From Planctomycetota bacterium (lineage in GTDB: Bacteria > Planctomycetota > Planctomycetia > Pirellulales > Lacipirellulaceae): 64,000 nt of DNA. The stretch lies in assembly GCA_029259945.1 (NCBI GenBank), contig JAJDEF010000012.1, positions 186,001 to 250,000 of the forward strand, given 5' to 3'. The first letter of the stretch is position 1. The number at the start of each line of letters is the position of its first letter. This document shows positions 1-64,000 of the stretch, in pieces. The position numbers and the translations under genes are program-made. The notes beneath the pieces are model-generated. The model saw nothing but the letters and a program-made list of their open reading frames with translations. It made no database searches and was not told the origin of the DNA.

Positions 1-158
1 ACGCCAGCTACGTTGTGCGATCCAGGTGCTACGCCCCACAAAGGAATCTCTTCGGGCGAAGGCAACTCTTGAGCCGCTGCGAGAGGCGTCGTCAAGGACG
101 AACAGAAGAGACCGACAAACCAAAGAATGGTTAAACAAGAACTTGAAGAACATCGCAT
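1..158 (-). CDS. Secreted protein, N-terminus only (possible alpha/beta hydrolase)
   Basis: The frame opens with ATG at 158 and runs off the left edge, so only about 52 residues are visible. They form a convincing signal peptide: a short polar start, a hydrophobic core (LTILWFVGLFCSSL) and a cleavage-like AAA before QELPSPEE. After cleavage the mature start reads EIPLWGVAPGS. That resembles the start of secreted BD-FAE/acetyl-xylan-esterase-type hydrolases common in planctomycetes, where an IPLW..GAPG motif precedes the catalytic domain. Seen: the signal peptide and motif. Inferred: the hydrolase family, since no catalytic residue lies in the window. It is transcribed in the same direction as rsmD, whose stop lies 40 bp upstream of this start, so the two could be co-transcribed. 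Confidence 0.5.
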   Translation of the reverse strand, partial: MRCSSSSCLTILWFVGLFCSSLTTPLAAAQELPSPEEIPLWGVAPGSHNVAG

Positions 159-197
159 GAATGAGATCTCCTTAGAACCGGCTTCTAGTTGAGTGAC

Positions 198-869
198 TTA
201 CTTCCGCCAAACACCAACGACTGCCGGTGCGTAGGTGCGGACGTCCCAGCCTTCGCTTTTTTTTTCGTACGCCACGTTGCCCGGCAACTTTTCGAAATCA
301 AATCGCTGATCTGCTTCGACGACGATGATACTTTCGTCTGGAGCCTGCTCGATGACCGCGTTGATCAATCCAAGCATGTCGTCGAGTCGATCGACAAAAA
401 ACGCATAGGGCGGACTACAGAAAACGAGCCAAGGGGTAGCGGAAGGCGGAAATAAAGTTTCCTCCGCCTTCACCTTGGGCAAGTCTCGCTTGCCCCAGAG
501 AAACGCGCTGGTGGTTAGTAACTGGGTTCGGTCTTTGACTTCGAGCGCTGCGATGTTCTCGGCCACCACTCGCGAAGTGGGGATGTGTCGTTCGATGAAT
601 GTTGCGCTAACCGAACCACGACTGAGTGCTTCGAGGCCCAGTGCCCCGGTTCCAGCAAACAGGTCGATTGCATGACGGCCCTTGGCTTCGATGCCAACTA
701 GGTTGAAAATAGCCTCGCGGACGCGATGCTTCATGGGCCGCGTCACCGGATCGCCGTGGTAGCTGAGCTTCCGCCCACGAAAATGTCCGCCAATGATACG
801 TAGCTCTAAAGGCTGGTTGCTGTCGGGTAGGTTTGATTTGTTTTTTGTTTTTGCCACTTCATATCCCAA
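198..869 (-). CDS. rsmD: 16S rRNA (guanine966-N2)-methyltransferase RsmD
   Basis: This 223-residue protein should methylate G966 of 16S rRNA in the small-subunit precursor, using S-adenosylmethionine. The family opening LRIIGGHFRGRKL is at residues 23-35. The conserved TRPM..RVREAIFN segment at 43-56 and the SAM-binding loop DLFAGTGALGLEALSRG at 69-85 are both intact. The catalytic tetrapeptide, normally D/N-P-P-Y in N-specific methylases, reads SPPY at about 151-154. Length is slightly above the usual ~190-200 because of an N-terminal extension of about 20 residues. The start at 869 gives that extension, and no in-frame start closer to LRIIGG was evident. Function is firm from overall motif order; the Ser substitution is the only odd point. 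Confidence 0.93.
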   Translation of the reverse strand: MGYEVAKTKNKSNLPDSNQPLELRIIGGHFRGRKLSYHGDPVTRPMKHRVREAIFNLVGIEAKGRHAIDLFAGTGALGLEALSRGSVSATFIERHIPTSRVVAENIAALEVKDRTQLLTTSAFLWGKRDLPKVKAEETLFPPSATPWLVFCSPPYAFFVDRLDDMLGLINAVIEQAPDESIIVVEADQRFDFEKLPGNVAYEKKSEGWDVRTYAPAVVGVWRK

Positions 870-1369
870 TGCAAGGTTTCTCGGAGATTATAGAGGGTAA
901 ATTTACGGGGGGTTAGAGGCTTGGTCGACGATTGGCTCTGTCTTTCCGCTATTCGCCCTTTTCGCCCAAATAGCGCCAAATACACTGATTTTCAGGGGTG
1001 TTTAGGTCTCAGAAGGCAGTTTCTGCTGGTTGACAAATGGGGCGTCGGCAGGATAGGCTTACTATTCTGATTTTCGATTTTGACGGGTGCTTATATTGCG
1101 GGTGCTGATAATAGAGGCCTGCATTTGAGCCACTAACGCTCCAGGGCATCGGCAGCAGCCTCGACGCGCAACGAACTATTCTGAGAGTTGTCGGCCCACC
1201 GCCAATTTTGAATCGAACGATAATCTGCCTGCTGGGGGGGACAGACCTACGCAGACGCAGCTTTTTCGTAGAGGGAGGCAGCGGACGTCGCCTACTGGGT
1301 CGCGACGTCAACTATATCACGCATTGCCGTGGAATGTACGCGCTGCCAGCAGACCCAAGAATGTTGGAC
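870..1369. other. Intergenic region between rsmD and the LysR gene
   Basis: About 500 bp separate the divergently transcribed rsmD and the LysR-type gene. A TTGACA hexamer lies near 1030 but has no convincing -10 at normal spacing. In-frame codons upstream of 1370 extend the LysR frame back to 1208, but the translation there is low-complexity and unlike any LysR N-terminus, so I treat it as non-coding. No repeat or RNA gene was recognised. Confidence 0.5.
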
Positions 1370-2326
1370 ATGAATATGAACTTGAAATCTCTGAAAATCT
1401 TTTGCGATGTGGTCCGCCGGCGTAGTTTCTCGCGCGCTGCCGACGACAATGGGATTTCGCAATCGAGCGCCAGCCAAGTGGTCCACCAATTAGAAGACAA
1501 ATTGGGGCTCCAGCTACTCGACCGTTCAACGCGTCCCTTTGTTCTCACCGCCGAAGGCAACCGTTACTACGAAGGCTGTTTGCAGTTAATCCGACAGTAC
1601 GCTCAACTCGAGGAAGAAGTTCACACCCTGCACGACGACGTGACCCGTCGATTAACGGTCGCTTCGATCTATTCGGTGGGACTCGCGCACATGAGTGCGT
1701 TCATGCAGCGTTTCTCGGCTAAGTACCCTAATGCTCGTGTACGGCTCGAATATCTCCATCCTGACCGAGTTTACGAAGTGGTCGAGAAGGGTGACGTTGA
1801 TCTGGGTCTGGTGAGCTATCCCGAGGAATCGCGAACGCTCGCTGCCCTTGATTGGCGACGGGAACCGATGGTCGTTGTTTGCCCTCCGCAACATCCGCTG
1901 ACCAAGCGAGAATCTCTCGCGTTAGCCGATTTAGATGATCTACCTTTCATTGCGTTCGAAACGGGCCTGCGTATTCGTACAGAAATCGACCGTGCGTTGA
2001 TGGTCAATAAAGTGAAATCGCCGGTTGCATTGGAATTTGACAATATCGAAACCATGAAGCGCGCGATTGAAATCGACGAAGGGATTAGCATTCTGCCCGA
2101 ACCTACCGTCGCTCGGGAAATCGCCTCGGGGACGTTGGCCAAAATCGCACTCGACAAGCCGCTCGAGCGCCCCCTGGGCATTATCCACCGCCGCGATCGC
2201 AACCTGAGCCGTATCGGCCAGCAGTTTGTGCAACTTCTGCAATCTGACGGCGATTTTGTCGCAAACTCTCAACACCAAAACTCATCGCCTGGAGTCGCAG
2301 GCCGACCACGGCAACCAATCCGATAG
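1370..2326 (+). CDS. LysR-family transcriptional regulator
   Basis: A LysR-type regulator of about 318 residues. The N-terminal winged helix-turn-helix covers roughly residues 3-65 (LKSLKIFCDVVRRRSFSRAA, then the SQSSASQVVHQLEDKLG recognition helix). A periplasmic-binding-like effector domain follows, about 95-300. Start choice: ATGs at 1361, 1370 and 1376 all precede the canonical MNLKSLKIF opening. I take 1370; there is no strong ribosome-binding site to decide. It lies 38 bp upstream of gltB on the same strand, so it may control glutamate synthase, as GltC (also LysR-type) does in Bacillus. That link is inferred from position only. Confidence 0.85.
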   Translation: MNMNLKSLKIFCDVVRRRSFSRAADDNGISQSSASQVVHQLEDKLGLQLLDRSTRPFVLTAEGNRYYEGCLQLIRQYAQLEEEVHTLHDDVTRRLTVASIYSVGLAHMSAFMQRFSAKYPNARVRLEYLHPDRVYEVVEKGDVDLGLVSYPEESRTLAALDWRREPMVVVCPPQHPLTKRESLALADLDDLPFIAFETGLRIRTEIDRALMVNKVKSPVALEFDNIETMKRAIEIDEGISILPEPTVAREIASGTLAKIALDKPLERPLGIIHRRDRNLSRIGQQFVQLLQSDGDFVANSQHQNSSPGVAGRPRQPIR

Positions 2327-2364
2327 CCTGTTGTGGCAACGGTTAGAAGCACTGGAATATCGTT

Positions 2365-5300
2365 ATGGAAAAACAATTGCAATTAACTTCGCTCCCTCCG
2401 AAGCAAGGTCTCTACGACCCCGCGAACGAACACGACTCTTGCGGCGTGGGCTTTGTGGCCCACATCAAGGGTGAGCCTAGCCATCAAATTCTTCTTGATG
2501 CCGAGGAGATTCTGCGCAACATGGATCACCGCGGTGCTTGTGGTTGCGAGGCCAACACGGGCGACGGGGCTGGCATGCTCACGGCATTGCCTCATGCGTT
2601 TTTGCAGAAGGTCGTGAAGGCCGATTTAGGGATTGATCTCCCTGCACCGGGCACGTTTGCGGCTGGGAATGTTTTCTTGCCACAAATCGAGGCCGAGCGA
2701 GAAAAGTGCAAGGCCGTTTTTGAGGAGTTGGTTTCGCAGCAAGGGCAAAAGCTTCTTGGTTGGCGCGCGGTGCCCACCGACCATCAAGCCGCAAACGTTG
2801 GCCCCACGGCCAAGGCCGCCGAGCCAGTGATTGAGCAACCGATCGTCGCCGCGGCCGAGGGCCTCGCTGGCGATCAGTTTGAGCGTCAGCTCTATCTCAT
2901 CCGCAAGCAGGCAAGCCATCGACTTCGGACGGACGAATCGTTGACCCAAGCCAAGATGTTTTACGTCTGTTCGCTGTCGACCAAGGTGATCATCTACAAG
3001 GGCATGCTCACCACCGACCAGCTCTATCATTACTTCCCCGATTTGGCCGACCCCGATTACGTCAGTCATTTGGCGATGGTCCACTCGCGATTTTCGACCA
3101 ATACGTTCCCCTCGTGGGATCGGGCTCAGCCTTGCCGGTTTATGAGTCACAATGGCGAAATCAATACCCTGCGGGGCAACAAGAATTGGATGCATGCGCG
3201 CGAAGGGGTCGTTGGTAGCGAAGTCTTTGGCGACGAACTCTCGAAGCTCTTTCCCGTGGTCGAACCCGACTGTAGCGACTCGGGCACCTTCGACAACGTG
3301 CTGGAATTCTTGCTCATGAGTGGGCGTACGCTGCAAGAGTCGGTCATGATGATGATCCCCGAAGCATGGCAGAATCACAAAACCATGCCGAAGGAAAAAA
3401 AGGCGTTCTACGAATACAACTCTTGCTTGATGGAGCCTTGGGACGGGCCGGCGTCGGTGGCATTTACCGATGGCAAGTACATCGGAGCGGTGCTCGACCG
3501 CAACGGCTTGCGTCCCTCGCGTTACTACATCACGCATGACGATCGGGTGATCATGGCGAGCGAAGCGGGGGTTCTGTCCAGTGTGCAGGCGGACAACGTC
3601 AAGGCAAAAGGCCGTCTGCAACCGGGCCGCATGTTCCTGGTGGATTTCGAGCAAGGCCGCCTCATCCCCGACGAAGAACTCAAGGCAGATTTTGCGTCGC
3701 GTCGGCCGTATGGCCAGTGGTTGAGCGAACAGCGTATCGATATCAATGAGCTGAGTCCCAATAAAGAGTCGCACGAATTCGATAGTCAGACGCTTCTCGA
3801 ACGAATGCAGGCGTTTGGCTTTACCACCGAAACGATGCAGTTCATGCTTTTGCCGTTGATTAAGGTTGAGAAAGATCCGATCGGTTCGATGGGCAACGAC
3901 TCCTGCTTGGCATGTCTTTCTGACAAACCTCGGATGCTTTACGACTACTTCCGCCAGTTGTTTGCTCAAGTGACCAACCCGGCCATCGACTCGATCCGCG
4001 AAGAAGTGGTGATGTCGCTGGAGTGTTACATCGGCCCCGAGCAAAATCTGCTGGAAACCACCGAGAAACATGCCCATCGGTTGCAACTACCCCATCCGAT
4101 TCTCTCCAACGAACAGTTGGCCGTTCTCAAACACATGGACCACCGCGGCTGGAAAACCAAAACGCTCGACACCACCTGGATGCGCAGCGAGGGCAAAGGC
4201 GGTATGGTGGCGGCGATCAAGCGAGTCTGCGCCGAGGCCGAAACGGCCGTCGACGAGGGCTATTCGCTCGTCGTGCTTTCCGACCGTAATATCTCGGCTG
4301 ATCGAGTTCCGTTGCCCGCGCTGCTCGTTTCTGGGGCGGTGCATCATCATTTAGTGAAACAAACCAAGCGCACCCGTATCGGAATCGTGCTTGAGACGGG
4401 CGAAGCTCGCGAAGTTCATCATCATTGTTTGCTGGTGGGCTATGGGGCCGATGCCATCAATCCGTATTTGGCGTTTGAAGCGTTGTGGCAAGCACGTCGC
4501 GACGGACTGCTCGACTCGGGCGAAGCCACCATCCCCGATTCGGAATCGGGCGAAGGCCGCAACCATCCGGCAGTCGATCCGATATCGGATGACGAAATCA
4601 TCGACCCGCTGACGGTCGAAGACCACGCCCTGGTGGCCCGGTATCGGACCGGGGTGGCGAAGGGCATGCTCAAAGTGATGGCGAAGATCGGCATCTCGAC
4701 GCTGCAAAGTTATAAGGGGGCACAGATATTCGAAGCCATTGGCCTCCGCGATGAAGTCATCTCGCTTAGCTTTGTCGGCACCGCAAGCCGCATCCAAGGG
4801 GTCGATTTCGACGTGCTTGCTGAAGAGACACTTCGCCGGCACCAGCTTGGCTACCCCAAGCAACGCAGCAACCATTTGCCCGTTCTGCCCAACCCGGGCG
4901 AATTCCACTGGCGGGCTGAAGGCGAACGGCATATGTGGGATCCGCAATCGATTGCCGATATTCAAGTCGCGGCTCGCACGGACGACCGTGAAACCTACAA
5001 ACGATTTTCCGACCACATCAACTTCGATGCGCAAACCCGTTGCCAACTGCGCGGACTTCTGACTTTCAAGAAAGAAGTGAACGGCGGCCCAATTTCTCTC
5101 GACGAGGTGCAGCCGACCAAGGAAATTGTCAAACGATTTTGCACTGGGGCGATGTCGTTTGGATCGATCTCTGCCGAAGCCCATGAATCGCTTGCGATCG
5201 CCATGAATCGACTCGGCGGCAAGAGCAACACGGGCGAGGGGGGCGAGGACCCCGAGCGTTTCAATCCTATGCCGAACGGTGATTCGAAGCGGTCGGCGAT

Positions 5301-7032
5301 CAAGCAAGTGGCTTCGGGCCGATTTGGCGTGACGATCAACTATTTGACCAACGCCGATGAACTTCAGATCAAAATCTCGCAAGGTGCAAAACCGGGCGAG
5401 GGGGGCGAGCTTCCGGGTCGCAAGGTCAACGACACTATCGCACGCATCCGTCACTCAACGCCTGGGGTTGGTCTGATTAGCCCGCCGCCGCATCACGACA
5501 TTTATTCGATCGAGGATCTCAAGCAGCTGATCCACGATCTAAAAAACGCCAACCGTAGCGCTCGGATCAGTGTCAAACTGGTTTCGGAAGTCGGCGTTGG
5601 CACGATTGCGGCAGGAGTCGCGAAAGGATTTGCAGACCACATTCTCATCTCTGGCGATGGGGGTGGCACCGGGGCTTCGCCTCTGACCAGTATCAAACAC
5701 GCAGGCTTGCCGTGGGAATTGGGGATCGCTGAAACGCATCAAACCCTGGTGCTTAACGATTTGCGTAGCCGTGTGGTATTGCAAACCGACGGGGGCCTGA
5801 AAACGGGTCGCGACGTGGTGATTGCTGCCCTTTTGGGTGCCGAGGAATTTGGATTCTCGACCGCACCGCTGATTACGATGGGTTGCATCATGATGCGGAA
5901 GTGCCATCTCAACACCTGCCCGGTTGGTATTGCTACGCAAGACGCCGAGCTTCGCAAGAAGTTTAAGGGCAAGCCTGAGCATGTGGTGAACTATTTGTTT
6001 ATGGTCGCCGAAGAGACCCGCCAGCTGATGGCGGAACTTGGCTTCCGCACGATTGACGAAATGGTGGGGCGCGTCGATTGCCTAGAGACCAACGCTGCCA
6101 TCCAGCATTGGAAGGCCGATGGATTGGATCTTACGGAGTTGCTTAAGCCGATTGAAAAACCGTATCCCGACGCAGGCACCTACTGCACGCAGCAACAAGA
6201 TCACGGGCTCGACCTATCGCTCGACATCACCAAGCTGCTCGACTTGGCCAAACCGGCACTCGAAGAGGGCAAACCTGTTCGCGAGGAACTGCCGATCATC
6301 AACACCAATCGAACGGTGGGCACTATCCTAAGCAACGAAATTGCTAAACGGTATGGGGCGGAGTGTTTGCCGGAAGACACCATTCGATTCAAATTCAATG
6401 GCTCGGCAGGGCAAAGCTTTGGTGCGTTCCTGGCACGGGGCATTTCGCTTGAACTGGTCGGCGATGCCAACGATTACGTCGGCAAAGGGCTCTCGGGTGG
6501 GCAAATTGTCATCTACCCACCCGCGAATTCCAGCTTTGCCGCCGAAGAGAATATCTTGGTAGGCAACGTTTGTCTGTATGGTGCGACTGCTGGCCAAGCG
6601 TTTTTCCGAGGTCGTGCGGCCGAGCGATTCGCCGTCCGCAATAGCGGCGCACAAACGGTGATTGAAGGCGTTGGCGACCATGGCTGCGAATATATGACCG
6701 GAGGTCGAGTCGTAATTCTTGGTCCGACAGGTCGCAACTTTGCAGCAGGCATGAGTGGGGGGGTCGCCTATATTTGGGATCCGCAAGATGCGTTTCACGC
6801 TAACTGCAACCCTGGCATGGTGGAACTCGAAAAAGTCGAGGCCGAAGACGATGTGGCAGAGCTCAAACAGCTGATTGAACTTCACCAAAACCATACCGGG
6901 TCGACCGTCGGCACCGACATCCTCGACCGCTGGGACGAGACCTTGCCTCAGTTTATTAAGGTGATGCCAACGGATTATAAACGCGTCTTGGAGGAACAAA
7001 AAAAAGATCGCCAACAGCCAGCGGCGGTCTAA
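2365..7032 (+). CDS. gltB: Glutamate synthase (NADPH) large subunit
   Basis: A 1555-residue GOGAT large subunit. It hydrolyses glutamine and channels the ammonia to 2-oxoglutarate, making two glutamates in the main nitrogen-assimilation route. The class-II glutaminase domain begins at Cys26 (DSCGVGF), which implies removal of a 25-residue propeptide to expose the nucleophile. The central domain and the FMN/synthase domain follow. The [3Fe-4S] ligands are C1174, C1180 and C1185 (CIMMRKCHLNTC). The C-terminal GXGXG beta-helix occupies roughly 1290-1500. Length matches the family (~1500). Its small-subunit partner gltD follows, but a GxxExxY gene and its flanking repeats intervene, giving a 531-bp gap. 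Confidence 0.97.
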   Translation: MEKQLQLTSLPPKQGLYDPANEHDSCGVGFVAHIKGEPSHQILLDAEEILRNMDHRGACGCEANTGDGAGMLTALPHAFLQKVVKADLGIDLPAPGTFAAGNVFLPQIEAEREKCKAVFEELVSQQGQKLLGWRAVPTDHQAANVGPTAKAAEPVIEQPIVAAAEGLAGDQFERQLYLIRKQASHRLRTDESLTQAKMFYVCSLSTKVIIYKGMLTTDQLYHYFPDLADPDYVSHLAMVHSRFSTNTFPSWDRAQPCRFMSHNGEINTLRGNKNWMHAREGVVGSEVFGDELSKLFPVVEPDCSDSGTFDNVLEFLLMSGRTLQESVMMMIPEAWQNHKTMPKEKKAFYEYNSCLMEPWDGPASVAFTDGKYIGAVLDRNGLRPSRYYITHDDRVIMASEAGVLSSVQADNVKAKGRLQPGRMFLVDFEQGRLIPDEELKADFASRRPYGQWLSEQRIDINELSPNKESHEFDSQTLLERMQAFGFTTETMQFMLLPLIKVEKDPIGSMGNDSCLACLSDKPRMLYDYFRQLFAQVTNPAIDSIREEVVMSLECYIGPEQNLLETTEKHAHRLQLPHPILSNEQLAVLKHMDHRGWKTKTLDTTWMRSEGKGGMVAAIKRVCAEAETAVDEGYSLVVLSDRNISADRVPLPALLVSGAVHHHLVKQTKRTRIGIVLETGEAREVHHHCLLVGYGADAINPYLAFEALWQARRDGLLDSGEATIPDSESGEGRNHPAVDPISDDEIIDPLTVEDHALVARYRTGVAKGMLKVMAKIGISTLQSYKGAQIFEAIGLRDEVISLSFVGTASRIQGVDFDVLAEETLRRHQLGYPKQRSNHLPVLPNPGEFHWRAEGERHMWDPQSIADIQVAARTDDRETYKRFSDHINFDAQTRCQLRGLLTFKKEVNGGPISLDEVQPTKEIVKRFCTGAMSFGSISAEAHESLAIAMNRLGGKSNTGEGGEDPERFNPMPNGDSKRSAIKQVASGRFGVTINYLTNADELQIKISQGAKPGEGGELPGRKVNDTIARIRHSTPGVGLISPPPHHDIYSIEDLKQLIHDLKNANRSARISVKLVSEVGVGTIAAGVAKGFADHILISGDGGGTGASPLTSIKHAGLPWELGIAETHQTLVLNDLRSRVVLQTDGGLKTGRDVVIAALLGAEEFGFSTAPLITMGCIMMRKCHLNTCPVGIATQDAELRKKFKGKPEHVVNYLFMVAEETRQLMAELGFRTIDEMVGRVDCLETNAAIQHWKADGLDLTELLKPIEKPYPDAGTYCTQQQDHGLDLSLDITKLLDLAKPALEEGKPVREELPIINTNRTVGTILSNEIAKRYGAECLPEDTIRFKFNGSAGQSFGAFLARGISLELVGDANDYVGKGLSGGQIVIYPPANSSFAAEENILVGNVCLYGATAGQAFFRGRAAERFAVRNSGAQTVIEGVGDHGCEYMTGGRVVILGPTGRNFAAGMSGGVAYIWDPQDAFHANCNPGMVELEKVEAEDDVAELKQLIELHQNHTGSTVGTDILDRWDETLPQFIKVMPTDYKRVLEEQKKDRQQPAAV

Positions 7033-7042
7033 AAAAGTCTCT

Positions 7043-7507
7043 CGCAAAGGCGCTAAGGCGCAAAGAAAGAAATGTAACGAAAGTATGCATGAGAATCCCA
7101 TATCTAAGGAGATCGTTGATTCTGCATTCAAAATACATACTAAACTTGGACCCGGACTGTTGGAATCTGTATATGAGGTAGTACTCGCACACGAGCTTAA
7201 AAGTCGCCACCTGCGAGTCGAACGGCAGGTACGCGTACCGGTCGAATACGAAGGCGTTCATTTCGACGAAGGCTATCGACTCGACTTGTTAGTGGAAGAC
7301 AAAGTTATTGTAGAGATCAAATCTATCGAACAAATTGCACCCGTCCATAAAAAACAGCTCCTAACCTATTTGCGACTTATGGATAAAAAACTGGGCCTGC
7401 TAATCAACTTCAACGAGGAACTAATACGAAACGGCATCTCACGCATTGCAAACGGTTTAGAAGACACCGAATAAGCCATTTTTACTTTGCGCCTTAGCGC
7501 CTTTGCG
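7043..7507. mobile_element. Inverted-repeat-bounded cassette carrying a GxxExxY gene
   Basis: A 23-bp sequence at 7043-7065 (core GGCGCTAAGGCGC) reappears as its exact inverse complement at 7485-7507. The similarity extends outward through a GTCTC on each side with one mismatch. The arms enclose only the 129-codon GxxExxY gene, and the cassette splits gltB from gltD. A gene-free relative lies at 9193-9262. Seen: the arms and their position. Inferred: that the cassette moves or was inserted as a unit; no transposase or target duplication was found. Confidence 0.55.
7085..7474 (+). CDS. GxxExxY family protein
   Basis: A 129-residue protein with the family motif GLLESVYE at about residues 24-31 after KLGPG. 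A later stretch, RLDLLVEDKVIVEIKSI (about 63-79), has the D...E-x-K layout of a PDDEXK nuclease-like core. The family is widespread in planctomycetes and its biochemical role is not established. The gene sits between gltB and gltD on the same strand and is closely boxed by a 23-bp inverted repeat, unlike a normal operon member. Base use looks more AT-rich than in the glt genes (for example ATA codons), consistent with separate origin. A nuclease or mobile-element role is only inference. Confidence 0.9.
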   Translation: MHENPISKEIVDSAFKIHTKLGPGLLESVYEVVLAHELKSRHLRVERQVRVPVEYEGVHFDEGYRLDLLVEDKVIVEIKSIEQIAPVHKKQLLTYLRLMDKKLGLLINFNEELIRNGISRIANGLEDTE

Positions 7508-7563
7508 TGAGACCTGACCCCCCAAATCACTCCTTTATCGAAACTCAAACAACATCGAAAACC

Positions 7564-9156
7564 ATGGGCAAACCTACTGGATTTAAAGAATTCGCTCGCG
7601 AGACGGTTCCTTATCGCGATGCGCTGACTCGTGCTAACGATTTTCTGGAGATCTATACCGATCCGCCAGAAGAACTTCTGCGTACGCAGGGGGCGCGCTG
7701 CATGGATTGTGGAGTGCCGTTCTGTCAGTCGAACACCGGCTGTCCGATCGATAATCTCATTCCCGAGTGGAACGACCTGGTCTACCAAGGCCGTTGGCGC
7801 GATGCGCTCGATCGTTTGCACAAGACAAACAACTTTCCGGAATTCACCGGCCGCGCTTGTCCTGCGCCTTGCGAAGGGTCTTGTGTGCTGGGAATCATCG
7901 AACCGGCGGTGACGATTAAAAACATCGAATGTGCGATTGTCGACCGTGGGTTTGCCGAAGATTGGATCGTGCCCCAACCCCCTTCGCATCGCACCGGCAA
8001 GCGGGTTGCGATCGTTGGTAGCGGCCCCGCTGGCTTGGCGGCGGCGGCACAACTCAACAAAGCGGGCCATTCGGTTACCGTCTTCGAGCGGGCTGACCGT
8101 ATCGGCGGGCTGCTGATGTATGGCATTCCGAATATGAAGCTCTCGAAAGACGTGGTCGACCGTCGCGTGAATCTCTTGCAAGACGAGGGAATCGATTTTG
8201 TCACTTGTGCCCACGTCGGGTTGGAAGAAGATTTTGAGCCGGGCCACATGACGCAAATCATGCAAGAACGTGGCTGCGAAATGAAGTTCATCGACCCACA
8301 ACTGTTGCATGACGAATACGATGCGTTGCTCTTTGCCACTGGGGCCACCAAACCTTTCGATCCCACCGGTCGTTGCCCCGGCCGCGATCTCGAAGGCATT
8401 CATCTGGCGATGGATTTTCTTACCCGCAATACCAAGAGCCTGCTCGATGGCAACATTCAAACCGGCGAACAAGTCGAGGGCGAATATATTTCGGCCGAAG
8501 GGAAAAACGTGGTGGTGATTGGCGGGGGCGATACGGGTGCCGACTGCATTGGCACCTCACTCCGCCACGGTGCGACGAGCATTGTCAATTTCGAGTTGCT
8601 CGACACACCGCCTGCAGAACGGGCCGAAAACAATCCGTGGCCCCAATGGCCGCGAATCTATCGCGTTGACTATTCGCACGCCGAGACGGCCGCCAAACTG
8701 GGCGACGACCCGCGTCAGTTCAATGTGCTGACCAAAGAATTCGTCGACGATGGCAACGGCCACATCCGGGGTGTGAAGACCGTGACGGTCGACTGGTCGA
8801 AGCCGGTGGAAAATGGCCCGCCGTTTTCGGAGGTCGAGGGGAGCGAAAAAATATGGCCGGCCGATCTGGTCTTTCTCGCCACCGGTTTTGTCGGGCCAGA
8901 ACTTGGCGTAGGCAAAGTGCTGGGGCTCGAAACCCAAAACCCGCGAGGCAACTGGCAAACCTTTGCCGCCCAGCATGGCGACTTTGCCACCAACCTCGAA
9001 GGCGTCTTCGCCGCCGGCGACTGCCGTCGCGGCCAAAGCCTTGTGGTGTGGGCCATCAACGAAGGCCGCGGCGCGGCACGGGCAATCGATGAGTTCCTGA
9101 TGGAAACCACGACCTTGTCGGCCCCAGGGCTGAATCTGCCGCAGCAGGTGGTTTAA
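7564..9156 (+). CDS. gltD: Glutamate synthase small subunit
   Basis: A 530-residue GOGAT beta subunit, which takes electrons from NAD(P)H and passes them through FAD and iron-sulfur clusters to GltB. Two N-terminal [4Fe-4S] sites are visible: C46, C49, C54, C60 ([15 protein letters not shown]) and C99, C103, C107 (CPAPCEGSC). The FAD Rossmann motif is [13 protein letters not shown] and the NAD(P)H motif is GGGDTGADC. The frame extends upstream to 7507, but residues before [10 protein letters not shown] come from the repeat arm, so ATG 7564 is the real start. It probably once followed gltB directly; the intervening GxxExxY cassette may now affect coupling. Confidence 0.96.
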
Positions 9157-9192
9157 CGGATGATACGACTAGCAGTACTTTAACAACTTATC

Positions 9193-9262
9193 TCTCGCAA
9201 AGGCGCTAAGACGCAAAGAAAATATTATCCATAGCACTTTGCGTCTTAGCGCCTTTGCGAGA
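9193..9262. repeat. Perfect 26-bp inverted repeat (gene-free copy of the GxxExxY flank)
   Basis: Positions 9193-9218 and 9237-9262 are perfect 26-bp inverse complements around an 18-nt loop. The arm differs from the repeat boxing the GxxExxY gene by one base in the core (GCTAAGACGC against GCTAAGGCGC). It lies 36 bp after the gltD stop and before the DUF485 gene. As RNA it would form a very stable hairpin and may help end gltD transcription, although no uridine run follows. Confidence 0.9.
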
Positions 9263-9312
9263 AACGCTTTTTTACGTAATTATCCGACCGGTCTCTTCTA
9301 ATCGGAGAATTG

Positions 9313-9537
9313 ATGAACTCTCGCAACTCGCGTATTGGGCTCACGCTCTTTGCAATCTATTTGCTGCTCTATGGCGGCTTCGTGTTTATTAACGCGTTTT
9401 CGCCCACGACGATGGAAGCGACGCCGGTGGCGGGAGTCAATGTGGCTATCCTTTGTGGCTTTGGCTTGATCGTCACAGCATTTATTTTTGCGCTACTTTA
9501 TGGATTTCTATGCGGGCCGACGGAGGATGATCGGTGA
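9313..9537 (+). CDS. DUF485-type small membrane protein
   Basis: A 74-residue protein with two hydrophobic helices (about 9-28 and 43-66), a short polar N-terminus and a charged C-terminal tail. It fits the DUF485 layout (YjcH-like), a family usually encoded directly upstream of acetate/cation symporters. A TTG at 9310 could add one residue, but ATG 9313 has GGAG 5 nt ahead. Its TGA overlaps the GTG start of the symporter, so the two are almost certainly translationally coupled. Role: accessory of unknown mechanism for the transporter. Confidence 0.85.
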   Translation: MNSRNSRIGLTLFAIYLLLYGGFVFINAFSPTTMEATPVAGVNVAILCGFGLIVTAFIFALLYGFLCGPTEDDR

Positions 9538-11267
9538 TTTACTCTCCTTCGTTTTTGGCCGTTGGCATTTTTCTGTTGTTCGTTGGTTTTACACTGGGAC
9601 TTAGTTTTTTTCTGGGCGGCAAGGCAAAATCGTCGGAAGGTTATTTTGCGGCACACGGGCAAATCCCCTGGTTTGTGAACGGCGTGGCGTTTGCGGGCGA
9701 CTATCTTTCGGCGGCGTCGTTTCTTGGCATCTGCGGGATGATCGCCTTTTATGGCTACGACGGGTTCCTCTATTCGATTGGCTACCTCGCGGGCTGGATT
9801 GTCGCGTTGTTTGTGGTGGCCGAACCGATGAAGCGTCTTGGCAAGTTTACGTTTGCCGATGCGCTAAACTCGCAATTCAACTCGCGGGGCATCAAACTTG
9901 CGGCGGGGATTAGCACGCTTGCCGTGAGTATTTTTTACCTGATTCCGCAAATGGTCGGCGCTGGCGTGCTGGTGCAACCCTTGCTGGGCCTGCCGCACTG
10001 GGCGGGGGTGGTTATTGTGGGGGCCGTGGTGATTACGATTGTGGTGACCGCCGGCATGGTTTCGACGACCTGGGTGCAGTTTCTGAAGGGCTCGCTGTTG
10101 GTCTTCTTTAGCGCCATCCTTACGGTGATGATTTTGCAGCGAGGTTTTGAAGTTTACGAAGGGCCCATTGAGCCGCAAACGGTGACTAAAACGGCCGATG
10201 GACAGACGCTCGTCAATGGATTGCCACTTGGCGAGGGCGAAAATCAGGCTTCGCTCAAACCGGTAGGCCACCTCAGCAAATTGCCGGGCGGCATGAAAAA
10301 AACGGGGCCCCTTGGGCCGCTCGAATTTTTTAGCGTCCTGCAAGAAAGCGAAGTGCTGTTGTCTTCGCCCGAAAAGACGGTGGCCGAAGATGGGAGCGTG
10401 ACGACCACTTACACTCCGAAACCGACCCCTGGCAGTCAGGTGCTTCGGCCGGGCGAGCATCCGAAGTTCAAGGGAATTCGCAGCGACAATTTTATCGATA
10501 AGCTCAATTTTCTTTCGTTGATGCTGGCCCTGTTTTGCGGGACGGCTTCGCTGCCGCACATTCTTATTCGCTATTACACGGTGAAGGACGAGGCGGCGGC
10601 TCGCAAGAGCACGATTGTGGGGATCGGGTGCATCGGTTTTTTCTATGTACTGACGCTTTACATGGGCCTCGGTGCGATGACGAGCGGTGCGATGGATGTC
10701 ACGAATAGCAACATGGCCGCCCCGCTTTTGGCGCTGAGCATGAGCGAGCTATTGTTCGCCATCATTTCGGCGATTGCGTTTACCACTGTCCTCGGCACGG
10801 TGAGCGGGCTGATCCTTGCGTCGGCGGGCGCGGTGTCGCACGATTTGGTCGCCAGTTTTCGCAAGACCGAGTTGACCGATCACCAGCAGGTGCGCATCGC
10901 AAAAATCGCGTCGGTCGTTGTCGGGATGATTGCGATCGTGCTGGGTATTTTGTTTGAGAAGATGAACGTCAGCTATCTAGTTGGTTGGGCTTTTAGTGTC
11001 GCGGCGTCGGCCAACTTGCCAGCGCTGATGATGCTCTTGTTTTGGAAAGGCACCACCAAGCAAGGCATTATTGCAGCCATTATCGTCGGTATGACCAGCT
11101 CGCTCGCCTGGATTTTGCTTAGCGCCGATACCTTTGCGAAGGTGTATGGGCTACCCGCGAGCGACGCGCTCGTGCCGTTTAGCCAGCCTGGTATTGTGAC
11201 TATCCCCTTGGGTTTTGTGACCTTGGTGGTGGTGTCGCTGATGACAAAGTCCTCGGCGGACTGTTGA
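9534..11267 (+). CDS. Sodium:solute symporter (ActP-like cation/acetate symporter)
   Basis: A 577-residue polytopic membrane protein of the SSS family. The N-terminal segment KSSEGYFAAHGQIPWFVNG followed by AFAGDYLSAASFLG is the family hallmark of ActP/MctC-type monocarboxylate transporters. Translation starts at GTG 9534 and overlaps the upstream DUF485 stop by 4 bp. A hydrophilic insert of about 110 residues (roughly 205-318, from YEGPIEPQ to HPKFKG) separates two membrane segments; this is longer than the loops of standard bacterial ActP. The substrate is probably acetate or another short monocarboxylate, inferred from the DUF485 pairing. A neighbouring acetyl-CoA synthetase, often linked in other genomes, is absent here. 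Confidence 0.88.
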   Translation: MIYSPSFLAVGIFLLFVGFTLGLSFFLGGKAKSSEGYFAAHGQIPWFVNGVAFAGDYLSAASFLGICGMIAFYGYDGFLYSIGYLAGWIVALFVVAEPMKRLGKFTFADALNSQFNSRGIKLAAGISTLAVSIFYLIPQMVGAGVLVQPLLGLPHWAGVVIVGAVVITIVVTAGMVSTTWVQFLKGSLLVFFSAILTVMILQRGFEVYEGPIEPQTVTKTADGQTLVNGLPLGEGENQASLKPVGHLSKLPGGMKKTGPLGPLEFFSVLQESEVLLSSPEKTVAEDGSVTTTYTPKPTPGSQVLRPGEHPKFKGIRSDNFIDKLNFLSLMLALFCGTASLPHILIRYYTVKDEAAARKSTIVGIGCIGFFYVLTLYMGLGAMTSGAMDVTNSNMAAPLLALSMSELLFAIISAIAFTTVLGTVSGLILASAGAVSHDLVASFRKTELTDHQQVRIAKIASVVVGMIAIVLGILFEKMNVSYLVGWAFSVAASANLPALMMLLFWKGTTKQGIIAAIIVGMTSSLAWILLSADTFAKVYGLPASDALVPFSQPGIVTIPLGFVTLVVVSLMTKSSADC

Positions 11268-11326
11268 GGCGCGAGTTGTTAGGCGCTAGGCGCGAGTTCC
11301 CTCTTTCTAACTCGCGACTAGCGGCA
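11268..11326. repeat. Short intergenic repeat with GGCGCGAGTT units
   Basis: Immediately after the symporter stop, GGCGCGAGTT occurs twice in direct orientation about 22 bp apart, and AACTCGCG follows in inverse orientation. The arrangement can fold into alternative hairpins. It resembles short dispersed intergenic repeats rather than a classical terminator, since no T-run follows the stem. Confidence 0.5.
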
Positions 11327-11366
11327 GAGGCTTCTTTTTTGACCAAACTTGGAACTACAGAATTTT

Positions 11367-12026
11367 ATGTCTAACACTGCGGTGATTTTTGATGTGGACG
11401 GGGTGCTGGTCGATTCTTACGAGCCCCATTTGCTAAGTTGGCAACAGATGCTGGGCGAGATTGGTTCGGGGTGTACCGAGGCCGAGTTCCGTGCGACTTT
11501 TGGCCGTACGAGCCGCGATATTCTTGCGGAACTTTACGAGGGCGAGCTTACGGATGCCGAGATTCAAAAATTCGACGACCGAAAAGAAGCTCTTTATCGT
11601 GACATTGTTCGCGACAAATTTCCTGCGATCGACGGTGCGGGGGAATTGATCGATGCCTTGGCAGCCGATGGCTGGAAGTTGGCCGTCGGTTCCTCCGGCC
11701 CACCGGAAAATGTCGCGCTGACGCTGGAGTGCTTAGAGCGAGCCAACCTTTTCGCTGCTCGGGTGACCGGCGGTGACGTCACGCGCGGAAAACCCGACCC
11801 GCAAGTTTTTCAAATCGCTGCCGAGCGACTTGGCGTTAGCCCCGAGCAGTGCGTAGTCGTCGAAGATGCCCCGGCCGGCGTCGAAGCGGCGAACCGTGCC
11901 GGCATGACCAGCATCGGGCTCACTGGCACCGCCACACGTGAGCAACTTGCTCACGCCGACTTGGTTGTTGACAGTTTACGGGAGTTAACGCCTGAAAAAA
12001 TTCGCAGGCTGTTTTCGGATTCTTGA
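11367..12026 (+). CDS. HAD-superfamily phosphatase (beta-phosphoglucomutase/Gph-like)
   Basis: A 219-residue haloacid-dehalogenase hydrolase of subfamily IA. Motif I, DVDGVLVDSYEPH (about 8-20), supplies the nucleophile Asp and the acid/base Asp. Motif II is GSSGPPENV. Motif III Lys is in KPDPQVF and motif IV is VVEDAPAGVEAANRAGM. The helical cap between motifs I and II fits phosphoglycolate-phosphatase or beta-phosphoglucomutase-like enzymes; the substrate cannot be decided from sequence. A TTG at 11349 is in frame, but ATG 11367 places motif I at the normal distance from the N-terminus. It stands alone, and a repeat-filled gap separates it from the symporter. Confidence 0.88.
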   Translation: MSNTAVIFDVDGVLVDSYEPHLLSWQQMLGEIGSGCTEAEFRATFGRTSRDILAELYEGELTDAEIQKFDDRKEALYRDIVRDKFPAIDGAGELIDALAADGWKLAVGSSGPPENVALTLECLERANLFAARVTGGDVTRGKPDPQVFQIAAERLGVSPEQCVVVEDAPAGVEAANRAGMTSIGLTGTATREQLAHADLVVDSLRELTPEKIRRLFSDS

Positions 12027-12042
12027 CTCACTAGAACCGTTT

Positions 12043-13686
12043 TTATTCTCGATCGGATTTGTTGGGGTTATTTTCAGGTTGAGTCGTCTGCTGTGCCGGA
12101 GCAGAGTTGTTTACTGTTATTTTGACGCCAAAGCTTCCCAACTGTTCAATTTTCCAAGTGCGACCAACGCGGCGAAACATAATTGGCTCTTCGCTCTTTC
12201 GGGGCTTGAGAAAAGTTCCAATCATCGTTGCATTAGCAGACTCGCCCTCCACCGTTATGTCCTGCAGAGTGGCGTCTGCCATTGGCTGACTTTTGTTGGG
12301 AAAACTGTTGTTCGTATGAAGCAACTTGAACACTGCGGTCACATAGCCTGAATGATCGCTGATCGGTTCGGCCATCTTACGAACAACAGCCATGAAATCT
12401 TCTGCAGAAGCGTTTAAGTCGAGATGAACCTCCGACTCTAGTTGCGATTTGATATAGCGCTGATTGATGCGGTCAAGTCCTTGGGAGAGCTTTACGCTCT
12501 GAGGGTCAGCGCCTTGCTGCTGACCGGCCCACTGTAGCATTCCAGTCATCATGCGTAACGACCCAGCCATCAAGCTAAGACCATCCTCAGTAAAACACTG
12601 GCAGAACGCCATGTAATCGCCGCGGACCATTGCCTGTTTGGCGGTATTGAAGGTTGCATCCGGCGAATTCGCATCGCCACTGTTATCTGTCGGCTTGCGG
12701 ACGGTTGCTTCCGCCAAACTAGAAGCGACAGCAACTTCGATTTTCACCACTTTTTCCTGAGCGTTTTCGGCGAACCGAACATGGGTCACTTTTCCGGGTA
12801 AAACTTGTATCGTCTTGCGGTTTTTCGCCCTATTGAAACCTGGAAGGAATGTCTTGTACTCGCCGGGCGCGATAGGGCCCGTGGCGCACAAGTAATCTCG
12901 GGAAAAGGGAAATGCCTTTCCGTAGGGGCCACCGACTGCGATAGGGCCAATGATGAACTTTTGATGCTCCAATGAGCCTACAGTCTCCTCCTCAACTGTC
13001 ACGATAACGAACCCCATTTCCTGTGGCGCACACGGTGTGAGGATGACGTCGCCTAGGATTCCAAGCTTGCCGGGTGGAGGAACATCTACATACAGTTTTG
13101 CCCGATGGCATGCGAAGCCTCCTATCTCGATGGGATCCTTACCATTTCTTCGCCTTGCCGAATTAATGTGTTCCACCACAATAAAATCGCCATTTTGAAT
13201 TTGTCGGAATGCACCTCCGCCTCCCTGGCCTAGCTCCACTACTTTGGTGCTCGTGATTTGCAATAAGGCATCGGGCGAAGCGCCTGGCAACACAACCCTC
13301 AACAGCGTCATCTGGCCGTGCCCAGATTTGATCCGGGGCACGTCTTGCTGGCGGTCGATGGCTGCTTTCCACTCAGGAGAGTCGCAGTCTGACAAGTCGA
13401 TTTTGACTCTACTATTTTTGGGCAATTCACTGGTTGCCTTCGATTTTTTGGGCTGCGATTGAACAGATGCCGCAAAATCTGAATTGACCCGATCTGAATT
13501 GGGTCGAAATGCAATCACAGACGCAAGAACCACTCCTAACACAAGTACGGACAACCAAAGCAGGCGCTTTCGTTTGCGCCGGCGCTCGTCGTCGTGAAGC
13601 GATCGGGCCAACAGTTGGTCCGATTCTTGGAGTGCCGTGTCCAATATCTGTTGTTCGTTTTCGTCGTTGGTTATTTTCTCGCTCAT
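12043..13686 (-). CDS. Single-pass membrane protein downstream of a DUF2089 regulator
   Basis: I do not recognise the family. The 547 residues comprise a charged cytoplasmic segment (1-41, ending RRRKRKR), one transmembrane helix (about 42-60, LLWLSVLVLGVVLASVIAF) and a large extracytoplasmic part. The latter has an unassigned beta-rich region (about 95-310). Its C-terminal region (about 345-535) begins with a DATFNTAKQAMVRGDYMAFCQCF segment, here split as DATFNTAKQAMV and RGDYMAFCQCF, and resembles NTF2-like or lipoprotein folds. The start lies 25 bp after the stop of the DUF2089 gene, so they form an operon. The topology resembles anti-sigma or sensor proteins that hold a cytoplasmic regulator at the membrane; that role is inference. 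Confidence 0.75.
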   Translation of the reverse strand: MSEKITNDENEQQILDTALQESDQLLARSLHDDERRRKRKRLLWLSVLVLGVVLASVIAFRPNSDRVNSDFAASVQSQPKKSKATSELPKNSRVKIDLSDCDSPEWKAAIDRQQDVPRIKSGHGQMTLLRVVLPGASPDALLQITSTKVVELGQGGGGAFRQIQNGDFIVVEHINSARRRNGKDPIEIGGFACHRAKLYVDVPPPGKLGILGDVILTPCAPQEMGFVIVTVEEETVGSLEHQKFIIGPIAVGGPYGKAFPFSRDYLCATGPIAPGEYKTFLPGFNRAKNRKTIQVLPGKVTHVRFAENAQEKVVKIEVAVASSLAEATVRKPTDNSGDANSPDATFNTAKQAMVRGDYMAFCQCFTEDGLSLMAGSLRMMTGMLQWAGQQQGADPQSVKLSQGLDRINQRYIKSQLESEVHLDLNASAEDFMAVVRKMAEPISDHSGYVTAVFKLLHTNNSFPNKSQPMADATLQDITVEGESANATMIGTFLKPRKSEEPIMFRRVGRTWKIEQLGSFGVKITVNNSAPAQQTTQPENNPNKSDRE

Positions 13687-13710
13687 TGGTTTTCTCGCGC
13701 GTATATTGTA

Positions 13711-14076
13711 TTAAATTGCTTTGATCATTTTTGCCGCTGTCTCGGCCGAGAGCTTGCCTTCGCTCACGGCGTCGAGGATTGTTCCTTTGGTTTTTTGCGT
13801 CTTGCCGATTTCGTCTCGTAGGGCGGCGATCACTTTGTCGAGCCGCGACCGCACGGTCGGGTACGAGACGCCTGTCTGGTCAGCGATTTCTTTGAGGCTG
13901 CCACTGGCCAAAATGAATATTTCGATGAACCGCTGATGCTCGGTCGGCAAGTTCGCCAATCGGGCTGTCGGAAAGGTCGCCTCGACCGATACTTCGCAGG
14001 CATGGCAAGTCATCCGACTGACCGTCATCGCCTGGTCGCAATAGGGGCACGAAGCGTTTATCGGGGGATCACTCAT
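13711..14076 (-). CDS. DUF2089-family zinc-ribbon/HTH regulator
   Basis: A 121-residue protein. The N-terminal zinc ribbon CPYCDQAM...MTCHACEV (about residues 10-33) is followed by a sigma-region-4-like helix-turn-helix, LKEIADQTGVSYPTVRSRLDKVI (about 61-83), here cited as LKEIADQTGVSYPTV plus RSRLDKVI. A short C-terminal segment rich in Ala and Lys (EGKLSAETAAKMIKAI) completes the DUF2089 layout. It is probably a DNA-binding regulator. It is the first gene of an operon with the single-pass membrane protein 25 bp downstream, and its upstream DNA is exceptionally AT-rich. Whether it acts as a repressor or a sigma-like factor cannot be told. Confidence 0.85.
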   Translation of the reverse strand: MSDPPINASCPYCDQAMTVSRMTCHACEVSVEATFPTARLANLPTEHQRFIEIFILASGSLKEIADQTGVSYPTVRSRLDKVIAALRDEIGKTQKTKGTILDAVSEGKLSAETAAKMIKAI

Positions 14077-14086
14077 ACTGGTTATT

Positions 14087-14160
14087 ATGTAGGAAAATCG
14101 ACTTATTACTACATATTATTAAACTATTTTTTGATATAAATACATTATATTTATCTTTCA
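14087..14160 (-). promoter_or_regulatory. AT-rich promoter region of the DUF2089 operon
   Basis: The DNA just upstream of the DUF2089 start is almost entirely A and T, in contrast to its surroundings. It holds several TATAAT-like hexamers on the minus strand (TATAAT near 14146, TAATAT near 14118) and an imperfect 20-bp inverted repeat around 14102-14121 (TTATTACTAC/ATATTATTAA). Such a patch is a plausible promoter with UP-element character and possible autoregulation by the encoded HTH protein. The exact -10 cannot be fixed by eye. Confidence 0.4.
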
Positions 14161-14233
14161 TTGCCATCCCGAAAGTGATCATCTTTGGGGCTGTGCCCTT
14201 TCCCTAAATCGTAGCCACACTGATACTTGCGTT

Positions 14234-15187
14234 ATGGCTGCCTCTCGAACTCGCCTTGCTCCTTCGCCAACTGGCGCTTTGCACTTGGGAAATGTGCGCA
14301 CTTTTTTGGTGAACTGGACCCTCGCGCGGCAACGGGGTTGGGAAATTGTGTTGCGGGTGGAAGACCTTGATGGGCCGCGCCATAAAGAAGGTGCTGGCGT
14401 GGCGATGATCGATACGCTCGCTTGGTTGGGCCTCGACTGGGATGAAGGGCCGTACTACCAACGCAACGATCTTCGGCCCTATCGCGAGGCGACCGCGCGA
14501 CTTGCCGAGCAGCGTCACGTTTATCCTTGTCGTTGCACTCGTAAGGAAATCGAGGCGGCGAGCCTCTCTGCTCCGCATGGCGATGGGCACGAGCTGCATT
14601 ACCCGGGCACTTGCCGGCCCGCTGAAAACGAGCCGATCGATGCCGAGTTACTGGGCGCGGAAGGCGTTGCTTGGCGAGTGCAGGTGCCAGCGGGCGTGGC
14701 GTCGTTTGTTGACGAGTTTTCTGGGCCCCAGCAATTTGATGTTGCGCAGACGGTGGGGGATTTTCTGATCGGCACAAAACTTGGTTTGCCGAGCTATCAG
14801 TTGGCCGTGGTGGTGGACGATGCGCGACAGGGGATCGACAAGATAGTTCGCGGCGACGATCTACTCTCGTCGACCCCGCGCCAGATGTTACTTTACGACT
14901 TGCTCGAACTTGGCCCGCCGCCAACTTACACGCACTTGCCGCTTGTCTTGGGCGAGGATGGTCGCCGACTGGCCAAGCGTCATGGCGATACGCGTGTGTC
15001 GCATTACCGCGAACAGGGCGTGTCTGCCCAGCGTATTCTTGGTTTGCTGGCTGAGTGGTGTGGTGTCGGGACTCGGCAGCCTTTGAGTGCGGTTGAATTT
15101 GTTGATCGATTCTCGCTCGACCAACTATCCCGGCAACCGGTTGTTTTTACGAAGGCGGACGATGCGTGGTTGGTGCAGGGTGATTGA
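14234..15187 (+). CDS. gluQ: Glutamyl-Q tRNA(Asp) synthetase
   Basis: At 317 residues this is a truncated glutamyl-tRNA synthetase paralogue. It attaches glutamate to queuosine in the anticodon of tRNA(Asp) rather than aminoacylating a 3' end. The class-I HIGH motif appears as HLGN (residues 17-20) after RLAPSPTGAL. The zinc site is made by CRC (about 97-99) and the later Y..TC pair. The KMSKS equivalent is KRHGD. The anticodon-binding domain of full GltX is absent, which separates it from GltX. The ATG at 14234 sits where the family starts. Confidence 0.92.
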   Translation: MAASRTRLAPSPTGALHLGNVRTFLVNWTLARQRGWEIVLRVEDLDGPRHKEGAGVAMIDTLAWLGLDWDEGPYYQRNDLRPYREATARLAEQRHVYPCRCTRKEIEAASLSAPHGDGHELHYPGTCRPAENEPIDAELLGAEGVAWRVQVPAGVASFVDEFSGPQQFDVAQTVGDFLIGTKLGLPSYQLAVVVDDARQGIDKIVRGDDLLSSTPRQMLLYDLLELGPPPTYTHLPLVLGEDGRRLAKRHGDTRVSHYREQGVSAQRILGLLAEWCGVGTRQPLSAVEFVDRFSLDQLSRQPVVFTKADDAWLVQGD

Positions 15188-15205
15188 ACCGAATCGCCGC
15201 ACTTT

Positions 15206-15229
15206 TCGGCCAGGATGGCCGGGCTATGT
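15206..15229. repeat. Short dispersed repeat CGGCCAGGATGGCCGGGCTA
   Basis: The segment between gluQ and the VIT gene contains an imperfect palindrome built on GGCCAGGATGGCC followed by GGGCTATG. A near-identical copy with one change lies at 35411-35433, next to another gene end. This indicates a small dispersed intergenic repeat rather than a site specific to these genes. Confidence 0.5.
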
Positions 15230-15259
15230 TGGGCGGTGACAAAACTGCAAAACATGAAC

Positions 15260-16015
15260 TCAGATGCCGCTGAACATTACGCCTACGGCATACGCCAGTG
15301 CGGCTGCGGCTCCGCCAATTAGCAGGGTCACGAATCCTTCTTTATACCAGGGTTGGTCGATAAACCACGACTTGGCGGCACCCACGCCGAAAAATGCCGC
15401 GCCGGTCATCACTGCACTCCAAGTGTAGGGATGCTCGACTGTTTGCGGGAAGAAATACTGGACAACAAATGCTGCCAACGGAAGAAACCCGACTAGCACA
15501 AATGCCGTGAACGTAGCCAGTGCTGCCTTGATCGGATTGGGCCCAGCGAGCGCCAGGCCGAATTCGTCGGTCAGCATGGTATCAACCCATTGCTTTACAT
15601 CGCTCGTGATCACCTCAACAGCTCGTTCGAGGTCGGGCCCTGTAAAACCTTTTTTCCGAAAGATTTCGCGTATCTCTTCCTTCTCGCCTTCGGGATAGTG
15701 GGCAATGTGCTGCTCTTCGCTGCGTCGGAGTCGCTGCTTCTGTAACAGTTCGGCGCGAATGCCCAGATAGTTGCTCGCCGCCATGCTAAAACCATCACCG
15801 AGCAAATTGGCGATTCCTAAAATAATAACAATACTTGTTTGGAGCCCTGCGCCTGCCACGGCGGACACCACCGCCAAGGTCGTGACGATTCCATCGATGG
15901 CCCCGTAGACAAAATCGCGGAGATAACCCTGGTGCGAATTCTTGCGCAATCGCTCTCGAACAGCGTCTGGTCTGTGGGATGCAATATGATCGTCTGTCAA
16001 TTTTTCTTTGGGCAT
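15260..16015 (-). CDS. VIT1/CCC1-family metal transporter
   Basis: A 251-residue membrane protein of the vacuolar-iron-transporter type, which moves Fe2+/Mn2+ across membranes. The first membrane segment carries the family signature YLRDFVYGAIDGIVTTLAVVS, here quoted as RDFVYGAIDGIVTTLAVVS. It is followed by helix 2 (ANLLGDGFSMAASNYLG). A charged cytoplasmic region (EEQHIAHYPEGEKEEIREIF) corresponds to the metal-binding domain of VIT proteins. Three more helices follow. The frame extends upstream to 16150, but ATG 16015 (MPKEKLTD) gives the normal N-terminus. It converges with gluQ and is divergent from the DUF2339 gene. Confidence 0.9.
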   Translation of the reverse strand: MPKEKLTDDHIASHRPDAVRERLRKNSHQGYLRDFVYGAIDGIVTTLAVVSAVAGAGLQTSIVIILGIANLLGDGFSMAASNYLGIRAELLQKQRLRRSEEQHIAHYPEGEKEEIREIFRKKGFTGPDLERAVEVITSDVKQWVDTMLTDEFGLALAGPNPIKAALATFTAFVLVGFLPLAAFVVQYFFPQTVEHPYTWSAVMTGAAFFGVGAAKSWFIDQPWYKEGFVTLLIGGAAAALAYAVGVMFSGI

Positions 16016-16190
16016 CGTGTCGTTGCTCAGATAGGCTCGGTTTGGGACTTTTTTTACGTCGTATTCTCTAACCCAGCGGGAGGGCAGTGGACGCATCTGC
16101 AGCATAACTGCAATTGGCATTTCATGGCACCATGCGTTAGCATAAGTCACGCAAAGTCAATGGATTTTCTACCGAGAGCAAGAGCTTCGT

Positions 16191-18431
16191 ATGACATCTC
16201 CCGCAGATGAGCATTCTTGGCAAGAACTACGCGCCCAGCTCAACCGCCTGCAGCGACGGGTCGAGCAGCTGGAGGATGCTATTGCTATGGACTTGCCTGA
16301 AGTCGACGAGATACCCTCTGGACCAACTGTTCCCGTTGCCAACTCCTCTCAAATTCATCGAGAAGAAACCGCGCCGAAAATCTCCCTTCCACCGACGCCA
16401 GCCGAGATGGAGCCACACACACCCTGGCGTACACAACAGCCATTCGATGAAAAAATATTTTCCCGCGAGTCGTCCGATGAATCCTGGGAATCGATGATCG
16501 GTGGTCGTTGGCTCACTTGGTTAGGCTCAGCGAGTCTTGTGTTAGCCATGCTTTTTTTCGCTTTCTGGACTTGGCAACACCTCGAGACACCTGCTTGGCT
16601 TCGCGTCCTGTCTTTCCACCTCACTGGAATCGGCATGCTCGCAATTGCACACTGGCTTAACAGCAAGCAGTTACCACGACTTTCTCAGGGTCTTGCCGGC
16701 TTGGGCATCTTCACGCTTTACATCGCATCTTACGTCATGCATCACCATTATCATTTGTGGGGCAACAGCAGCGCCACGGTGGCGTTTATCGACTGTGCTT
16801 TGATTACCCTTGTTGCCATCGGGATTGCCTTGAACGCAAATAGTGTGGCGATCATTCTGCTCGGCGCCTTGGGTGGCTATCTTACGCCGCTTCTTTCTCT
16901 CTTTGGTGAAAACGACTATGTCCCTGGCTTTCTCTATTTGGCATTTCTCAATGTGGCGCTGATTGCCTGCTCGACGCTACGACCTTGGCAGTTCCTCAAA
17001 CCTATCGTCGTGGCTGCCACCGCATGCATGTTCTTGGCGTGGATGTTGTCGTCAGGGAGTGCTGTCGCGACAGACTGGAGAACCGAATGGCTGCTCGTTC
17101 TTCACGCAACCATCGTCCTGCTTGGTACCACGCTCCCACCCCTATTGTGGCGGCAACGGTCGAGCGGAGCTGACCTCGTTGCGTTAGTCACCAATTCGTT
17201 GTGGTTTGTCGGGGCAACGTGGATGATTTTCCATCATCGCACCGAACAGCAAATGGCTGCTGTCTGCTGGGGCATGTCGGCACTCCACACTACGTTGTTC
17301 GTATGGACATTCAATCGGGTTACCAACACTGACCGGATGCCGCGTTATCAATTGGCGCTAGCTACCGTATTTTTTACTCTGGCTATTCCACTGCAGATGC
17401 ACCATTCGCTCGACTATTTGGCTTACGCCTGGGCCGTTGAGGGCGTTGTGTTTGCCGCGCTGGCAGTCTACTTCAGCGACTCCCAAATGGCGCGTTCCTG
17501 TCATCTTGTGTTGACTTTGGCGTTAATCCGCGCGTTTGCCTTCGACTACACCGCGCTGCCCGAGGCCCTTGGCTCGCTTGCGATCGATCGCCGGCTACTC
17601 GTATTGCTTTGCACTGGTCTAGCGACCATGGCTGCTGGTAGTTGTTATTGGTGGGTGGGCAAGATTGCACCGCCACGCGAAGCAACTCCCCTTAATAAAG
17701 ACGAAGGGGGGGTTCTTTTGGCGCTAGGTAATATCGTGCTGCTCATTAGCTTCACCTGCCAATGGAGTAGTCGTATTATCCTTGTTCTTTGGACCCTCGA
17801 CGCGGCAATGGTTTGGATTGCTGCGCTCTATTTCCGTTCTGCTGCGGCAAGAACTTACGCCTTCCTGCTTAGTGCTTTGATGGTCGGGTGGCGCATCTGC
17901 TACCACGGCGACTCCGTAGAACAACCCTTCCAGCTACTGCTAAATGCACGCTTTACGTCGCTGTCTTTGGCTGCCCTGCTCTACTTGCTGGCTGCTTGGT
18001 GGCAGCGCAAGACCTTGCCGTGCATCGCTGAGTGTACTCGCGAAATTCATGGGAGTTATGCATTAATCTTGCATTACCTGGGTAATGCTGTCTTGCTGAT
18101 CGCCATCACGATGGAGGTGCACTATTGGTACAATCCTTCGGGCAATTGGGCGAGTCCGTTTTCGATGGGGGAGCAAGTTAGCCACTCTGTTGTTTGGGCT
18201 ATCTATGCCGCTCTTCTGGTCGCGATCGGCTTCCTGCTCAAGTATCGCCTGCCGCGCGTGCTAGGTCTGATGATGTTGCTCGCGGTCGTAGTGAAGGTAT
18301 TCTTCGTCGACTTGGCAAGCCTCGCGCTGATCTTCCGTGTCCTTGCACTTAGTATTCTGGGAGCAATGCTACTGATCACCTCGTTCTGGTATCAGAAATT
18401 CACGGCTCGCATTGACGCCAACATGAAGTAG
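16191..18431 (+). CDS. DUF2339 multi-pass membrane protein
   Basis: A 746-residue protein whose N-terminus (about 8-40) is a short coiled coil (LRAQLNRLQRRVEQLEDAI), followed by a Pro-rich linker. The hallmark WESMIGGRWLTWLGSASLVLA opens a very hydrophobic body (about 100-740), here quoted as WESMIGGRWLTWLGSA, with around twenty predicted membrane helices. This matches DUF2339, a family of large bacterial inner-membrane proteins without a settled function. It stands alone; the neighbouring LuxR-type gene is convergent, ending 7 bp away. No catalytic motif was recognised. Confidence 0.88.
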   Translation: MTSPADEHSWQELRAQLNRLQRRVEQLEDAIAMDLPEVDEIPSGPTVPVANSSQIHREETAPKISLPPTPAEMEPHTPWRTQQPFDEKIFSRESSDESWESMIGGRWLTWLGSASLVLAMLFFAFWTWQHLETPAWLRVLSFHLTGIGMLAIAHWLNSKQLPRLSQGLAGLGIFTLYIASYVMHHHYHLWGNSSATVAFIDCALITLVAIGIALNANSVAIILLGALGGYLTPLLSLFGENDYVPGFLYLAFLNVALIACSTLRPWQFLKPIVVAATACMFLAWMLSSGSAVATDWRTEWLLVLHATIVLLGTTLPPLLWRQRSSGADLVALVTNSLWFVGATWMIFHHRTEQQMAAVCWGMSALHTTLFVWTFNRVTNTDRMPRYQLALATVFFTLAIPLQMHHSLDYLAYAWAVEGVVFAALAVYFSDSQMARSCHLVLTLALIRAFAFDYTALPEALGSLAIDRRLLVLLCTGLATMAAGSCYWWVGKIAPPREATPLNKDEGGVLLALGNIVLLISFTCQWSSRIILVLWTLDAAMVWIAALYFRSAAARTYAFLLSALMVGWRICYHGDSVEQPFQLLLNARFTSLSLAALLYLLAAWWQRKTLPCIAECTREIHGSYALILHYLGNAVLLIAITMEVHYWYNPSGNWASPFSMGEQVSHSVVWAIYAALLVAIGFLLKYRLPRVLGLMMLLAVVVKVFFVDLASLALIFRVLALSILGAMLLITSFWYQKFTARIDANMK

Positions 18432-18437
18432 GCTATT

Positions 18438-19136
18438 TCACACGGCAATCAGGCCGTCGCGGATGGCTAGTCGCGTTAGCTCGGCTGCCTTGTGCACTTG
18501 CAGCTTTTTCATTAGTCGCGATTTGTGATTGTCGATTGTGCTCTCAGCCAGCTTCAATTGCTCTGCACAATCGCGCACCGAGCGGCCGCAGGCCAGCAGT
18601 TTCATGACGTCTAACTCTCGAGAAGTCAGCGATGCTACCGAGGGCTGGTCATGGGCTTGGTCTAACCGCCAACCGCGTGGCGTGCGGTGCATGCGATTCA
18701 TAACGCCCGGATCGAAGACACGTTCGCCACGGGTCGCTACTTGAATGGTTGCCGTCACCAGCGCTGAGAAACCCGCGCAGCGCGTCATATAGCTCACCGC
18801 TGGCATCTTGAGTATCGCTGCCAAGCGACCTTCGTGCAGTCGGTCGTCTAGAATAATAGCATGTCTCACGTAGCATTGTTGAATCAATGCAGCCATTTGT
18901 TGAATGCCCATCAATGCCATTTGTGGGTCGATGATTAACACCTGTGGCATCAACCGCCGACAGTGTGCCATGCCGACTTCGATGTTGGATAGCGTTTCGA
19001 CAACTTCAATCCGCTCCTGCTCGGCAAACAAAGCCGCCAGGGCATCGCAATCCAAAGAGTTGGCAAGCAACAACATCACTCGGATGTTCTCTGCCCCATT
19101 TGCTTGCTCTCGATGTCCATTGAGTTGCTGATACAT
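18438..19136 (-). CDS. LuxR/NarL-type regulator with degenerate receiver
   Basis: A 232-residue two-domain regulator. The C-terminal LuxR HTH is clear (LTSRELDVMKLLACGRSVRD, then AEQLKLAESTIDNHKSRLMK). The N-terminal half (about 18-140) has a receiver-like pattern, including an Asp after the third strand (LIIDPQM). The usual acidic pair after strand 1 and the Lys after strand 5 appear to be missing (LLANSLDCD and VSYMTR), so normal phosphorylation is doubtful. The frame reaches back to 19211, but ATG 19136 has a GGGGA site ahead and lacks the odd leader. No histidine kinase gene is adjacent. Confidence 0.85.
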   Translation of the reverse strand: MYQQLNGHREQANGAENIRVMLLLANSLDCDALAALFAEQERIEVVETLSNIEVGMAHCRRLMPQVLIIDPQMALMGIQQMAALIQQCYVRHAIILDDRLHEGRLAAILKMPAVSYMTRCAGFSALVTATIQVATRGERVFDPGVMNRMHRTPRGWRLDQAHDQPSVASLTSRELDVMKLLACGRSVRDCAEQLKLAESTIDNHKSRLMKKLQVHKAAELTRLAIRDGLIAV

Positions 19137-19492
19137 AGTTCCCCACTGCTCTTGAGGGATTATCAAAAAATTGAAAACAGGTCCGTAAACACATCGGAAC
19201 TCAACCTGCACTAGCTATTAACTTCGGCAATCATGGCAGCGCAAGACTAGTTGACCAAGAGTAGACCGTCATATTCAAAACTGCAGCAACTTGCTAGACA
19301 AACCCGCATGTCATTCGTAGTCGCGTGCAACCAAACGACTTACGTTCATCAGCGACATAATCGGCCCTTACTACGGTGACAAAAGGCTGGCACTAAGCAG
19401 TAAAGTAAAAACCTCACAAATGACATTACTGGCATCGCTTGCATTTAAAACTGATTCGGGTGCGAAAAATGCAAGTCAGGTAATCTTAACCT
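19137..19492. other. Intergenic region between the LuxR-type gene and slyX
   Basis: About 355 bp that should hold the promoter of the LuxR-type gene. The only structure seen is a 9-bp inverted repeat, CTTGCATTT at 19438-19446 and AAATGCAAG at 19467-19475, near the slyX end, which might act in termination. No gene was recognised. Confidence 0.4.
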
Positions 19493-19717
19493 CTAGTAGT
19501 GAGGTGGCTTTTCGTGAGGCAGATCTTCGCCTGTCCCGCGGTCGACTAAACCTTGGGTCGCAGATCGTAGCGATTTCAGCTCTCTCTCGAGTCGATCTAG
19601 CTCGTCCTGTTGCTTGAGAACCACGCTGTTTAACTCGTCGATCGCGCGCTGCTGAAACATCATTTTCTCTTCCAACGCAATGAGGTGGTCAGAAGGATTT
19701 TTTCGGTTACTCATCAT
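19493..19717 (-). CDS. slyX: SlyX-family protein
   Basis: A 74-residue protein that is nearly all coiled coil: LIALEEKMMFQQRAIDELNS and DELDRLERELKSL. It ends in the family's diagnostic PPHY tail. SlyX proteins are small, conserved and of unknown function, found in many Gram-negative bacteria. Starts at 19726, 19717 and 19714 are possible; I take 19717 (MMSNRKN), although MSN at 19714 is equally plausible. It is a single gene whose upstream flank is occupied by a short palindromic element beginning at 19774. Confidence 0.82.
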   Translation of the reverse strand: MMSNRKNPSDHLIALEEKMMFQQRAIDELNSVVLKQQDELDRLERELKSLRSATQGLVDRGTGEDLPHEKPPHY

Positions 19718-19773
19718 TCCATCCAACGTATGGCCTTAGATTCATCCTTGCAATGACACACGCCCCTGATCCC

Positions 19774-19936
19774 CAGGAGCACTGCAAAGTCGGGACGATC
19801 AATCAAAAGACAGGAAAAGATCTACCACAGAGCCACAGAGAGCACCTGAAAATAAGCTTTTCTCCGTATTCTCTGTGCCCTCTGTGGTTCAGTTAATTTT
19901 TTTATTTCAGACAATTGCGACTTTGCAGTTCGACTG
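19774..19936 (-). mobile_element. Miniature palindromic element, copy 1 (CAGG...ACTGCAAAGT ends)
   Basis: This 163-bp non-coding element matches 61133-61308 over its whole length when read on the minus strand; in the aligned 53-base left part about 47 positions agree. Its ends are imperfect terminal inverted repeats containing ACTGCAAAGTCG (19781-19792 and inverse at 19918-19929), preceded outward by CAGG or CAGT. Inside lies a second palindrome of the ACCACAGAG type (about 19824-19888). It holds no reading frame of note, and no target duplication is obvious at this copy. Confidence 0.75.
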
Positions 19937-20032
19937 GCACTACCTTCAATGAATTGACGGCACACCCTGTGTCGGGGGATAATTTATGGGCCGCCCAAAT
20001 CGATACTCATATACTCCCTCTTGAGGCAAGTC

Positions 20033-20395
20033 ATGCAAACTCAATCTGCAAGTCAGCTCGTCAAGAAAAAATGTCTTCCTTGTGAAGGGGGCGTCGAACC
20101 GTGCCCACTCGACTTTGCGAAGAAGCAACTCGAGCAACTGGAAGGCTGGGCCCTCACCCACCACGGGCAGCGCATTCGTAAAGACTGGAAAGTAAAACAC
20201 TTTTTAGCCGGCATGGAATTTTTTGGTCGCTGCGCGGAAGTTGCCGAAGCCGATGGTCATCATCCCGACCTCCATCTCGAAGGCTATCGTAACGTGTCAA
20301 TCGAGCTCTGGACGCATGCCATCGGCGGTCTCTCGGAAAACGATTTTATTCTTGCCGCAAAAATCGACCAATTGCCGATCGAGCTGCAAGGATAA
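20033..20395 (+). CDS. phhB: 4a-hydroxytetrahydrobiopterin dehydratase (pterin carbinolamine dehydratase)
   Basis: A 120-residue protein that dehydrates 4a-hydroxytetrahydropterin, recycling the cofactor of aromatic amino acid hydroxylases. The core motif EADGHHPDLHL (about residues 77-87) holds the catalytic His pair, followed by the VSIELWTHAIGGLSENDF segment typical of the family. An N-terminal Cys-containing stretch (KKCLPCEGG...CPLD) is a common extension in bacterial members. The ATG at 20033 has GAGG 7 nt upstream, so I prefer it to the TTG at 20021. No phenylalanine hydroxylase lies nearby, so the enzyme may serve another pterin pathway. Confidence 0.92.
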   Translation: MQTQSASQLVKKKCLPCEGGVEPCPLDFAKKQLEQLEGWALTHHGQRIRKDWKVKHFLAGMEFFGRCAEVAEADGHHPDLHLEGYRNVSIELWTHAIGGLSENDFILAAKIDQLPIELQG

Positions 20396-20422
20396 TGCCA
20401 CCTAAATTTCAGATTTGATTTA

Positions 20423-20494
20423 TTACCGCAGAGGACGCGGAGAGCGCAGAGAAAATGCCTCTCTCATTGTTTCCTCTGCATTCATCCGTGGTTA
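20423..20494. repeat. CACAGAG-family imperfect hairpin
   Basis: Between the pterin dehydratase and the oxidoreductase, ACCGCAGAGGACGCGGAGAG is followed 40 bp later by an inverse-related arm (CCTCTGC...CCGTGGTTAA). It belongs to the same broad family as the hairpins at 27751-27861, 34982-35040 and 61110-61373 but is more decayed. It is non-coding. Confidence 0.55.
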
Positions 20495-20528
20495 AAAAAA
20501 CCTCCTCTACTACAAAACTGGTGTTGAG

Positions 20529-21521
20529 ATGTCTTTTTCATGCTTAATGGTGCGACGTGACGACCTAGGCGATGTTTCTTGTGATGTTGAATCGATTTCC
20601 GCCGACGATTTGCCAGCGGGCGAGGTGTTGATTGAAGTGACTTGTTCGTCGCTTAACTACAAAGATGCGCTCGCCTGCCAAGCTAATCCTGGAGTTGTAC
20701 GAGATCTGCCCCATGTGCCTGGCATCGATTGTGCGGGGCATGTGGTGGAAAGCTCCTCTCCCGATTTTCGAACGGGCGACGCGGTGATTGTCACGGGTTA
20801 CGACTTGGGCGCCAGCCATTGGGGGGGGTACTCTGCTTATGTGCGTGTTCCTGCGGATTGGGTGGTTGCTCTGCCCGCAGGGCTCACTCTCGACGAAGCA
20901 ATGATCTACGGCACTGCCGGCTTTACTGCGGCCCAATGTGTGGCAGCTATTCAGCATCATGGCGTCGAGCCTGACGATGGCGAGGTCGTTGTCACTGGGG
21001 CAACGGGCGGGGTCGGCTGTTTGTCAGTTGCTATCCTTGCTAAGCTTGGCTACCAAGTCGCTGCAGTAACGGGCAAGCCAGAGCAAGCCCACTTGCTTGG
21101 ACAGCTTGGCGCGCAAAGAATTCTTACTCGCGACGAGGTGGCCGACACCACCGACAAACCCCTCTTAAAGTCTCGTTGGTCTGCTGCGGTTGATACGGTC
21201 GGCGGTAATCCGCTCTCCACGATTTTTCGAAGCATCCACCATCGGGGCTGTGTTGCTGCTTGTGGTTTGGCGGCTGGTCATGATCTGCCCTTGACGGTCT
21301 ACCCGTTTATTCTTCGAGGGGTCACCCTTGTAGGCATCGACTCGGCGAAGTGCCCTCACGATGTCCGGCTGGAAATTTGGCGCCGCTTGGCCAGTATGTG
21401 GCAGATCGAATTGCCCAAAGAATTCGTACAAACCATTGCACTTAGCGAAGTTACTGAAAAAGCCTCGGCCATGCTTTCTGGCAAGGCCTTTGGCCGTACG
21501 CTGGTTCGCCCCACGGTTTGA
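20529..21521 (+). CDS. YhdH/AcuI-family NADPH-dependent quinone/acryloyl-CoA reductase
   Basis: A 330-residue zinc-free medium-chain dehydrogenase/reductase. The substrate-side signature SSLNYKDALAC (about 40-50) and PHVPGIDCAGHVV are followed by a Rossmann fold with TGATGGVGCLSVAILAKLG. This set is typical of the YhdH/YhfP subgroup, whose best-studied member AcuI reduces acryloyl-CoA to propionyl-CoA. Length agrees with the family (~325-330). It is a lone gene preceded by a decayed repeat, so the physiological substrate cannot be told from context. Confidence 0.88.
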   Translation: MSFSCLMVRRDDLGDVSCDVESISADDLPAGEVLIEVTCSSLNYKDALACQANPGVVRDLPHVPGIDCAGHVVESSSPDFRTGDAVIVTGYDLGASHWGGYSAYVRVPADWVVALPAGLTLDEAMIYGTAGFTAAQCVAAIQHHGVEPDDGEVVVTGATGGVGCLSVAILAKLGYQVAAVTGKPEQAHLLGQLGAQRILTRDEVADTTDKPLLKSRWSAAVDTVGGNPLSTIFRSIHHRGCVAACGLAAGHDLPLTVYPFILRGVTLVGIDSAKCPHDVRLEIWRRLASMWQIELPKEFVQTIALSEVTEKASAMLSGKAFGRTLVRPTV

Positions 21522-21663
21522 TGTCATCGCAGAATCGCGGGTTTTTTAGCATTTTTCGACCAATTGTTTGCTATCCCCGTCGACTCCGTCTAGGCTGGAG
21601 GAGGCCGCGCTTAGGGGTTGAGTGCGGAAACTACCGCTGATTTGCATTGAGAGGAAGGTGCTT

Positions 21664-22449
21664 GTGACCGCTGTACAACTCGATTTCCCCAAGCTTCTGC
21701 GCGCAAGGTGTAGAGAGCGGGGATGTTCTATTCCTATACATCGCTTTCTTGTTCTTCTATTGCTCGTCGGTTTTGTCAGCGCGGGTTTTGCTGCCTCGTC
21801 AGCGGATGCTTCTTTTGTGACGAAAAACGAAGCGGACATGGATACCATATTCAGCCAAGCTTCGTTCGCTGCGAATCCAATCGACATCCGATATCTACCG
21901 ACGATTACGCACGTCGATCCGAATCTGCTGAGCATCAACACTTCGACCAAATTGTCGTCGCTGTTTAGTCTCGCGCCCCCTCCGCTCGCGCACAACGTCT
22001 ACTTTGTTGACTCTGTCGATTACTGCGGTGGCTTCAATACGGGAATCGTTGGATGTGGCAGCTTGCCTGGTAACGAATTTGTCGTCGAATCTGTCTATGC
22101 AGGCGGGCTCAACGGAACGACTCCCGTCAGTGGCGCGGAACTCATGGCGCACGAGCTAGGACACAATCTTGGCCTGGGGCATGACCCCGCACCCAACAAC
22201 GATAACCTTATGGACGCTATCGTTGGTAGTTCGCCCGGCCCGCCCCAAACGACAACCCTTAGCCCCTTGCAGGTAAACACGATATTGTTCTTTGGGGGGC
22301 CCTCGGTTCAAACCGACGTGAGTGGCAAGTTCATTCAACTTCAGCCGGTGTTAATTGTCGCCACGGCGGTTCCTGAACCTTCAACCTTACTGCTCGCCTT
22401 TGGGCTTGTCGGCATGTCCACCCTAGGCTTCCGGCGTCAGCGCTGCTAG
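21664..22449 (+). CDS. PEP-CTERM secreted zinc metalloprotease-like protein
   Basis: A 261-residue secreted protein. After an extended n-region and hydrophobic helix (about 28-46), the mature part carries HELGHNLGLGHD (His163, His167, His173), the extended zinc site of metzincin-type proteases. The C-terminus is a PEP-CTERM sorting tail, VPEPSTLLLAFGLVGMSTLG followed by RRQRC, which directs processing by an exosortase. The start is ambiguous: GTGs at 21622, 21658 and 21664 are in frame. I take 21664 because GAGGAAGG lies 5-6 nt ahead. It is probably exported and then anchored or released at the envelope. It is monocistronic, with a clear terminator after it. Confidence 0.8.
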   Translation: MTAVQLDFPKLLRARCRERGCSIPIHRFLVLLLLVGFVSAGFAASSADASFVTKNEADMDTIFSQASFAANPIDIRYLPTITHVDPNLLSINTSTKLSSLFSLAPPPLAHNVYFVDSVDYCGGFNTGIVGCGSLPGNEFVVESVYAGGLNGTTPVSGAELMAHELGHNLGLGHDPAPNNDNLMDAIVGSSPGPPQTTTLSPLQVNTILFFGGPSVQTDVSGKFIQLQPVLIVATAVPEPSTLLLAFGLVGMSTLGFRRQRC

Positions 22450-22483
22450 TCACTTGAATCACAACAGCCATCAAACCCCATAG

Positions 22484-22508
22484 CCCTGCCATCCTGGCAG
22501 GGTTTTTT
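22484..22508 (+). terminator. Rho-independent terminator of the PEP-CTERM metalloprotease gene
   Basis: CCCTGCC (22484-22490) pairs with GGCAGGG (22496-22502) around a 5-nt loop, and six T residues follow directly. It sits 35 bp after the stop codon and is a textbook intrinsic terminator. Confidence 0.9.
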
Positions 22509-22577
22509 ATGCGCTATTGATTCGCCAGAAATCGCGGGTATTTTCAACCCTCCTGGGCTAAGCCGTTACCGTGTAAA

Positions 22578-24872
22578 ATGCGAAGTCACTCGCCCCACTC
22601 TCCCGCTACGTTGCACCGTGCTAGTATGTTGCACTTCCTGATGCCCCAACGTTTGACACACGCTATCGTTTTCGCCCTAAGCTGTGCATTTGCCTGCTGT
22701 TGGCACTTGCCGCTTACACTAGCTCAAGACGCTGCAGTGACCGCGATGGTCGATCCCGATCAACTTGCCAGCGAGGTCACCATTCACCGCGATGCTTATG
22801 GGGTGCCGCATATTTTTGGACAGACCGACGAAAGTGTTGTCTTTGGGTATGGCTATGCCCAAGCAGAAGATAACTTCTGGCAGGTCGAGGACGTCTACAT
22901 TCTTGCGCTGGGTCGCTACTCGGAAGTGCATGGCCCGAAGGGACTCAACTCCGATCTTTTAAATCGTGCGTTTGAAATCGTGCCGCGATGCCAGCGCGAC
23001 TTTGCTGCACTCGACAAAACCTCGCAGCAACTCTATGCCGCTTTTGTAGCCGGTATTAATCTCTACCTGGAAACCCATCCCGAGGTACGTCCGCGGCTCA
23101 TCCAGCACTTTGAACCTTGGCACGTTTTAGCCTACTACCGGCATGTGGCTTTGGAAATGGGTTTTCGCTTTACGGGCCTTTCGTCGCACTACCTCCCTCG
23201 GCGGAATTCGCAAATCTGGACCGCGACCGGCTCGAACGGCTGGGCCATTGGGGGTGAGCGTACCGAGTCGGGGCATGCCATGCTCCTTGCCAATCCTCAC
23301 ATGCCTTGGTTTGGTTTCGCGCAATTGACCGAAGCCCACCTCCAAAGCAATGGAGGGCCCGACGGCCAAGCATGGAACTTTATCGGTGCCGGCTTCTATG
23401 GCTGCCCCATGCTTGCGCTGGGACACAACGAACATCTTGGCTGGACACTCGTCTCGAACGAACCGGACGTTGCCGATACTTGGCGCATTCGTTTTACGAA
23501 CCCAGAGAACCCACTTGCTTATGAATACGATGGCGATTGGCGTACGGCCGACACCTGGAAAGAAACCATTTTGGTTCGCAAATCTCGCCGCATGGAAAAA
23601 CGCGAGTTTGAATTCCGAAAAACCCACCACGGGCCCATTGTCCACCGCGAAAACGACAAGGCGATGCTCGCCGCCAAAATTTCTGGTCTTTTCGAGACGG
23701 TTCCGATGCGGCAATCTTTGCAAATGGCCAAAGCCAAAAACCTAGGTGAGTTTCGCAGCGCCTTGGCCATGATGCAAATTATCTATATGAACATCTTGGT
23801 TGCCGACTGTGATGGAAACTTGCAATTTGTCTACACGGGACGCGTCCCGCGCCGGAACCCGAACTATGACTGGTCGCAACCGGTCGAAGGCAGCGATCCG
23901 GCTACTGAATGGCTTGGTTTTCATTCGCTCGACGAAATGCCCCAAGTGCTCAACCCGGCCGCCGGTTTTCTGCAGAACTGTAATTCCTCGCCGTTCATTA
24001 CCACTGACAGCGATAACCCCCGACGTGAAGATTTTCCCGTTTACATGATCGGCGACGCTGACCAATATCGACGCCGTGCTCTGCGGTCACTCGAAATCCT
24101 TCGCTCCATGAACCATGTCAGCTTCAAACAATGGCAGCAAGCTGCCTTCGACACCGAAGTCTATTGGGCGCGACAGGAACTTCCGAAGTTTGCTGATAAA
24201 TTCCAGAACCTAGAGCAAGACGATCCCAGCTTGGCCACTCGGGTTCGTCCCTATTTTGAACATCTGCTAGCCTGGGATGCAAAAATTACCTCCGACTCAA
24301 CCGCCGCTACCTTGTGTCATGCCTGGTACGAGCAGCTCTACGGACGTGGTTATCCGGGGGAGCAGCTGCGAGAGAAATATGTCGACCAGCCTGCCGAGCA
24401 ACTAGCAGCACTCGTCCGGGCTGCCGACCGTTTGCAAACGATGCACGGCAAATGGCAAGTCCCCTATGGCGAACTTTATCGCGTCCAACGACTCGCCAAC
24501 GCCGCTGATCTGTTCGACATTCGGTTCGACGACGACGGGCCCAGTATCCCCTCGCTCGGCGGACATGGTCCGATGGGTGTGATCTTTACTCAGTATTACT
24601 CGCCCAGCCTTGATATCCCTTGGCTCATCCAGCAGCGAAAACGCTATGGGCTCGTTGGAACCTCTTACCTGGGAGCCTATGAATTTTCTCCTGACGGCGT
24701 CCGCGGCGCCAGCCTTGTCCCATTTGGAGTCAACGGCGACCCTGCCTCGCCGCATTATTCCGACCAAACCAAATTACTAACTCAGCACACGATGAAACCA
24801 GAACTCTTCGAGAAGCACCAAGTCGTCCAAGGCGCCGTGCGTAGCTATCATCCAGGCCAAGAACCACAATAA
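22578..24872 (+). CDS. Penicillin-acylase-family Ntn hydrolase, secreted
   Basis: A 764-residue amidohydrolase precursor of the penicillin G acylase/AHL acylase family. A signal sequence (hydrophobic about 28-48, ending LTLAQ) is followed by the alpha-chain with AYGVPHIFGQTDESVVFGYG, here ending the quoted stretch. Autocatalytic cleavage should occur before Ser219 in TATGSNGWAIGG, making Ser219 the N-terminal nucleophile of the beta-chain. NPHMPW downstream matches the beta-chain start region. The substrate may be an acyl-homoserine lactone, a peptide or a beta-lactam; sequence does not decide. An alternative start is ATG 22626 (MLHFLMPQ). It is a single gene. Confidence 0.88.
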   Translation: MRSHSPHSPATLHRASMLHFLMPQRLTHAIVFALSCAFACCWHLPLTLAQDAAVTAMVDPDQLASEVTIHRDAYGVPHIFGQTDESVVFGYGYAQAEDNFWQVEDVYILALGRYSEVHGPKGLNSDLLNRAFEIVPRCQRDFAALDKTSQQLYAAFVAGINLYLETHPEVRPRLIQHFEPWHVLAYYRHVALEMGFRFTGLSSHYLPRRNSQIWTATGSNGWAIGGERTESGHAMLLANPHMPWFGFAQLTEAHLQSNGGPDGQAWNFIGAGFYGCPMLALGHNEHLGWTLVSNEPDVADTWRIRFTNPENPLAYEYDGDWRTADTWKETILVRKSRRMEKREFEFRKTHHGPIVHRENDKAMLAAKISGLFETVPMRQSLQMAKAKNLGEFRSALAMMQIIYMNILVADCDGNLQFVYTGRVPRRNPNYDWSQPVEGSDPATEWLGFHSLDEMPQVLNPAAGFLQNCNSSPFITTDSDNPRREDFPVYMIGDADQYRRRALRSLEILRSMNHVSFKQWQQAAFDTEVYWARQELPKFADKFQNLEQDDPSLATRVRPYFEHLLAWDAKITSDSTAATLCHAWYEQLYGRGYPGEQLREKYVDQPAEQLAALVRAADRLQTMHGKWQVPYGELYRVQRLANAADLFDIRFDDDGPSIPSLGGHGPMGVIFTQYYSPSLDIPWLIQQRKRYGLVGTSYLGAYEFSPDGVRGASLVPFGVNGDPASPHYSDQTKLLTQHTMKPELFEKHQVVQGAVRSYHPGQEPQ

Positions 24873-24975
24873 CCCATGTTCAGCCTCACCTACTCTCATG
24901 ACTCTACCTGCGGTATACTGACTTCCCGATGAGGATGACGTTAAAAATTTCTAGCAAATACGATAATAGCATTCG

Positions 24976-25920
24976 ATGCCTAAATACGTTGTACGACATG
25001 GGGTGATGCGGCAGCTCGGTGTGTTTTCCACCCGTGGTAGCGATATCTATGCGCGCGGCTTGTCGGTGATTGCTCGGACTCACCGCGGACTCGAGCTGGG
25101 CGAGGTGTTGTGCGAAGCCACTGAGCATATCGTTGCTAGCATGGACGACCCAAAGTATGGGCAAATCCTGCGCGAGCAAAGCGATGATGACACCGGTGAA
25201 TTGCGACGTCTTTGGGAGCAGCAACAACAGGAACACGAAATCTGCAAGAAGCGAATTGCTGAACTTGCTTTGGAAATGCGGCTTGTTGACGTCGAACATC
25301 TGTATGGCGGCGAACGGGTTATCGTCTACTATCTTTCCGACGATCGGGTTGATTTCCGGCAACTGGTGAAAAATTTGGCCAAGGAGTTTCAAACTCGTAT
25401 CGAGATGCGCCAAATCGGTGTGCGTGACGAAGCCAAACTGCTGGCGGATTACGGCGATTGCGGCAAACCGGTCTGCTGCAATACCCACCTATCAGAAATG
25501 CCTCCCGTCTCGATGCGCATGGCAAAGCTACAGAAAGCAACCCTCGACCCTAGCAAAATATCTGGCCGGTGCGGCAGGCTGAAATGCTGCCTCCGATATG
25601 AATACGATACCTATCAAGACCTAAAAAAAGACCTACCCCCGATCGGCTCCGAAATACTCACCGACAAAGGCAAAGGGCGTGTGCTCGCTCACGAAATTTT
25701 GGCTTCGCAGCTGCTGATCGAGGGCGAAGCTGGTCGACGACTTGTCATCGAGGCAGCTGAAGTGCTGACCGTGGTAAAAAGGGGCGGAGGGGCAAACCCC
25801 GAGCGAAAACAAAAAAAGGGGGGGGGTTCGGGCGAATCAGCGCAAAAACAACCACAAAAAGACTCTCCAGAATCAGAAAATCCCTCCCCCAGCAAAGACG
25901 CATCCACTGACAATGAGTAG
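24976..25920 (+). CDS. ricT: PSP1-domain protein, RicT (YaaT) homologue
   Basis: A 314-residue protein with the PSP1 C-terminal domain. The region from about 135 to 215 matches Bacillus RicT closely: IEMRQIGVRDEAKLL, then CGKPVCC, then KISGRCGRLKCCLRYE. Those cysteines ligate iron-sulfur clusters in the Ric (YaaT-YlbF-YmcA) complex, which affects RNase Y-dependent mRNA processing. The tail after about 275 is low-complexity (KQKKGGGSGES). It contains an A7G9 homopolymer at 25811-25826, a possible slippage site. The next gene encodes a Minf_1886 protein, probably a functional partner. Confidence 0.9.
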   Translation: MPKYVVRHGVMRQLGVFSTRGSDIYARGLSVIARTHRGLELGEVLCEATEHIVASMDDPKYGQILREQSDDDTGELRRLWEQQQQEHEICKKRIAELALEMRLVDVEHLYGGERVIVYYLSDDRVDFRQLVKNLAKEFQTRIEMRQIGVRDEAKLLADYGDCGKPVCCNTHLSEMPPVSMRMAKLQKATLDPSKISGRCGRLKCCLRYEYDTYQDLKKDLPPIGSEILTDKGKGRVLAHEILASQLLIEGEAGRRLVIEAAEVLTVVKRGGGANPERKQKKGGGSGESAQKQPQKDSPESENPSPSKDASTDNE

Positions 25921-25995
25921 AATACCTATGGGCGAGTAACTCGGTTGCTCGGCTGACGCTTTCTTAAAACACTTCGAAAACATTCTGACCCAACC

Positions 25996-26439
25996 ATGCT
26001 TGACCCTGACCATCCTATTGCTGAGTTGCTAGAGCGCGACAAACGGTATCACTTTGATGCCTATGTGTTTGTCTTCGAGGCCCTGCGCTTTGCCCAAGAA
26101 AAATTGGGCCTGGGTACCGAATACATTGACGTCGAGACGGATGCCGACGACCAAGACGAACCAGAACGACATGTTTCGGGGCAAGAGCTCTGTGAGGCGA
26201 TGCGACTTTACGCCCACGAGCAGTATGGTTACTTAGCCAAAAGCGTGATGAACCATTGGGGCATCGAGTCGACTGGCGACTTTGGTGAGATTGTTTTCAA
26301 TCTCATCAACATCGAACAAATGCGCAAGACCCCCCGAGATCGCAGAGAAGATTTTGAAGATGTTTTTGATTTCGACGAAGGCTTTCAACACAACTTCCAG
26401 TTTTCATCTCCCGACTCCCGCGAAGAGCGTCGATCTTGA
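25996..26439 (+). CDS. Minf_1886 family protein
   Basis: A 147-residue acidic protein of a family confined largely to planctomycetes and verrucomicrobia. Recognisable blocks are YHFDAYVFVFEALRFAQEKL (about 16-35), VSGQELCEAMRLYAHEQYGY and MNHWGIESTGDFGEIVFNLI. The function is unknown. It lies 75 bp after the RicT gene on the same strand, a pairing I believe recurs in this phylum. That would suggest a role alongside RicT in RNA turnover; this is inference. Confidence 0.88.
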   Translation: MLDPDHPIAELLERDKRYHFDAYVFVFEALRFAQEKLGLGTEYIDVETDADDQDEPERHVSGQELCEAMRLYAHEQYGYLAKSVMNHWGIESTGDFGEIVFNLINIEQMRKTPRDRREDFEDVFDFDEGFQHNFQFSSPDSREERRS

Positions 26440-26634
26440 TATCGACCCCAAAAGGTGGCGACCGAAGGCCGAGTGCCCACCGAAACCAAAACGACGCGGG
26501 CACAAACGGACTTCCCAATAAAAGTCGCTGGCAGTTATCCTGCTCGGGTGTGTTGTTGGGAATCTGGATTTTGTTTTTGGCATGGATCGCAACTAATGGA
26601 TGAAATATCTAGCGTTGCAAGAAAGGCTGCTTTC

Positions 26635-27741
26635 ATGCTTCGTAACCAACTACTGGCCATGCTTTGCATCCTCACGGCAACCTTTGCCGGCCCCTCTGCA
26701 ACCGCCAATGCCGCTGAGGAAAATCGGCGTTTAACGATAGCCGTCGGCCAAGCGATCAATTTTCTTGCCACAGCCCGTGCTGAAGACGGTTCGTACAGCG
26801 GTCACCTGGGCACCGGTATCACGTCGCTCGTCACGACGGCCCTTCTGCGTCATGGCCGCTCGCCGCAAGACCCGATGATCGCCCCTTCGTTGGTGTTTCT
26901 CCAAAACCATGTCCAATCGAATGGGGGCATCTATCAAAAGGACAGCCGCTTTCGCAACTACGAAACGTGCCTGGCGATTCTCTGCTTCAACGAAGCCAAT
27001 CGCGAGGGCCGCTATGACGACCTTCTCGCCCATGCCGAGGCTTTTGTAAAAAGCATCCAATGGGATGGCAAAGAGGGGCACGATCGATCGAGCACCAGCT
27101 TCGGCGGGGCTGGCTATGGAATGCATAATCGCCCGGATCTGTCGAACACGACCTTCCTGATCGATGCGCTCCATTCGCTGGGCCGTGGTAGCGAGGATCC
27201 GGCTATCCAGCGGGCCTTGGTTTTTGTCTCTCGTTGTCAAAACCTCGAAACTGAACACAACGACACTAAGTTTGCTACCACCAACCCCGATGGGGGTTTT
27301 TATTACACGGCAGCAGCCGGCGGCTCGAGTCAAGCGGGAGAAACTGCCGCAGGTGGATTGCGAAGCTACGGATCGATGACCTACGCCGGCTTAAAAAGCA
27401 TGATCTATGCAGGCGTTGGCCCCGACGATCCTCGTGTCCAAGCTGCGTTTCGTTGGGCGAAGAAAAACTACTCGGTTACAGAAAACCCCGGAATGGGTAA
27501 CAACGGGCTCTTTTACTATTACCACACCTTGGCCAAAGCGCTCGACGCAATTGGCCAAGAGAAAATCGTCGACGAAACGGGCGTCTCCCACTCTTGGCGA
27601 CAAGAACTAATCGACGAAATCGCGGAGCGCCAGCTCGAAAACGGCAGCTGGATCAACGAAAACCAGCGTTGGCTCGAAGGCGATCCCAGCTTGGTCACAG
27701 GCTACGTGCTGCTGACCCTCTCTTATTGCCGCACGAGATAA
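26635..27741 (+). CDS. Secreted terpene-cyclase-fold (squalene-hopene cyclase-like) protein
   Basis: A protein of about 368 residues. A signal peptide (LLAMLCILTATFAGPSATANA) precedes an alpha/alpha-barrel repeat region of the prenyltransferase/squalene-cyclase type; the signal core can be read as LLAMLCILTATFA. Repeat signatures include EDGSYSG, SNGGIYQ, NPDGGFYYT and QLENGSWINENQRW. No DXDD motif of active cyclases is visible, and export argues against a membrane-lipid cyclase role. ATG 26635 has AGAAAGG upstream; ATG 26596 is a possible longer start. Many planctomycetes encode such exported homologues of unknown function. Confidence 0.78.
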   Translation: MLRNQLLAMLCILTATFAGPSATANAAEENRRLTIAVGQAINFLATARAEDGSYSGHLGTGITSLVTTALLRHGRSPQDPMIAPSLVFLQNHVQSNGGIYQKDSRFRNYETCLAILCFNEANREGRYDDLLAHAEAFVKSIQWDGKEGHDRSSTSFGGAGYGMHNRPDLSNTTFLIDALHSLGRGSEDPAIQRALVFVSRCQNLETEHNDTKFATTNPDGGFYYTAAAGGSSQAGETAAGGLRSYGSMTYAGLKSMIYAGVGPDDPRVQAAFRWAKKNYSVTENPGMGNNGLFYYYHTLAKALDAIGQEKIVDETGVSHSWRQELIDEIAERQLENGSWINENQRWLEGDPSLVTGYVLLTLSYCRTR

Positions 27742-27750
27742 GAGCAATTG

Positions 27751-27861
27751 GAACCACAGATGAACACAGATAGACGCAGATATTTGGGAGGCAAATTACG
27801 ATTGCAGTTCTGGCTGTGTCTTGATCTGAATTTGTGTTTATCCGTGTTCATCTGTGGTTTC
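27751..27861. repeat. CACAGATGAACAC-family inverted repeat
   Basis: Arms at 27751-27782 (starting GAACCACAGATGAACACAGA) and 27837-27861 (inverse, containing GTGTTCATCTGTGGTT) bracket about 55 bp of non-coding DNA after the terpene-cyclase-like gene. The arm sequence is the same as that of the repeat at 61110-61373, which has been split by a second element. Confidence 0.8.
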
Positions 27862-28083
27862 CTCCTAAGCGTAGTAGGCTTACGTCACCGATTCGCTTTG
27901 TCTGCTCCTCTGTGCCAGCAGCGCTAGCACGGCGAGGTGGCCTTTGCTGCCGATTGGCAATTTGCTAAATAACGGCCTCGATTTTTCTGAATAATCGTCC
28001 ACCAGACAGGTCCGTGCCGGCCAACTCGCAACTGCTAATGTAGGTCGGCAACATTCGCAAATCCGTTCAGCCAAGGTTTTCTC

Positions 28084-30333
28084 ATGGAAATCAAACAGCC
28101 CGCTCGTAAGCCCCGCTCGTTTTTTCGTCGCTTTGCTGCCCCTGTGGGCTTATCCGTAGCGCTTCTCGGTGGAGGTGTCTGGGGTGTTTATCACACTCTG
28201 GCGAATATGCCTGGTTCGCACAAGGATCTTGCCGATGCCGGAAAAGCGCATAGCGCCTCGGAATCTGCCCAGGCTGCAACCGATCAGCTAAAAAATCTGT
28301 TTACGTCGGCGCCGCCTAATGAAGAAGAGACTGCCGCAAAAGATTTGAAGCCAAACCGATACTCTCTGGCTGCAACCGAGCAAACGCAGCCATTGACTGC
28401 GGCCCCAGAGCTTCCGCCCATCGTCCCTAAAAACACTGTTGGCAATCGTTACGGCTCCTTCTCTCAGAAGCCAACGGTGCAGAATAACTTAAACACCGAG
28501 CCTGCTCGCGAAGCTGCTCCCTCCATCGATGTCGAAGCCGCTACGGCAACAAACGACGTCACACGAGGCCAGGAACCCAATGTCAATCCGCTTCGCGCAA
28601 ACAAACAGGTTGCGGAACTTGCGAACAATCTCGATGCCCGAGCAGTCTTTGAAGAGGCCCCTGGATTAGCTCCGCCAGAAACATCCAATAGTTATCGTGC
28701 TCAACAAGAGAACGCCAATCCATTTCCGCCGCAAAATTTTCCCGCGAGTGGTAATGCCCGCTACCAAGTCGAGCAACCCACCAACGATTTCAGCTCGGTT
28801 GAACCTAATCAGCAAACCAGTCAACCTGCTGCGTCTCTGGAGATCGAGTCCCCGCTTTCAACTCCACCGCAAGTAGCGCGAGCCAACTCCATCCAGACGG
28901 GTCTAACCCCGACCCCTAGTATCACAAATCCATCGGGAACCGGTCGCCCTGGCGAAAAGATGCTTGAAGGCGTTCAAAGTGCGTCAATCTCGATTCAAAA
29001 AATCGCGCCGCCTGAGATTCAAGTGGGCAAGCGATGCACCTTTGCTATTCGGGTACGAAACACGGGCCAGCGAACGGCACAGAACGTCCAGGTCCGAGAT
29101 GAGATACCGCTGGGCACCGACCTTGTCGGCACCGCCCCCCACGCAACGGTTTCTGGTTCTCAGCTTATCTGGGACTTAGGATCGCTCTCGGTCGGCGAAG
29201 AGCGGCTTGTCGAAATGGAACTGATCCCCACCGAAGAACGTGAAATCGGCAGTGTGGCAAGCGTGACGCTTGCTGCCCAGGCCTCGGCCAAAGCACGCTG
29301 CACGCGTCCTGAACTTGCGCTTCGCCTGACGACCAAACCCCAAGTACTCATTGGCGAGCAGCATCTGGTGCAAATCGAGATCTCGAATCCTGGCAGCGGC
29401 GATGCCGATGATGTGATGTTGTTAGAAACCATTCCAGAAGGAGTCAGCCACGAGGCGGGCCCCGCCCTGGAGTTTGAAATCGGCACGCTTCGAGCCGGCG
29501 AAACACGTCGCATGGAGCTTATCCTCACGGCCGAACAAGCCGGCAACATTACCAATGTGATGACCGCCCGTGCCAACGCCAATCTGCGGGTCGAAGCGAC
29601 TTGCGAATTCGAGGTACTTGCGCCCGAGCTACAGCTCTCGGTCGAAGGGCCGAAGCGTCGGTACCTCGAGCGTCCTGCCACCTATCAGGTCAGCATCAAC
29701 AACCCCGGAACCGCTACGGCAAAGGAGATTCAGTTAATCACCAAATTGCCCAAGGGCTTACAATTTGTGAGTGCCGATAACCTGGGCGAATACGATCCCA
29801 CCACACACTCCGTTCAGTGGAGTCTGGCTGAGTTGCCTGCCAACGAACGAGGCGTAGTCGAACTCACCGCTTTGCCCATCGAGGCGGGAGAGCAGACGTT
29901 ACAGATCACCACTGTGGCCAGCCAAGGCTTGGAAGATCGCGCCGAAAAACAGGTGTTGGTCGAAGGACTCACCGCTTTATCGTTTGAGGTGACCGATGTC
30001 GAAGGACTCATCGAGGTCGGCAGCGAAACCACCTATGATGTGGTCGTCAGTAACCAAGGCTCGAAAACTGCCACGAATGTTCAAGTCGTCGCGATCATGC
30101 CCGCTGGCCTCCGTGTGATTTCTGGCCAAGGAAGTACACAGCACACGATTAAGGGCGACCGTATTTTCTTCGCTCCTTTGCCTCAACTGGCCCCCAAGGC
30201 CGAGGCAACTTACCGAATCCAGGCACAAGGCACACGTCCCGGCGATCAACGCGTTCGCGTGATGATCCAGTCAGACGATCTGCAGCAGCCCATCACCAAA
30301 GAAGTCAGCACCCGCGTTTATGCGGATGAGTAA
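28084..30333 (+). CDS. Membrane-anchored protein with four DUF11-type repeats
   Basis: A 749-residue protein. A basic N-terminus (RKPRSFFRRF) and one hydrophobic helix (about 20-40, PVGLSVALLGGGVWGVYHTL) anchor it, leaving a Pro/Asn/Gln-rich linker to about residue 295. Four Ig-like DUF11 domains follow, starting near 300, 406, 513 and 629. Each carries a variant of the family phrase, such as VRNTGQRTAQNVQVRDEIP or VSNQGSKTATNVQVVAIMP. Such repeats form extended rods on cell surfaces. It is probably a structural envelope protein. It is monocistronic. Confidence 0.85.
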   Translation: MEIKQPARKPRSFFRRFAAPVGLSVALLGGGVWGVYHTLANMPGSHKDLADAGKAHSASESAQAATDQLKNLFTSAPPNEEETAAKDLKPNRYSLAATEQTQPLTAAPELPPIVPKNTVGNRYGSFSQKPTVQNNLNTEPAREAAPSIDVEAATATNDVTRGQEPNVNPLRANKQVAELANNLDARAVFEEAPGLAPPETSNSYRAQQENANPFPPQNFPASGNARYQVEQPTNDFSSVEPNQQTSQPAASLEIESPLSTPPQVARANSIQTGLTPTPSITNPSGTGRPGEKMLEGVQSASISIQKIAPPEIQVGKRCTFAIRVRNTGQRTAQNVQVRDEIPLGTDLVGTAPHATVSGSQLIWDLGSLSVGEERLVEMELIPTEEREIGSVASVTLAAQASAKARCTRPELALRLTTKPQVLIGEQHLVQIEISNPGSGDADDVMLLETIPEGVSHEAGPALEFEIGTLRAGETRRMELILTAEQAGNITNVMTARANANLRVEATCEFEVLAPELQLSVEGPKRRYLERPATYQVSINNPGTATAKEIQLITKLPKGLQFVSADNLGEYDPTTHSVQWSLAELPANERGVVELTALPIEAGEQTLQITTVASQGLEDRAEKQVLVEGLTALSFEVTDVEGLIEVGSETTYDVVVSNQGSKTATNVQVVAIMPAGLRVISGQGSTQHTIKGDRIFFAPLPQLAPKAEATYRIQAQGTRPGDQRVRVMIQSDDLQQPITKEVSTRVYADE

Positions 30334-30410
30334 TCGCAGGCATGGCCAACCGACACTATCAGCCGGACCCCCGAGAGTTCCGTAAAGTTGCCCGTGGCTG
30401 CGCCGCAATT

Positions 30411-30611
30411 TCACTCGACGGTTAGCTGGTGTTCGTCGAGCTGAACAAGATCGCCAGGGCGAAGCTGACGGCGTCGGCGAGTCTCGATTTCTCCATTCAC
30501 GGCGACCTCACCACCCTGGATCAGTAGTTTCGCTTGTCCGCCGGTCGAGACGAGGCCTGAGGATTTAAGGAATTGATCTAAGCGGATGGTGGTTTGATCG
30601 TCGGTGGGCAT
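30411..30611 (-). CDS. Small S4-domain RNA-binding protein
   Basis: A 66-residue protein that is essentially one S4 domain: IRLDQFLKSSGLVSTGGQAK, then LIQGGEVAVNGE and RRRRQLRPGDLVQ. It resembles the stand-alone S4 proteins YaaA/RlbA, which bind RNA, possibly on ribosomes. The frame extends upstream to 30767, but ATG 30611 (MPTDDQTT) starts right before the domain, as in homologues. It is convergent with the DUF11 gene. Confidence 0.85.
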   Translation of the reverse strand: MPTDDQTTIRLDQFLKSSGLVSTGGQAKLLIQGGEVAVNGEIETRRRRQLRPGDLVQLDEHQLTVE

Positions 30612-30840
30612 GCGATGGGACCTTGCTGGCGGTGGGATGGGATCGATTTCTCGCCTGTAACGTAGTGCTAGCATCGCGAGAGGACGAGCTTTTTGCAACT
30701 CTTTCTTCTGACAAGGTGGCATCTTTGGGCTAGGGATTCTCGTCTTTACTTGTTTCGTGCGATCCAACTACACTCGCCTTCTGACCCAAATGGCCAGCGC
30801 CCGTTTTTCGCCTGGCCCGCGCACTCTTTGGAGCAAACCG

Positions 30841-31830
30841 ATGTTAAAAATTCTATCCATTCTCGCGTTAAGCGTCTGCTGCCTTCAGCCAGTCGTTGCT
30901 GGAGGACAAGCTCAGGTAATGCTAGACCCCAACCTGCCGATTTACCACCCATTAGTGGAACTTGAGGGTGAACTCAAATTGGGCGGGTCGAACACCATGT
31001 CACATGTTGCGGCAGTATGGTCGGATAGTTTTCAAAGATTTTATCCCAACGCAAAAATCTCGATCGCAATTACCGGCTCTCGCAAAGCAGTTGCCTCGGT
31101 AAAAAGTGGCCAAACCGATATGGGACTCTTGAGTCGAACGATCCAACAACAGGAGGTCGCGGAGTTTCACCAGCAATATGGCCATGTGCCGACAGTGCTG
31201 ACCCCATGTTTCGAACGGACGGCCATTTTTGTACACAAAGACAATCCGATTCAGGGCCTCACCTTTGCGCAGATCGATGCCATCTACTCGAGTCAGCTTC
31301 GGCGAGGCGTGAGCAAGCCGATCGGCAACTGGGGTGAGCTGGGTGTACAAGGAGCACTGGCTGCCAAGCCAATTTCTGTACATGGACGTACCAGCAAAAC
31401 AGGCTCGCAGGTGTTCTTTCAAGAAGCCGTCCTACTAGGTGCCCCGCTGCGAAACGAAGTAACTTCGCATAGCTCCAACGCCGATATGTTGGCCACTCTT
31501 GCCAAAGACCCCACAGGAATTGCGTTTGCTGGTATGTCGTACGGAAATCCCTCGGTTCGTGCGGTGCCACTCGCGTTTGCCGAGGGCGAACCGTTTATTG
31601 CCGCCAATTCGCTTGAGGCTGATCGAGGCATGTACCCACTCATACGCCGATTGCAGTTGGTGGTGAATCACAACCCCAAGAATAAGCTTCGCCCCATTGA
31701 ACGAGAGTTCATCAAGTATGCGTTCAGTCGGCAGGGACAAGAGGATGTTGTCAGAGCAGGTTTTCAAGCGATACCCGCAGCACCGGCACGCGTCGCACTC
31801 GATGCTGTGGGCTTGGGAGTCGCTCGTTAG
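30841..31830 (+). CDS. PstS-like phosphate-binding periplasmic protein
   Basis: A 329-residue exported solute-binding protein. A signal peptide (MLKILSILALSVCCLQPVVA) precedes the PBP-like domain found in PstS: LKLGGSNTMSHVAAVW binds the anion at the start, followed by SRKAVASVKSGQTDMGLLSR. Although it resembles the receptor of high-affinity phosphate ABC uptake, no pstC, pstA or pstB lies in the window, so it is an orphan. It could serve an unlinked transporter or sense phosphate. ATG 30841 begins the signal peptide; codons further upstream to 30757 lack one. Confidence 0.83.
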   Translation: MLKILSILALSVCCLQPVVAGGQAQVMLDPNLPIYHPLVELEGELKLGGSNTMSHVAAVWSDSFQRFYPNAKISIAITGSRKAVASVKSGQTDMGLLSRTIQQQEVAEFHQQYGHVPTVLTPCFERTAIFVHKDNPIQGLTFAQIDAIYSSQLRRGVSKPIGNWGELGVQGALAAKPISVHGRTSKTGSQVFFQEAVLLGAPLRNEVTSHSSNADMLATLAKDPTGIAFAGMSYGNPSVRAVPLAFAEGEPFIAANSLEADRGMYPLIRRLQLVVNHNPKNKLRPIEREFIKYAFSRQGQEDVVRAGFQAIPAAPARVALDAVGLGVAR

Positions 31831-31919
31831 TTTTCTCCTGTCAAAGGATGCTGGCGTTCGTCAAACAACGTCCCAGCGAACCAATTATTACCCCCCATTT
31901 TTTGGCGGAAGGCTCTTCG

Positions 31920-33206
31920 ATGAATACAAGAATACGAGTTGGCCTAGCGACGGTTCTGACGTTACTGACGGCCTATGGAAATATTTGCTTTGCAATTGAT
32001 ACGAACCGGGCATCGACGCAGTTGCGAAATGCCCCAGGACAGGCTGGGGAGCTTTCCGGCAGCAGCCTGAATCGTTTGTCCGCAGGTAGTGCGATTAACT
32101 CGTTTGATCGTGACCGAATCAAGGCCCCTGCGACGACTCCGAATTGGAATCGCTCGGCGCCGTCGAACCTCGCGGCACCACAGTCTTTCCAGCCCTCGTA
32201 TGTCCCGCCGATCCAGGGCGGACAAACTCAGCAACTCGATCGTTGGCGGTTGGGTATTTTCCCCGAAGATACCGATACGGGTGTACGAATTACAGAAGTG
32301 GTACGCAACTCGGCTGCTGAACGGGCCGGTTTAGAAGTCAACGATCGGATTGTCAGTGTTCATGGCTATCAAATTGGCTATGTCAACGGCAGCCTGTATG
32401 ATGTGGGCAAAGAGCTTGAGCGCAATGCGGACGAAGATGGTTGGGTTCGCATGCTAGTGCAAAACAACCGTGATGGCCAATTGATTAACTTGCCGGTCAA
32501 ACTGGAAGCAAGACAGAAGCAGCTCACAGGATCGATTACCCACCGCGATTTTTCGGCCCTGCCGCGCGATGCGGTGACGACCGTAGAACTACGAGAAATA
32601 CTGCGTGACGATTTGCGACCGATTACCATTGCCCGACAGACGATTACCCAAGCCACGCGGGTGCCGATCCCCTTTACCTTGGATTATGATCCTGCCGAAG
32701 TCGCTACGGGGCGGAGGTACGTGCTGAATGTTTCGGTCTCGGCAGGAGGGCGGCAGTTGTACGCAACGCGTCAGGATGTTCCTGTATTGGATGGGCGTCC
32801 GACAACCAATCTGCAACTACTTGTCGAATCGATCGGCACGAACAACGGCCAGGGATGGGGACAAAATCGCAACGAGCAATTGTCGCAAATCAAACAATGG
32901 TTCCAAGGATATCTTGGCCGTGAGCCTCGCGCCCAAGAACTCTACGTCTGGGAAGCTCACCTCGCGCGCGGTGGTTCGTTAACCGAAGCCCAGTTGCAAA
33001 TTCTTAGTACCCCTGAGTTTTACTTTCAGGCGAACAGCGACGACCGTCAGTATATTTACCGGATGTATCAACTGGTCACCCAACGGCAACCCTCGCAGCA
33101 AGAAGTGTCGCAGTGGCTCAACCGCCTGAACTTCCACCATCGCCTACGGTCGGACATGGCCCGTGAGTTTTTAACCATGGCCAACGCCCAGGCAAATCGG
33201 CAATAG
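31920..33206 (+). CDS. Secreted PDZ and DUF4214 domain protein
   Basis: A 428-residue secreted protein. The signal peptide (IRVGLATVLTLLTAYGNICF) is followed by a PDZ-like domain at about 110-205, with TGVRITEVVRNSAAERAGLE and VNDRIVSVHGYQIG. The DUF4214-type C-terminal region (about 335-425) includes WFQGYLGREPRAQELYVWEA and a second copy starting YRMYQLVTQRQPSQQEV. DUF4214 is common in exported surface proteins. No protease domain is present, so it is probably a scaffold or binding protein. ATG 31920 gives a proper signal peptide; the frame upstream to 31848 does not. It starts 90 bp after the PstS-like gene. Confidence 0.8.
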   Translation: MNTRIRVGLATVLTLLTAYGNICFAIDTNRASTQLRNAPGQAGELSGSSLNRLSAGSAINSFDRDRIKAPATTPNWNRSAPSNLAAPQSFQPSYVPPIQGGQTQQLDRWRLGIFPEDTDTGVRITEVVRNSAAERAGLEVNDRIVSVHGYQIGYVNGSLYDVGKELERNADEDGWVRMLVQNNRDGQLINLPVKLEARQKQLTGSITHRDFSALPRDAVTTVELREILRDDLRPITIARQTITQATRVPIPFTLDYDPAEVATGRRYVLNVSVSAGGRQLYATRQDVPVLDGRPTTNLQLLVESIGTNNGQGWGQNRNEQLSQIKQWFQGYLGREPRAQELYVWEAHLARGGSLTEAQLQILSTPEFYFQANSDDRQYIYRMYQLVTQRQPSQQEVSQWLNRLNFHHRLRSDMAREFLTMANAQANRQ

Positions 33207-33289
33207 TGCGTATTACATCTCTGTCGCCTCGCTGGGTGTCTAGCTTGACTCGTCACAAACCACATTCCAGACTAGAATCGAACGAGCAG

Positions 33290-34141
33290 ATGAATACCTT
33301 TCGAGTTGTTTCTATTGCTTCTGCGACCGTCTTGCTGGCATTTTTATTGGTTCCGAGACTAATTCCGATGTCTCATGAAGAACAGGGTACTCCGAGCATG
33401 TCCAAATCGACGCTTCCAATCGTTGGGGCATCCTCGCTGACTTGGTCGACCGGAACAAGTATCGGCAAAATTGTTGCTGAGCAGCCGCAGGCCGGGCGTA
33501 TCCTCGAGCTTGTGGGAATTGACTATTGCTGTGGTGGTCTTACTCCACTCGGCGAGGCTGCTGCAGAAAAGAACCTCGATGCGACACAACTTCTCAATGC
33601 GCTGCGTGTCGTTGGCAACTCGCCTGGCGAAGAATCCGAGCGAGACTGGCAACAGGCCGAAATCAGCGAACTCCTCGAACATATTATTATGACTCACCAT
33701 ACGTGGTTGCGCCGAGAGTTGCCGGGACTGACTACAACCTCGCAAACCGTACTCAAAGTTCATGGCGAAACGCACCCAGAACTTGCCGAGGTGGTGACAA
33801 CGTTTGACAAAATTCGCAACGCGGTACTGCCTCATCTCGACGATGAAGAACAGCGCATTTTCCCGGCATTGCTTGGGCTTGTAGCCGGCAATCCACCGGC
33901 CGATATGGATAAGCAGCTCGACGAGATGCGATCCGATCACGATGCACTCGGCGCTGAACTGCATCGCCTACGCAAATTAACGCGAGGATTTGAACCACCT
34001 TCTGACGCTTGCACAAAATATCGTGAAATGCTGTCAGGGTTTTCTGCGCTAGAGCAAGACCTGCATAGACACGTTCACCTCGAAAATAACGTGCTCTTGC
34101 CACGCGCACAAACCATGCTGGCAGCGGTCAACAAACCGTAA
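33290..34141 (+). CDS. RIC (YtfE/ScdA)-type iron-sulfur repair di-iron protein
   Basis: A 283-residue protein whose domains match RIC proteins, which restore iron-sulfur clusters after nitrosative or oxidative damage. The ScdA_N domain has GKIVAEQPQAGRILELVGID and the DYCCGG Cys pair. A hemerythrin-like di-iron domain follows with His/Glu ligands in MTHHTWLRRELP, HLDDEEQRIFP, RSDHDALG and HRHVHLENNVLLP. With ATG 33290 it gains an N-terminal membrane helix (VVSIASATVLLAFLLVPRLI), unusual in this cytosolic family. ATG 33368 or 33398 would remove the helix. The start is unresolved. Confidence 0.85.
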   Translation: MNTFRVVSIASATVLLAFLLVPRLIPMSHEEQGTPSMSKSTLPIVGASSLTWSTGTSIGKIVAEQPQAGRILELVGIDYCCGGLTPLGEAAAEKNLDATQLLNALRVVGNSPGEESERDWQQAEISELLEHIIMTHHTWLRRELPGLTTTSQTVLKVHGETHPELAEVVTTFDKIRNAVLPHLDDEEQRIFPALLGLVAGNPPADMDKQLDEMRSDHDALGAELHRLRKLTRGFEPPSDACTKYREMLSGFSALEQDLHRHVHLENNVLLPRAQTMLAAVNKP

Positions 34142-34222
34142 CGCAGCAAGGACGAATATAGGCCACGCTACCATCGGAAATTGAGGACTCGCAACCCCTA
34201 GAGCACCAAGGGTTGTCAAAAG

Positions 34223-34580
34223 TGGAGGCGGCGGGAATCGAACCCGCGTCCCGTGACATCTCTACGCAAGCTTCTACGTGTGTAGTCGGCAGGTTTAGTT
34301 TTGTCTCTCGAATCGCCGAGCCGACCGGGCTATTCGCAGACTAGCCGAGAACTTGTTTAGCTGTCGACGTGCTCAGCAGTGACCGACAGCGATTCGGATT
34401 TGGTGACGAACGTCCGGGCCAGTCCGACTCCAGCCCATAGTTCGGGATGCCTATCTCTAGGCAGCCAAAGCATAATTGCCATTGGCAACTAAAAATGTGA
34501 TCAGCTTTTTACGTGGCCCACTGATCAACCACGACACGCCACCTACGCTTCGGCTATCCGGTCGAACCCTGTTCGCCCCC
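34223..34580 (-). ncRNA. ssrA: Transfer-messenger RNA (tmRNA)
   Basis: On the minus strand the 5' end is GGGGGCGAACAGGGTTCGAC at 34580. The 3' end pairs with it (CGCCTCC, then discriminator A at 34223), preceded by a T-loop (GGGTTCGATTCCCGC). CCA is not encoded. The tag frame at 34486-34457 reads GCC AAT GGC AAT TAT GCT TTG GCT GCC TAG, giving ANGNYALAA after the charged alanine. The AGTT just before the resume codon matches the usual upstream element. About 358 nt, a normal one-piece tmRNA for ribosome rescue. Confidence 0.97.
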
Positions 34581-34609
34581 TGGATGTGCCCTCACATAAG
34601 AGTATCTCT

Positions 34610-34615
34610 ATTCTA
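34610..34615 (-). promoter_or_regulatory. Probable -10 box of ssrA
   Basis: TAGAAT on the minus strand lies 29-35 nt upstream of the mature tmRNA 5' end, a distance that allows a short leader removed by RNase P. It matches TATAAT at five of six positions. A clear -35 was not found at 16-18 bp, so this is tentative. Confidence 0.4.
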
Positions 34616-34981
34616 CTCGGCTATTGGGCCGAAGAAAAAGGGGATTTTTTAATCGCAAAATTTTTGCTCGCTAATGTCTGCTTGGTTTTTGGGTAGTTTT
34701 GTCACGGTGCCGGGTGACAAAATGGACAAAACCCTGGGGGGCTGTTGGTGTTTGGTGCTCCGTTTATAGGGGTTTCGTTTTTTTGTGGGCCTGAGTTTTG
34801 GCACGTATATGGCTGTTTGGCGTTTTCGCGGACAATATTCGGTGGTTTTGTCCACTTTGGCATGTTGCGGGTACTGTAATCGCTGAGCTTTCTTGTGATT
34901 GGCTTGGACAAAAGTCGGTGGGGTTTTGTCTTATTTTGTCCAAAGGGGGTGACTTTATTGGCAAAAAAGTGGTCGTCATTT

Positions 34982-35040
34982 TAGCCACAGAGTTCACAGA
35001 GAACTCAGAGACTCTTTTATCTCGGTGTTCTCGGTGGCTA
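34982..35040. repeat. CACAGAG-family hairpin
   Basis: TAGCCACAGAG at the left and its near-exact inverse CTCGGTGGCTA at the right bracket about 37 bp. The outermost 11 bp match at 10 positions. It is non-coding and related to the repeats at 20423-20494 and 61110-61373. Confidence 0.7.
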
Positions 35041-35294
35041 AAAATTTATCGATAAACGGGGGGACACTTATCTTCGCTCATTGGCGCTAATTTTTCATGG
35101 CAGGGCAGGCATGCCCACGCGAGCGTAGAGCATGGCACCCGGCGAAGGCCATTGTCTTGTATACGTGAAGGGAATTCCATCGATATTTTTGGCCGGGTGG
35201 ATTTACCGCGGAGGGCGCAGAGATCGCGGAGTTTTTTTGGGCTCGTGCGTTTTGCTGTTGCTGCACGCACGCTACGAACTAATGCTCAGAAAAA

Positions 35295-35364
35295 GGTAGG
35301 TGAACCTGTCGGCAATCACGTTGAAAGAGAGAACAAGCCGTTCACGCCGACAGAACCACCTACC
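35295..35364. repeat. 19-bp imperfect inverted repeat
   Basis: GGTAGGTGAACCTGTCGGC (35295-35313) pairs with GCCGACAGAACCACCTACC (35346-35364) except for the central four bases. The loop is 32 nt. A partial third unit (AACCACCTGCC) follows near 35391. No T-run is present, so it is not a classical terminator. Confidence 0.65.
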
Positions 35365-35444
35365 CTACCAACTGTCGCTGCCACCCGTGGAACCACCTGC
35401 CGTACGACTCCGGCCAGGATAGCCGGGCTATGGGTGGGGAGTAA

Positions 35445-36770
35445 TTAAGTGGGTTCGTGAATGCGTGCTGCCCAGATCATGCCGAGAGATCGTAGTATCC
35501 AGCCTGCAATGATAAGCATGGCAAAGTGGTCGAGCCGCCAGGGGCCAATCTCAGAGACTACGGAGTTCTCGCTGGCCCAGTCGAAGAGTACTCCGCCCAT
35601 CAAAACGCTCACGGCATAGGTTAATTGTGTTAGGGCAAACCAAGCCGCAGTGTAGGCGGCGGTGCATTCGACTTTGCTTAACTGCAACATGAGATTGGGC
35701 ATTGCGACGTTTGTGCCCGCGTAGGCAATCCATAAAACGTAGGTGCCCACCACCCACCACTTTGCTTCCTGCGAAGCGGGCAAAAGAAACAGTAATGCTG
35801 CGGCAACCAAGCCTTGCGAAAGGACGAGCGCCGGAACGTTGCCTCGTCGGTCGACCTGTTTGCCGACCCAGGGCATCAGCGTCGACTGCATGCCACGCGA
35901 CGAGCAGTCGAGGATGCGTTTTTCGGCATACGTTATTTGCAAGACCGTGATTTGATAAACTCGCAATGCCATGTCTGTGATTCCATTGGCAAACGAAAAC
36001 CACATGCCGTAAAGCAAAAGTCTTCGAAACTTGCGGTCTGCGAACGGCAACAAAAGCTCCTGCATTCGATACGCGGCTTGCCGCGCCCCGATCTGACTCG
36101 GCGAGGGAGGGTCGATCATTTTCAACAAAGGCCAGACCGCGAGCAGCATCGCTGTTGCTCCGAGGGTCGCAATCGTTGCGAAGCCAAGCCAAAGCAGGTC
36201 GGGCCGCGCGGCACTCTGGCAATAGCTCTGCCAATAAAATGCCCCAGCTGCGGAGAGGACAATCCCCAACACTTTTCCTGCGTTCATCCAAGCGGAGCGA
36301 CGTCCGACAAATCTTCCGCGGATTGCAGCCGGAACCAAATCGCCGAACCACGACCACAACGCGACATATCCAAAGTGCCCGAAAAGATGATGCCCGGCCC
36401 AACAGCACACCAAAGCAGTGCTCGAGCGAGAGGTAGCAGGCAGGATATGAGGGGCTGACATCAGAGGCAACCCTAGCAGCACAATCGCACTCGTGAAAAA
36501 CATCGCTGCACAGAACTTGCGGCGACTGCCGATGCGGTCCATCCACAACGGGGTCAACAGCCGCAGCACGCCGACCAGCGCAGGGGCGGCAAGTAGCCAA
36601 CTTAGCGCCATTCCTTTGGCACCGTAATTTTGAGCGAGATAAAAGACAAGCGTCGTTCCGGTCAGCCCACTGCCGAGCCCCCATAAGCCGCCGTTGGCGT
36701 AGGCAAGAACGATCGAACGACGCCGCTCACCGGGCTTCATCCTTGCGGCTTGGGATAGGGGGCGATTCAA
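35445..36770 (-). CDS. Major facilitator superfamily transporter
   Basis: A 441-residue protein with about twelve hydrophobic helices in two halves. The loop after helix 2 contains PLWMDRIGSRRKF, a variant of the MFS loop 2-3 signature (D-R-x-G-R-R). The early segment YANGGLWGLGSGLTGTTLVF resembles a PVC-type MFS subgroup. The substrate is unknown and no metabolic genes are nearby. Neighbouring CHAD gene is upstream on the same strand; a single CACAGAG-type repeat arm lies in between, which makes operon structure uncertain. Confidence 0.8.
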   Translation of the reverse strand: MNRPLSQAARMKPGERRRSIVLAYANGGLWGLGSGLTGTTLVFYLAQNYGAKGMALSWLLAAPALVGVLRLLTPLWMDRIGSRRKFCAAMFFTSAIVLLGLPLMSAPHILPATSRSSTALVCCWAGHHLFGHFGYVALWSWFGDLVPAAIRGRFVGRRSAWMNAGKVLGIVLSAAGAFYWQSYCQSAARPDLLWLGFATIATLGATAMLLAVWPLLKMIDPPSPSQIGARQAAYRMQELLLPFADRKFRRLLLYGMWFSFANGITDMALRVYQITVLQITYAEKRILDCSSRGMQSTLMPWVGKQVDRRGNVPALVLSQGLVAAALLFLLPASQEAKWWVVGTYVLWIAYAGTNVAMPNLMLQLSKVECTAAYTAAWFALTQLTYAVSVLMGGVLFDWASENSVVSEIGPWRLDHFAMLIIAGWILRSLGMIWAARIHEPT

Positions 36771-36793
36771 AAGGGACTTCCTTGTTTTTTATT

Positions 36794-36823
36794 CACCACG
36801 GAGACACAGAGAACACGGGGACG
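36794..36823. repeat. Solitary CACAGAG-family arm
   Basis: CACCACGGAGACACAGAGAA plus ACACGGGGAC between the MFS and CHAD genes matches one arm of the CACAGAG repeats elsewhere in the window. No inverse partner is nearby, so it looks like a decayed half-element. Confidence 0.5.
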
Positions 36824-36837
36824 AAGCAACAGGGATA

Positions 36838-37734
36838 CTACTTCAAGTTTCCTAGAGACGACTGTAGTTGAGCGATTCGTTCGGGGGTCCACCAGGCGAG
36901 GAATTTTTCTCGAAATCGCTCGACTAGCTCATGCTCGGCTACGATACATCGAGCGAGATCGGCAGCTTGAGCATCTGCGGGCATTGGTGCCAGCCACTGT
37001 TGAAACACCCCCTGGGCTGTCGCATGGTCGTTGAGTTTTCCGAGTCGACTTTGCAGCTTTTCGACCAAGGGATAGATCTCGGTGCGTAACTCTGGAGGAA
37101 ATGCCGCGTGAAATATCTCAATCGAATATCGGAGCCGCTTGCCAGCAATGCGTAGCTCGTGGAGTTGCTCGAGCGACGGTTGCTGCACGACGGCCAGCTC
37201 TAACACTGCTTGGCTTGCCTTCTGCAGCGAAAATTTTGCGAATCCCCCGATAGTCCGATGTTGCTTCGGCGGATTGTTGTCGAGCGTGGCTATGCATTTT
37301 TGTAGGCTTCGGTCTATCTTGTTTTGCTTGGCTCGCTTTTCGACCGCAACCAGCTGCTGTTGGACATCGACGCGTTGCTGTTGCAATCGGGCGATGACAT
37401 AGTCAGAAAACTGGCCAGCCTGCGCTTCTTGCTGGGTCCGCCCTAGTAACACATCGGTGTCGCGTGCTGGGCCAGCCGCTTGTCGAATTCGGCGTAGCCA
37501 ACGGCGAAGCGAAGCCGGCTTTGACTTCATCAGCGGCCGAAACGCGCGTAGTGCGGCGCCCGCCCGACGACAGGCGACTCGCAACTGGTGAACGTGCTCG
37601 ACATCTTCGGCAGATTTCCAAGCCGCTAGGGGCAACATTCGCTGTACCTGTTGCACTCGCAAAGTCAGCACCTGCTCGGCAATTCGAGCGGCAGACTGTC
37701 GAGGCGACGAGAGTTCGATCCATTTACTGGCCAT
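36838..37734 (-). CDS. CHAD-domain protein
   Basis: A 298-residue helical protein of the CHAD family, which binds inorganic polyphosphate through clustered His, Arg and Lys residues. The first signature is VEDVHQLRVACRRAGAALRA (about 44-63) and the second is LHELRIAGKRLRYSIEIF (about 193-210). It is stand-alone, lacking a CYTH (triphosphatase) domain. Proteins of this type associate with polyphosphate granules. The start at 37734 is 8 bp inside a region divergent from the GntR gene, which begins 138 bp away. Confidence 0.9.
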   Translation of the reverse strand: MASKWIELSSPRQSAARIAEQVLTLRVQQVQRMLPLAAWKSAEDVEHVHQLRVACRRAGAALRAFRPLMKSKPASLRRWLRRIRQAAGPARDTDVLLGRTQQEAQAGQFSDYVIARLQQQRVDVQQQLVAVEKRAKQNKIDRSLQKCIATLDNNPPKQHRTIGGFAKFSLQKASQAVLELAVVQQPSLEQLHELRIAGKRLRYSIEIFHAAFPPELRTEIYPLVEKLQSRLGKLNDHATAQGVFQQWLAPMPADAQAADLARCIVAEHELVERFREKFLAWWTPERIAQLQSSLGNLK

Positions 37735-37793
37735 GCCATTAGATTAGCTTCCAGCCTTCTCGGCGGCAACTTTCGAGAAAACCTGGGATTTAC

Positions 37794-37834
37794 TTGACTT
37801 GCTGGTCAAAAACGATTACCGTACTAGCACGGTA
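37794..37834 (+). promoter_or_regulatory. Promoter and palindromic operator of the GntR-ABC operon
   Basis: TTGACT at 37794-37799 could serve as a -35. Overlapping the expected -10 is TACCGTACTAGCACGGTA (37817-37834), an 18-bp palindrome with 16 matching positions. YtrA-type GntR regulators bind palindromes of this length in their own promoters, so this is the likely autoregulatory operator. It lies about 40 bp upstream of the regulator's start. Confidence 0.6.
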
Positions 37835-37871
37835 GTACAGATGGAACCCCTGGGTGCTCTGGTAAATCCTT

Positions 37872-38261
37872 ATGTTTCTTCATATCGAAACGCATAACGG
37901 CTTGGCGGTTTACGACCAGATCGTTCGGCAGGTGAAATTTGCCGTGGCCGACGGGGCAATTTCTACTGGCGATTTAGTGCCTAGCGTCCGAGAACTAGCG
38001 CGCGAATTGGCCATCAACCCCAACACGGTCGCTCGAGCCTATCGGCAACTTCAGGATGATGGGGTACTGCAGGCTGTGCGCGGTACCGGCTTGGCCGTTT
38101 CATCTGGCGCTCGCAAAGCATGTCAGTCTGAACGTACGCGGCTCATTCGGGCACGGCTACGTGACGTTCTGGTCGAAGCGCACCACGGTGGCCTCGATGC
38201 GAAGAAAATCGAAGAACTTTTTCACGCGGAACTGAAATCTCTACGACGCAAGACGAGGTAA
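37872..38261 (+). CDS. GntR-family regulator, YtrA subfamily
   Basis: A 129-residue repressor-like protein. A winged HTH fills the first 75 residues (GLAVYDQIVRQVKFAVADGA, then LVPSVRELARELAINPNTVA and AYRQLQDDG). Only a short helical tail of about 45 residues follows, too small for an effector domain, which defines the YtrA subgroup. Members typically control the ABC transporter encoded next to them. Here the ATP-binding protein gene starts 3 bp after the stop codon, so the two are tightly co-expressed, and a palindrome lies in the promoter. Confidence 0.92.
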   Translation: MFLHIETHNGLAVYDQIVRQVKFAVADGAISTGDLVPSVRELARELAINPNTVARAYRQLQDDGVLQAVRGTGLAVSSGARKACQSERTRLIRARLRDVLVEAHHGGLDAKKIEELFHAELKSLRRKTR

Positions 38262-38264
38262 ATC

Positions 38265-39212
38265 ATGCAAACAGCATTGTCGATTCGGCAAGTGACAAAA
38301 AATTATGGCGGCCAGCGTGCGCTCGACGACGTCTCGCTGGAAGTGCCGAAGGGTGTGGTGTTTGCTTTGTTGGGAGAGAACGGAGCAGGAAAAACTACGA
38401 CCATCAAGCTTGCACTCGGGCTGGAAGAACCAAATCATGGCCAACTTGAGGTGCTTGGGATGAACAGCGCTACGGCAGGTGAGGAGATCCGCCGCCAAGT
38501 GGGATACGTGCCAGAACGTCCAGCTCTTTACGAATGGATGACGGCCACGGAGATCGGCTGGTTCGCCTCAGGATTTTATGCCGCGGGTTTTGAACACGAA
38601 TACCGTACTCTGCTTCAGCAATTCGAGGTTCCGACGAATCGAAAAATTTCGCAAATGTCGAAGGGCATGCGGGCGAAGGTGGCGTTGTCGCTTTCGTTAG
38701 CCCATCAGCCGGAGCTGTTGATTCTCGACGAACCGACCTCGGGACTCGATACGCTGGTGCGTCGCGAATTTTTGGAAAGTATGGTCGACATCGCGGCAGC
38801 AGGGCGAACGGTGTTGTTGTCGAGCCACCTTATCAGCGAAGTCGAACGGGTTGCCGACATTGTTGCCATCATGCGGCAGGGGCAATTGATGGTCGTCGAA
38901 TCGCTCGACACGCTTAAGTGTCAGACCTATGAGCTAACAATGACGCTCGCTGCCGGTGCTTCGCAACCTCCGGAGGTGCCGGGGCAAGTGCTTTGCAGCC
39001 GACAACGCGCCCGGCAATGGCAAGTGCTCACTCGTAATCTGGACGAACGTCAGATCGACGCCATCCGCGATGACGAGTCGGTGGTCGCCGTTGAAGCACG
39101 TACGCCTGGCTTGGAAGAGATTTTTGTTGCGTATATGCAATCGGATATTTCGCCACGGCATGACGAAATGGATTGCAAGGCCAGCGAATCTGAAAGCGTT
39201 CAAACCTCGTAA
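38265..39212 (+). CDS. ABC transporter ATP-binding protein
   Basis: A 315-residue ABC ATPase. Walker A is GENGAGKTTTIKL (about 38-50), the signature is the degenerate SKGMRAKVALSLSLA and Walker B is LLILDEPTSGLD. The sequence class matches drug/lantibiotic or bacitracin-type exporters of the CcmA/YtrB kind. A C-terminal extension of about 90 residues follows the ATPase core. It lies between the YtrA-type regulator and a very large permease, starting 15 bp upstream of the latter. Confidence 0.94.
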   Translation: MQTALSIRQVTKNYGGQRALDDVSLEVPKGVVFALLGENGAGKTTTIKLALGLEEPNHGQLEVLGMNSATAGEEIRRQVGYVPERPALYEWMTATEIGWFASGFYAAGFEHEYRTLLQQFEVPTNRKISQMSKGMRAKVALSLSLAHQPELLILDEPTSGLDTLVRREFLESMVDIAAAGRTVLLSSHLISEVERVADIVAIMRQGQLMVVESLDTLKCQTYELTMTLAAGASQPPEVPGQVLCSRQRARQWQVLTRNLDERQIDAIRDDESVVAVEARTPGLEEIFVAYMQSDISPRHDEMDCKASESESVQTS

Positions 39213-39227
39213 CCTTTGGAGTAAGCC

Positions 39228-42200
39228 GTGGGATTGCAATCCGGCGGTTTTAATGCCATGAGCACTGTTTCAACCAGTACCTTAGAAAATCGCCCGCCGG
39301 CGTTGGCCAAGAACATCTTCTTGCGGTTCCTGTGGAAGGAATATCGCATGCTGCGCGGGTTTTGGTTCGGGGTGGCCGTGTTGGGCTCGCTGATGCAATG
39401 GGCTCTGGCGCAGATGATGTTCAGCACGGACGGGATACCTCGCTTGATGCTTCACGTTGGGTGGGGCGCTGCCGCGTTGTATGCCATCGGGGCGGCGGTC
39501 ACTTTGTTTAGCGCTGAAAGCGAAGAACGGACCCGTGATTTTTTGTTGAACTTACCTGGTCGATGGTTGCCTATGTTCGCGGCCAAGGTGACGCTCGCTG
39601 TCGTCTCCGCTTTTGGCTTGGGACTAGTGCTTGGTGTTATGGGTGGATGGATCAACGGCGGGACGTGGGCCTCGGTTGCCGATTTTCAAAATGTGATGGC
39701 CGTGTGGGGTGTCGGAGTTCTCGAAGCGACCGCGTGGGGCCTGTTATTTTCGCTTTGGATGAAACAACCGCTGCTGGCGGCTGTGTTGGCGATTGCAGCC
39801 GCCTCGTTTGGCGCGCAACTGGCCATCGCTGCAACTCCGACAGCCCACTACTCTTTTACGCTCCACGCCTACAGCGAAGCGGTCCCTCTGCGATTATTTT
39901 TGGCGTCCGCTGTTTTTATGCTCGATGTCTGGCTAGGTGCTCGTTGGTACGAAGCCGCCCCACGGCGCAGTCGAAGGAAAAAAACACCTCTAGAATCGGC
40001 GTCTACAACAAGCAAAACAGTTGCGACGGATACACACGCCAAAGGGTCACGCCGCAAGGTGATGGCCCGTCTGCTTTGGCAAACTTGGCGCGAATCGTGG
40101 AAGACCATGCTCGCGGCCATCCCTATCGGGCTGTTCTTGACTGCAAGCGTCTCGGTTCTGATTCATGCTTCGCATGGCTATGCCGACTTGCCGACACCGA
40201 TACTCACCTTGCTTTTTTTGCCTGCTTTGTTTGGCGCGCTGGTGTTTCGTGCTGACCAGCGTGGCGATCATCGGCAATTTCTTGTTTCGCATGCTTCGCG
40301 CCCTCGCTATGTCTGGTTGGCTCGCCATCTGTTTTGGGGCACCTGTCTGCTCGGGATGACAGTGCTGGTGAACGTTACTATTTGGGCCGTGGTTGCCTTG
40401 GGAATAGGTGGTTCCACTCATCAGATTTTATGGAGCGTTTTTGGAGTTGGTTCTCCAGGTGATTTCTATTCAGGCCAGATGTTAGGCGAACCTAGGCAAT
40501 TGTCTTCTCGCTTAGTGGTTTTGCTTTCTCTTGCCATGCGATCTCTGTCGATCGGTTGGACGGCATTCTTCACAGCTTATGCCCTAGGCCAATTCTGCTC
40601 GTTGATGTTGCGGCGAGAAATTCTTGCCGGGTTGTTGGCGATAATTTTTTCGGTCATCCTCGCTGCCTGGGTCGCCGCTGTGGTGTATTGGCAACTGAAT
40701 CCCTGGTGGTTTGTCTTGCCAATCGGCGTGGGTGCCATGCTGGCAACTTGGTTGCGGATGCCTGCTTGGATGGTCGCACGCAATCGACCCCAGACTTGGG
40801 TACTCCCTCTTGCCGCCGTTGCGGTGCCATTGGTGCTGGTTTCAACGATGTTGTCAGCCGCTCGCTTGGCACAGCTACAACCGGTGTCAGGCCACGTGCA
40901 GTTTATGAAGCAAGTTCAGGCGTTTGAGGCGACTCGGGCTCCAGGCCAAAAAACTGCCGACGCGTACTTTCGGTTGCATGCGACGCTCGAGGAAGCGACC
41001 GACGATGCTGCCCGTCAAGCCGTCGTCGAACAACTCATGGAGCTGACCAAGCAGCCTGAATGTCGTTTTCCTGAACTGGCAGCTTTGCAAAGAAGTCCGC
41101 CGCATAAACAAATTTCGGAGCTGCAAAATCTGCTCTTTCAAGATGCCGACCGACTCGAGCTTGAAGGCAATCTCGATGCTGCGCTTGACCGCTATCTTGC
41201 AATTTCTCGACTCCAGAGCCACTGGGTGAAAGGTCAGTCGTCCTATATCTTGTCCTATCGTCGGGGGCCAATCGGGCCTCAGCTCGACCGCCAACTGATT
41301 CAATGGGCAACGCACCCTAAACAAACCAGCGCGCGGCTACGTAGGGCGGTGAATGATTTGCAAGTCTACCTCATGCGACTACGGGTCGTTGACGTTCGCG
41401 AATCGATTCTCGCCGATCGAGAAAAAATTCGAGCCGTCTTACTGGGCGATGAGCCGCCCAGTTTTTTCGACGGGGGCTATAGCCGATTGTCGGAGTATCT
41501 TGCCTACCTAGCGAACGAACTCCCCTGGGAGCGACAACGGGCACTGCAGGCACTCGACATTCGAACCAAGCAAGTGTTGGACTACGCACTGGCTGCTGTC
41601 TACGGCGCAAACAGCCATGGGATTTGCGACTCCTCTGTAAGACGGCGGCTTTTGGGACGGTGGCACAGGAATCAAGCGCCTATGCCGCATCGTTCGGTGT
41701 ACAACGACCGCTGGCATGCGTATAGACGCGAAACGATGAACGCTTGGCAGGCTTCGACCAGCTATCTCGTTTCACAAGAAATGAACAGGTTCATGAATGA
41801 TTTCTTACGCAATACTCTGAACGCCAAGGTTCGCCGAGCCGGGCTCATGACCCAGTTGGCTTTGATTGCTTACCGACTCGATCACCAGCGTTACCCCGAG
41901 TCGCTCGCCGAATTATGGCCCAAGTATATAACTCTCCTGCCCCACGATCCTTATTCTGACAATCCGTTAGAGTATCGACCACAAGGATTTGAACGGCCTA
42001 CGACAAAACAACGTTATTTGTATGGATCGGATGGATCGTATGTCACGAATGTTACGAAGGCTGAAGCAACGATTCCTGCACAGACCCCACTGCTTTGGAG
42101 TGTGGGCAGCGGTAACTGCGCACCAGGGGAAAGATCGCTTACGCTTCGGCAAGTCGACCTAGAGGGTGTGCTGCCCGATCGAGAAGAAAAGATTGAGGTC

Positions 42201-42272
42201 ATGCAACTGGTGCCGACCGAAAATAGAAATTATTGGCATTCTCCGACCCTCTTTACTCTCCCAAAGATCTAG
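39228..42272 (+). CDS. Large ABC transporter permease with soluble C-terminal extension
   Basis: A 1014-residue protein. Two hydrophobic blocks (about 40-230 and 290-545) are joined by a basic linker (RRSRRKKT) and resemble a duplicated six-helix ABC-2-type permease. Residues from about 545 to 1014 form a predicted soluble domain without recognised fold. Near its end is AYRLDHQRYPESLAELWPKY followed by LPHDPYSDNPLEYRPQGFE, a motif that recurs in planctomycete exported proteins. The start is GTG 39228 with GGAG 8 nt ahead; ATG 39258 is an alternative. It is the last gene of the GntR-ABC operon. The fusion is unusual. Confidence 0.82.
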   Translation: MGLQSGGFNAMSTVSTSTLENRPPALAKNIFLRFLWKEYRMLRGFWFGVAVLGSLMQWALAQMMFSTDGIPRLMLHVGWGAAALYAIGAAVTLFSAESEERTRDFLLNLPGRWLPMFAAKVTLAVVSAFGLGLVLGVMGGWINGGTWASVADFQNVMAVWGVGVLEATAWGLLFSLWMKQPLLAAVLAIAAASFGAQLAIAATPTAHYSFTLHAYSEAVPLRLFLASAVFMLDVWLGARWYEAAPRRSRRKKTPLESASTTSKTVATDTHAKGSRRKVMARLLWQTWRESWKTMLAAIPIGLFLTASVSVLIHASHGYADLPTPILTLLFLPALFGALVFRADQRGDHRQFLVSHASRPRYVWLARHLFWGTCLLGMTVLVNVTIWAVVALGIGGSTHQILWSVFGVGSPGDFYSGQMLGEPRQLSSRLVVLLSLAMRSLSIGWTAFFTAYALGQFCSLMLRREILAGLLAIIFSVILAAWVAAVVYWQLNPWWFVLPIGVGAMLATWLRMPAWMVARNRPQTWVLPLAAVAVPLVLVSTMLSAARLAQLQPVSGHVQFMKQVQAFEATRAPGQKTADAYFRLHATLEEATDDAARQAVVEQLMELTKQPECRFPELAALQRSPPHKQISELQNLLFQDADRLELEGNLDAALDRYLAISRLQSHWVKGQSSYILSYRRGPIGPQLDRQLIQWATHPKQTSARLRRAVNDLQVYLMRLRVVDVRESILADREKIRAVLLGDEPPSFFDGGYSRLSEYLAYLANELPWERQRALQALDIRTKQVLDYALAAVYGANSHGICDSSVRRRLLGRWHRNQAPMPHRSVYNDRWHAYRRETMNAWQASTSYLVSQEMNRFMNDFLRNTLNAKVRRAGLMTQLALIAYRLDHQRYPESLAELWPKYITLLPHDPYSDNPLEYRPQGFERPTTKQRYLYGSDGSYVTNVTKAEATIPAQTPLLWSVGSGNCAPGERSLTLRQVDLEGVLPDREEKIEVMQLVPTENRNYWHSPTLFTLPKI

Positions 42273-42297
42273 TGCTTTGCCAGAGCTTAATTTTAGG

Positions 42298-42362
42298 GTG
42301 AGCCGAACGCGCTAGCGTCGGGTGAACCTGGGAAAAACCCGCGGCTAGCGCCGTCGGCTCAC
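42298..42362. repeat. 26-bp imperfect inverted repeat between convergent genes
   Basis: Left arm 42298-42323 (GTGAGCCGAACGCGCTAGCG...) and right arm 42337-42362 (...GCTAGCGCCGTCGGCTCAC) match at 22 of 26 positions around 13 bp. It sits between the convergent permease and small membrane protein genes and may act as a two-way termination barrier. I recall this GAGCCG...GCTAGC type as a dispersed planctomycete repeat. Confidence 0.75.
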
Positions 42363-42396
42363 ATCACGAACCCTAATTCTTAGCTTTGACGGTGCG

Positions 42397-42717
42397 CTAG
42401 ACGGTTTGGGTAACGCCGAAGAAGATGCCGAATAGGTTGAGTGCGAACGCGGCGTAGTAGCGCCAGTGGGAGGTTCGCTCGGCGGGGTGCCATAGCCGAT
42501 GCTCAAAAATCACCCAGATCGAATAGAAGTTCAGCACTAAGAACGGCGTCCAAAACGCCATCAGTACAACGCCGATGACTGCTGCCCGCCATGCTCGCAC
42601 CACGGGTGGCGTCTCTTCGGGTTCTTCGGAGTAGGGCTCGTCGTAGGTGTCTTCGTCGTCGGCCCAGTCTTCGCCTAGCCAATCGTCGTCGTAATCGTCG
42701 GCATAGTCGTCATCCAT
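42397..42717 (-). CDS. Small membrane protein with acidic N-terminus
   Basis: I do not recognise the family. The 106-residue protein begins with about 38 residues made up mostly of Asp, Glu and Tyr (DDDYADDYDDDWLGEDWADD). Two membrane helices follow (about 46-72 and 86-105). The N-terminal acidic tail is probably cytoplasmic. It is upstream-adjacent to the zinc-ribbon membrane protein gene on the same strand, 49 bp apart, which suggests a common transcript. Confidence 0.7.
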   Translation of the reverse strand: MDDDYADDYDDDWLGEDWADDEDTYDEPYSEEPEETPPVVRAWRAAVIGVVLMAFWTPFLVLNFYSIWVIFEHRLWHPAERTSHWRYYAAFALNLFGIFFGVTQTV

Positions 42718-42766
42718 TCGAGAATCACCTTACGATAACCCCATTGCAGTCACAGAGGAACGCGAG

Positions 42767-43558
42767 CTAAACCGCTTCGGGCTCGATGGATTCGTAGTTT
42801 TTCGAGAGGGCAAACGCGATTACCACGGCAAGGAGAATGAAGAGAATGTCGTACCACTGAAACAACGAGAGCATCGAATGGACCTGAATTGTTTCGGTGA
42901 CGATCTCTTCGGTAGCACCACTATTTTCTGCAATGGCCGAACCATAATGATCAAAGATCAGCGCTTTGGCGGCAAAGATACCGGCCAACGCCATCGCTGA
43001 AGCGATTACGCCTGCCATCGTATTGGTATCTTCGCCATAGAATCGGCCCATGCCTAGGCCGGCCAACACTCCGACCACGATGGCCGGGTAACCTACCTCT
43101 ACGCCGATCCCGATCACAGCGGCAAGAGCGAACCAAACTGCAGCGCCGAGTATCGCTCCTAAAAAGCTGAATGCTCCGCCTCGTTTGAGTCGGTCGGTGG
43201 TGGTTCGTTTTTCGCCTTCTTCATACTTGGCTTCGCTGTCGGTTTCTCGGACGTCGCCTAATCGTTTGTCGAATCCACACGCGACACAAATAATGGCGTC
43301 GAGGGAAATCGGCTCGCCACACTTGTCGCAGCTAGTCGTGACAGCTTGCGTCAGGGTAGCCGACGCTTCGGTGGGCAACACATCGTCGATGAGGCCGCTG
43401 AGTTTATTTAAGTTTAGGCCCGACTCGGAGGCGGCTGAAACCAACTCGGGGATGTGCATCTTTGTGCCACAAGCCGTGCAGTCAGCCGTCTTGCCAGCCA
43501 ACGCATCTTTAACGCGATAGTTCTTCTCGCAAGAAGAACATGAGAACTCAATCGCCAT
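42767..43558 (-). CDS. Zinc-ribbon membrane protein
   Basis: A 263-residue protein. It opens with a zinc ribbon FSCSSCEKNYRVKDALAGKT...CTACGTK, containing four Cys in two CxxC pairs. A second ribbon CDKCGEPISLDAIICVACG lies at about 78-96. The C-terminal half contains four to five membrane helices. Zinc-ribbon plus membrane proteins of this shape are common in planctomycetes and their role is unknown. The frame reaches back to 43627, but ATG 43558 (MAIEFSCSSC) is the usual start. It precedes the small acidic membrane protein in the operon. Confidence 0.75.
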   Translation of the reverse strand: MAIEFSCSSCEKNYRVKDALAGKTADCTACGTKMHIPELVSAASESGLNLNKLSGLIDDVLPTEASATLTQAVTTSCDKCGEPISLDAIICVACGFDKRLGDVRETDSEAKYEEGEKRTTTDRLKRGGAFSFLGAILGAAVWFALAAVIGIGVEVGYPAIVVGVLAGLGMGRFYGEDTNTMAGVIASAMALAGIFAAKALIFDHYGSAIAENSGATEEIVTETIQVHSMLSLFQWYDILFILLAVVIAFALSKNYESIEPEAV

Positions 43559-43814
43559 GGGGACACACCGCAGAGAGAATTTGATAAATAGAAGTCGGTC
43601 GACTTCGCTTGACGTTGCTGGCCACACCCAATGTACCCCAGCGCTGGTTCAAGTACAATGTTTTTACTCTTGAATGATGGCTGAAATTCCTGCAGCAGGC
43701 GGAACTGAGAGGCTGCCGAAAGATGTGCTGGCAGGTTTTTTTATGTCCCTCGGTCGGAAAAGGCCGCTTTCTCTCCTATTTAGCAGTTCCGAGAGTCATT
43801 GTGAAAAAAAGGGG

Positions 43815-43966
43815 AGTGGGTCAGTTTGGCCGAAGGCCATATTCACCTTGAACACAAGTGAATACGGCTTTCAGCCGAAAATCGTGGAACACATTCAGAC
43901 CTGGGGCGATGCCCAGGCTACGGTGAAAATGGCCTTCGGCCAAAAAGCAAGGGTAACTGACCCACT
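43815..43966. repeat. Folded intergenic element with nested inverted repeats
   Basis: Within the 460-bp gap 43559-44021, 152 bp are bounded by AGTGGGTCAGT and its exact inverse ACTGACCCACT. Inside them TTGGCCGAAGGCCAT is mirrored by ATGGCCTTCGGCCAA. Two further local stems follow (CGGCTTTCAGCCG and CCTGGGGCGATGCCCAGG). The whole can fold as a cruciform or structured RNA. No gene occupies it; the 114-codon frame across it (43674-44015) is an artefact of the palindromes. The rest of the gap holds nothing recognisable. Confidence 0.8.
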
Positions 43967-44021
43967 ACCATACTTTTTTGGCGTTTTGAAATCGCTCCTA
44001 GAAAAGTTACAATAGAACGTT

Positions 44022-45185
44022 ATGACTTCGCCCAAATTTCGTCACTGTATATTGCTTGCCCTCGGTGTCGCTTCGATCCTGACGATGCCACACTTCGCCG
44101 TGGCCATTGAGCACATCTTGGCCAATGTTGACGGCCACTCGCGAAACCTTAGCGGCAACGTGCTTATCGAAGACTCTGCCGGCACGGTTTTGTTGGAAAC
44201 CGACGATGGGGCGATGTGGTTTCTCCATGCCAACACGATTCGCAATCGCACTAGCGATTCTGAATCACTGGTGCCACTCAACAAAAAGCAGCTCGCCGCT
44301 CGCCTACTGAAAGAGATGGGCCCTGGGTTTCAAGTCCATGAATCGAAGAACTACGTCGTGGTCCACAACACTACACGAAAGTACGCCCAGTGGTGTAGTT
44401 CGCTGCTAGAGCGTTTGCAGAAGGGTTTCGTTAGCTATTGGAAAAAACGGGGTTGCGACATTAGCGCACCCGATTCTCCTTTAGCTGTGTTGGTGTTTAG
44501 CGACAAGGCCTCCTATACTCGTCATGCTCAGGCAGAGCTTGGGGATGCCGTGGGAAATGCAATCGGTTACTACAGTTTTCAAACTAATCGCATCGTGATG
44601 TACGATCTGACCGGTTCTCAGGCACTGCGTCGGAAAAGTAGTCGTCGGGGGACACTTCACGACATCACTCAGCTGTTGTCGCAACCCGAAGCCGGGCCGC
44701 TGGTTGCCACGATTGTTCACGAAGCGACGCACCAAATTTCATTCAACTGCGGTCTGCAAACTCGCTTTAACTTTCCGCCCGTCTGGCTGAGTGAGGGCTT
44801 GGCAGTTTATTTTGAAACACCTGATCTGTCGAATCGTCGTGGCGCGGGCGGTATTGGTAAGGTTAATTATTCCCGCTTCGATCGATTCCGAAAAAGCGTG
44901 CGCACCGGCAACGAGTCGCGATTAAAAAGCATGATCGTGAACGACGACCTGTTTCGCAATTCGCGCACGGCGGTTGACGCCTATGCCGCCGCCTGGGCCT
45001 GGAACTATTTCCTTATCAAATGGCACACCCCCCAGTATGTGGCCTACCTCAAAACGCTAGCCGACAAACCGCGATTGATTGTCGAAGACGAAGAAGCCCG
45101 CCTAGCCGATTTCCGCAGACACTTTGGCGATAACCTGACCGAGCTTGAACAAGAATTCTATCGCCGTATGTCGAGGCTCGACTAA
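44022..45185 (+). CDS. DUF1570 protein, putative secreted metallopeptidase
   Basis: A 387-residue exported protein with signal peptide CILLALGVASILTMPHFAVA. The core carries IVHEATHQISFNCGL (about 232-246), an HExxH zinc site, followed by WLSEGLAVYFETPD with a Glu at the spacing of gluzincin-type peptidases. This combination defines DUF1570, numerous in planctomycetes and predicted to be metallopeptidases. An N-terminal region (about 30-100) without known fold precedes it. It starts 56 bp downstream of a folded repeat element and is a lone gene. Confidence 0.88.
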   Translation: MTSPKFRHCILLALGVASILTMPHFAVAIEHILANVDGHSRNLSGNVLIEDSAGTVLLETDDGAMWFLHANTIRNRTSDSESLVPLNKKQLAARLLKEMGPGFQVHESKNYVVVHNTTRKYAQWCSSLLERLQKGFVSYWKKRGCDISAPDSPLAVLVFSDKASYTRHAQAELGDAVGNAIGYYSFQTNRIVMYDLTGSQALRRKSSRRGTLHDITQLLSQPEAGPLVATIVHEATHQISFNCGLQTRFNFPPVWLSEGLAVYFETPDLSNRRGAGGIGKVNYSRFDRFRKSVRTGNESRLKSMIVNDDLFRNSRTAVDAYAAAWAWNYFLIKWHTPQYVAYLKTLADKPRLIVEDEEARLADFRRHFGDNLTELEQEFYRRMSRLD

Positions 45186-45484
45186 TCTTAAATTTTGCTT
45201 AGGCACTCTGACGGACAACCGTCATAACCCCAATGTTCGCTCTCGGTACTTTCTGCCGAGCTTCGCCAGCTTGACATGAGCGCCTCCTGCTGAGTAGGGT
45301 AAAACAGAGGGTTTGGCTCCCTCTAAGCCATTACACACGACGAACTTTCTGGCTTTTTAGGCGCTCACCAGCGTCCCGTTTTCGGGCCTGCGTTGTTCCC
45401 ACTGCATACAATACAGAGCGCGATTAGGGCAGGCGCGACTCGCTCCATCAAAAAACGCTTGCGGCAAGAAGAGGAACTGAGGCC
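45186..45484. other. Intergenic region upstream of the secreted helical-repeat protein
   Basis: About 300 bp that must contain the promoter of the gene at 45485. TTGACA at 45271-45276 with TAGGGT at 45295-45300 is a moderate candidate (18-bp spacer). It would give a leader of about 180 nt, in which short stems such as GAGGG-loop-CCCTC (near 45312-45328) and others are possible. No known riboswitch was recognised. Confidence 0.35.
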
Positions 45485-46765
45485 ATGTTTGCATCTAGCA
45501 ATCGTAAAATATCGTTGAACCGTTGCGGTCTAGTCACATGCATAATTTTTGCGACTGCCTCTTTGGCAAATGCGCAAGACTATCAACAGATCGAACCGAC
45601 AGTGACCGGCGGGGCCGCAAAGCAGCTTCGAGCCGCAGCCACCTCGGCTCTGCGTGACGCAACCAACTACCAAGCCAAGAAACAATCGGTTCAGCAATAT
45701 TTCACGCAAGTTTATTTTCCGGGGATGACCAATGTTGCCCCTGCTTCGTTGGGACTTCTAGAAAAAAAACGAGAGGTTCTCTTGCGTACCCTCCGCAGTA
45801 GCAAAGTGCCTGCTGCTCAAAAGCAGATTACGGAACTGACCTTTAAGGCGATGCACCGCATTGCTCGCGGCAACTACCATCCGGCGGTTCGTTACAACGC
45901 TGTTTTGATCCTTGGCGATCTGGATCGAAAGGTGGCAGGTTCGGGTTCCGGCGCTACCCCTCCGGTGCCACTTGCGGATGCCACCCAATCGCTGCTTGAA
46001 ATACTAGGGAGTGATCGCTTCGAGGGCGTCCCAGTTCCCGCTTCGCTAAAACTTGGTGCTTTGGTAGGACTTGAGCGACATGCTCGCTTTGGTATCGATC
46101 AAGAGGATGCCGAAAAACTGACCCGACTTGCCTTGAACCTCGTCGCCCAAGAAAAACCCTTCGAAGACGTCACGCTCGAGGTGCATCACTGGATGAAATG
46201 CCAAGCGGCTGGCGTTCTGACTCGTCTTTACGTGAAGAACATTACGCCCGAAGTTCATCGTGCGCTGACTACGATGATTAATGACCAAAGCATGAGCATT
46301 GAGGACCGCTGCTGTGTTGCAAATTTGCTCGCTCGCGTTGACTACCAAGGCGTTGGCGGGATTGATGGCTCGGCCACTGTTGCGGCTTTGGGAAACCTGA
46401 TGAAACAGATTGCAAAAGAAGAAGCGAAGTTTGCCCGCGAATACGAAGAAACGAAAATTGGTCGAAGGGGGGGCCGATCTGGGCGTTCTCTGGTCGAACC
46501 GAGTTATCAGCGTGCTCGCCTTGCTTTACGGCTACGTTCGATTGCCCTGGGAGCAAGGTCTCTGACCAAAGGATTGTCGGGCCAAGGCAAAGAACAGCTT
46601 AACCGTCTTGTTGCGTCGCTGGCTCCCGTCATGGCGATTGCCCAGGAGAAGGATAGCGTCGACCTTAAAGTCACCAGGGCGGTGAGAAAACTTGAGAACG
46701 CAGTCAACGCCGAGGTCGACAGTTGGAAAAAAGACGGCGACGCGGAAGACGCCGATTTCTCGTAA
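45485..46765 (+). CDS. Secreted helical-repeat (HEAT-like) protein
   Basis: A 426-residue exported protein. After a signal peptide (VTCIIFATASLANAQ) it is almost entirely alpha-helical, with helix pairs such as AVRYNAVLILGDLDRKV and IEDRCCVANLLARVD. These suggest HEAT-type repeats. A basic Arg/Gly patch (KIGRRGGRSGRS) sits at about 330-341. I cannot name a family. It is probably a periplasmic scaffold or adaptor. The next gene runs in the opposite direction, ending 54 bp from it. Confidence 0.72.
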   Translation: MFASSNRKISLNRCGLVTCIIFATASLANAQDYQQIEPTVTGGAAKQLRAAATSALRDATNYQAKKQSVQQYFTQVYFPGMTNVAPASLGLLEKKREVLLRTLRSSKVPAAQKQITELTFKAMHRIARGNYHPAVRYNAVLILGDLDRKVAGSGSGATPPVPLADATQSLLEILGSDRFEGVPVPASLKLGALVGLERHARFGIDQEDAEKLTRLALNLVAQEKPFEDVTLEVHHWMKCQAAGVLTRLYVKNITPEVHRALTTMINDQSMSIEDRCCVANLLARVDYQGVGGIDGSATVAALGNLMKQIAKEEAKFAREYEETKIGRRGGRSGRSLVEPSYQRARLALRLRSIALGARSLTKGLSGQGKEQLNRLVASLAPVMAIAQEKDSVDLKVTRAVRKLENAVNAEVDSWKKDGDAEDADFS

Positions 46766-46819
46766 CCCGGACCGATTCGCCGGAGCTGCGCGAACTTGTT
46801 TCGACCTATCTTTTCTTTC

Positions 46820-47380
46820 TTACGACTGCAGTCGGGCCAATCGAGGTGAAGCGACCCGAGCTATTGCCAAGCAACCGAGTAGCACCGTTAGAAAAAACAG
46901 GTCGCCCGCCAGCATTGCTCGATAGAAGGGCACGCCCGCTGCGTAGCACGCTGCCAGCCCGGCAAGCGAAGGTTCGTAGGTCGACTTAAAAGCCCAGACC
47001 GCAAAGTTGGTCACGGCAAAAAAAGCCGTCGCTGGTACCACGCCACACATGGCCCAGCACATTGCGTTTTTCAGGCCCTCGGTCTTTCGAGCGAGTCGGC
47101 CTAGCAGCAGGGGAATGATCATCATCGCATGGACGCTAAGGAGCACCGCCCAATTGTCGTGAGCGGGTAGCAAAATATCCGAAACTGCCAACACACCCAC
47201 CGGCAACAAAAAAGCGGCGAGGTTTTGCCGAAAGTAATATCCACCGAATGCCGTGACAGCCACCAAGGGGGTAAAGTTCCAAGTGGGCTGGGCCCAACGG
47301 CCCAAGACGCCGATGGCGAGCAAGAGTGCAAAAACAGCCAGTTCACGTAAGGTATCTCGGTTCACTTTATCGACCCTCAT
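46820..47380 (-). CDS. DUF6580-family membrane protein
   Basis: A 186-residue protein with five to six hydrophobic helices and the conserved early segment WNFTPLVAVTAFGGYYF plus FLLPVGVLAVSDILLP. DUF6580 proteins resemble substrate-binding (S) components of ECF-type vitamin transporters in size and hydrophobicity. Their substrate is not established. ATG 47380 is used; the frame upstream to 47416 lies in the intergenic gap. It follows the DUF4430 gene 37 bp downstream on the same strand, so they form an operon. Confidence 0.82.
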   Translation of the reverse strand: MRVDKVNRDTLRELAVFALLLAIGVLGRWAQPTWNFTPLVAVTAFGGYYFRQNLAAFLLPVGVLAVSDILLPAHDNWAVLLSVHAMMIIPLLLGRLARKTEGLKNAMCWAMCGVVPATAFFAVTNFAVWAFKSTYEPSLAGLAACYAAGVPFYRAMLAGDLFFLTVLLGCLAIARVASPRLARLQS

Positions 47381-47417
47381 AGGATAATTTTCATTTCTGT
47401 CCCGTGACGGTACCATC

Positions 47418-47936
47418 TTACTCCTTTATCGCAAAGCCCCACAAGACTTGGTCTCCGGGCTCCAGCGGGCTGATGCAGAAGCTCATTTTGCCGTGCTTGC
47501 CATTCACCCGATAGAGCCAATTTCGGCCGCCGGCCCCCTGATTCTTCAGGCCCTCGATCGAAGCTAATAACCCCTTCTCGCCTTGGCCTTGCTGAGAAAA
47601 AGTGATTCCTGGCCGATAATCGGCAGCTAGCTGCATCAGATGCTCGATGGTCAGGCCTTTGCGCCACGGCAAGGCGGCAAACTGCTTAGTTGCTCCATTG
47701 CCAAAATCGATGGTGAGCCCGACGGTTTCGCCGACCGCTTGGGGCGAGGGGGTCCAGGCAGTCGTCGCGGGTTCGCCTCGTTCCTGGGTCGCCTTGCTTT
47801 CAGATTCCTGCCGCCCAAGCCAGGCAGCTACCACCAACACCACAAACAGCAACGCGGGAAACGCCCAGCCACCCCTCGACTTTTTTTCGTCGTTTGGCTG
47901 GGCAATCCTGGCTGTGTTTTCGTGGCCATCTTTCAT
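47418..47936 (-). CDS. DUF4430-domain protein, membrane-anchored
   Basis: A 172-residue protein: one N-terminal membrane helix (about 24-42, WAFPALLFVVLVVAAWLG) then a DUF4430 domain at about 90-170. Recognisable parts are LPWRKGLTIEHLMQLAADY and NWLYRVNGKHG, ending in LEPGDQVLWGF. DUF4430 is related to the C-terminal domain of eukaryotic cobalamin-binding transcobalamin and intrinsic factor. Its pairing with a DUF6580 membrane protein suggests capture and uptake of a small ligand, perhaps a corrinoid. This is inference. ATG 47936 gives the proper N-terminus. Confidence 0.82.
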   Translation of the reverse strand: MKDGHENTARIAQPNDEKKSRGGWAFPALLFVVLVVAAWLGRQESESKATQERGEPATTAWTPSPQAVGETVGLTIDFGNGATKQFAALPWRKGLTIEHLMQLAADYRPGITFSQQGQGEKGLLASIEGLKNQGAGGRNWLYRVNGKHGKMSFCISPLEPGDQVLWGFAIKE

Positions 47937-48028
47937 AGAATGCACGATACTGTTTCTGTGAGCCACGGGCCAGTGTCTGCTGAGCCCGCCGAAAACGAAC
48001 CTAATCAAACCATTGCGAGCGGTTTCTG

Positions 48029-50170
48029 ATGCCTGACAATCCTTCTATGATCTCGCTCGAATTTCCCGCTGACGATATTGCGGTCCTCACGTTCGACGAC
48101 CCGAATAAAAGCGTCAATATTCTCTCCCAGTCGGTGCTCGACGACCTCGACCGTCGTCTTTGTGAGTTGGAAACTCGTAAAGATCTTGTGGGGCTCATTC
48201 TGCGTTCCAACAAACCTAACAACTTTTTCGCCGGTGCGGATATTCGCGAATTTGTCGAAAACATTGACCACTCGGACGACAAAATCATCGCCATGAGTCG
48301 GCGAGGCCACGCGATCTTTGGTCGGCTGTCGAAGTGCCCTTTCGTCACGGTCGCGGCCATTCGTGGAATCTGTGTCGGTGGCGGTGCGGAGCTGGCGATC
48401 TGGTGCGATCGCCGCATCATGGCCCGCGACCCGAAAACTAGCTACTCGTTTCCCGAAGTCAAGCTCGGCATTCTACCCGGCTGGGGTGGTACCGCCCGTT
48501 TCCCGCGTGTTGTGGGTTTGGGCAATGCGGTCGAGGTGATTAGTAGTGGCGACCCGGTGGATGCCGACGCCGCTTTGGCGATGGGCCTCGCAGAGATTGC
48601 TCCCGCCGACCGACTTTTTGAAGCGGCCCTGGCATTGGTTCGATCGGAACAACAAGCGAAACAGTATCTCAACGACCGCGAACGATGGTCAGGCCCCATT
48701 GCCATTAGCGATACCGAACTCGGATTCCTCGGTGCGACGGCAAATGCTTTTATCCAGGGTCAGACCAAAGGGCATTATCCGGCCCCCTTGGCTGCGCTGG
48801 AGGTCATGCTCGGTGCTGCAGGCACCGACATCGAAACGGCGCTGCAGATGGAGTCGGAAGCGTTCGCTCAGCTGTTTGGTTCGCCCGTGAATCGAGCGCT
48901 GCTGAATGTCTTTTTTCTGAGTGATCGGAACAAGAAAATTTCGGGGCCTAAGGGAGTCACACCCCGAGAAATCAAATCGGCCACTGTCATGGGGGCCGGC
49001 ATCATGGGGCAGGGCATCGCAGCGGCAAATGTGAAACGCCGCATTCCCGTGACTCTAGGCGACATCACCGCCGAATCGGTCGCTCGCGGGGTGCAGGGCA
49101 TTCTCTCTGAGGTGAGTTTCAACAAGAAAACACGCGGCCCCGATGCAAAAAAGGCGCTCGATTATATCCCGTTGATCAACGGCTCGACCAGCGACGAGGA
49201 GCTTGCGGTTTCGGACATTGTGGTCGAGGCCATTTATGAAAATTCGGACGCCAAGCGACAACTCTATGAGCGACTTGAACCGAAACTCGTCGAAAACGCG
49301 GTACTTTGCTCGAATACGTCGACCATACCGATCTCGGATTTAGCCGAGGGGCTCAAGCATCCCGAGCGATTTTGTGGTTTGCACTTTTTCAACCCGGTGC
49401 GTCGCATGCCGTTGGTCGAAGTCATTCGAGGCCGACAAACTAGCGACGAAACCGTCGCCACGGCTGTTGCCTACGCCAAGCGAATTGGCAAGTCGCCGAT
49501 TGTGGTGAACGATGGCCCAGGGTTTGTTGTCAATCGGGTTCTGATGCCCTACATGAACGAAGCGCTGCTGCTTTTAGAAGAGGGGGCCTCGATCAAAGCG
49601 GTGGATCGAGCCGCCACGCGCTTTGGTATGCCGATGGGTCCGATCACGCTTTACGACACCGTGGGACTTGATATTGGACTGCACGCCGGTGGCGTCCTGC
49701 AGCGGGCCTTCCCCGATCGGGTGCTGCCTACCAAAATCCTGCCTGCTATGCTCGAAGCCGATCGCTTGGGCAACAAGAATGGCAAGGGGTTTTTTGACTA
49801 CGTCACCGATCGAAAAGGCCGTCAGAAACCAGCGCCGAGCGACGAGGTTCAGCAAATTATCGGCAAACTTCAGTCGGGCGATTCTTCGGCGGATGTCGAC
49901 CTGGTTGAACGTCTCTTCCTGCCCATGCTGCTCGAGGCAACCCGCCTTTTGGAAGACAAAATCGTCGACGACCCGCGTGATGTCGACTTGGGCTTGATCT
50001 ACGGCATCGGCTTCCCGCCTTTCAAAGGGGGGCTATTTTTCTGGGCAGACACCCTCGGTGCCGCCAAGATCGTTGAGCAACTCAAACCCTACGCCGAACT
50101 GGGCAAGCGGTATGAACCGACCGACTTGCTCTTGGAATACGCCAAAACGAACCGCAAATTTTACCACTGA
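48029..50170 (+). CDS. fadJ: Fatty acid oxidation complex: enoyl-CoA hydratase / 3-hydroxyacyl-CoA dehydrogenase
   Basis: A 713-residue bifunctional enzyme. The N-terminal crotonase domain (about 1-190) has the oxyanion-hole segments NNFFAGADIREF and GGGAELAIWCDRR and a catalytic Glu in FPEVKLGILPGWGGT. The NAD-binding dehydrogenase domain starts at about 315 (ATVMGAGIMGQGIAAANV), with the C-terminal helical domain repeated at 495-700. It hydrates enoyl-CoA and oxidises 3-hydroxyacyl-CoA in beta-oxidation. It lies 30 bp upstream of the thiolase gene, forming the standard fadJ-fadI or fadB-fadA pair. Confidence 0.95.
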   Translation: MPDNPSMISLEFPADDIAVLTFDDPNKSVNILSQSVLDDLDRRLCELETRKDLVGLILRSNKPNNFFAGADIREFVENIDHSDDKIIAMSRRGHAIFGRLSKCPFVTVAAIRGICVGGGAELAIWCDRRIMARDPKTSYSFPEVKLGILPGWGGTARFPRVVGLGNAVEVISSGDPVDADAALAMGLAEIAPADRLFEAALALVRSEQQAKQYLNDRERWSGPIAISDTELGFLGATANAFIQGQTKGHYPAPLAALEVMLGAAGTDIETALQMESEAFAQLFGSPVNRALLNVFFLSDRNKKISGPKGVTPREIKSATVMGAGIMGQGIAAANVKRRIPVTLGDITAESVARGVQGILSEVSFNKKTRGPDAKKALDYIPLINGSTSDEELAVSDIVVEAIYENSDAKRQLYERLEPKLVENAVLCSNTSTIPISDLAEGLKHPERFCGLHFFNPVRRMPLVEVIRGRQTSDETVATAVAYAKRIGKSPIVVNDGPGFVVNRVLMPYMNEALLLLEEGASIKAVDRAATRFGMPMGPITLYDTVGLDIGLHAGGVLQRAFPDRVLPTKILPAMLEADRLGNKNGKGFFDYVTDRKGRQKPAPSDEVQQIIGKLQSGDSSADVDLVERLFLPMLLEATRLLEDKIVDDPRDVDLGLIYGIGFPPFKGGLFFWADTLGAAKIVEQLKPYAELGKRYEPTDLLLEYAKTNRKFYH

Positions 50171-50200
50171 TACGCCAACCACCCTTGTCGGACAACTACC

Positions 50201-51358
50201 ATGAATGCTGTTGTTGTTGATTGCTGTCGGACCCCTATCGGACGATCTAATGCCGAAAAAGGCATCTATCGCGACGTTCGTTCCGACGATTTGGCGGCGA
50301 ACGTTATCCAAGGGCTTCTCGAACGCACCGGAATCGATCCTGCTGAAATCCAAGATGTGGTTCTCGGCAATACGCAGCAACAAAAAGAGCAGGGTTTTAA
50401 TGTGGCTAGGATTGTCTCGCTACTTGCTGGCCTGCCTGCTACTACGGCCGGGGCTACGATCAACCGCCTTTGCGGCAGTAGTCTTCAGGCACTGAACCAA
50501 GCGAGCCACTCGATTGTGGCTGGAGGCGAAGATGTGCAAATCGTTGGCGGACTCGAGCACATGCACCACATTCCCATGGACGCCGGCGTCGACTTTAATC
50601 CCAAGCTTTTTCATGTTACCAGCAAGGGTGCGCTGCACATGGGATTCACGGCCGAGTTTTTGGCCCAGTCGCAAGGCATTAGTCGTGAAGCGCAGGATCA
50701 GTTCGCGCTAAACAGTCATCAAAAAGCGGCAACCGCCACCGAGGCAGGGGCTTTTGGTGACGAGATTATCCCCACCTGGGGACACGACGAAGCGGGTGAC
50801 CGCATGCTGGTCACCGCCGATCAATGCATTCGCTCCGACAGCAGTTTAGAAGCACTCGGCGCACTTCGCCCTGCCTTCATGCCTGGCATGGGCACGGTGA
50901 CCGCCGGCAATAGCTCGCCGCTCAACGATGGGGCTGCGGCGCTGCTCATGATGAGCGAAGAAAAAGCAAAGTCGCTTGGCCTCAAACCAATGGTACGCAT
51001 ACGAGCCACCGCCGTCGCTGGGGTTGACCCCTCGGTGATGGGCACTGGCCCAGTTCCCGCCACAAAGAAAGCGCTCAAGCGCGCCGGGGTTGAGCTTGCT
51101 GACATCGACCTGATTGAGCTCAACGAAGCATTCGCCTCGCAGTCGTTGGCCTGCATCCAGATGCTCGGACTCGATGAAGCCAGGGTGAATGTCCGAGGCG
51201 GCTCGATCGCCATCGGTCACCCGCTCGGGGCAAGCGGGGCAAGAATCTCGACGACGCTGATCCACGCGATGCTGGCCTCAGATGCCAATTTGGGCCTAGC
51301 CACCATGTGTATCGGCATCGGGCAAGGCATCGCCACGGTCTTCGAGCGCTGTTCGTAG
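50201..51358 (+). CDS. fadA: Acetyl-CoA C-acyltransferase (3-ketoacyl-CoA thiolase)
   Basis: A 385-residue thiolase. Cys91 in NRLCGSSLQAL is the acyl-accepting residue. The His of GGSIAIGHPLGASGAR and the second Cys of MCIGIGQG form the rest of the active site, and NEAFASQ supplies another conserved motif. It cleaves 3-ketoacyl-CoA to acetyl-CoA plus a shortened acyl-CoA, completing the beta-oxidation cycle started by the upstream FadJ-type enzyme. The gene starts 30 bp after fadJ on the same strand. Length is typical (~390). Confidence 0.95.
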   Translation: MNAVVVDCCRTPIGRSNAEKGIYRDVRSDDLAANVIQGLLERTGIDPAEIQDVVLGNTQQQKEQGFNVARIVSLLAGLPATTAGATINRLCGSSLQALNQASHSIVAGGEDVQIVGGLEHMHHIPMDAGVDFNPKLFHVTSKGALHMGFTAEFLAQSQGISREAQDQFALNSHQKAATATEAGAFGDEIIPTWGHDEAGDRMLVTADQCIRSDSSLEALGALRPAFMPGMGTVTAGNSSPLNDGAAALLMMSEEKAKSLGLKPMVRIRATAVAGVDPSVMGTGPVPATKKALKRAGVELADIDLIELNEAFASQSLACIQMLGLDEARVNVRGGSIAIGHPLGASGARISTTLIHAMLASDANLGLATMCIGIGQGIATVFERCS

Positions 51359-51467
51359 AAGGCAGCCTTCATGCCCAATACCCTACTAAACCTATGGGAA
51401 TTAACAGCTTACTGCGATTAAGCTGCTGCCCCGGCTTACCCTACCTGTTTATTTTTTCGCAAATTCT

Positions 51468-51497
51468 TTGACATACTCGACACTTTGCAACTATTAT
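51468..51497 (+). promoter_or_regulatory. Strong sigma70-type promoter of the PEP-CTERM gene
   Basis: TTGACA (51468-51473) and TATTAT (51492-51497) with an 18-bp spacer match the housekeeping consensus at six and five positions. Transcription from here would give a leader of about 215 nt before the ATG at 51720. Confidence 0.65.
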
Positions 51498-51719
51498 CGG
51501 TGGGTGCGGGTTTCGGCAAAAGAGAGGCGAATAGGCGTTTCTTTTGGTTGGCCTCGCATTTTTACAGGTTTTTTTACTCGGTGGGCATCTTCTGATAGTT
51601 GCTAGTCGGGTTGTTCGTAATCATTTTTTTATTGCTAACACATAACAATCGGTCGTAAAGCTGCGGCCTACCGGCTGGATCGCTCGCTTGCGAGACGCCA
51701 CTTGGGGAGAATTTGTCTA
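51498..51719 (+). other. Long 5' leader of the PEP-CTERM gene
   Basis: The DNA between the strong promoter and ATG 51720 holds no gene. It includes T-runs (near 51570 and 51625) and a GGGGAGA ribosome-binding site at 51705-51711, 8 nt before the ATG. Its length allows post-transcriptional control, but I recognised no known RNA motif. Confidence 0.4.
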
Positions 51720-52418
51720 ATGATTGGTGCTACATGGGTGAGAGCCCATCAATGTTTTTTTCTAGGCTTCTTGAGCCTTTGTATTCTTGGCAACACAGCT
51801 AATGCGGGCTTCTTGCCGTCGGGGCCAGAACTCGATGAGCAATCGGACTTTGCGTTTCCCAGCGTTACGGGCGACTTTACGTCGAATGTGCTGACGGTTA
51901 ATGGTTTCAATGCTAACACCCAGCTTGATATCGGGCCCGGCACAAGTGCCGATCATAGTCTTTTCCAGTCGACTCTCGCCGTTACGGGCGTGGGTATCGA
52001 CAACGCCGGCGCAGTGACTGCGGGTGGATCTGTCTTGGTGACCCTTGGCGGCTTTTTTCCTGGTGGCACATTTGATACCACCTACGGCCCACTCACTGCC
52101 GGAGACATTTTGTTGTCGGGCACCGTGGTCGAAGTGTTGCTCGATGGCGGTCCAAGCCCTGGTGGCGTGGGCGACGACAATCTTGAAGTAGCTTTCCAAG
52201 TGACTGGCGGCTTACTTGCGGGCGATTTTGGAAGTACGTCTGTGATGAAAATCAATGGCGCCTCGGGTGGCGGGCTCCCCAGCAATTGGAGTGGTGATTA
52301 CTCGATCGGCGGTACCCTTGATATCATCGGCCCTGCTGTCCCTGAACCCAGTTCCATTGCTTTGGGGCTGCTAGGCACCTTATTTGTACTGACCCGTGGA
52401 TCGCGGCGAGACTCGTAA
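51720..52418 (+). CDS. PEP-CTERM secreted protein with a shared beta-rich domain
   Basis: A 232-residue exported protein. A signal peptide (FFLGFLSLCILGNTANA) precedes a beta-rich, Asp/Gly-rich mature region and the PEP-CTERM tail VPEPSSIALGLLGTLFVLTR followed by GSRRDS. The mature part (about 90-205) shares a phrase layout with the repeated domain of the exoprotein at 52890, for example EVAFQVTGGLLAGDFGSTSV and GDYSIGG. The two may interact or descend from one ancestral domain. ATG 51720 has GGGGAGA ahead. No catalytic residues are seen; a matrix protein is likely. Confidence 0.8.
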   Translation: MIGATWVRAHQCFFLGFLSLCILGNTANAGFLPSGPELDEQSDFAFPSVTGDFTSNVLTVNGFNANTQLDIGPGTSADHSLFQSTLAVTGVGIDNAGAVTAGGSVLVTLGGFFPGGTFDTTYGPLTAGDILLSGTVVEVLLDGGPSPGGVGDDNLEVAFQVTGGLLAGDFGSTSVMKINGASGGGLPSNWSGDYSIGGTLDIIGPAVPEPSSIALGLLGTLFVLTRGSRRDS

Positions 52419-52889
52419 ATACAGAACCGTACTATCGTGAGGCTAGCAGGACACGTTCGCCTCTAAACTATTTGAAATTCGCATAGGACCAGCCACGCGG
52501 GCCATCTCGTGGCTGTCGACCCCGCTACGATATCGTAGGGATGCGGGTGTTGACTGTCTGCCACGCTAATGAAATGAGCGGGAAACTTGGCTACAGGCGT
52601 TTGATCTGCGATCGTCGCCGGTGATAGTCGCCTGAGTTCCACTTGTTCTCTTTTTTCGTCCTTTGCGGGTTACCAGACCTCTTTCGCTGCGCAGGCGCTC
52701 GGGTTGTCCTGGCCTGTAGAGGGGTTTTGCGAGATTTTTTCTCTTTACTCAAAGACCAGTGTCCATTTATGAAATGCACCAATTAGAGTGAAATGACTAA
52801 CAGATTTTTTTCATGGCGATCCATTTTTCGTTTTTATACCTATTCCCCACTAATCACACGAAACCAAATTACTAACTAGAGGCAATCTT
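52419..52889. other. Intergenic region upstream of the large exoprotein
   Basis: About 470 bp with no credible gene; the 63-codon minus-strand frame at 52591-52782 is Lys/Arg-rich noise. The last 100 bp before 52890 are AT-rich and probably hold the promoter of the exoprotein gene, with AGAGGC as ribosome-binding site 8 nt before the ATG. No repeat or RNA was recognised. Confidence 0.45.
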
Positions 52890-55800
52890 ATGTTCAATCT
52901 ATTGAATCGAGCTGCGAAGAAGAAACGCCGCAGCACAAACGTCAGCCGGAGCAACCGCCAGTTCACAGCCGGTCGGTCACTTCACATGGAAACACTAGAA
53001 GATCGGCGTGTGCTCACGTTGCTAGGGGTTGCCCCCTTGGCTGCGCCGCTGATGACTTTCAATGTGGACGGGGCCGTCAACTATGACGCCGTCAGCGATG
53101 CCTTCTTGGTCGACGCGACTCCGATTTCGATCGACTCTTCGGTCAGTCCGTTCGGGTTTTTCTTCTCTGGCGATTTAGACATCAACATCGAAGTCGACAG
53201 CACCGGCACTTTGGTGGGTGGCTCGGTGGGTGACGACTTTGCCCTAATCGGCGATGTTGACCTGAACGGCGATTTTGTGGTGGATGCCTCGGGCAGTCTG
53301 CTCACCGGCGAAATCTTGGCCTTTGGCCATCAAGATTCGGGCGGTTTGACAGACAACTACGACTTCCGATTCCAGATCACCGGCGGCCTGCTGACGACGG
53401 GTGCCCTGGCGGCTGATTACCTGGGCAAAGACATCGGTATCACGGCGACCAGCGAAAACTCGACTTTTACCGGCGATTTTAACGTCAACTTTAGTGGCAA
53501 TGTCAAAGGAACAGTCGGCACGATTGACCCGATTCCGTCGAATCCGGCCATTGATATTGAGAAACTCACCAACGGCGTCAACGCTGACGACCCGATGGAT
53601 GCCCCGGCGGTGAATCCGGGCGACGTGGTGACTTTCACCTATATGGTTCAAAATACAGGCGACGTTGCGTTCGACTTTGCTGATGTGGTGATCGTTGATG
53701 ACAATGGCACGCCGAGTGATCTGCTGGACGATTTCTCGACGACCTCCGGCGATATTACGCTCCTGGCTGCTTCGGATGTGGGTGGCGACCTTATTCTTTC
53801 GCCGGGTGAAACTTGGCAGTATGAACACTCAACCGTAGCTCTTGACCTTGAGGCCGGTTTGTCGGATCTCGTACCGGACGGCACCTACCAACTGGGCAAC
53901 CACCCTGACGGCAATGCGGGCCCACCGACTTATGGGTTACGGCTCGATGGTCTCACCACTGGCAATGGCAGCGACATCTTCACCTTTAGCTTCGATCAAG
54001 CCGACGGTGCTGATGTGAAAATGGTTGTCGATGGCGGCGAGATCACTATTTCGGGGACCGTCTTTGGTGGCCGTGTTGTAAGCAACGCTTACGTCGTTGG
54101 CGAGTCGGGCCTCTGGGATTTGAGCTTCACCTATAACGGAGCCGGCTTGGTAGCTGGCGACGATGATCTGCAGGTAGATGATCTACTCGCTGGAACGAAT
54201 ACTGGCACCATTACCAAACTGTTCGGCGACCTCGCGACGCACGACTTGGTAGATTACGCCGGCTCACATGACTTCGCATTCCAGTTAGGCAACGAAGCCG
54301 ATGACTTGGGTCATCGCGGTTTCGCTGGCATTTCTGGCTGGGGATGGATGAACCACGCGCCTACGAGCGATCCCGCGTGGCTCGACCACCATTTGGCAGC
54401 CTCTGACTGGCTCTTTACCGGAGAGCTGATCTCGCAGCCCATCTACAAGAACACTGCCGTGGTTACCGCACCAGATGCGACCGACATGGATATGTCGCAC
54501 TACACGAATCCGGATATCCCCGTGCAGCTTGATCCACCCCATATCAGCTACAATGTCGATGGCTCGGTCAGCTACGATAGCCTCACCGACATCTTTACAC
54601 TCGACGCGACCCCGACCACGATCACCTCGGCGAGCAATCCGTTTGGGTTCTTCTTCGATGGCGACCTGGACATCAATATCATCGTGGATGATACGGGGTC
54701 ACTGGTTGCCGGCACCGCTGGCGACGATTTCGTGTTGGTCGGTGACGTCGATCTCAACGGGGACTTCGTGGTCGACCTTTCGGGAGTCCTGCTAACTGGT
54801 GAAATCATCGAGTTCAGCAGCGCTGACAGTGGTGCAACCACCGACAACTATAGCTTCTTGTTCACGGTTACCGGTGGTTTGCTTGCACCCCAATACTCGG
54901 GTCAAGATTTGAAGATCGAAACGACCAGTGAGAACTCGACGTTCACTGGCGACTTCACGACCAACTTCAACGGCAATGCCAAAGGCAGCCTCTGGCCAAT
55001 GGCATCGCAGGCAGATGTGCGAGCCAGCGTCGGCAACTTTGTCTTCGTTGACAATAACGCCGACGGTATTCAAAATACGGGGGACCAGGGCATTAACGGC
55101 ATCACGGTTAACCTGCTGAACGATCAGAATATGGTCGTTGCTTCGACCGTCACCGATTTTGATGGCTTTGGCAACGCTGGCTTCTACCTGTTCTACAATC
55201 TCGCAGCGGGCGATTACCTCATTGAATTTGAAGTGCCCGAAAACGTCACCTTCACGACCCAGGATGCGGGTCTTGATGACACGCACGATAGCGACGTCAA
55301 CGTGGCAACCGGCCAGACCGGCGTTATCACACTTGCCGATGGACAGCATCGACGTGACGTAGACGCAGGTGTATTAGCAACTGTCACCGAAGAAACCACG
55401 GTTTACTCGGTGGAAAACTATGTGAACCGACACCAAAACAAGCGTGCTGGCAAGGTCAAGTCGCTTGATATGCAATATAGCGCCGAGCTAGACGAATTGT
55501 ATGTCTCGGTCGACTTCAAGGCCTACCGTGGTCGATTGACCGACGGGTTCACGATTGTGATTACTGGCGGCGAATGGCCGGCAGGCACGGAAGATAAATT
55601 CGCCATCTTCTACTTCGATGCCGATATCCGCCATCGTCACGGCGGGCCCGTGCTCAACGTCTTTGGCTACAACGGCAAGTACAACGCTAAGTCGTTCCGC
55701 GATAGTGATGGCAATCGAAGAACCTACGATCCCGATCGCATTGCCACCTCAATGGATAACAGCACCGGGTGGGTTAAAGATCTTGTGGTCGACACCTATC

Positions 55801-56213
55801 GGGTCAACGGGCGTTGGCATCGCACGATGAGCTTCCGCATCGTCGCTTCGGCGGTGAATAGCCACACGAACCTTGCAGGCACCGATTGGGAAGGGGCCCA
55901 GTTCGGTAGCATGACCTCGTTTGCAATCGACACTTATGACGGGTTGTATACGAAGTACAACGGTGATGGCTTCCTGAAAAAATGGAAATACCGCCGTCAC
56001 GGGTGGATGGATGGCGACTGGGTTCATACCACACAGCAAGTTGTCGAAACTCAAGTGCCGATTGAAGAATTCTTCAACGAGTTTGGCTGGGTTGTGACGG
56101 ACTACGTCGAAGGCAGCAGCGATGGCGATCCACCGGTAGACGAAAACGATACAATCTCTGATTTCGATTGGGCCGGCTCGGTTGACGCCGCCATGGAAGA
56201 TATTTTCGTCTAA
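52890..56213 (+). CDS. Large LEDRRVL-type planctomycete exoprotein with duplicated domain
   Basis: A 1107-residue secreted or surface protein. The N-terminus is basic and leads to METLEDRRVL (about 32-41), the planctomycete N-terminal motif of exported giant proteins. Domain A (about 58-205) and domain B (about 552-700) are clear duplicates, sharing FGFFF.GDLDINI, GDVDLNGDFVVD and TSENSTFTGDF. Between them lie a DUF11-like region (about 215-320) and an unassigned beta-rich region. An SdrD_B-type domain (about 710-825) contains VFVDNNADGIQNTGDQGING. The last 280 residues are unassigned. It is probably an adhesive or structural protein. Confidence 0.85.
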   Translation: MFNLLNRAAKKKRRSTNVSRSNRQFTAGRSLHMETLEDRRVLTLLGVAPLAAPLMTFNVDGAVNYDAVSDAFLVDATPISIDSSVSPFGFFFSGDLDINIEVDSTGTLVGGSVGDDFALIGDVDLNGDFVVDASGSLLTGEILAFGHQDSGGLTDNYDFRFQITGGLLTTGALAADYLGKDIGITATSENSTFTGDFNVNFSGNVKGTVGTIDPIPSNPAIDIEKLTNGVNADDPMDAPAVNPGDVVTFTYMVQNTGDVAFDFADVVIVDDNGTPSDLLDDFSTTSGDITLLAASDVGGDLILSPGETWQYEHSTVALDLEAGLSDLVPDGTYQLGNHPDGNAGPPTYGLRLDGLTTGNGSDIFTFSFDQADGADVKMVVDGGEITISGTVFGGRVVSNAYVVGESGLWDLSFTYNGAGLVAGDDDLQVDDLLAGTNTGTITKLFGDLATHDLVDYAGSHDFAFQLGNEADDLGHRGFAGISGWGWMNHAPTSDPAWLDHHLAASDWLFTGELISQPIYKNTAVVTAPDATDMDMSHYTNPDIPVQLDPPHISYNVDGSVSYDSLTDIFTLDATPTTITSASNPFGFFFDGDLDINIIVDDTGSLVAGTAGDDFVLVGDVDLNGDFVVDLSGVLLTGEIIEFSSADSGATTDNYSFLFTVTGGLLAPQYSGQDLKIETTSENSTFTGDFTTNFNGNAKGSLWPMASQADVRASVGNFVFVDNNADGIQNTGDQGINGITVNLLNDQNMVVASTVTDFDGFGNAGFYLFYNLAAGDYLIEFEVPENVTFTTQDAGLDDTHDSDVNVATGQTGVITLADGQHRRDVDAGVLATVTEETTVYSVENYVNRHQNKRAGKVKSLDMQYSAELDELYVSVDFKAYRGRLTDGFTIVITGGEWPAGTEDKFAIFYFDADIRHRHGGPVLNVFGYNGKYNAKSFRDSDGNRRTYDPDRIATSMDNSTGWVKDLVVDTYRVNGRWHRTMSFRIVASAVNSHTNLAGTDWEGAQFGSMTSFAIDTYDGLYTKYNGDGFLKKWKYRRHGWMDGDWVHTTQQVVETQVPIEEFFNEFGWVVTDYVEGSSDGDPPVDENDTISDFDWAGSVDAAMEDIFV

Positions 56214-56242
56214 GCCCTAACTTGTTTCGTAACACAAACTTC

Positions 56243-56277
56243 AAGCCTGGCCGGTCGCAAGACTGGTCAGGCTTTTT
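56243..56277 (+). terminator. Rho-independent terminator of the exoprotein gene
   Basis: A 14-bp stem (AAGCCTGGCCGGTC at 56243-56256 with GACTGGTCAGGCTT at 56261-56274) closes on a GCAA tetraloop, with some G-U pairs, and runs into T residues. It lies about 30 bp after the stop codon. Confidence 0.88.
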
Positions 56278-56323
56278 CTGTTATAAGAACGGTGTTCTGC
56301 GATCTTCAATAACCGCGAACACC

Positions 56324-59206
56324 TTACTGCAACACTTCTTGCAACCAGCGCCCGGTGTGGCTTTCGTCGCACTGGGCGATTTTTTCGGGGGTGCCTGTGG
56401 CGACCACTTGTCCGCCTGCGATGCCGCCCTCGGGGCCCAGGTCGATGACCCAGTCGGCCGACTTGATGACGTCGAGATTATGCTCGATGACCAGTACGGT
56501 GTGTCCCAGCTCGACTAACTGCTGTAAAACTCGCAGCAAGCGACCGATGTCATCGGTATGTAGTCCGGTGGTCGGCTCGTCGAGGATATAGAGTGTCTTG
56601 CCTGGGGCAGGGCGGCCCAACTCGGCTGCCAGCTTGATCCGCTGAGCTTCGCCGCCGGAAAGGGTTGTGGAACGCTGTCCCAACGATAGATACCCTAGCC
56701 CAACCTCTGCTAAGCTGCGGAGCATTCGGTGAATCGTTTCGTGGTTCTCGAAAAATTCGGCCGCTTCGTCAATGCTCATGAGCAACACATCGGCGATCGA
56801 CTTCTCGCGATATCGCACCGCGAGCGTCTGCCGATTGAACTGCCGCCCATGACAGATGGGGCAAGTGACAAACAGGTCGGGCAAAAATCGCATTTCGATT
56901 CGCTGTACTCCTTGGCCCTGACACTGCTCGCAACGGCCCCCCTTGGTGTTAAAGCTGAACCGACCCAACTTGTAACCCAACTGTTTCGCATGTTTGGTAC
57001 CGGCAAACACGCGGCGCACGTCGTCGAACACGCCGGTATAGGTCGCCGGGTTGGAACGAGGCGTACGGCCAATGGGGGACTGATCGACATGGATTAACCG
57101 GTCGAGCTTGCTTGCCCCGCGCAAAGCCCGATAGGGCCCCGCCTTGGCAAACGCACCGTTGAGTCTCTTGGCCAGCGCTCGCGCCAAAGTATCGATCACC
57201 AGCGAACTCTTGCCTGAGCCACTGACGCCTGTCACGCAAGTGAGCGTTCCCAGCGGAAAAGCGACGTCAACATTTTGTAGGTTATTGGTCGTGACTCCCT
57301 CGATTTGCAACGTACGCGTTTTGGCAATCCGGCGTCGCTCTGAGGGGGTCGCAATTTTCAGCCGTCCCGAAAGATAGCCGCCGGTGATTGATTCTGTATT
57401 TTGCGCAACCTCGTCGGGCGTGCCTTGCGAGACAATCTTGCCGCCCCGATGCCCGGCTCCTGGCCCCATGTCGATTAGCCAGTCGGCTGCCCGCATCATC
57501 GCTTCATCATGCTCGACCACCAGCACCGAGTTGCCTTGCTGCTGCAGGTCGCGTAGCGATTCGATCAGTCGGACATTATCTCGCGGGTGCAACCCGATCG
57601 ACGGCTCGTCCAGCACATACAGTACGCCCACCAATCCCGAACCGATCCCCGTGGCTAGACGAACGCGTTGCATCTCGCCACCGCTCAACGTATCGGCCGA
57701 GCGGTCGAGCGACAGATAACCGACGCCCACTTTTCTTAGGAATCGCAATCGCTTTGCGATCTCCGCCACTAGCGGGTCGGCGATGGGCTGTTCGCTTTCA
57801 TCAAATTCTAGCGAATCGAAAAACTCGAACGCCTCGTCAATCGGCAGGGCCGTAATCTCGTGGATGGCTCGACCGGCCAGTCGGCAACCGCGAGCCTCGG
57901 CCTGCAACCGTGAACCACCGCAATCGGCACATCGCACCTCGGCCCGAAACTCGGCTAACCGCTGCTGCTCGCTCTCTTTTTTGGCTTTGGCATAGTCCAT
58001 CTCTAAATGGGCGAGCACGCCTAGAAAACTCGCTGCATCGCCATCCAGTAACTGCTGTTGGGGCTGTTCTGGCCAAGCCGCGAGCGGTGTATCCGAATCC
58101 ACTTTCGCTTGTTGCAAAAAATCTTTCAATAGTCGGCGCTGTTTTGTCTGAGCAGTCGTCGTCGCACCTCGCCACGGAGCGATTGCGCCTTCCGTCAGAG
58201 ACAACTTTCTGTCGGGCAACACCAATTCTGGATCGAATCCCTCACGAATTGCCAACCCATCACAAGTTCGACAAGCTCCGTAGGGGCTATTAAAACTAAA
58301 AGTCCGCGGTTCGACCTCAGCCAAACTCCGCTTGCAGTCAGGGCATGCGTAGAGTGTGCTAAAGACCTGCTCTTTCCAGCCGTTCTCTGCTGTGGTTTCG
58401 CTGGGGCTTACATTGCTGGACTTCGCTTTTGCCTCGGGGGTAAGGTAGCTAATTCGAAGTGCGCCCTCGCCATGCTTGAGCGCCAAACGCACCGACTCGG
58501 CCAAACGATTTTCTAACCCTGGCCGAATGATCACCCGATCGACCACCGCTTCGATGTCGTGCGATTGCCTGGCTTTTAGCTCGGGTAAGCTCTCTACCTC
58601 GTGAGTCTTTCCGTCGACGCGAACGCGAACAAACCCATCTCGACGAATTCTCTCGAAGACGTCCTCGTGCTTTCCTTTGCGACCTCGCACCATGGGAGCC
58701 AGGATCAGCACCTTTGTCGACTCGGGAAGGGTCTCGAGAGCTTGCTGAATTTCGGCCGGTGTTTGCTGCGCGATGCGAGTACCACACTCGGGACAGGCGA
58801 CCTCCGCAACCCGAGCCATCAACACTCGCAAAAAATCGTAAATCTCGGTGACCGTTGCCACGGTACTCCGTGGATTGTTACTGGTGATGTGTTGATCGAG
58901 GGCAATGGTCGGCTGCAGCCCCTCGATCACGTCGACATCGGGCCGCTCCATTTGTTCGAAAAACTGTCTCGCGTAGACCGAAAGGCTCTCGACATACTGC
59001 CTTTGCCCCTCGGCGAGCAGGGTATCAAAAGCCAGCGAACTTTTGCCCGACCCGCTGAGTCCTGTCATCACCACCAGTTGGTGCTGGGGGATATCGAGAT
59101 CGACGTCCTGTAGATTGTGGGTCCGTGCCCCACGAATACGGATCACGGCCTCTGCCTGACGAGGCAAATGAGCGTCTCTCGGGGGTGTGGCAGGGGTACT
59201 AGGCAT
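56324..59206 (-). CDS. uvrA: Excinuclease ABC subunit A
   Basis: A 960-residue UvrA, the damage-sensing ATPase of nucleotide excision repair. The first ATP site [15 protein letters not shown] is at about 49-63, and the second [16 protein letters not shown] at about 655-670. Both halves keep LSGGE signature motifs and DEPSIGLHP or DEPTTGLH Walker B regions. The UvrB-binding/insertion region retains [20 protein letters not shown] (about 168-187). Zinc modules are CPDC...CRTC (about 288-316) and CEQC...CPIC (about 740-770). Length fits UvrA. Convergent with the exoprotein; divergent from ilvN. Confidence 0.96.
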
Positions 59207-59248
59207 GAGAACTGGGGAGCCGAGCGACTAAAAGAAAGAGTCCACCCA

Positions 59249-59309
59249 CCCTGGGACGGCCCAGGGACAGGGGCAAAACGGCTCAGCCTATCACTGGGCT
59301 GCCCAGTGA
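59249..59309 (+). promoter_or_regulatory. Tandem hairpins upstream of ilvN
   Basis: Two compact stems lie 80-140 bp before the ilvN start. CCCTGGG-ACGG-CCCAGGG spans 59249-59266, and TCACTGGG-CTG-CCCAGTGA (perfect 8-bp stem) spans 59291-59309. They share the CTGGG/CCCAG core. They lie in a probable leader and could regulate the branched-chain genes or be decayed repeats. No branched-chain-rich leader peptide was found. Confidence 0.45.
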
Positions 59310-59389
59310 GCAACCTGCCTGCCCGGTTGCCGCCGCCGCTGCGGCCGATTATCATCGATGGTTTCGTTTCTACTTGGAGCCCTACGACT

Positions 59390-59923
59390 ATGCGCCACGT
59401 CCTCTCTGCCCTGGTGCAGAACGTGCCTGGAGTGTTGGCCCACGTGGCTGGCATGTTTGCCTCGCGCGGGTACAACATCGATAGCCTCGCCGTCGGCGAA
59501 ACCGAAGATCCTCAGTTGTCGCGAATGACTTTTGTGGTGGTTGGCGACGATAATGTGTTGTCACAGGTTCGAAAACAGCTCGAAAAAATTGTCACCGTCG
59601 TTCGAGTCGATGATGTGAGTGCCCAGGAATACGTCGAGCGCGATCTGATGCTGCTCAAGATTGATTCCTCCGGTGGCAAGCGGGCCGAAATTCGTGAGCT
59701 TTGCCAGATATTCCGCGGTCGAGTCGTCGACGTCTCACCCGATCAGGTGATTGTCGAAATCTCTGGTCAAGAAAAGAAAGTGGTATCGTTCATCGAACTG
59801 ATGCGACCCTTTGGCATTATCGAACTCGTGCGCACCGGACGTATCGCCATGGTTCGCGGCGTTCAGCCCGCCAACGAAGACGAGACGTGCAATGCACTTT
59901 CAACCCCACCCGTAACCAAATAA
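59390..59923 (+). CDS. ilvN: Acetolactate synthase small (regulatory) subunit
   Basis: A 177-residue regulatory subunit of acetolactate synthase, which stimulates the catalytic subunit and confers valine feedback inhibition. The ACT domain is at the N-terminus: LSALVQNVPGVLAHVAGMFA, then SRGYNIDSLAVGETEDPQLS, followed by RMTFVVVGDD. The second domain begins near 80 (RDLMLLKIDSS). ATG 59390 is the family start; the frame extends upstream to 59117 without homology. No ilvB gene is in the window. ilvC follows 102 bp later on the same strand. Confidence 0.93.
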   Translation: MRHVLSALVQNVPGVLAHVAGMFASRGYNIDSLAVGETEDPQLSRMTFVVVGDDNVLSQVRKQLEKIVTVVRVDDVSAQEYVERDLMLLKIDSSGGKRAEIRELCQIFRGRVVDVSPDQVIVEISGQEKKVVSFIELMRPFGIIELVRTGRIAMVRGVQPANEDETCNALSTPPVTK

Positions 59924-60025
59924 CCAATTCTCGGCTTTGCCAATCGATAAACAATGCTTCGCGCTCGACCCTAAAAGCAGGGACGACGATGTGATTTCAA
60001 ACTAACACTCAGGAGTTTCCCATCC

Positions 60026-61030
60026 ATGGCTGCAACAATTTACTACGACAAAGATGCCAACGCGAAAGCTCTCGAAGGCAAAACGGTAACGATTCTTGGC
60101 TACGGCTCGCAGGGCCACGCCCATGCCCAAAATCTACGCGACAGTGGGGTAAAGGTCGTCGTCGGCCAACGCCCCGGCAGCGCTAACTACGAATTGGCCG
60201 TCAGCCACGGGTTCGAACCCCTGCCGATCGAAGAAGCCACGAAGCAAGGCGATCTGGTCAACATCTTGCTACCCGACGAGGTGCAGGGCGACATCTATCA
60301 AAACCAAATCCGCGACAACCTGCAGCCGGGCAACATCCTGATGTGCTCGCACGGGTTTAATGTCCACTTCGGGCAGGTCGAAGCACCCAAGGGCGTTGAT
60401 CTGCTGCTGGTGGCTCCCAAGGGCCCTGGCCACTTGGTGCGTAGCGAGTATACCGCTGGAGGCGGTGTCCCTTGTCTAATCGCGCTGAGCGACGATGCCG
60501 CTGACACAACCTTCGAAGCAGGCCTTGCCTATGCCAAGGGCATCGGAGGAACCCGAGCGGGAGTCATTCGCACCACCTTTGCCGAAGAAACCGAAACCGA
60601 TCTCTTCGGCGAGCAAGCCGTTCTCTGCGGTGGTGCTGCCGCGTTGGTAAAAGCTGGTTTTGAAACCCTGGTCGAAGCGGGCTATCAACCCGAGATGGCT
60701 TACTTCGAATGCATGCACGAGCTGAAGTTGATTGTCGACCTCTTTTATCAGGGTGGGCTCAACTACATGCGTTACAGCGTTTCGAACACGGCCGAGTATG
60801 GCGACTACACCCGTGGCCCACGGATTGTGACCGACGAGACCAAAGCCGAGATGAAACGGATTCTCGAAGAAATCCAGAGTGGCGAATTCGCCCGGCAATG
60901 GATTCTCGAAAACAAAGCCGGCGCCCCGGCGTTCAAAGCGACGCGCCGTCGCGAGCGCGAGCATGGTGTCGAAACCATCGGCAAAGAGCTGCGAAAGTTG
61001 ATGTCGTGGATCGACGAAAAAGAAGTTTGA
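60026..61030 (+). CDS. ilvC: Ketol-acid reductoisomerase
   Basis: A 334-residue class I KARI. It converts acetolactate or acetohydroxybutyrate to dihydroxy acids in valine, leucine and isoleucine synthesis, using NAD(P)H and Mg2+. The Rossmann motif [17 protein letters not shown] is at about 26-42; the QRPGS that follows carries the cofactor-phosphate determinants. The C-terminal knotted domain has the metal ligands in ETDLFGEQ and the conserved [12 protein letters not shown]. Length equals the family standard. It lies 102 bp downstream of ilvN, so an ilvNC unit is likely. Confidence 0.96.
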
Positions 61031-61109
61031 TCTGCGGCACACAGTACAATGACCAAAGGTCGCCCAGGTGCTTAGAAATTTGGTCCGTGATCGCTGTTAT
61101 TGAGGACAG

Positions 61110-61373
61110 GAGATTAGCCACAGATGAACACGCAGGTGAACTGCAAAGTTGCAATTGCATGAAATAAAATGAAATTAATTGAACCACAGAGGGCACGGAG
61201 AACACTGAGAAAAGCTTGTTTTCAGGCACTCTGTGCTGCTCTGCGTCCTCTGTGGTAAATTCCTCTTCCTGTCTTTTGATTGATCGTGCCGACTTTGCAG
61301 TCGTCCTGAGATGAACACGGATAAACATTGATTTTAACAAGCATCTGTGCCTATCCGTGTTCATCCGTGGTTT
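61110..61373. repeat. CACAGATGAACAC-family inverted repeat interrupted by a second element
   Basis: TTAGCCACAGATGAACACG (ending 61132) and, after the inserted element, AGATGAACACGGATAAAC (from 61309) rejoin into one arm. The inverse arm (TATCCGTGTTCATCCGTGG) lies at about 61352-61370. Without the insert this would be a hairpin of the same type as 27751-27861. It occupies most of the 417-bp gap between ilvC and the next gene; the rest of the gap shows nothing. Confidence 0.78.
61133..61308 (+). mobile_element. Miniature palindromic element, copy 2, flanked by 11-bp direct repeats
   Basis: This 176-bp non-coding element begins CAGGTGAACTGCAAAGT and ends with the imperfect inverse (ACTTTGCAGTCGTCCTG); the 17-bp ends match at 14 positions. 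It is directly abutted on both sides by AGATGAACACG (61122-61132 and 61309-61319), an exact 11-bp direct repeat as left by transposition. An internal ACCACAGAG palindrome spans about 61183-61257. It matches copy 1 (19774-19936) throughout, in inverse orientation. No coding capacity; it would need a transposase supplied elsewhere. Confidence 0.82.
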
Positions 61374-61447
61374 CTTCTTACTTCTCAGCCACTTGCTTTT
61401 CCGAGGAACCTTTTCTTTGGATAGTACTGACGATCGCACTACTGCGA

Positions 61448-62248
61448 TTACGATCCCGAAATACTCTGCTGCGCGTAGCGCTTCGCTGCGGTTCTTGCTT
61501 GCTCGTCGCCGGCCAGGTAGACGGTTAGTGGGGCACAGATATTCGCCCATGTTGCTGGTTGCTTGATCCACAGGAATTTTTCCTGGCCGGTCGCTTGGCA
61601 ACAAACCCGCAGGGAGTCGCCGCGCCACTCCTCGGGCACCACAAAACGCACGGTCAGTTCATGCACCCCTTCGAGCGACGTTAGCGGGGAACTTCGCCAC
61701 TTGAAAAACACTCCGTGCTCTTGGCCTAGTGTGCCGCTTACCACCACGACTTGTTTTGGTGCCACTCGCTTTTGCGTTTCGGTCACTACTTCGCGGTGCG
61801 CCAGCTTGCCGTTGACCGTGGGAGTGATGTGGGCGACCACATCTCCCAAGAGGACGGGCACCTCACCCCCGAGCGAAGCCCCAATTGCTTTGCCTGTCTC
61901 GACGGTTTTGGTCCAGTGAATCGCTTCGCTAAAATTACTCTCCAACTGCGTGCTTGGCTCGAAACTGTGAACTCGCATTCCCAGGTCGTAGTCGCCTACT
62001 TCGATGTGAATCTCTTCGACCTTGGCAAGATTCCCGGCAAGCAAATGCACCGACACTCGGAGCTTGAGCTCGACAATTTTCTCGCCTGGGTAAAGATTGG
62101 CTGCGACTTCGGAAGTGACGTCGCGACACTCGGCCGTTCGTCCGAAGTCAAAAGCGAGAGACGGGTCTTCAGCTAGCGAAATCTGCCCTTGGATGGCTAA
62201 CAAAAAACAGAGCGGCAGCGCTCGGAGTCGAAAAAATAGCGCAGGCAT
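61448..62248 (-). CDS. Secreted protein of unknown function
   Basis: I do not recognise the family. The 266-residue protein has a signal peptide (LRALPLCFLLAIQGQISLA) and a mature region with beta-strand-like alternation. Short phrases such as ECRDVTSEVAANLYPGEKIV and FFKWRSSPLTSLEGVHELTV are the most distinctive. The C-terminal 20 residues are charged and helical. It is a single gene on the minus strand. An intergenic 9-bp stem (CCTCGGCGC at 62280-62288 with its inverse at 62301-62309) lies just upstream of its start. Confidence 0.72.
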   Translation of the reverse strand: MPALFFRLRALPLCFLLAIQGQISLAEDPSLAFDFGRTAECRDVTSEVAANLYPGEKIVELKLRVSVHLLAGNLAKVEEIHIEVGDYDLGMRVHSFEPSTQLESNFSEAIHWTKTVETGKAIGASLGGEVPVLLGDVVAHITPTVNGKLAHREVVTETQKRVAPKQVVVVSGTLGQEHGVFFKWRSSPLTSLEGVHELTVRFVVPEEWRGDSLRVCCQATGQEKFLWIKQPATWANICAPLTVYLAGDEQARTAAKRYAQQSISGS

Positions 62249-62365
62249 CGAACCGACTCCATCAAGGGTGAAGAACGAACCTCGGCGCGCCCCCCTGGGT
62301 GCGCCGAGGTTGGCAACTCGCCTTTCTACGCAGCGACAAGAGAAATTGTTTTCGCTGAATTAGAA

Positions 62366-62393
62366 AAGCCACGGGATTGCTATCCCGTGGCTT
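62366..62393 (-). terminator. Terminator of the nickel superoxide dismutase gene
   Basis: A perfect 12-bp stem (AAGCCACGGGAT, 62366-62377, with ATCCCGTGGCTT, 62382-62393) encloses a 4-nt loop. Read on the minus strand it is followed by TTTTCTAATT, as expected for an intrinsic terminator. It lies 28 bp after the stop of the dismutase gene. Confidence 0.85.
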
Positions 62394-62420
62394 GAAATTC
62401 GGACGCGGTCTCGGGTGGCG

Positions 62421-62861
62421 CTAGTGGCCGTAAACTTCGTGAAAATCGTCAATAGCTTCCTTCAACGCCTCTGCGGTGGCTGGATCGGCCGACTGCTTGC
62501 ACTTCATAGCCGCCACCATCACTGCATGCGCCGAAGTAAGCTTGATCACATAGTGCTCGCTATCGGCCTTAATCTTTTGGGTCATAAAGTACTGAGCGAT
62601 AATGTGCTGCGTGTTGGTCGCATGCGCTTCTTTGGTGGTGACCCAACGTATCGCCTGATTAATGTTTTGTGACGTATGTTCTTTCGTTAGCTCATTGAGA
62701 CTCTTGATCGCCTTGGCAATAGTTGCCTGATCTTCGAGCATCTCGGTAATCCGCGAATCATCGTCATAAATGCCGCACGGCACCTCGCAATGGGCCGCCA
62801 AATAGGCCATTGGCAAGATCGTTGCCCCGATCATCACAGCAGCAATTAAAGAGCGTTTCAC
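62421..62861 (-). CDS. sodN: Nickel-containing superoxide dismutase with export signal
   Basis: A 146-residue protein. Residues 24-32 read HCEVPCGIY, the nickel hook of NiSOD (HCxxPCGxY): His24, Cys25 and Cys29 would bind Ni after cleavage makes His24 the N-terminus. It dismutates superoxide to oxygen and hydrogen peroxide. The first 23 residues form a hydrophobic signal-like segment (SLIAAVMIGATILPMAYLAA), so signal peptidase could create the free His. That differs from the short propeptide cut by SodX in actinobacteria; no sodX is nearby. The remaining 115 residues are helical, as in NiSOD. It has its own promoter and terminator. Confidence 0.92.
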   Translation of the reverse strand: MKRSLIAAVMIGATILPMAYLAAHCEVPCGIYDDDSRITEMLEDQATIAKAIKSLNELTKEHTSQNINQAIRWVTTKEAHATNTQHIIAQYFMTQKIKADSEHYVIKLTSAHAVMVAAMKCKQSADPATAEALKEAIDDFHEVYGH

Positions 62862-62940
62862 AATAAGTCTCCCTGGTTCGAATCATTCAGATGGGCAGGG
62901 CCCACGGTCCATGACAGCCTACACTACAAACCTTGAGGTC

Positions 62941-62969
62941 AATGTAATGGGGCTGACCGACTAGGTCAA
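62941..62969 (-). promoter_or_regulatory. Promoter and TGACC-n5-GGTCA palindrome upstream of sodN
   Basis: On the minus strand TTGACC (62969-62964) and TACATT (62946-62941) are spaced by 17 bp, giving a plausible sigma70 promoter about 80 bp before the start. TGACCGACTAGGTCA (62954-62968) is a perfect interrupted palindrome overlapping the -35. A half-site (GGTCA) recurs at 62938-62942. It may bind a metal- or redox-responsive repressor; identity unknown. Confidence 0.5.
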
Positions 62970-63029
62970 ACTGCTGTCTGAAAAAATTCGACGTCCGGGA
63001 GTTTCATTGTCTCTCTTCAAACCAGGGCA

Positions 63030-64000
63030 TTATTTTTTGGGAAACCCTTCGACACTACTCCAATTGACAAACTCGCCGTCGGGATCGAACGTGAAAATCT
63101 GGTTCATCACCATGGCCTCCTTGTCCCATATTTTGGTGTGATACTTGTAGCGAATCGACACATTGCCCTGTTTGTCTTCAGTAATCGGTCCCCACTCGAT
63201 AGTTTTCCGTTGCTTTACATCTCGGAAGTTATCCCGGAAAAAAACCTCCACCCAGCCACGTACTCGTGCAGTGGTTGGATCGACATCCTGACTAGTTCGC
63301 ACGGCTGCAGGCTTCGAGTCTCCGGCCGTACGGAAACGGTATTCCGCAGGATCGACGGGCACTCCCCACTTCGACTGGAAGTTGATGTGGTGCAGGCTGT
63401 TGATGCCTAGGATGTAATACCAACCTGGCTTTAACTCCACAGGCAGCACACACTTCTTTCCGCCATTCGTCCATCTGGCCCGTTTGTCTTTAGGCAGTTG
63501 TGGGAAATTTGCTCCACCGCCGGTCCACGACATTCCCTGCCCCATCGGCATGTCAAACGTGACGATGAGTCGCTTGATCGTTGGGTCGACATCTTCTGCA
63601 CCGCTGCCCGGCACAAGCTTGACGATCTTGGGCACTCGTACACGACTTTCGATCGCTTTAGACGCTCCCTTCGTAGAGAAGTAGAAGACCGCGCAAGGAG
63701 CATCTTCTCCAGCCTTGCTCTTGAAGTTACGGAAGTTGGTCGAGTTGATTCCGACTCGGTAATACTGACCAGCCGCAAGATCCACGGGCAAAACGCACGT
63801 GCGACTGTCGCGCCAATGTGCTTTACCTTCTTTCGGCATCCGCGGCAGGAACGACTTTTCGTTACCTGTCCAACTCATGCCGCCGCCCATGTCGCGGTCG
63901 AAGGTGACTGTGATCTCGCTCAGCTTTGGATCGACATTGATTGCGCCTATTGGTGGACTGGTTTTCACAATCCAGGGAAATCGACGCACCACGACTCTGT
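63030..64000 (-). CDS. Ig-like (Big_5/SbsA) domain protein, 5' end beyond the window
   Basis: The visible part is about 323 residues and stays open to the right edge (codons for R-V-V-R precede the GTG at 63992), so the true start lies outside. Two related Ig-like domains of the Big_5 type occur: INVDPKLSEITVTFDRDMGG (about residue 20) and AEDVDPTIKRLIVTFDMPMG (about 131). Each is followed by MSWTG and a LPV..L...YY block. The last ~70 residues form a separate NTF2- or lumazine-like beta region (VRGWVEVFFRDNF). It is probably a secreted protein. Upstream neighbour of sodN on the same strand. Confidence 0.78.
   Translation of the reverse strand, partial: RVVVRRFPWIVKTSPPIGAINVDPKLSEITVTFDRDMGGGMSWTGNEKSFLPRMPKEGKAHWRDSRTCVLPVDLAAGQYYRVGINSTNFRNFKSKAGEDAPCAVFYFSTKGASKAIESRVRVPKIVKLVPGSGAEDVDPTIKRLIVTFDMPMGQGMSWTGGGANFPQLPKDKRARWTNGGKKCVLPVELKPGWYYILGINSLHHINFQSKWGVPVDPAEYRFRTAGDSKPAAVRTSQDVDPTTARVRGWVEVFFRDNFRDVKQRKTIEWGPITEDKQGNVSIRYKYHTKIWDKEAMVMNQIFTFDPDGEFVNWSSVEGFPKK

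Follow-up and report, generated by a model that had tools for sequence, protein, structure and literature searches.

The 176-bp element at positions 61133 to 61308 of the window (the whole 64,000-nucleotide stretch of planctomycete DNA that was analysed) is very probably a non-autonomous MITE, built on the ends of ISAs1-family insertion sequences (IS) and presumably moved by an ISAs1 transposase acting in trans. Comparison between genomes shows a multicopy family with common ends, target duplications and mutually unrelated cores, and full IS in which the same ends enclose an ISAs1-family transposase. The analysis adds that the same ISAs1-type ends, in related bacteria, surround at least six unrelated classes of core, mostly hairpins.

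The element, its site and its copies in the same genome

An earlier note on this DNA had described a 176-bp element with imperfect inverted ends between exact 11-bp repeats, and the sequence bears this out. With the element read on the + strand, its left terminal inverted repeat, CAGGTGAACTGCAAAGTTGC (61133-61152), is of the type that bounds full ISAs1 elements; the right one (61289-61308) reads CAGGACGACTGCAAAGTCGG on the − strand. The outer ends are CAGGTGAACTGCAAAGT and, on the opposite strand, CAGGACGACTGCAAAGT, and the 17-nt ends (61133-61149 and 61292-61308) are 82% complementary. On either side stands the 11-bp repeat AGATGAACACG, at 61122-61132 and 61309-61319. The interior holds a 74-nt hairpin core, ACCACAGAGGGCACGGAG ... 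CTCTGCGTCCTCTGTGGT (61183-61256), referred to here as class B. The whole element folds strongly (MFE −69 kcal/mol, z −6.6), and no transposase gene fits in 176 bp.

The element starts 103 bp beyond the end of a gene (60026-61030) that we take, from the appearance of its protein, to be the amino-acid gene ilvC; the next gene, 61448-62248, is convergent. It interrupts a hairpin of another class, class A (CCACAGATGAACACGG...), with the first part of the left arm at 61118-61132 and the rest of that arm, the loop and the right arm at 61309-61370, a segment whose first 11 bases are the right copy of the duplication. With host hairpin, transposon ends and core hairpin, the locus thus has three layers. 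The second copy of the host hairpin that the earlier note had seen at 27751-27861 is real; it is uninterrupted, runs from 27753 to 27858 and has no ISAs1-type ends around it. The window also holds a second copy of the MITE, 163 bp long and on the − strand (19774-19936, right boundary set from the sequence), which has no recognisable target duplication. Single class B hairpin arms, with three mismatches each, were seen at 20425-20442 and 34984-35001.

The assembly from which the window comes (G000; 3.48 Mb, 44 contigs, 92% complete) gave 55 matches to the element at E≤10. Some 20 are complete or almost so, and the copies other than that of the window are 81-90% identical to it. Alignment of 30 loci fetched from these matches showed ends and core to be common to them, and 19 of the 30, those with both ends recognisable, could be scored for target duplications. 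Four were exact at 10 bp and one, the window copy, at 11 bp; the other 14 had no exact 10- or 11-bp duplication, and none of 342 cross-pairings was exact at either length. Mean identity between flanks was 57% at length 10, 42% at 11 and 20-31% at other lengths, and 24-26% for cross-paired flanks. On these figures the ends cannot be put down to chance. Judging by the divergence of the copies and the decay of their duplications, the family is probably old in this genome.

Full ISAs1 elements and the length of the target duplication

Congeners, and also a different genus of the same family, yielded full ISAs1-type elements for comparison. One congener (G005) carries an IS of 1243 bp between facing ends, with an exact 10-bp duplication (actaacattc) and a transposase in two frames that score 94 and 57 bits with the ISAs1 model NF033564 (cut-off 70 bits). 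In a second congener (G004), an IS again of 1243 bp has perfect ends, an exact 11-bp duplication and a two-frame transposase (100.5 and 54.7 bits), and a 1250-bp IS in G019 has an exact 10-bp duplication. A member of another family (G045) encodes the transposase in a single frame of 406 aa (148 bits) between perfect ends; this copy runs to the contig end, which makes its duplication unscorable. The apparent 11/11 duplications of this locus (L140) and of L147 and L148 are contig-end artefacts and were left out of the counts. The ends at L138 (G004), L117 and L137 (G005) and L140 are CAGGAGAACTGCAAAGTC or one mismatch from it. Duplication lengths also match: of the three IS that could be scored, two have 10 bp and one has 11 bp, and the MITEs have 10 bp with an 11-bp minority. 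The earlier note had spoken of a non-autonomous, MITE-like transposon of an unnamed family. The first part holds, given the copy number, the inverted ends, the consistent duplication length and the lack of room for a gene; the family can now be named as ISAs1, since this is the transposase family encoded by full IS that share the ends and are flanked by duplications of 10 or 11 bp.

Remnants were found as well: a 349-bp element in G084, which lacks a duplication, has related ends around what by eye looks like the C-terminus of the transposase, and G007 has one end and part of a transposase. A search of solved structures with the G045 transposase returned no match at E≤0.01. In G005 and G004 the two transposase frames overlap (L117, 1266-2413; L138, 920-2049) and are split at about the same point, while that of G045 is single; this may reflect shared decay or a frameshift signal.

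The contigs of G000 themselves gave no match to NF033564 at E≤1 and no homologue of the nearest IS protein at E≤1e-20 in this 92% complete assembly. Its copies are thus probably relics, with no activity at present. MITEs can outlive their autonomous partners, and a partner in the same genome is not strictly required. ISAs1 homologues were detected at E≤1e-20 in 10 of 97 genomes, G000 not among them, and 25 of the 97 hold eight or more matches to the end pattern, which means that many genomes with the ends lack the partner. In G000 a single PF01609 gene was found, the C38 fragment; it was rejected as a partner, as it adjoins TGCTCTGTCGAAAACCT, an unrelated end.

When GTDB genomes were scanned for the two inner ends at a spacing of 101-161 bp, 77 stretches came up, 73 of which were scorable (one was lost at a contig edge and three for short flanks). 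Most of the named records are planctomycete MAGs or a single Chloroflexota MAG (JAKOPZ). Exact duplications were found for 29 elements at 10 bp, four at 11 and four at 9, and for none of 5256 cross-pairings of the same 73 elements at 9 bp or more. The Chloroflexota MAG accounts for 28 of the 73, including 19 exact at 10 bp and all four exact at 9. Its outer ends are different (such as TAAGGC or CAAGGC, with 27 of the 28 departing from CAGG by more than one base at an end); the inner ACTGCAAAGTC, which the scan pattern demanded, is the same. Its loci (L162 and others) showed many near-identical MITEs, which have 9-10 bp duplications and, as core, a GTCATTTCGA hairpin. Without this MAG, 10 of 45 elements are exact at 10 bp and 4 of 45 at 11, and the remaining 31 have no exact duplication of either length. 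Among 77 sites chosen for having a duplication, 39 were exact at 10 and 8 at 11, and no target consensus was visible by eye in the 39 exact 10-mers. The characteristic duplication is 10 bp, with 11 bp as a minor form; the 11-bp length that the earlier note had called unusual does occur in the family. Matches to the end pattern number up to 161 per congener, versus at most 3 for the reversed control, and viral contigs gave none to the end-pair pattern. A pair in Chamaesiphon (L203), whose ends differ and which shows no duplication, probably does not belong to the family.

Transposition would proceed as follows. Acting in trans, an ISAs1 transposase would recognise the ends over about 18-20 bp (CAGGnnRACTGCAAAGTC) and cut the target with a stagger of 10, sometimes 11, bp; the element would insert, and repair would leave a duplication of 10 or 11 bp. 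The DNA between the ends would be a passenger, a CACAGAG-type hairpin in G000 and other cores, mostly hairpins, in relatives. About 100 bp downstream of ilvC, the window copy would have entered the left arm of a different repeat hairpin, probably by chance. Cores may be exchanged by recombination between copies, or by ends closing around a resident hairpin.

The target site and alternative origins

At the window site the direct repeat is ambiguous on its own, because the host class A arm is itself composed of units of about 10 bp. The arm might have held two tandem units already, the element having arisen or entered there without duplicating its target. An in-phase two-unit arm is indeed as good a fit to class A arms as the duplication model, or a better one (a mean of 4.5 versus 5.9 mismatches over 29 nt, better in 15 of 21 arms and tied in 4), though to reach this fit one further base must be taken away: flanks joined unchanged, with both repeats kept, fit worse than with one removed in 21 of the 21 arms compared. 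The opposite arm of the same hairpin slightly favours the duplication model (9 versus 11 mismatches), and duplications of 10-11 bp flank kin elements at many other sites, so that we hold two pre-existing units to be very improbable. As the site alone leaves the choice between models undecided, reading the repeat as a target duplication draws on the family and not on the window site. The earlier note had regarded the hairpin rebuilt by removing the element and one repeat as strong evidence of insertion. Insertion is supported, by the family; the rebuilding argument is weakened by the 10-bp period. A direct repeat beside an insertion in a periodic hairpin does not, taken alone, prove target duplication.

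Empty sites in relatives, the other check that the earlier note had put forward, did not come to its aid: no orthologous empty hairpin was found at 12 congener ilvC loci (76-82% identity). Within 1200 bases past the ilvC match, these loci showed neither an end (best 6-8 mismatches of 18) nor a class A arm (best 6-8 of 19); in one of them, L116, the ilvC match ends at base 659. The congeners are too distant for an empty-site comparison at ilvC. At the ilvC locus of G008 (L105), a class B arm matches with 4 mismatches, and ilvC is followed by a plain stem and then T's, by eye resembling an intrinsic terminator, which occupies the place of the hairpin and MITE of G000.

Two further explanations concern the hairpins themselves. 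The MITE could be retained by the host as a transcription terminator between convergent genes, which would account for hairpin cores, and indeed the window copy folds strongly and lies between ilvC and the convergent gene 61448-62248. Among the 39 usable sites, however (47 less 6 inside open frames and 2 unscorable), only 4 are in convergent gaps, versus 26 among 113 gaps of the background (p 0.10, and against the predicted direction), and no terminator-like site was called within 61133-61308; we consider such a role unlikely. A preference for hairpin targets was rejected too: empty sites fold less strongly than control windows (mean −29.5 versus −33.5 kcal/mol, n 75 and 369), and landing in a hairpin thus looks like chance. 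Convergent-gene enrichment, hairpin target preference and a terminator-like call in the element all being absent, no sign of a host function was found. In the second explanation the element is a palindrome of REP/BIME type that owes its spread to a tyrosine transposase (RAYT) and not to a DDE transposase. The strong fold would agree with it, and hairpins of such a kind are widespread. REP/BIME repeats mobilised by RAYT are not known to show a target duplication, however, and the duplications found here largely refute this origin; the fixed inverted ends also argue against it, as does their occurrence on full IS that encode an ISAs1 transposase, making it extremely unlikely. The window element was in fact rejected as a REP/BIME, for it has CAGG/CCTG ends and the family's 10-11 bp duplications in place of the GTAG or CGTC tag described for one end of such repeats in the available text of PMC3733652. 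Rfam returned three matches at E≤1, all far below their gathering scores.

Cores, ends and known systems

Sequence comparison indicates that near-identical ends enclose at least six unrelated classes of core in elements with duplications, most of these cores being hairpins. Planctomycete elements that have these ends and duplications of 10-11 bp contain cores of the CACAGAG, ACAACG, CGCCAAG, TTGGCATAGC and CCAATGACC classes, and in G076, G068 and G084 the same ends hold palindromes of the GGGGTCAGGC type. The GTCATTNCGA class (29 pairs in the Chloroflexota MAG, with outer ends of its own) is a more distant case. A looser collection of 135 end pairs, in which each end could have as many as 4 mismatches and which contains overlaps and a few chance pairs, fell into seven core classes, labelled by keyword matches, plus others; six of the classes have members with duplications. 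When 13 representative cores were compared at E≤0.01, the only cross-matches were between B and B2 and between D and D2, both same-class pairs. Relative to mononucleotide shuffles, 55 of 76 distinct cores from duplication-bearing elements fold with a z below −3, and in some classes, TTGGCATAGC for one, structure is not pronounced; hairpin cores are therefore usual and not required. One CGCCAAG-core MITE (L132, G011:C161:10440-10998) was seen inserted, with an exact 10-bp duplication, into what is apparently another MITE with a CGCTAGCG hairpin core.

The window MITE shares its ends and 10-11 bp duplications with full elements of the ISAs1 family (NF033564; PF13808 plus PF01609), and differs from them in having a hairpin for an interior and no transposase. 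ISfinder records duplications of 8-10 bp for ISAs1, which places 11 bp just outside the range. Other prokaryotic MITEs (RUP, NEMIS, Nezha, QMITE2) are, in the portions available of PMC10969869 and PMC3733652, likewise short, non-coding and mostly intergenic, with inverted ends and duplications; what sets the present family apart is that a single set of ends goes with many cores unrelated to one another. The main text of the review PMC10969869 makes no mention of ISAs1. The hupL MITE of Thiomargarita, compared by its description, likewise has 10-bp direct repeats, together with 19-bp inverted ends; its authors, in the part of PMC4853749 available, found no parental IS in ISfinder and linked it to a PD-(D/E)XK transposase. 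An ISAs1-derived MITE with hairpin cores was not described in the accessible text of PMC9208149, PMC3542288, PMC5756416 and PMC9330008.

The hairpins also occur outside these ends. Those of the CACAGAG and CGCCAAG classes are scattered across the planctomycete genomes searched. In G000, 25 of 28 class B hairpins have ISAs1-type ends on at least one side and 16 on both, with a query that included the ends and so favours end-bearing copies; L063, below threshold, looks like a decayed copy of this kind. Only 3 of 18 class B hairpins from relatives have the ends, all three within the same genus, and ISAs1-type ends were absent around each of 11 class A hairpins in G000. Across 97 genomes, the count of CGCCAAG arms does not follow that of ends (arms versus ends: 318 vs 10 in G034, 1 vs 263 in G052, 0 vs 37 in G000). 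In the open-licence literature, searches with hairpin and end strings returned no such bacterial repeats among the matches listed (best 15 of 119 and 25 of 327), and no mobiliser was named there for CACAGAG or CGCCAAG hairpins, which is a weak absence. With at least six core classes inside one set of ISAs1-type ends that have 10-11 bp duplications, ISAs1 becomes a likely mobiliser for part of these common and so far unexplained bacterial hairpin repeats.

A different vehicle was met in G001, where a class B hairpin lies in a 172-bp element bounded by a perfect 17-bp inverted repeat of another kind. This repeat matches, with 1-2 mismatches, the ends of a 978-bp IS5-like element of G005, GGCTCTGTAGAAAACCT, which are unrelated to the ISAs1-type ends. 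The transposase of the 978-bp element scores 131.4 bits, below the NF033579 cut-off of 140, and 69 bits with PF01609; its duplications, of 9 bp, are exact in 2 of 3 full copies and match at 8 of 9 positions for the G001 element. The same class B hairpin thus seems, from this one case, to be carried by two unrelated vehicles. The three 978-bp copies (L284, L294, L304) have identical first and last 40 nt, and one of them lies in GACTCCCGACCC-type sequence, which also flanks a 133-bp relative in G010 (L299).

Tentatively, naked hairpins with periodic arms of 9-10 bp (ACCACAGAGGACACAGAG, ACCGCCAAGGACGCCAAG, ACCACAACG..., ACCACAGATGAACAC...) might form a general class of passengers that has no single mobiliser and is repeatedly captured and spread by transposon ends that are unrelated to one another (those of ISAs1 type and, in at least one case, of IS5 type), MITE ends and cores being separately evolving, exchangeable modules. 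From the core classes found inside ISAs1-type ends, an ISAs1 transposase is predicted to move any of these cores, and cores to change ends.

No transposon ends were visible by eye around the class A hairpins of G000 (L235-L264, and 27753-27858 in the window), for which ISAs1-type ends had been searched. These hairpins have arm ends of the ACC...GGT type, a period of about 10 bp and unrelated loops of about 10 to over 300 nt. By eye, hairpin repeats are nested in one another at L083, L073, L075, L087 and L259, with conserved arms and unrelated loops: class B hairpins have others inside them, of the CCAATGACC type or otherwise periodic, and two more are apparently contained in a class A hairpin of 391 nt.
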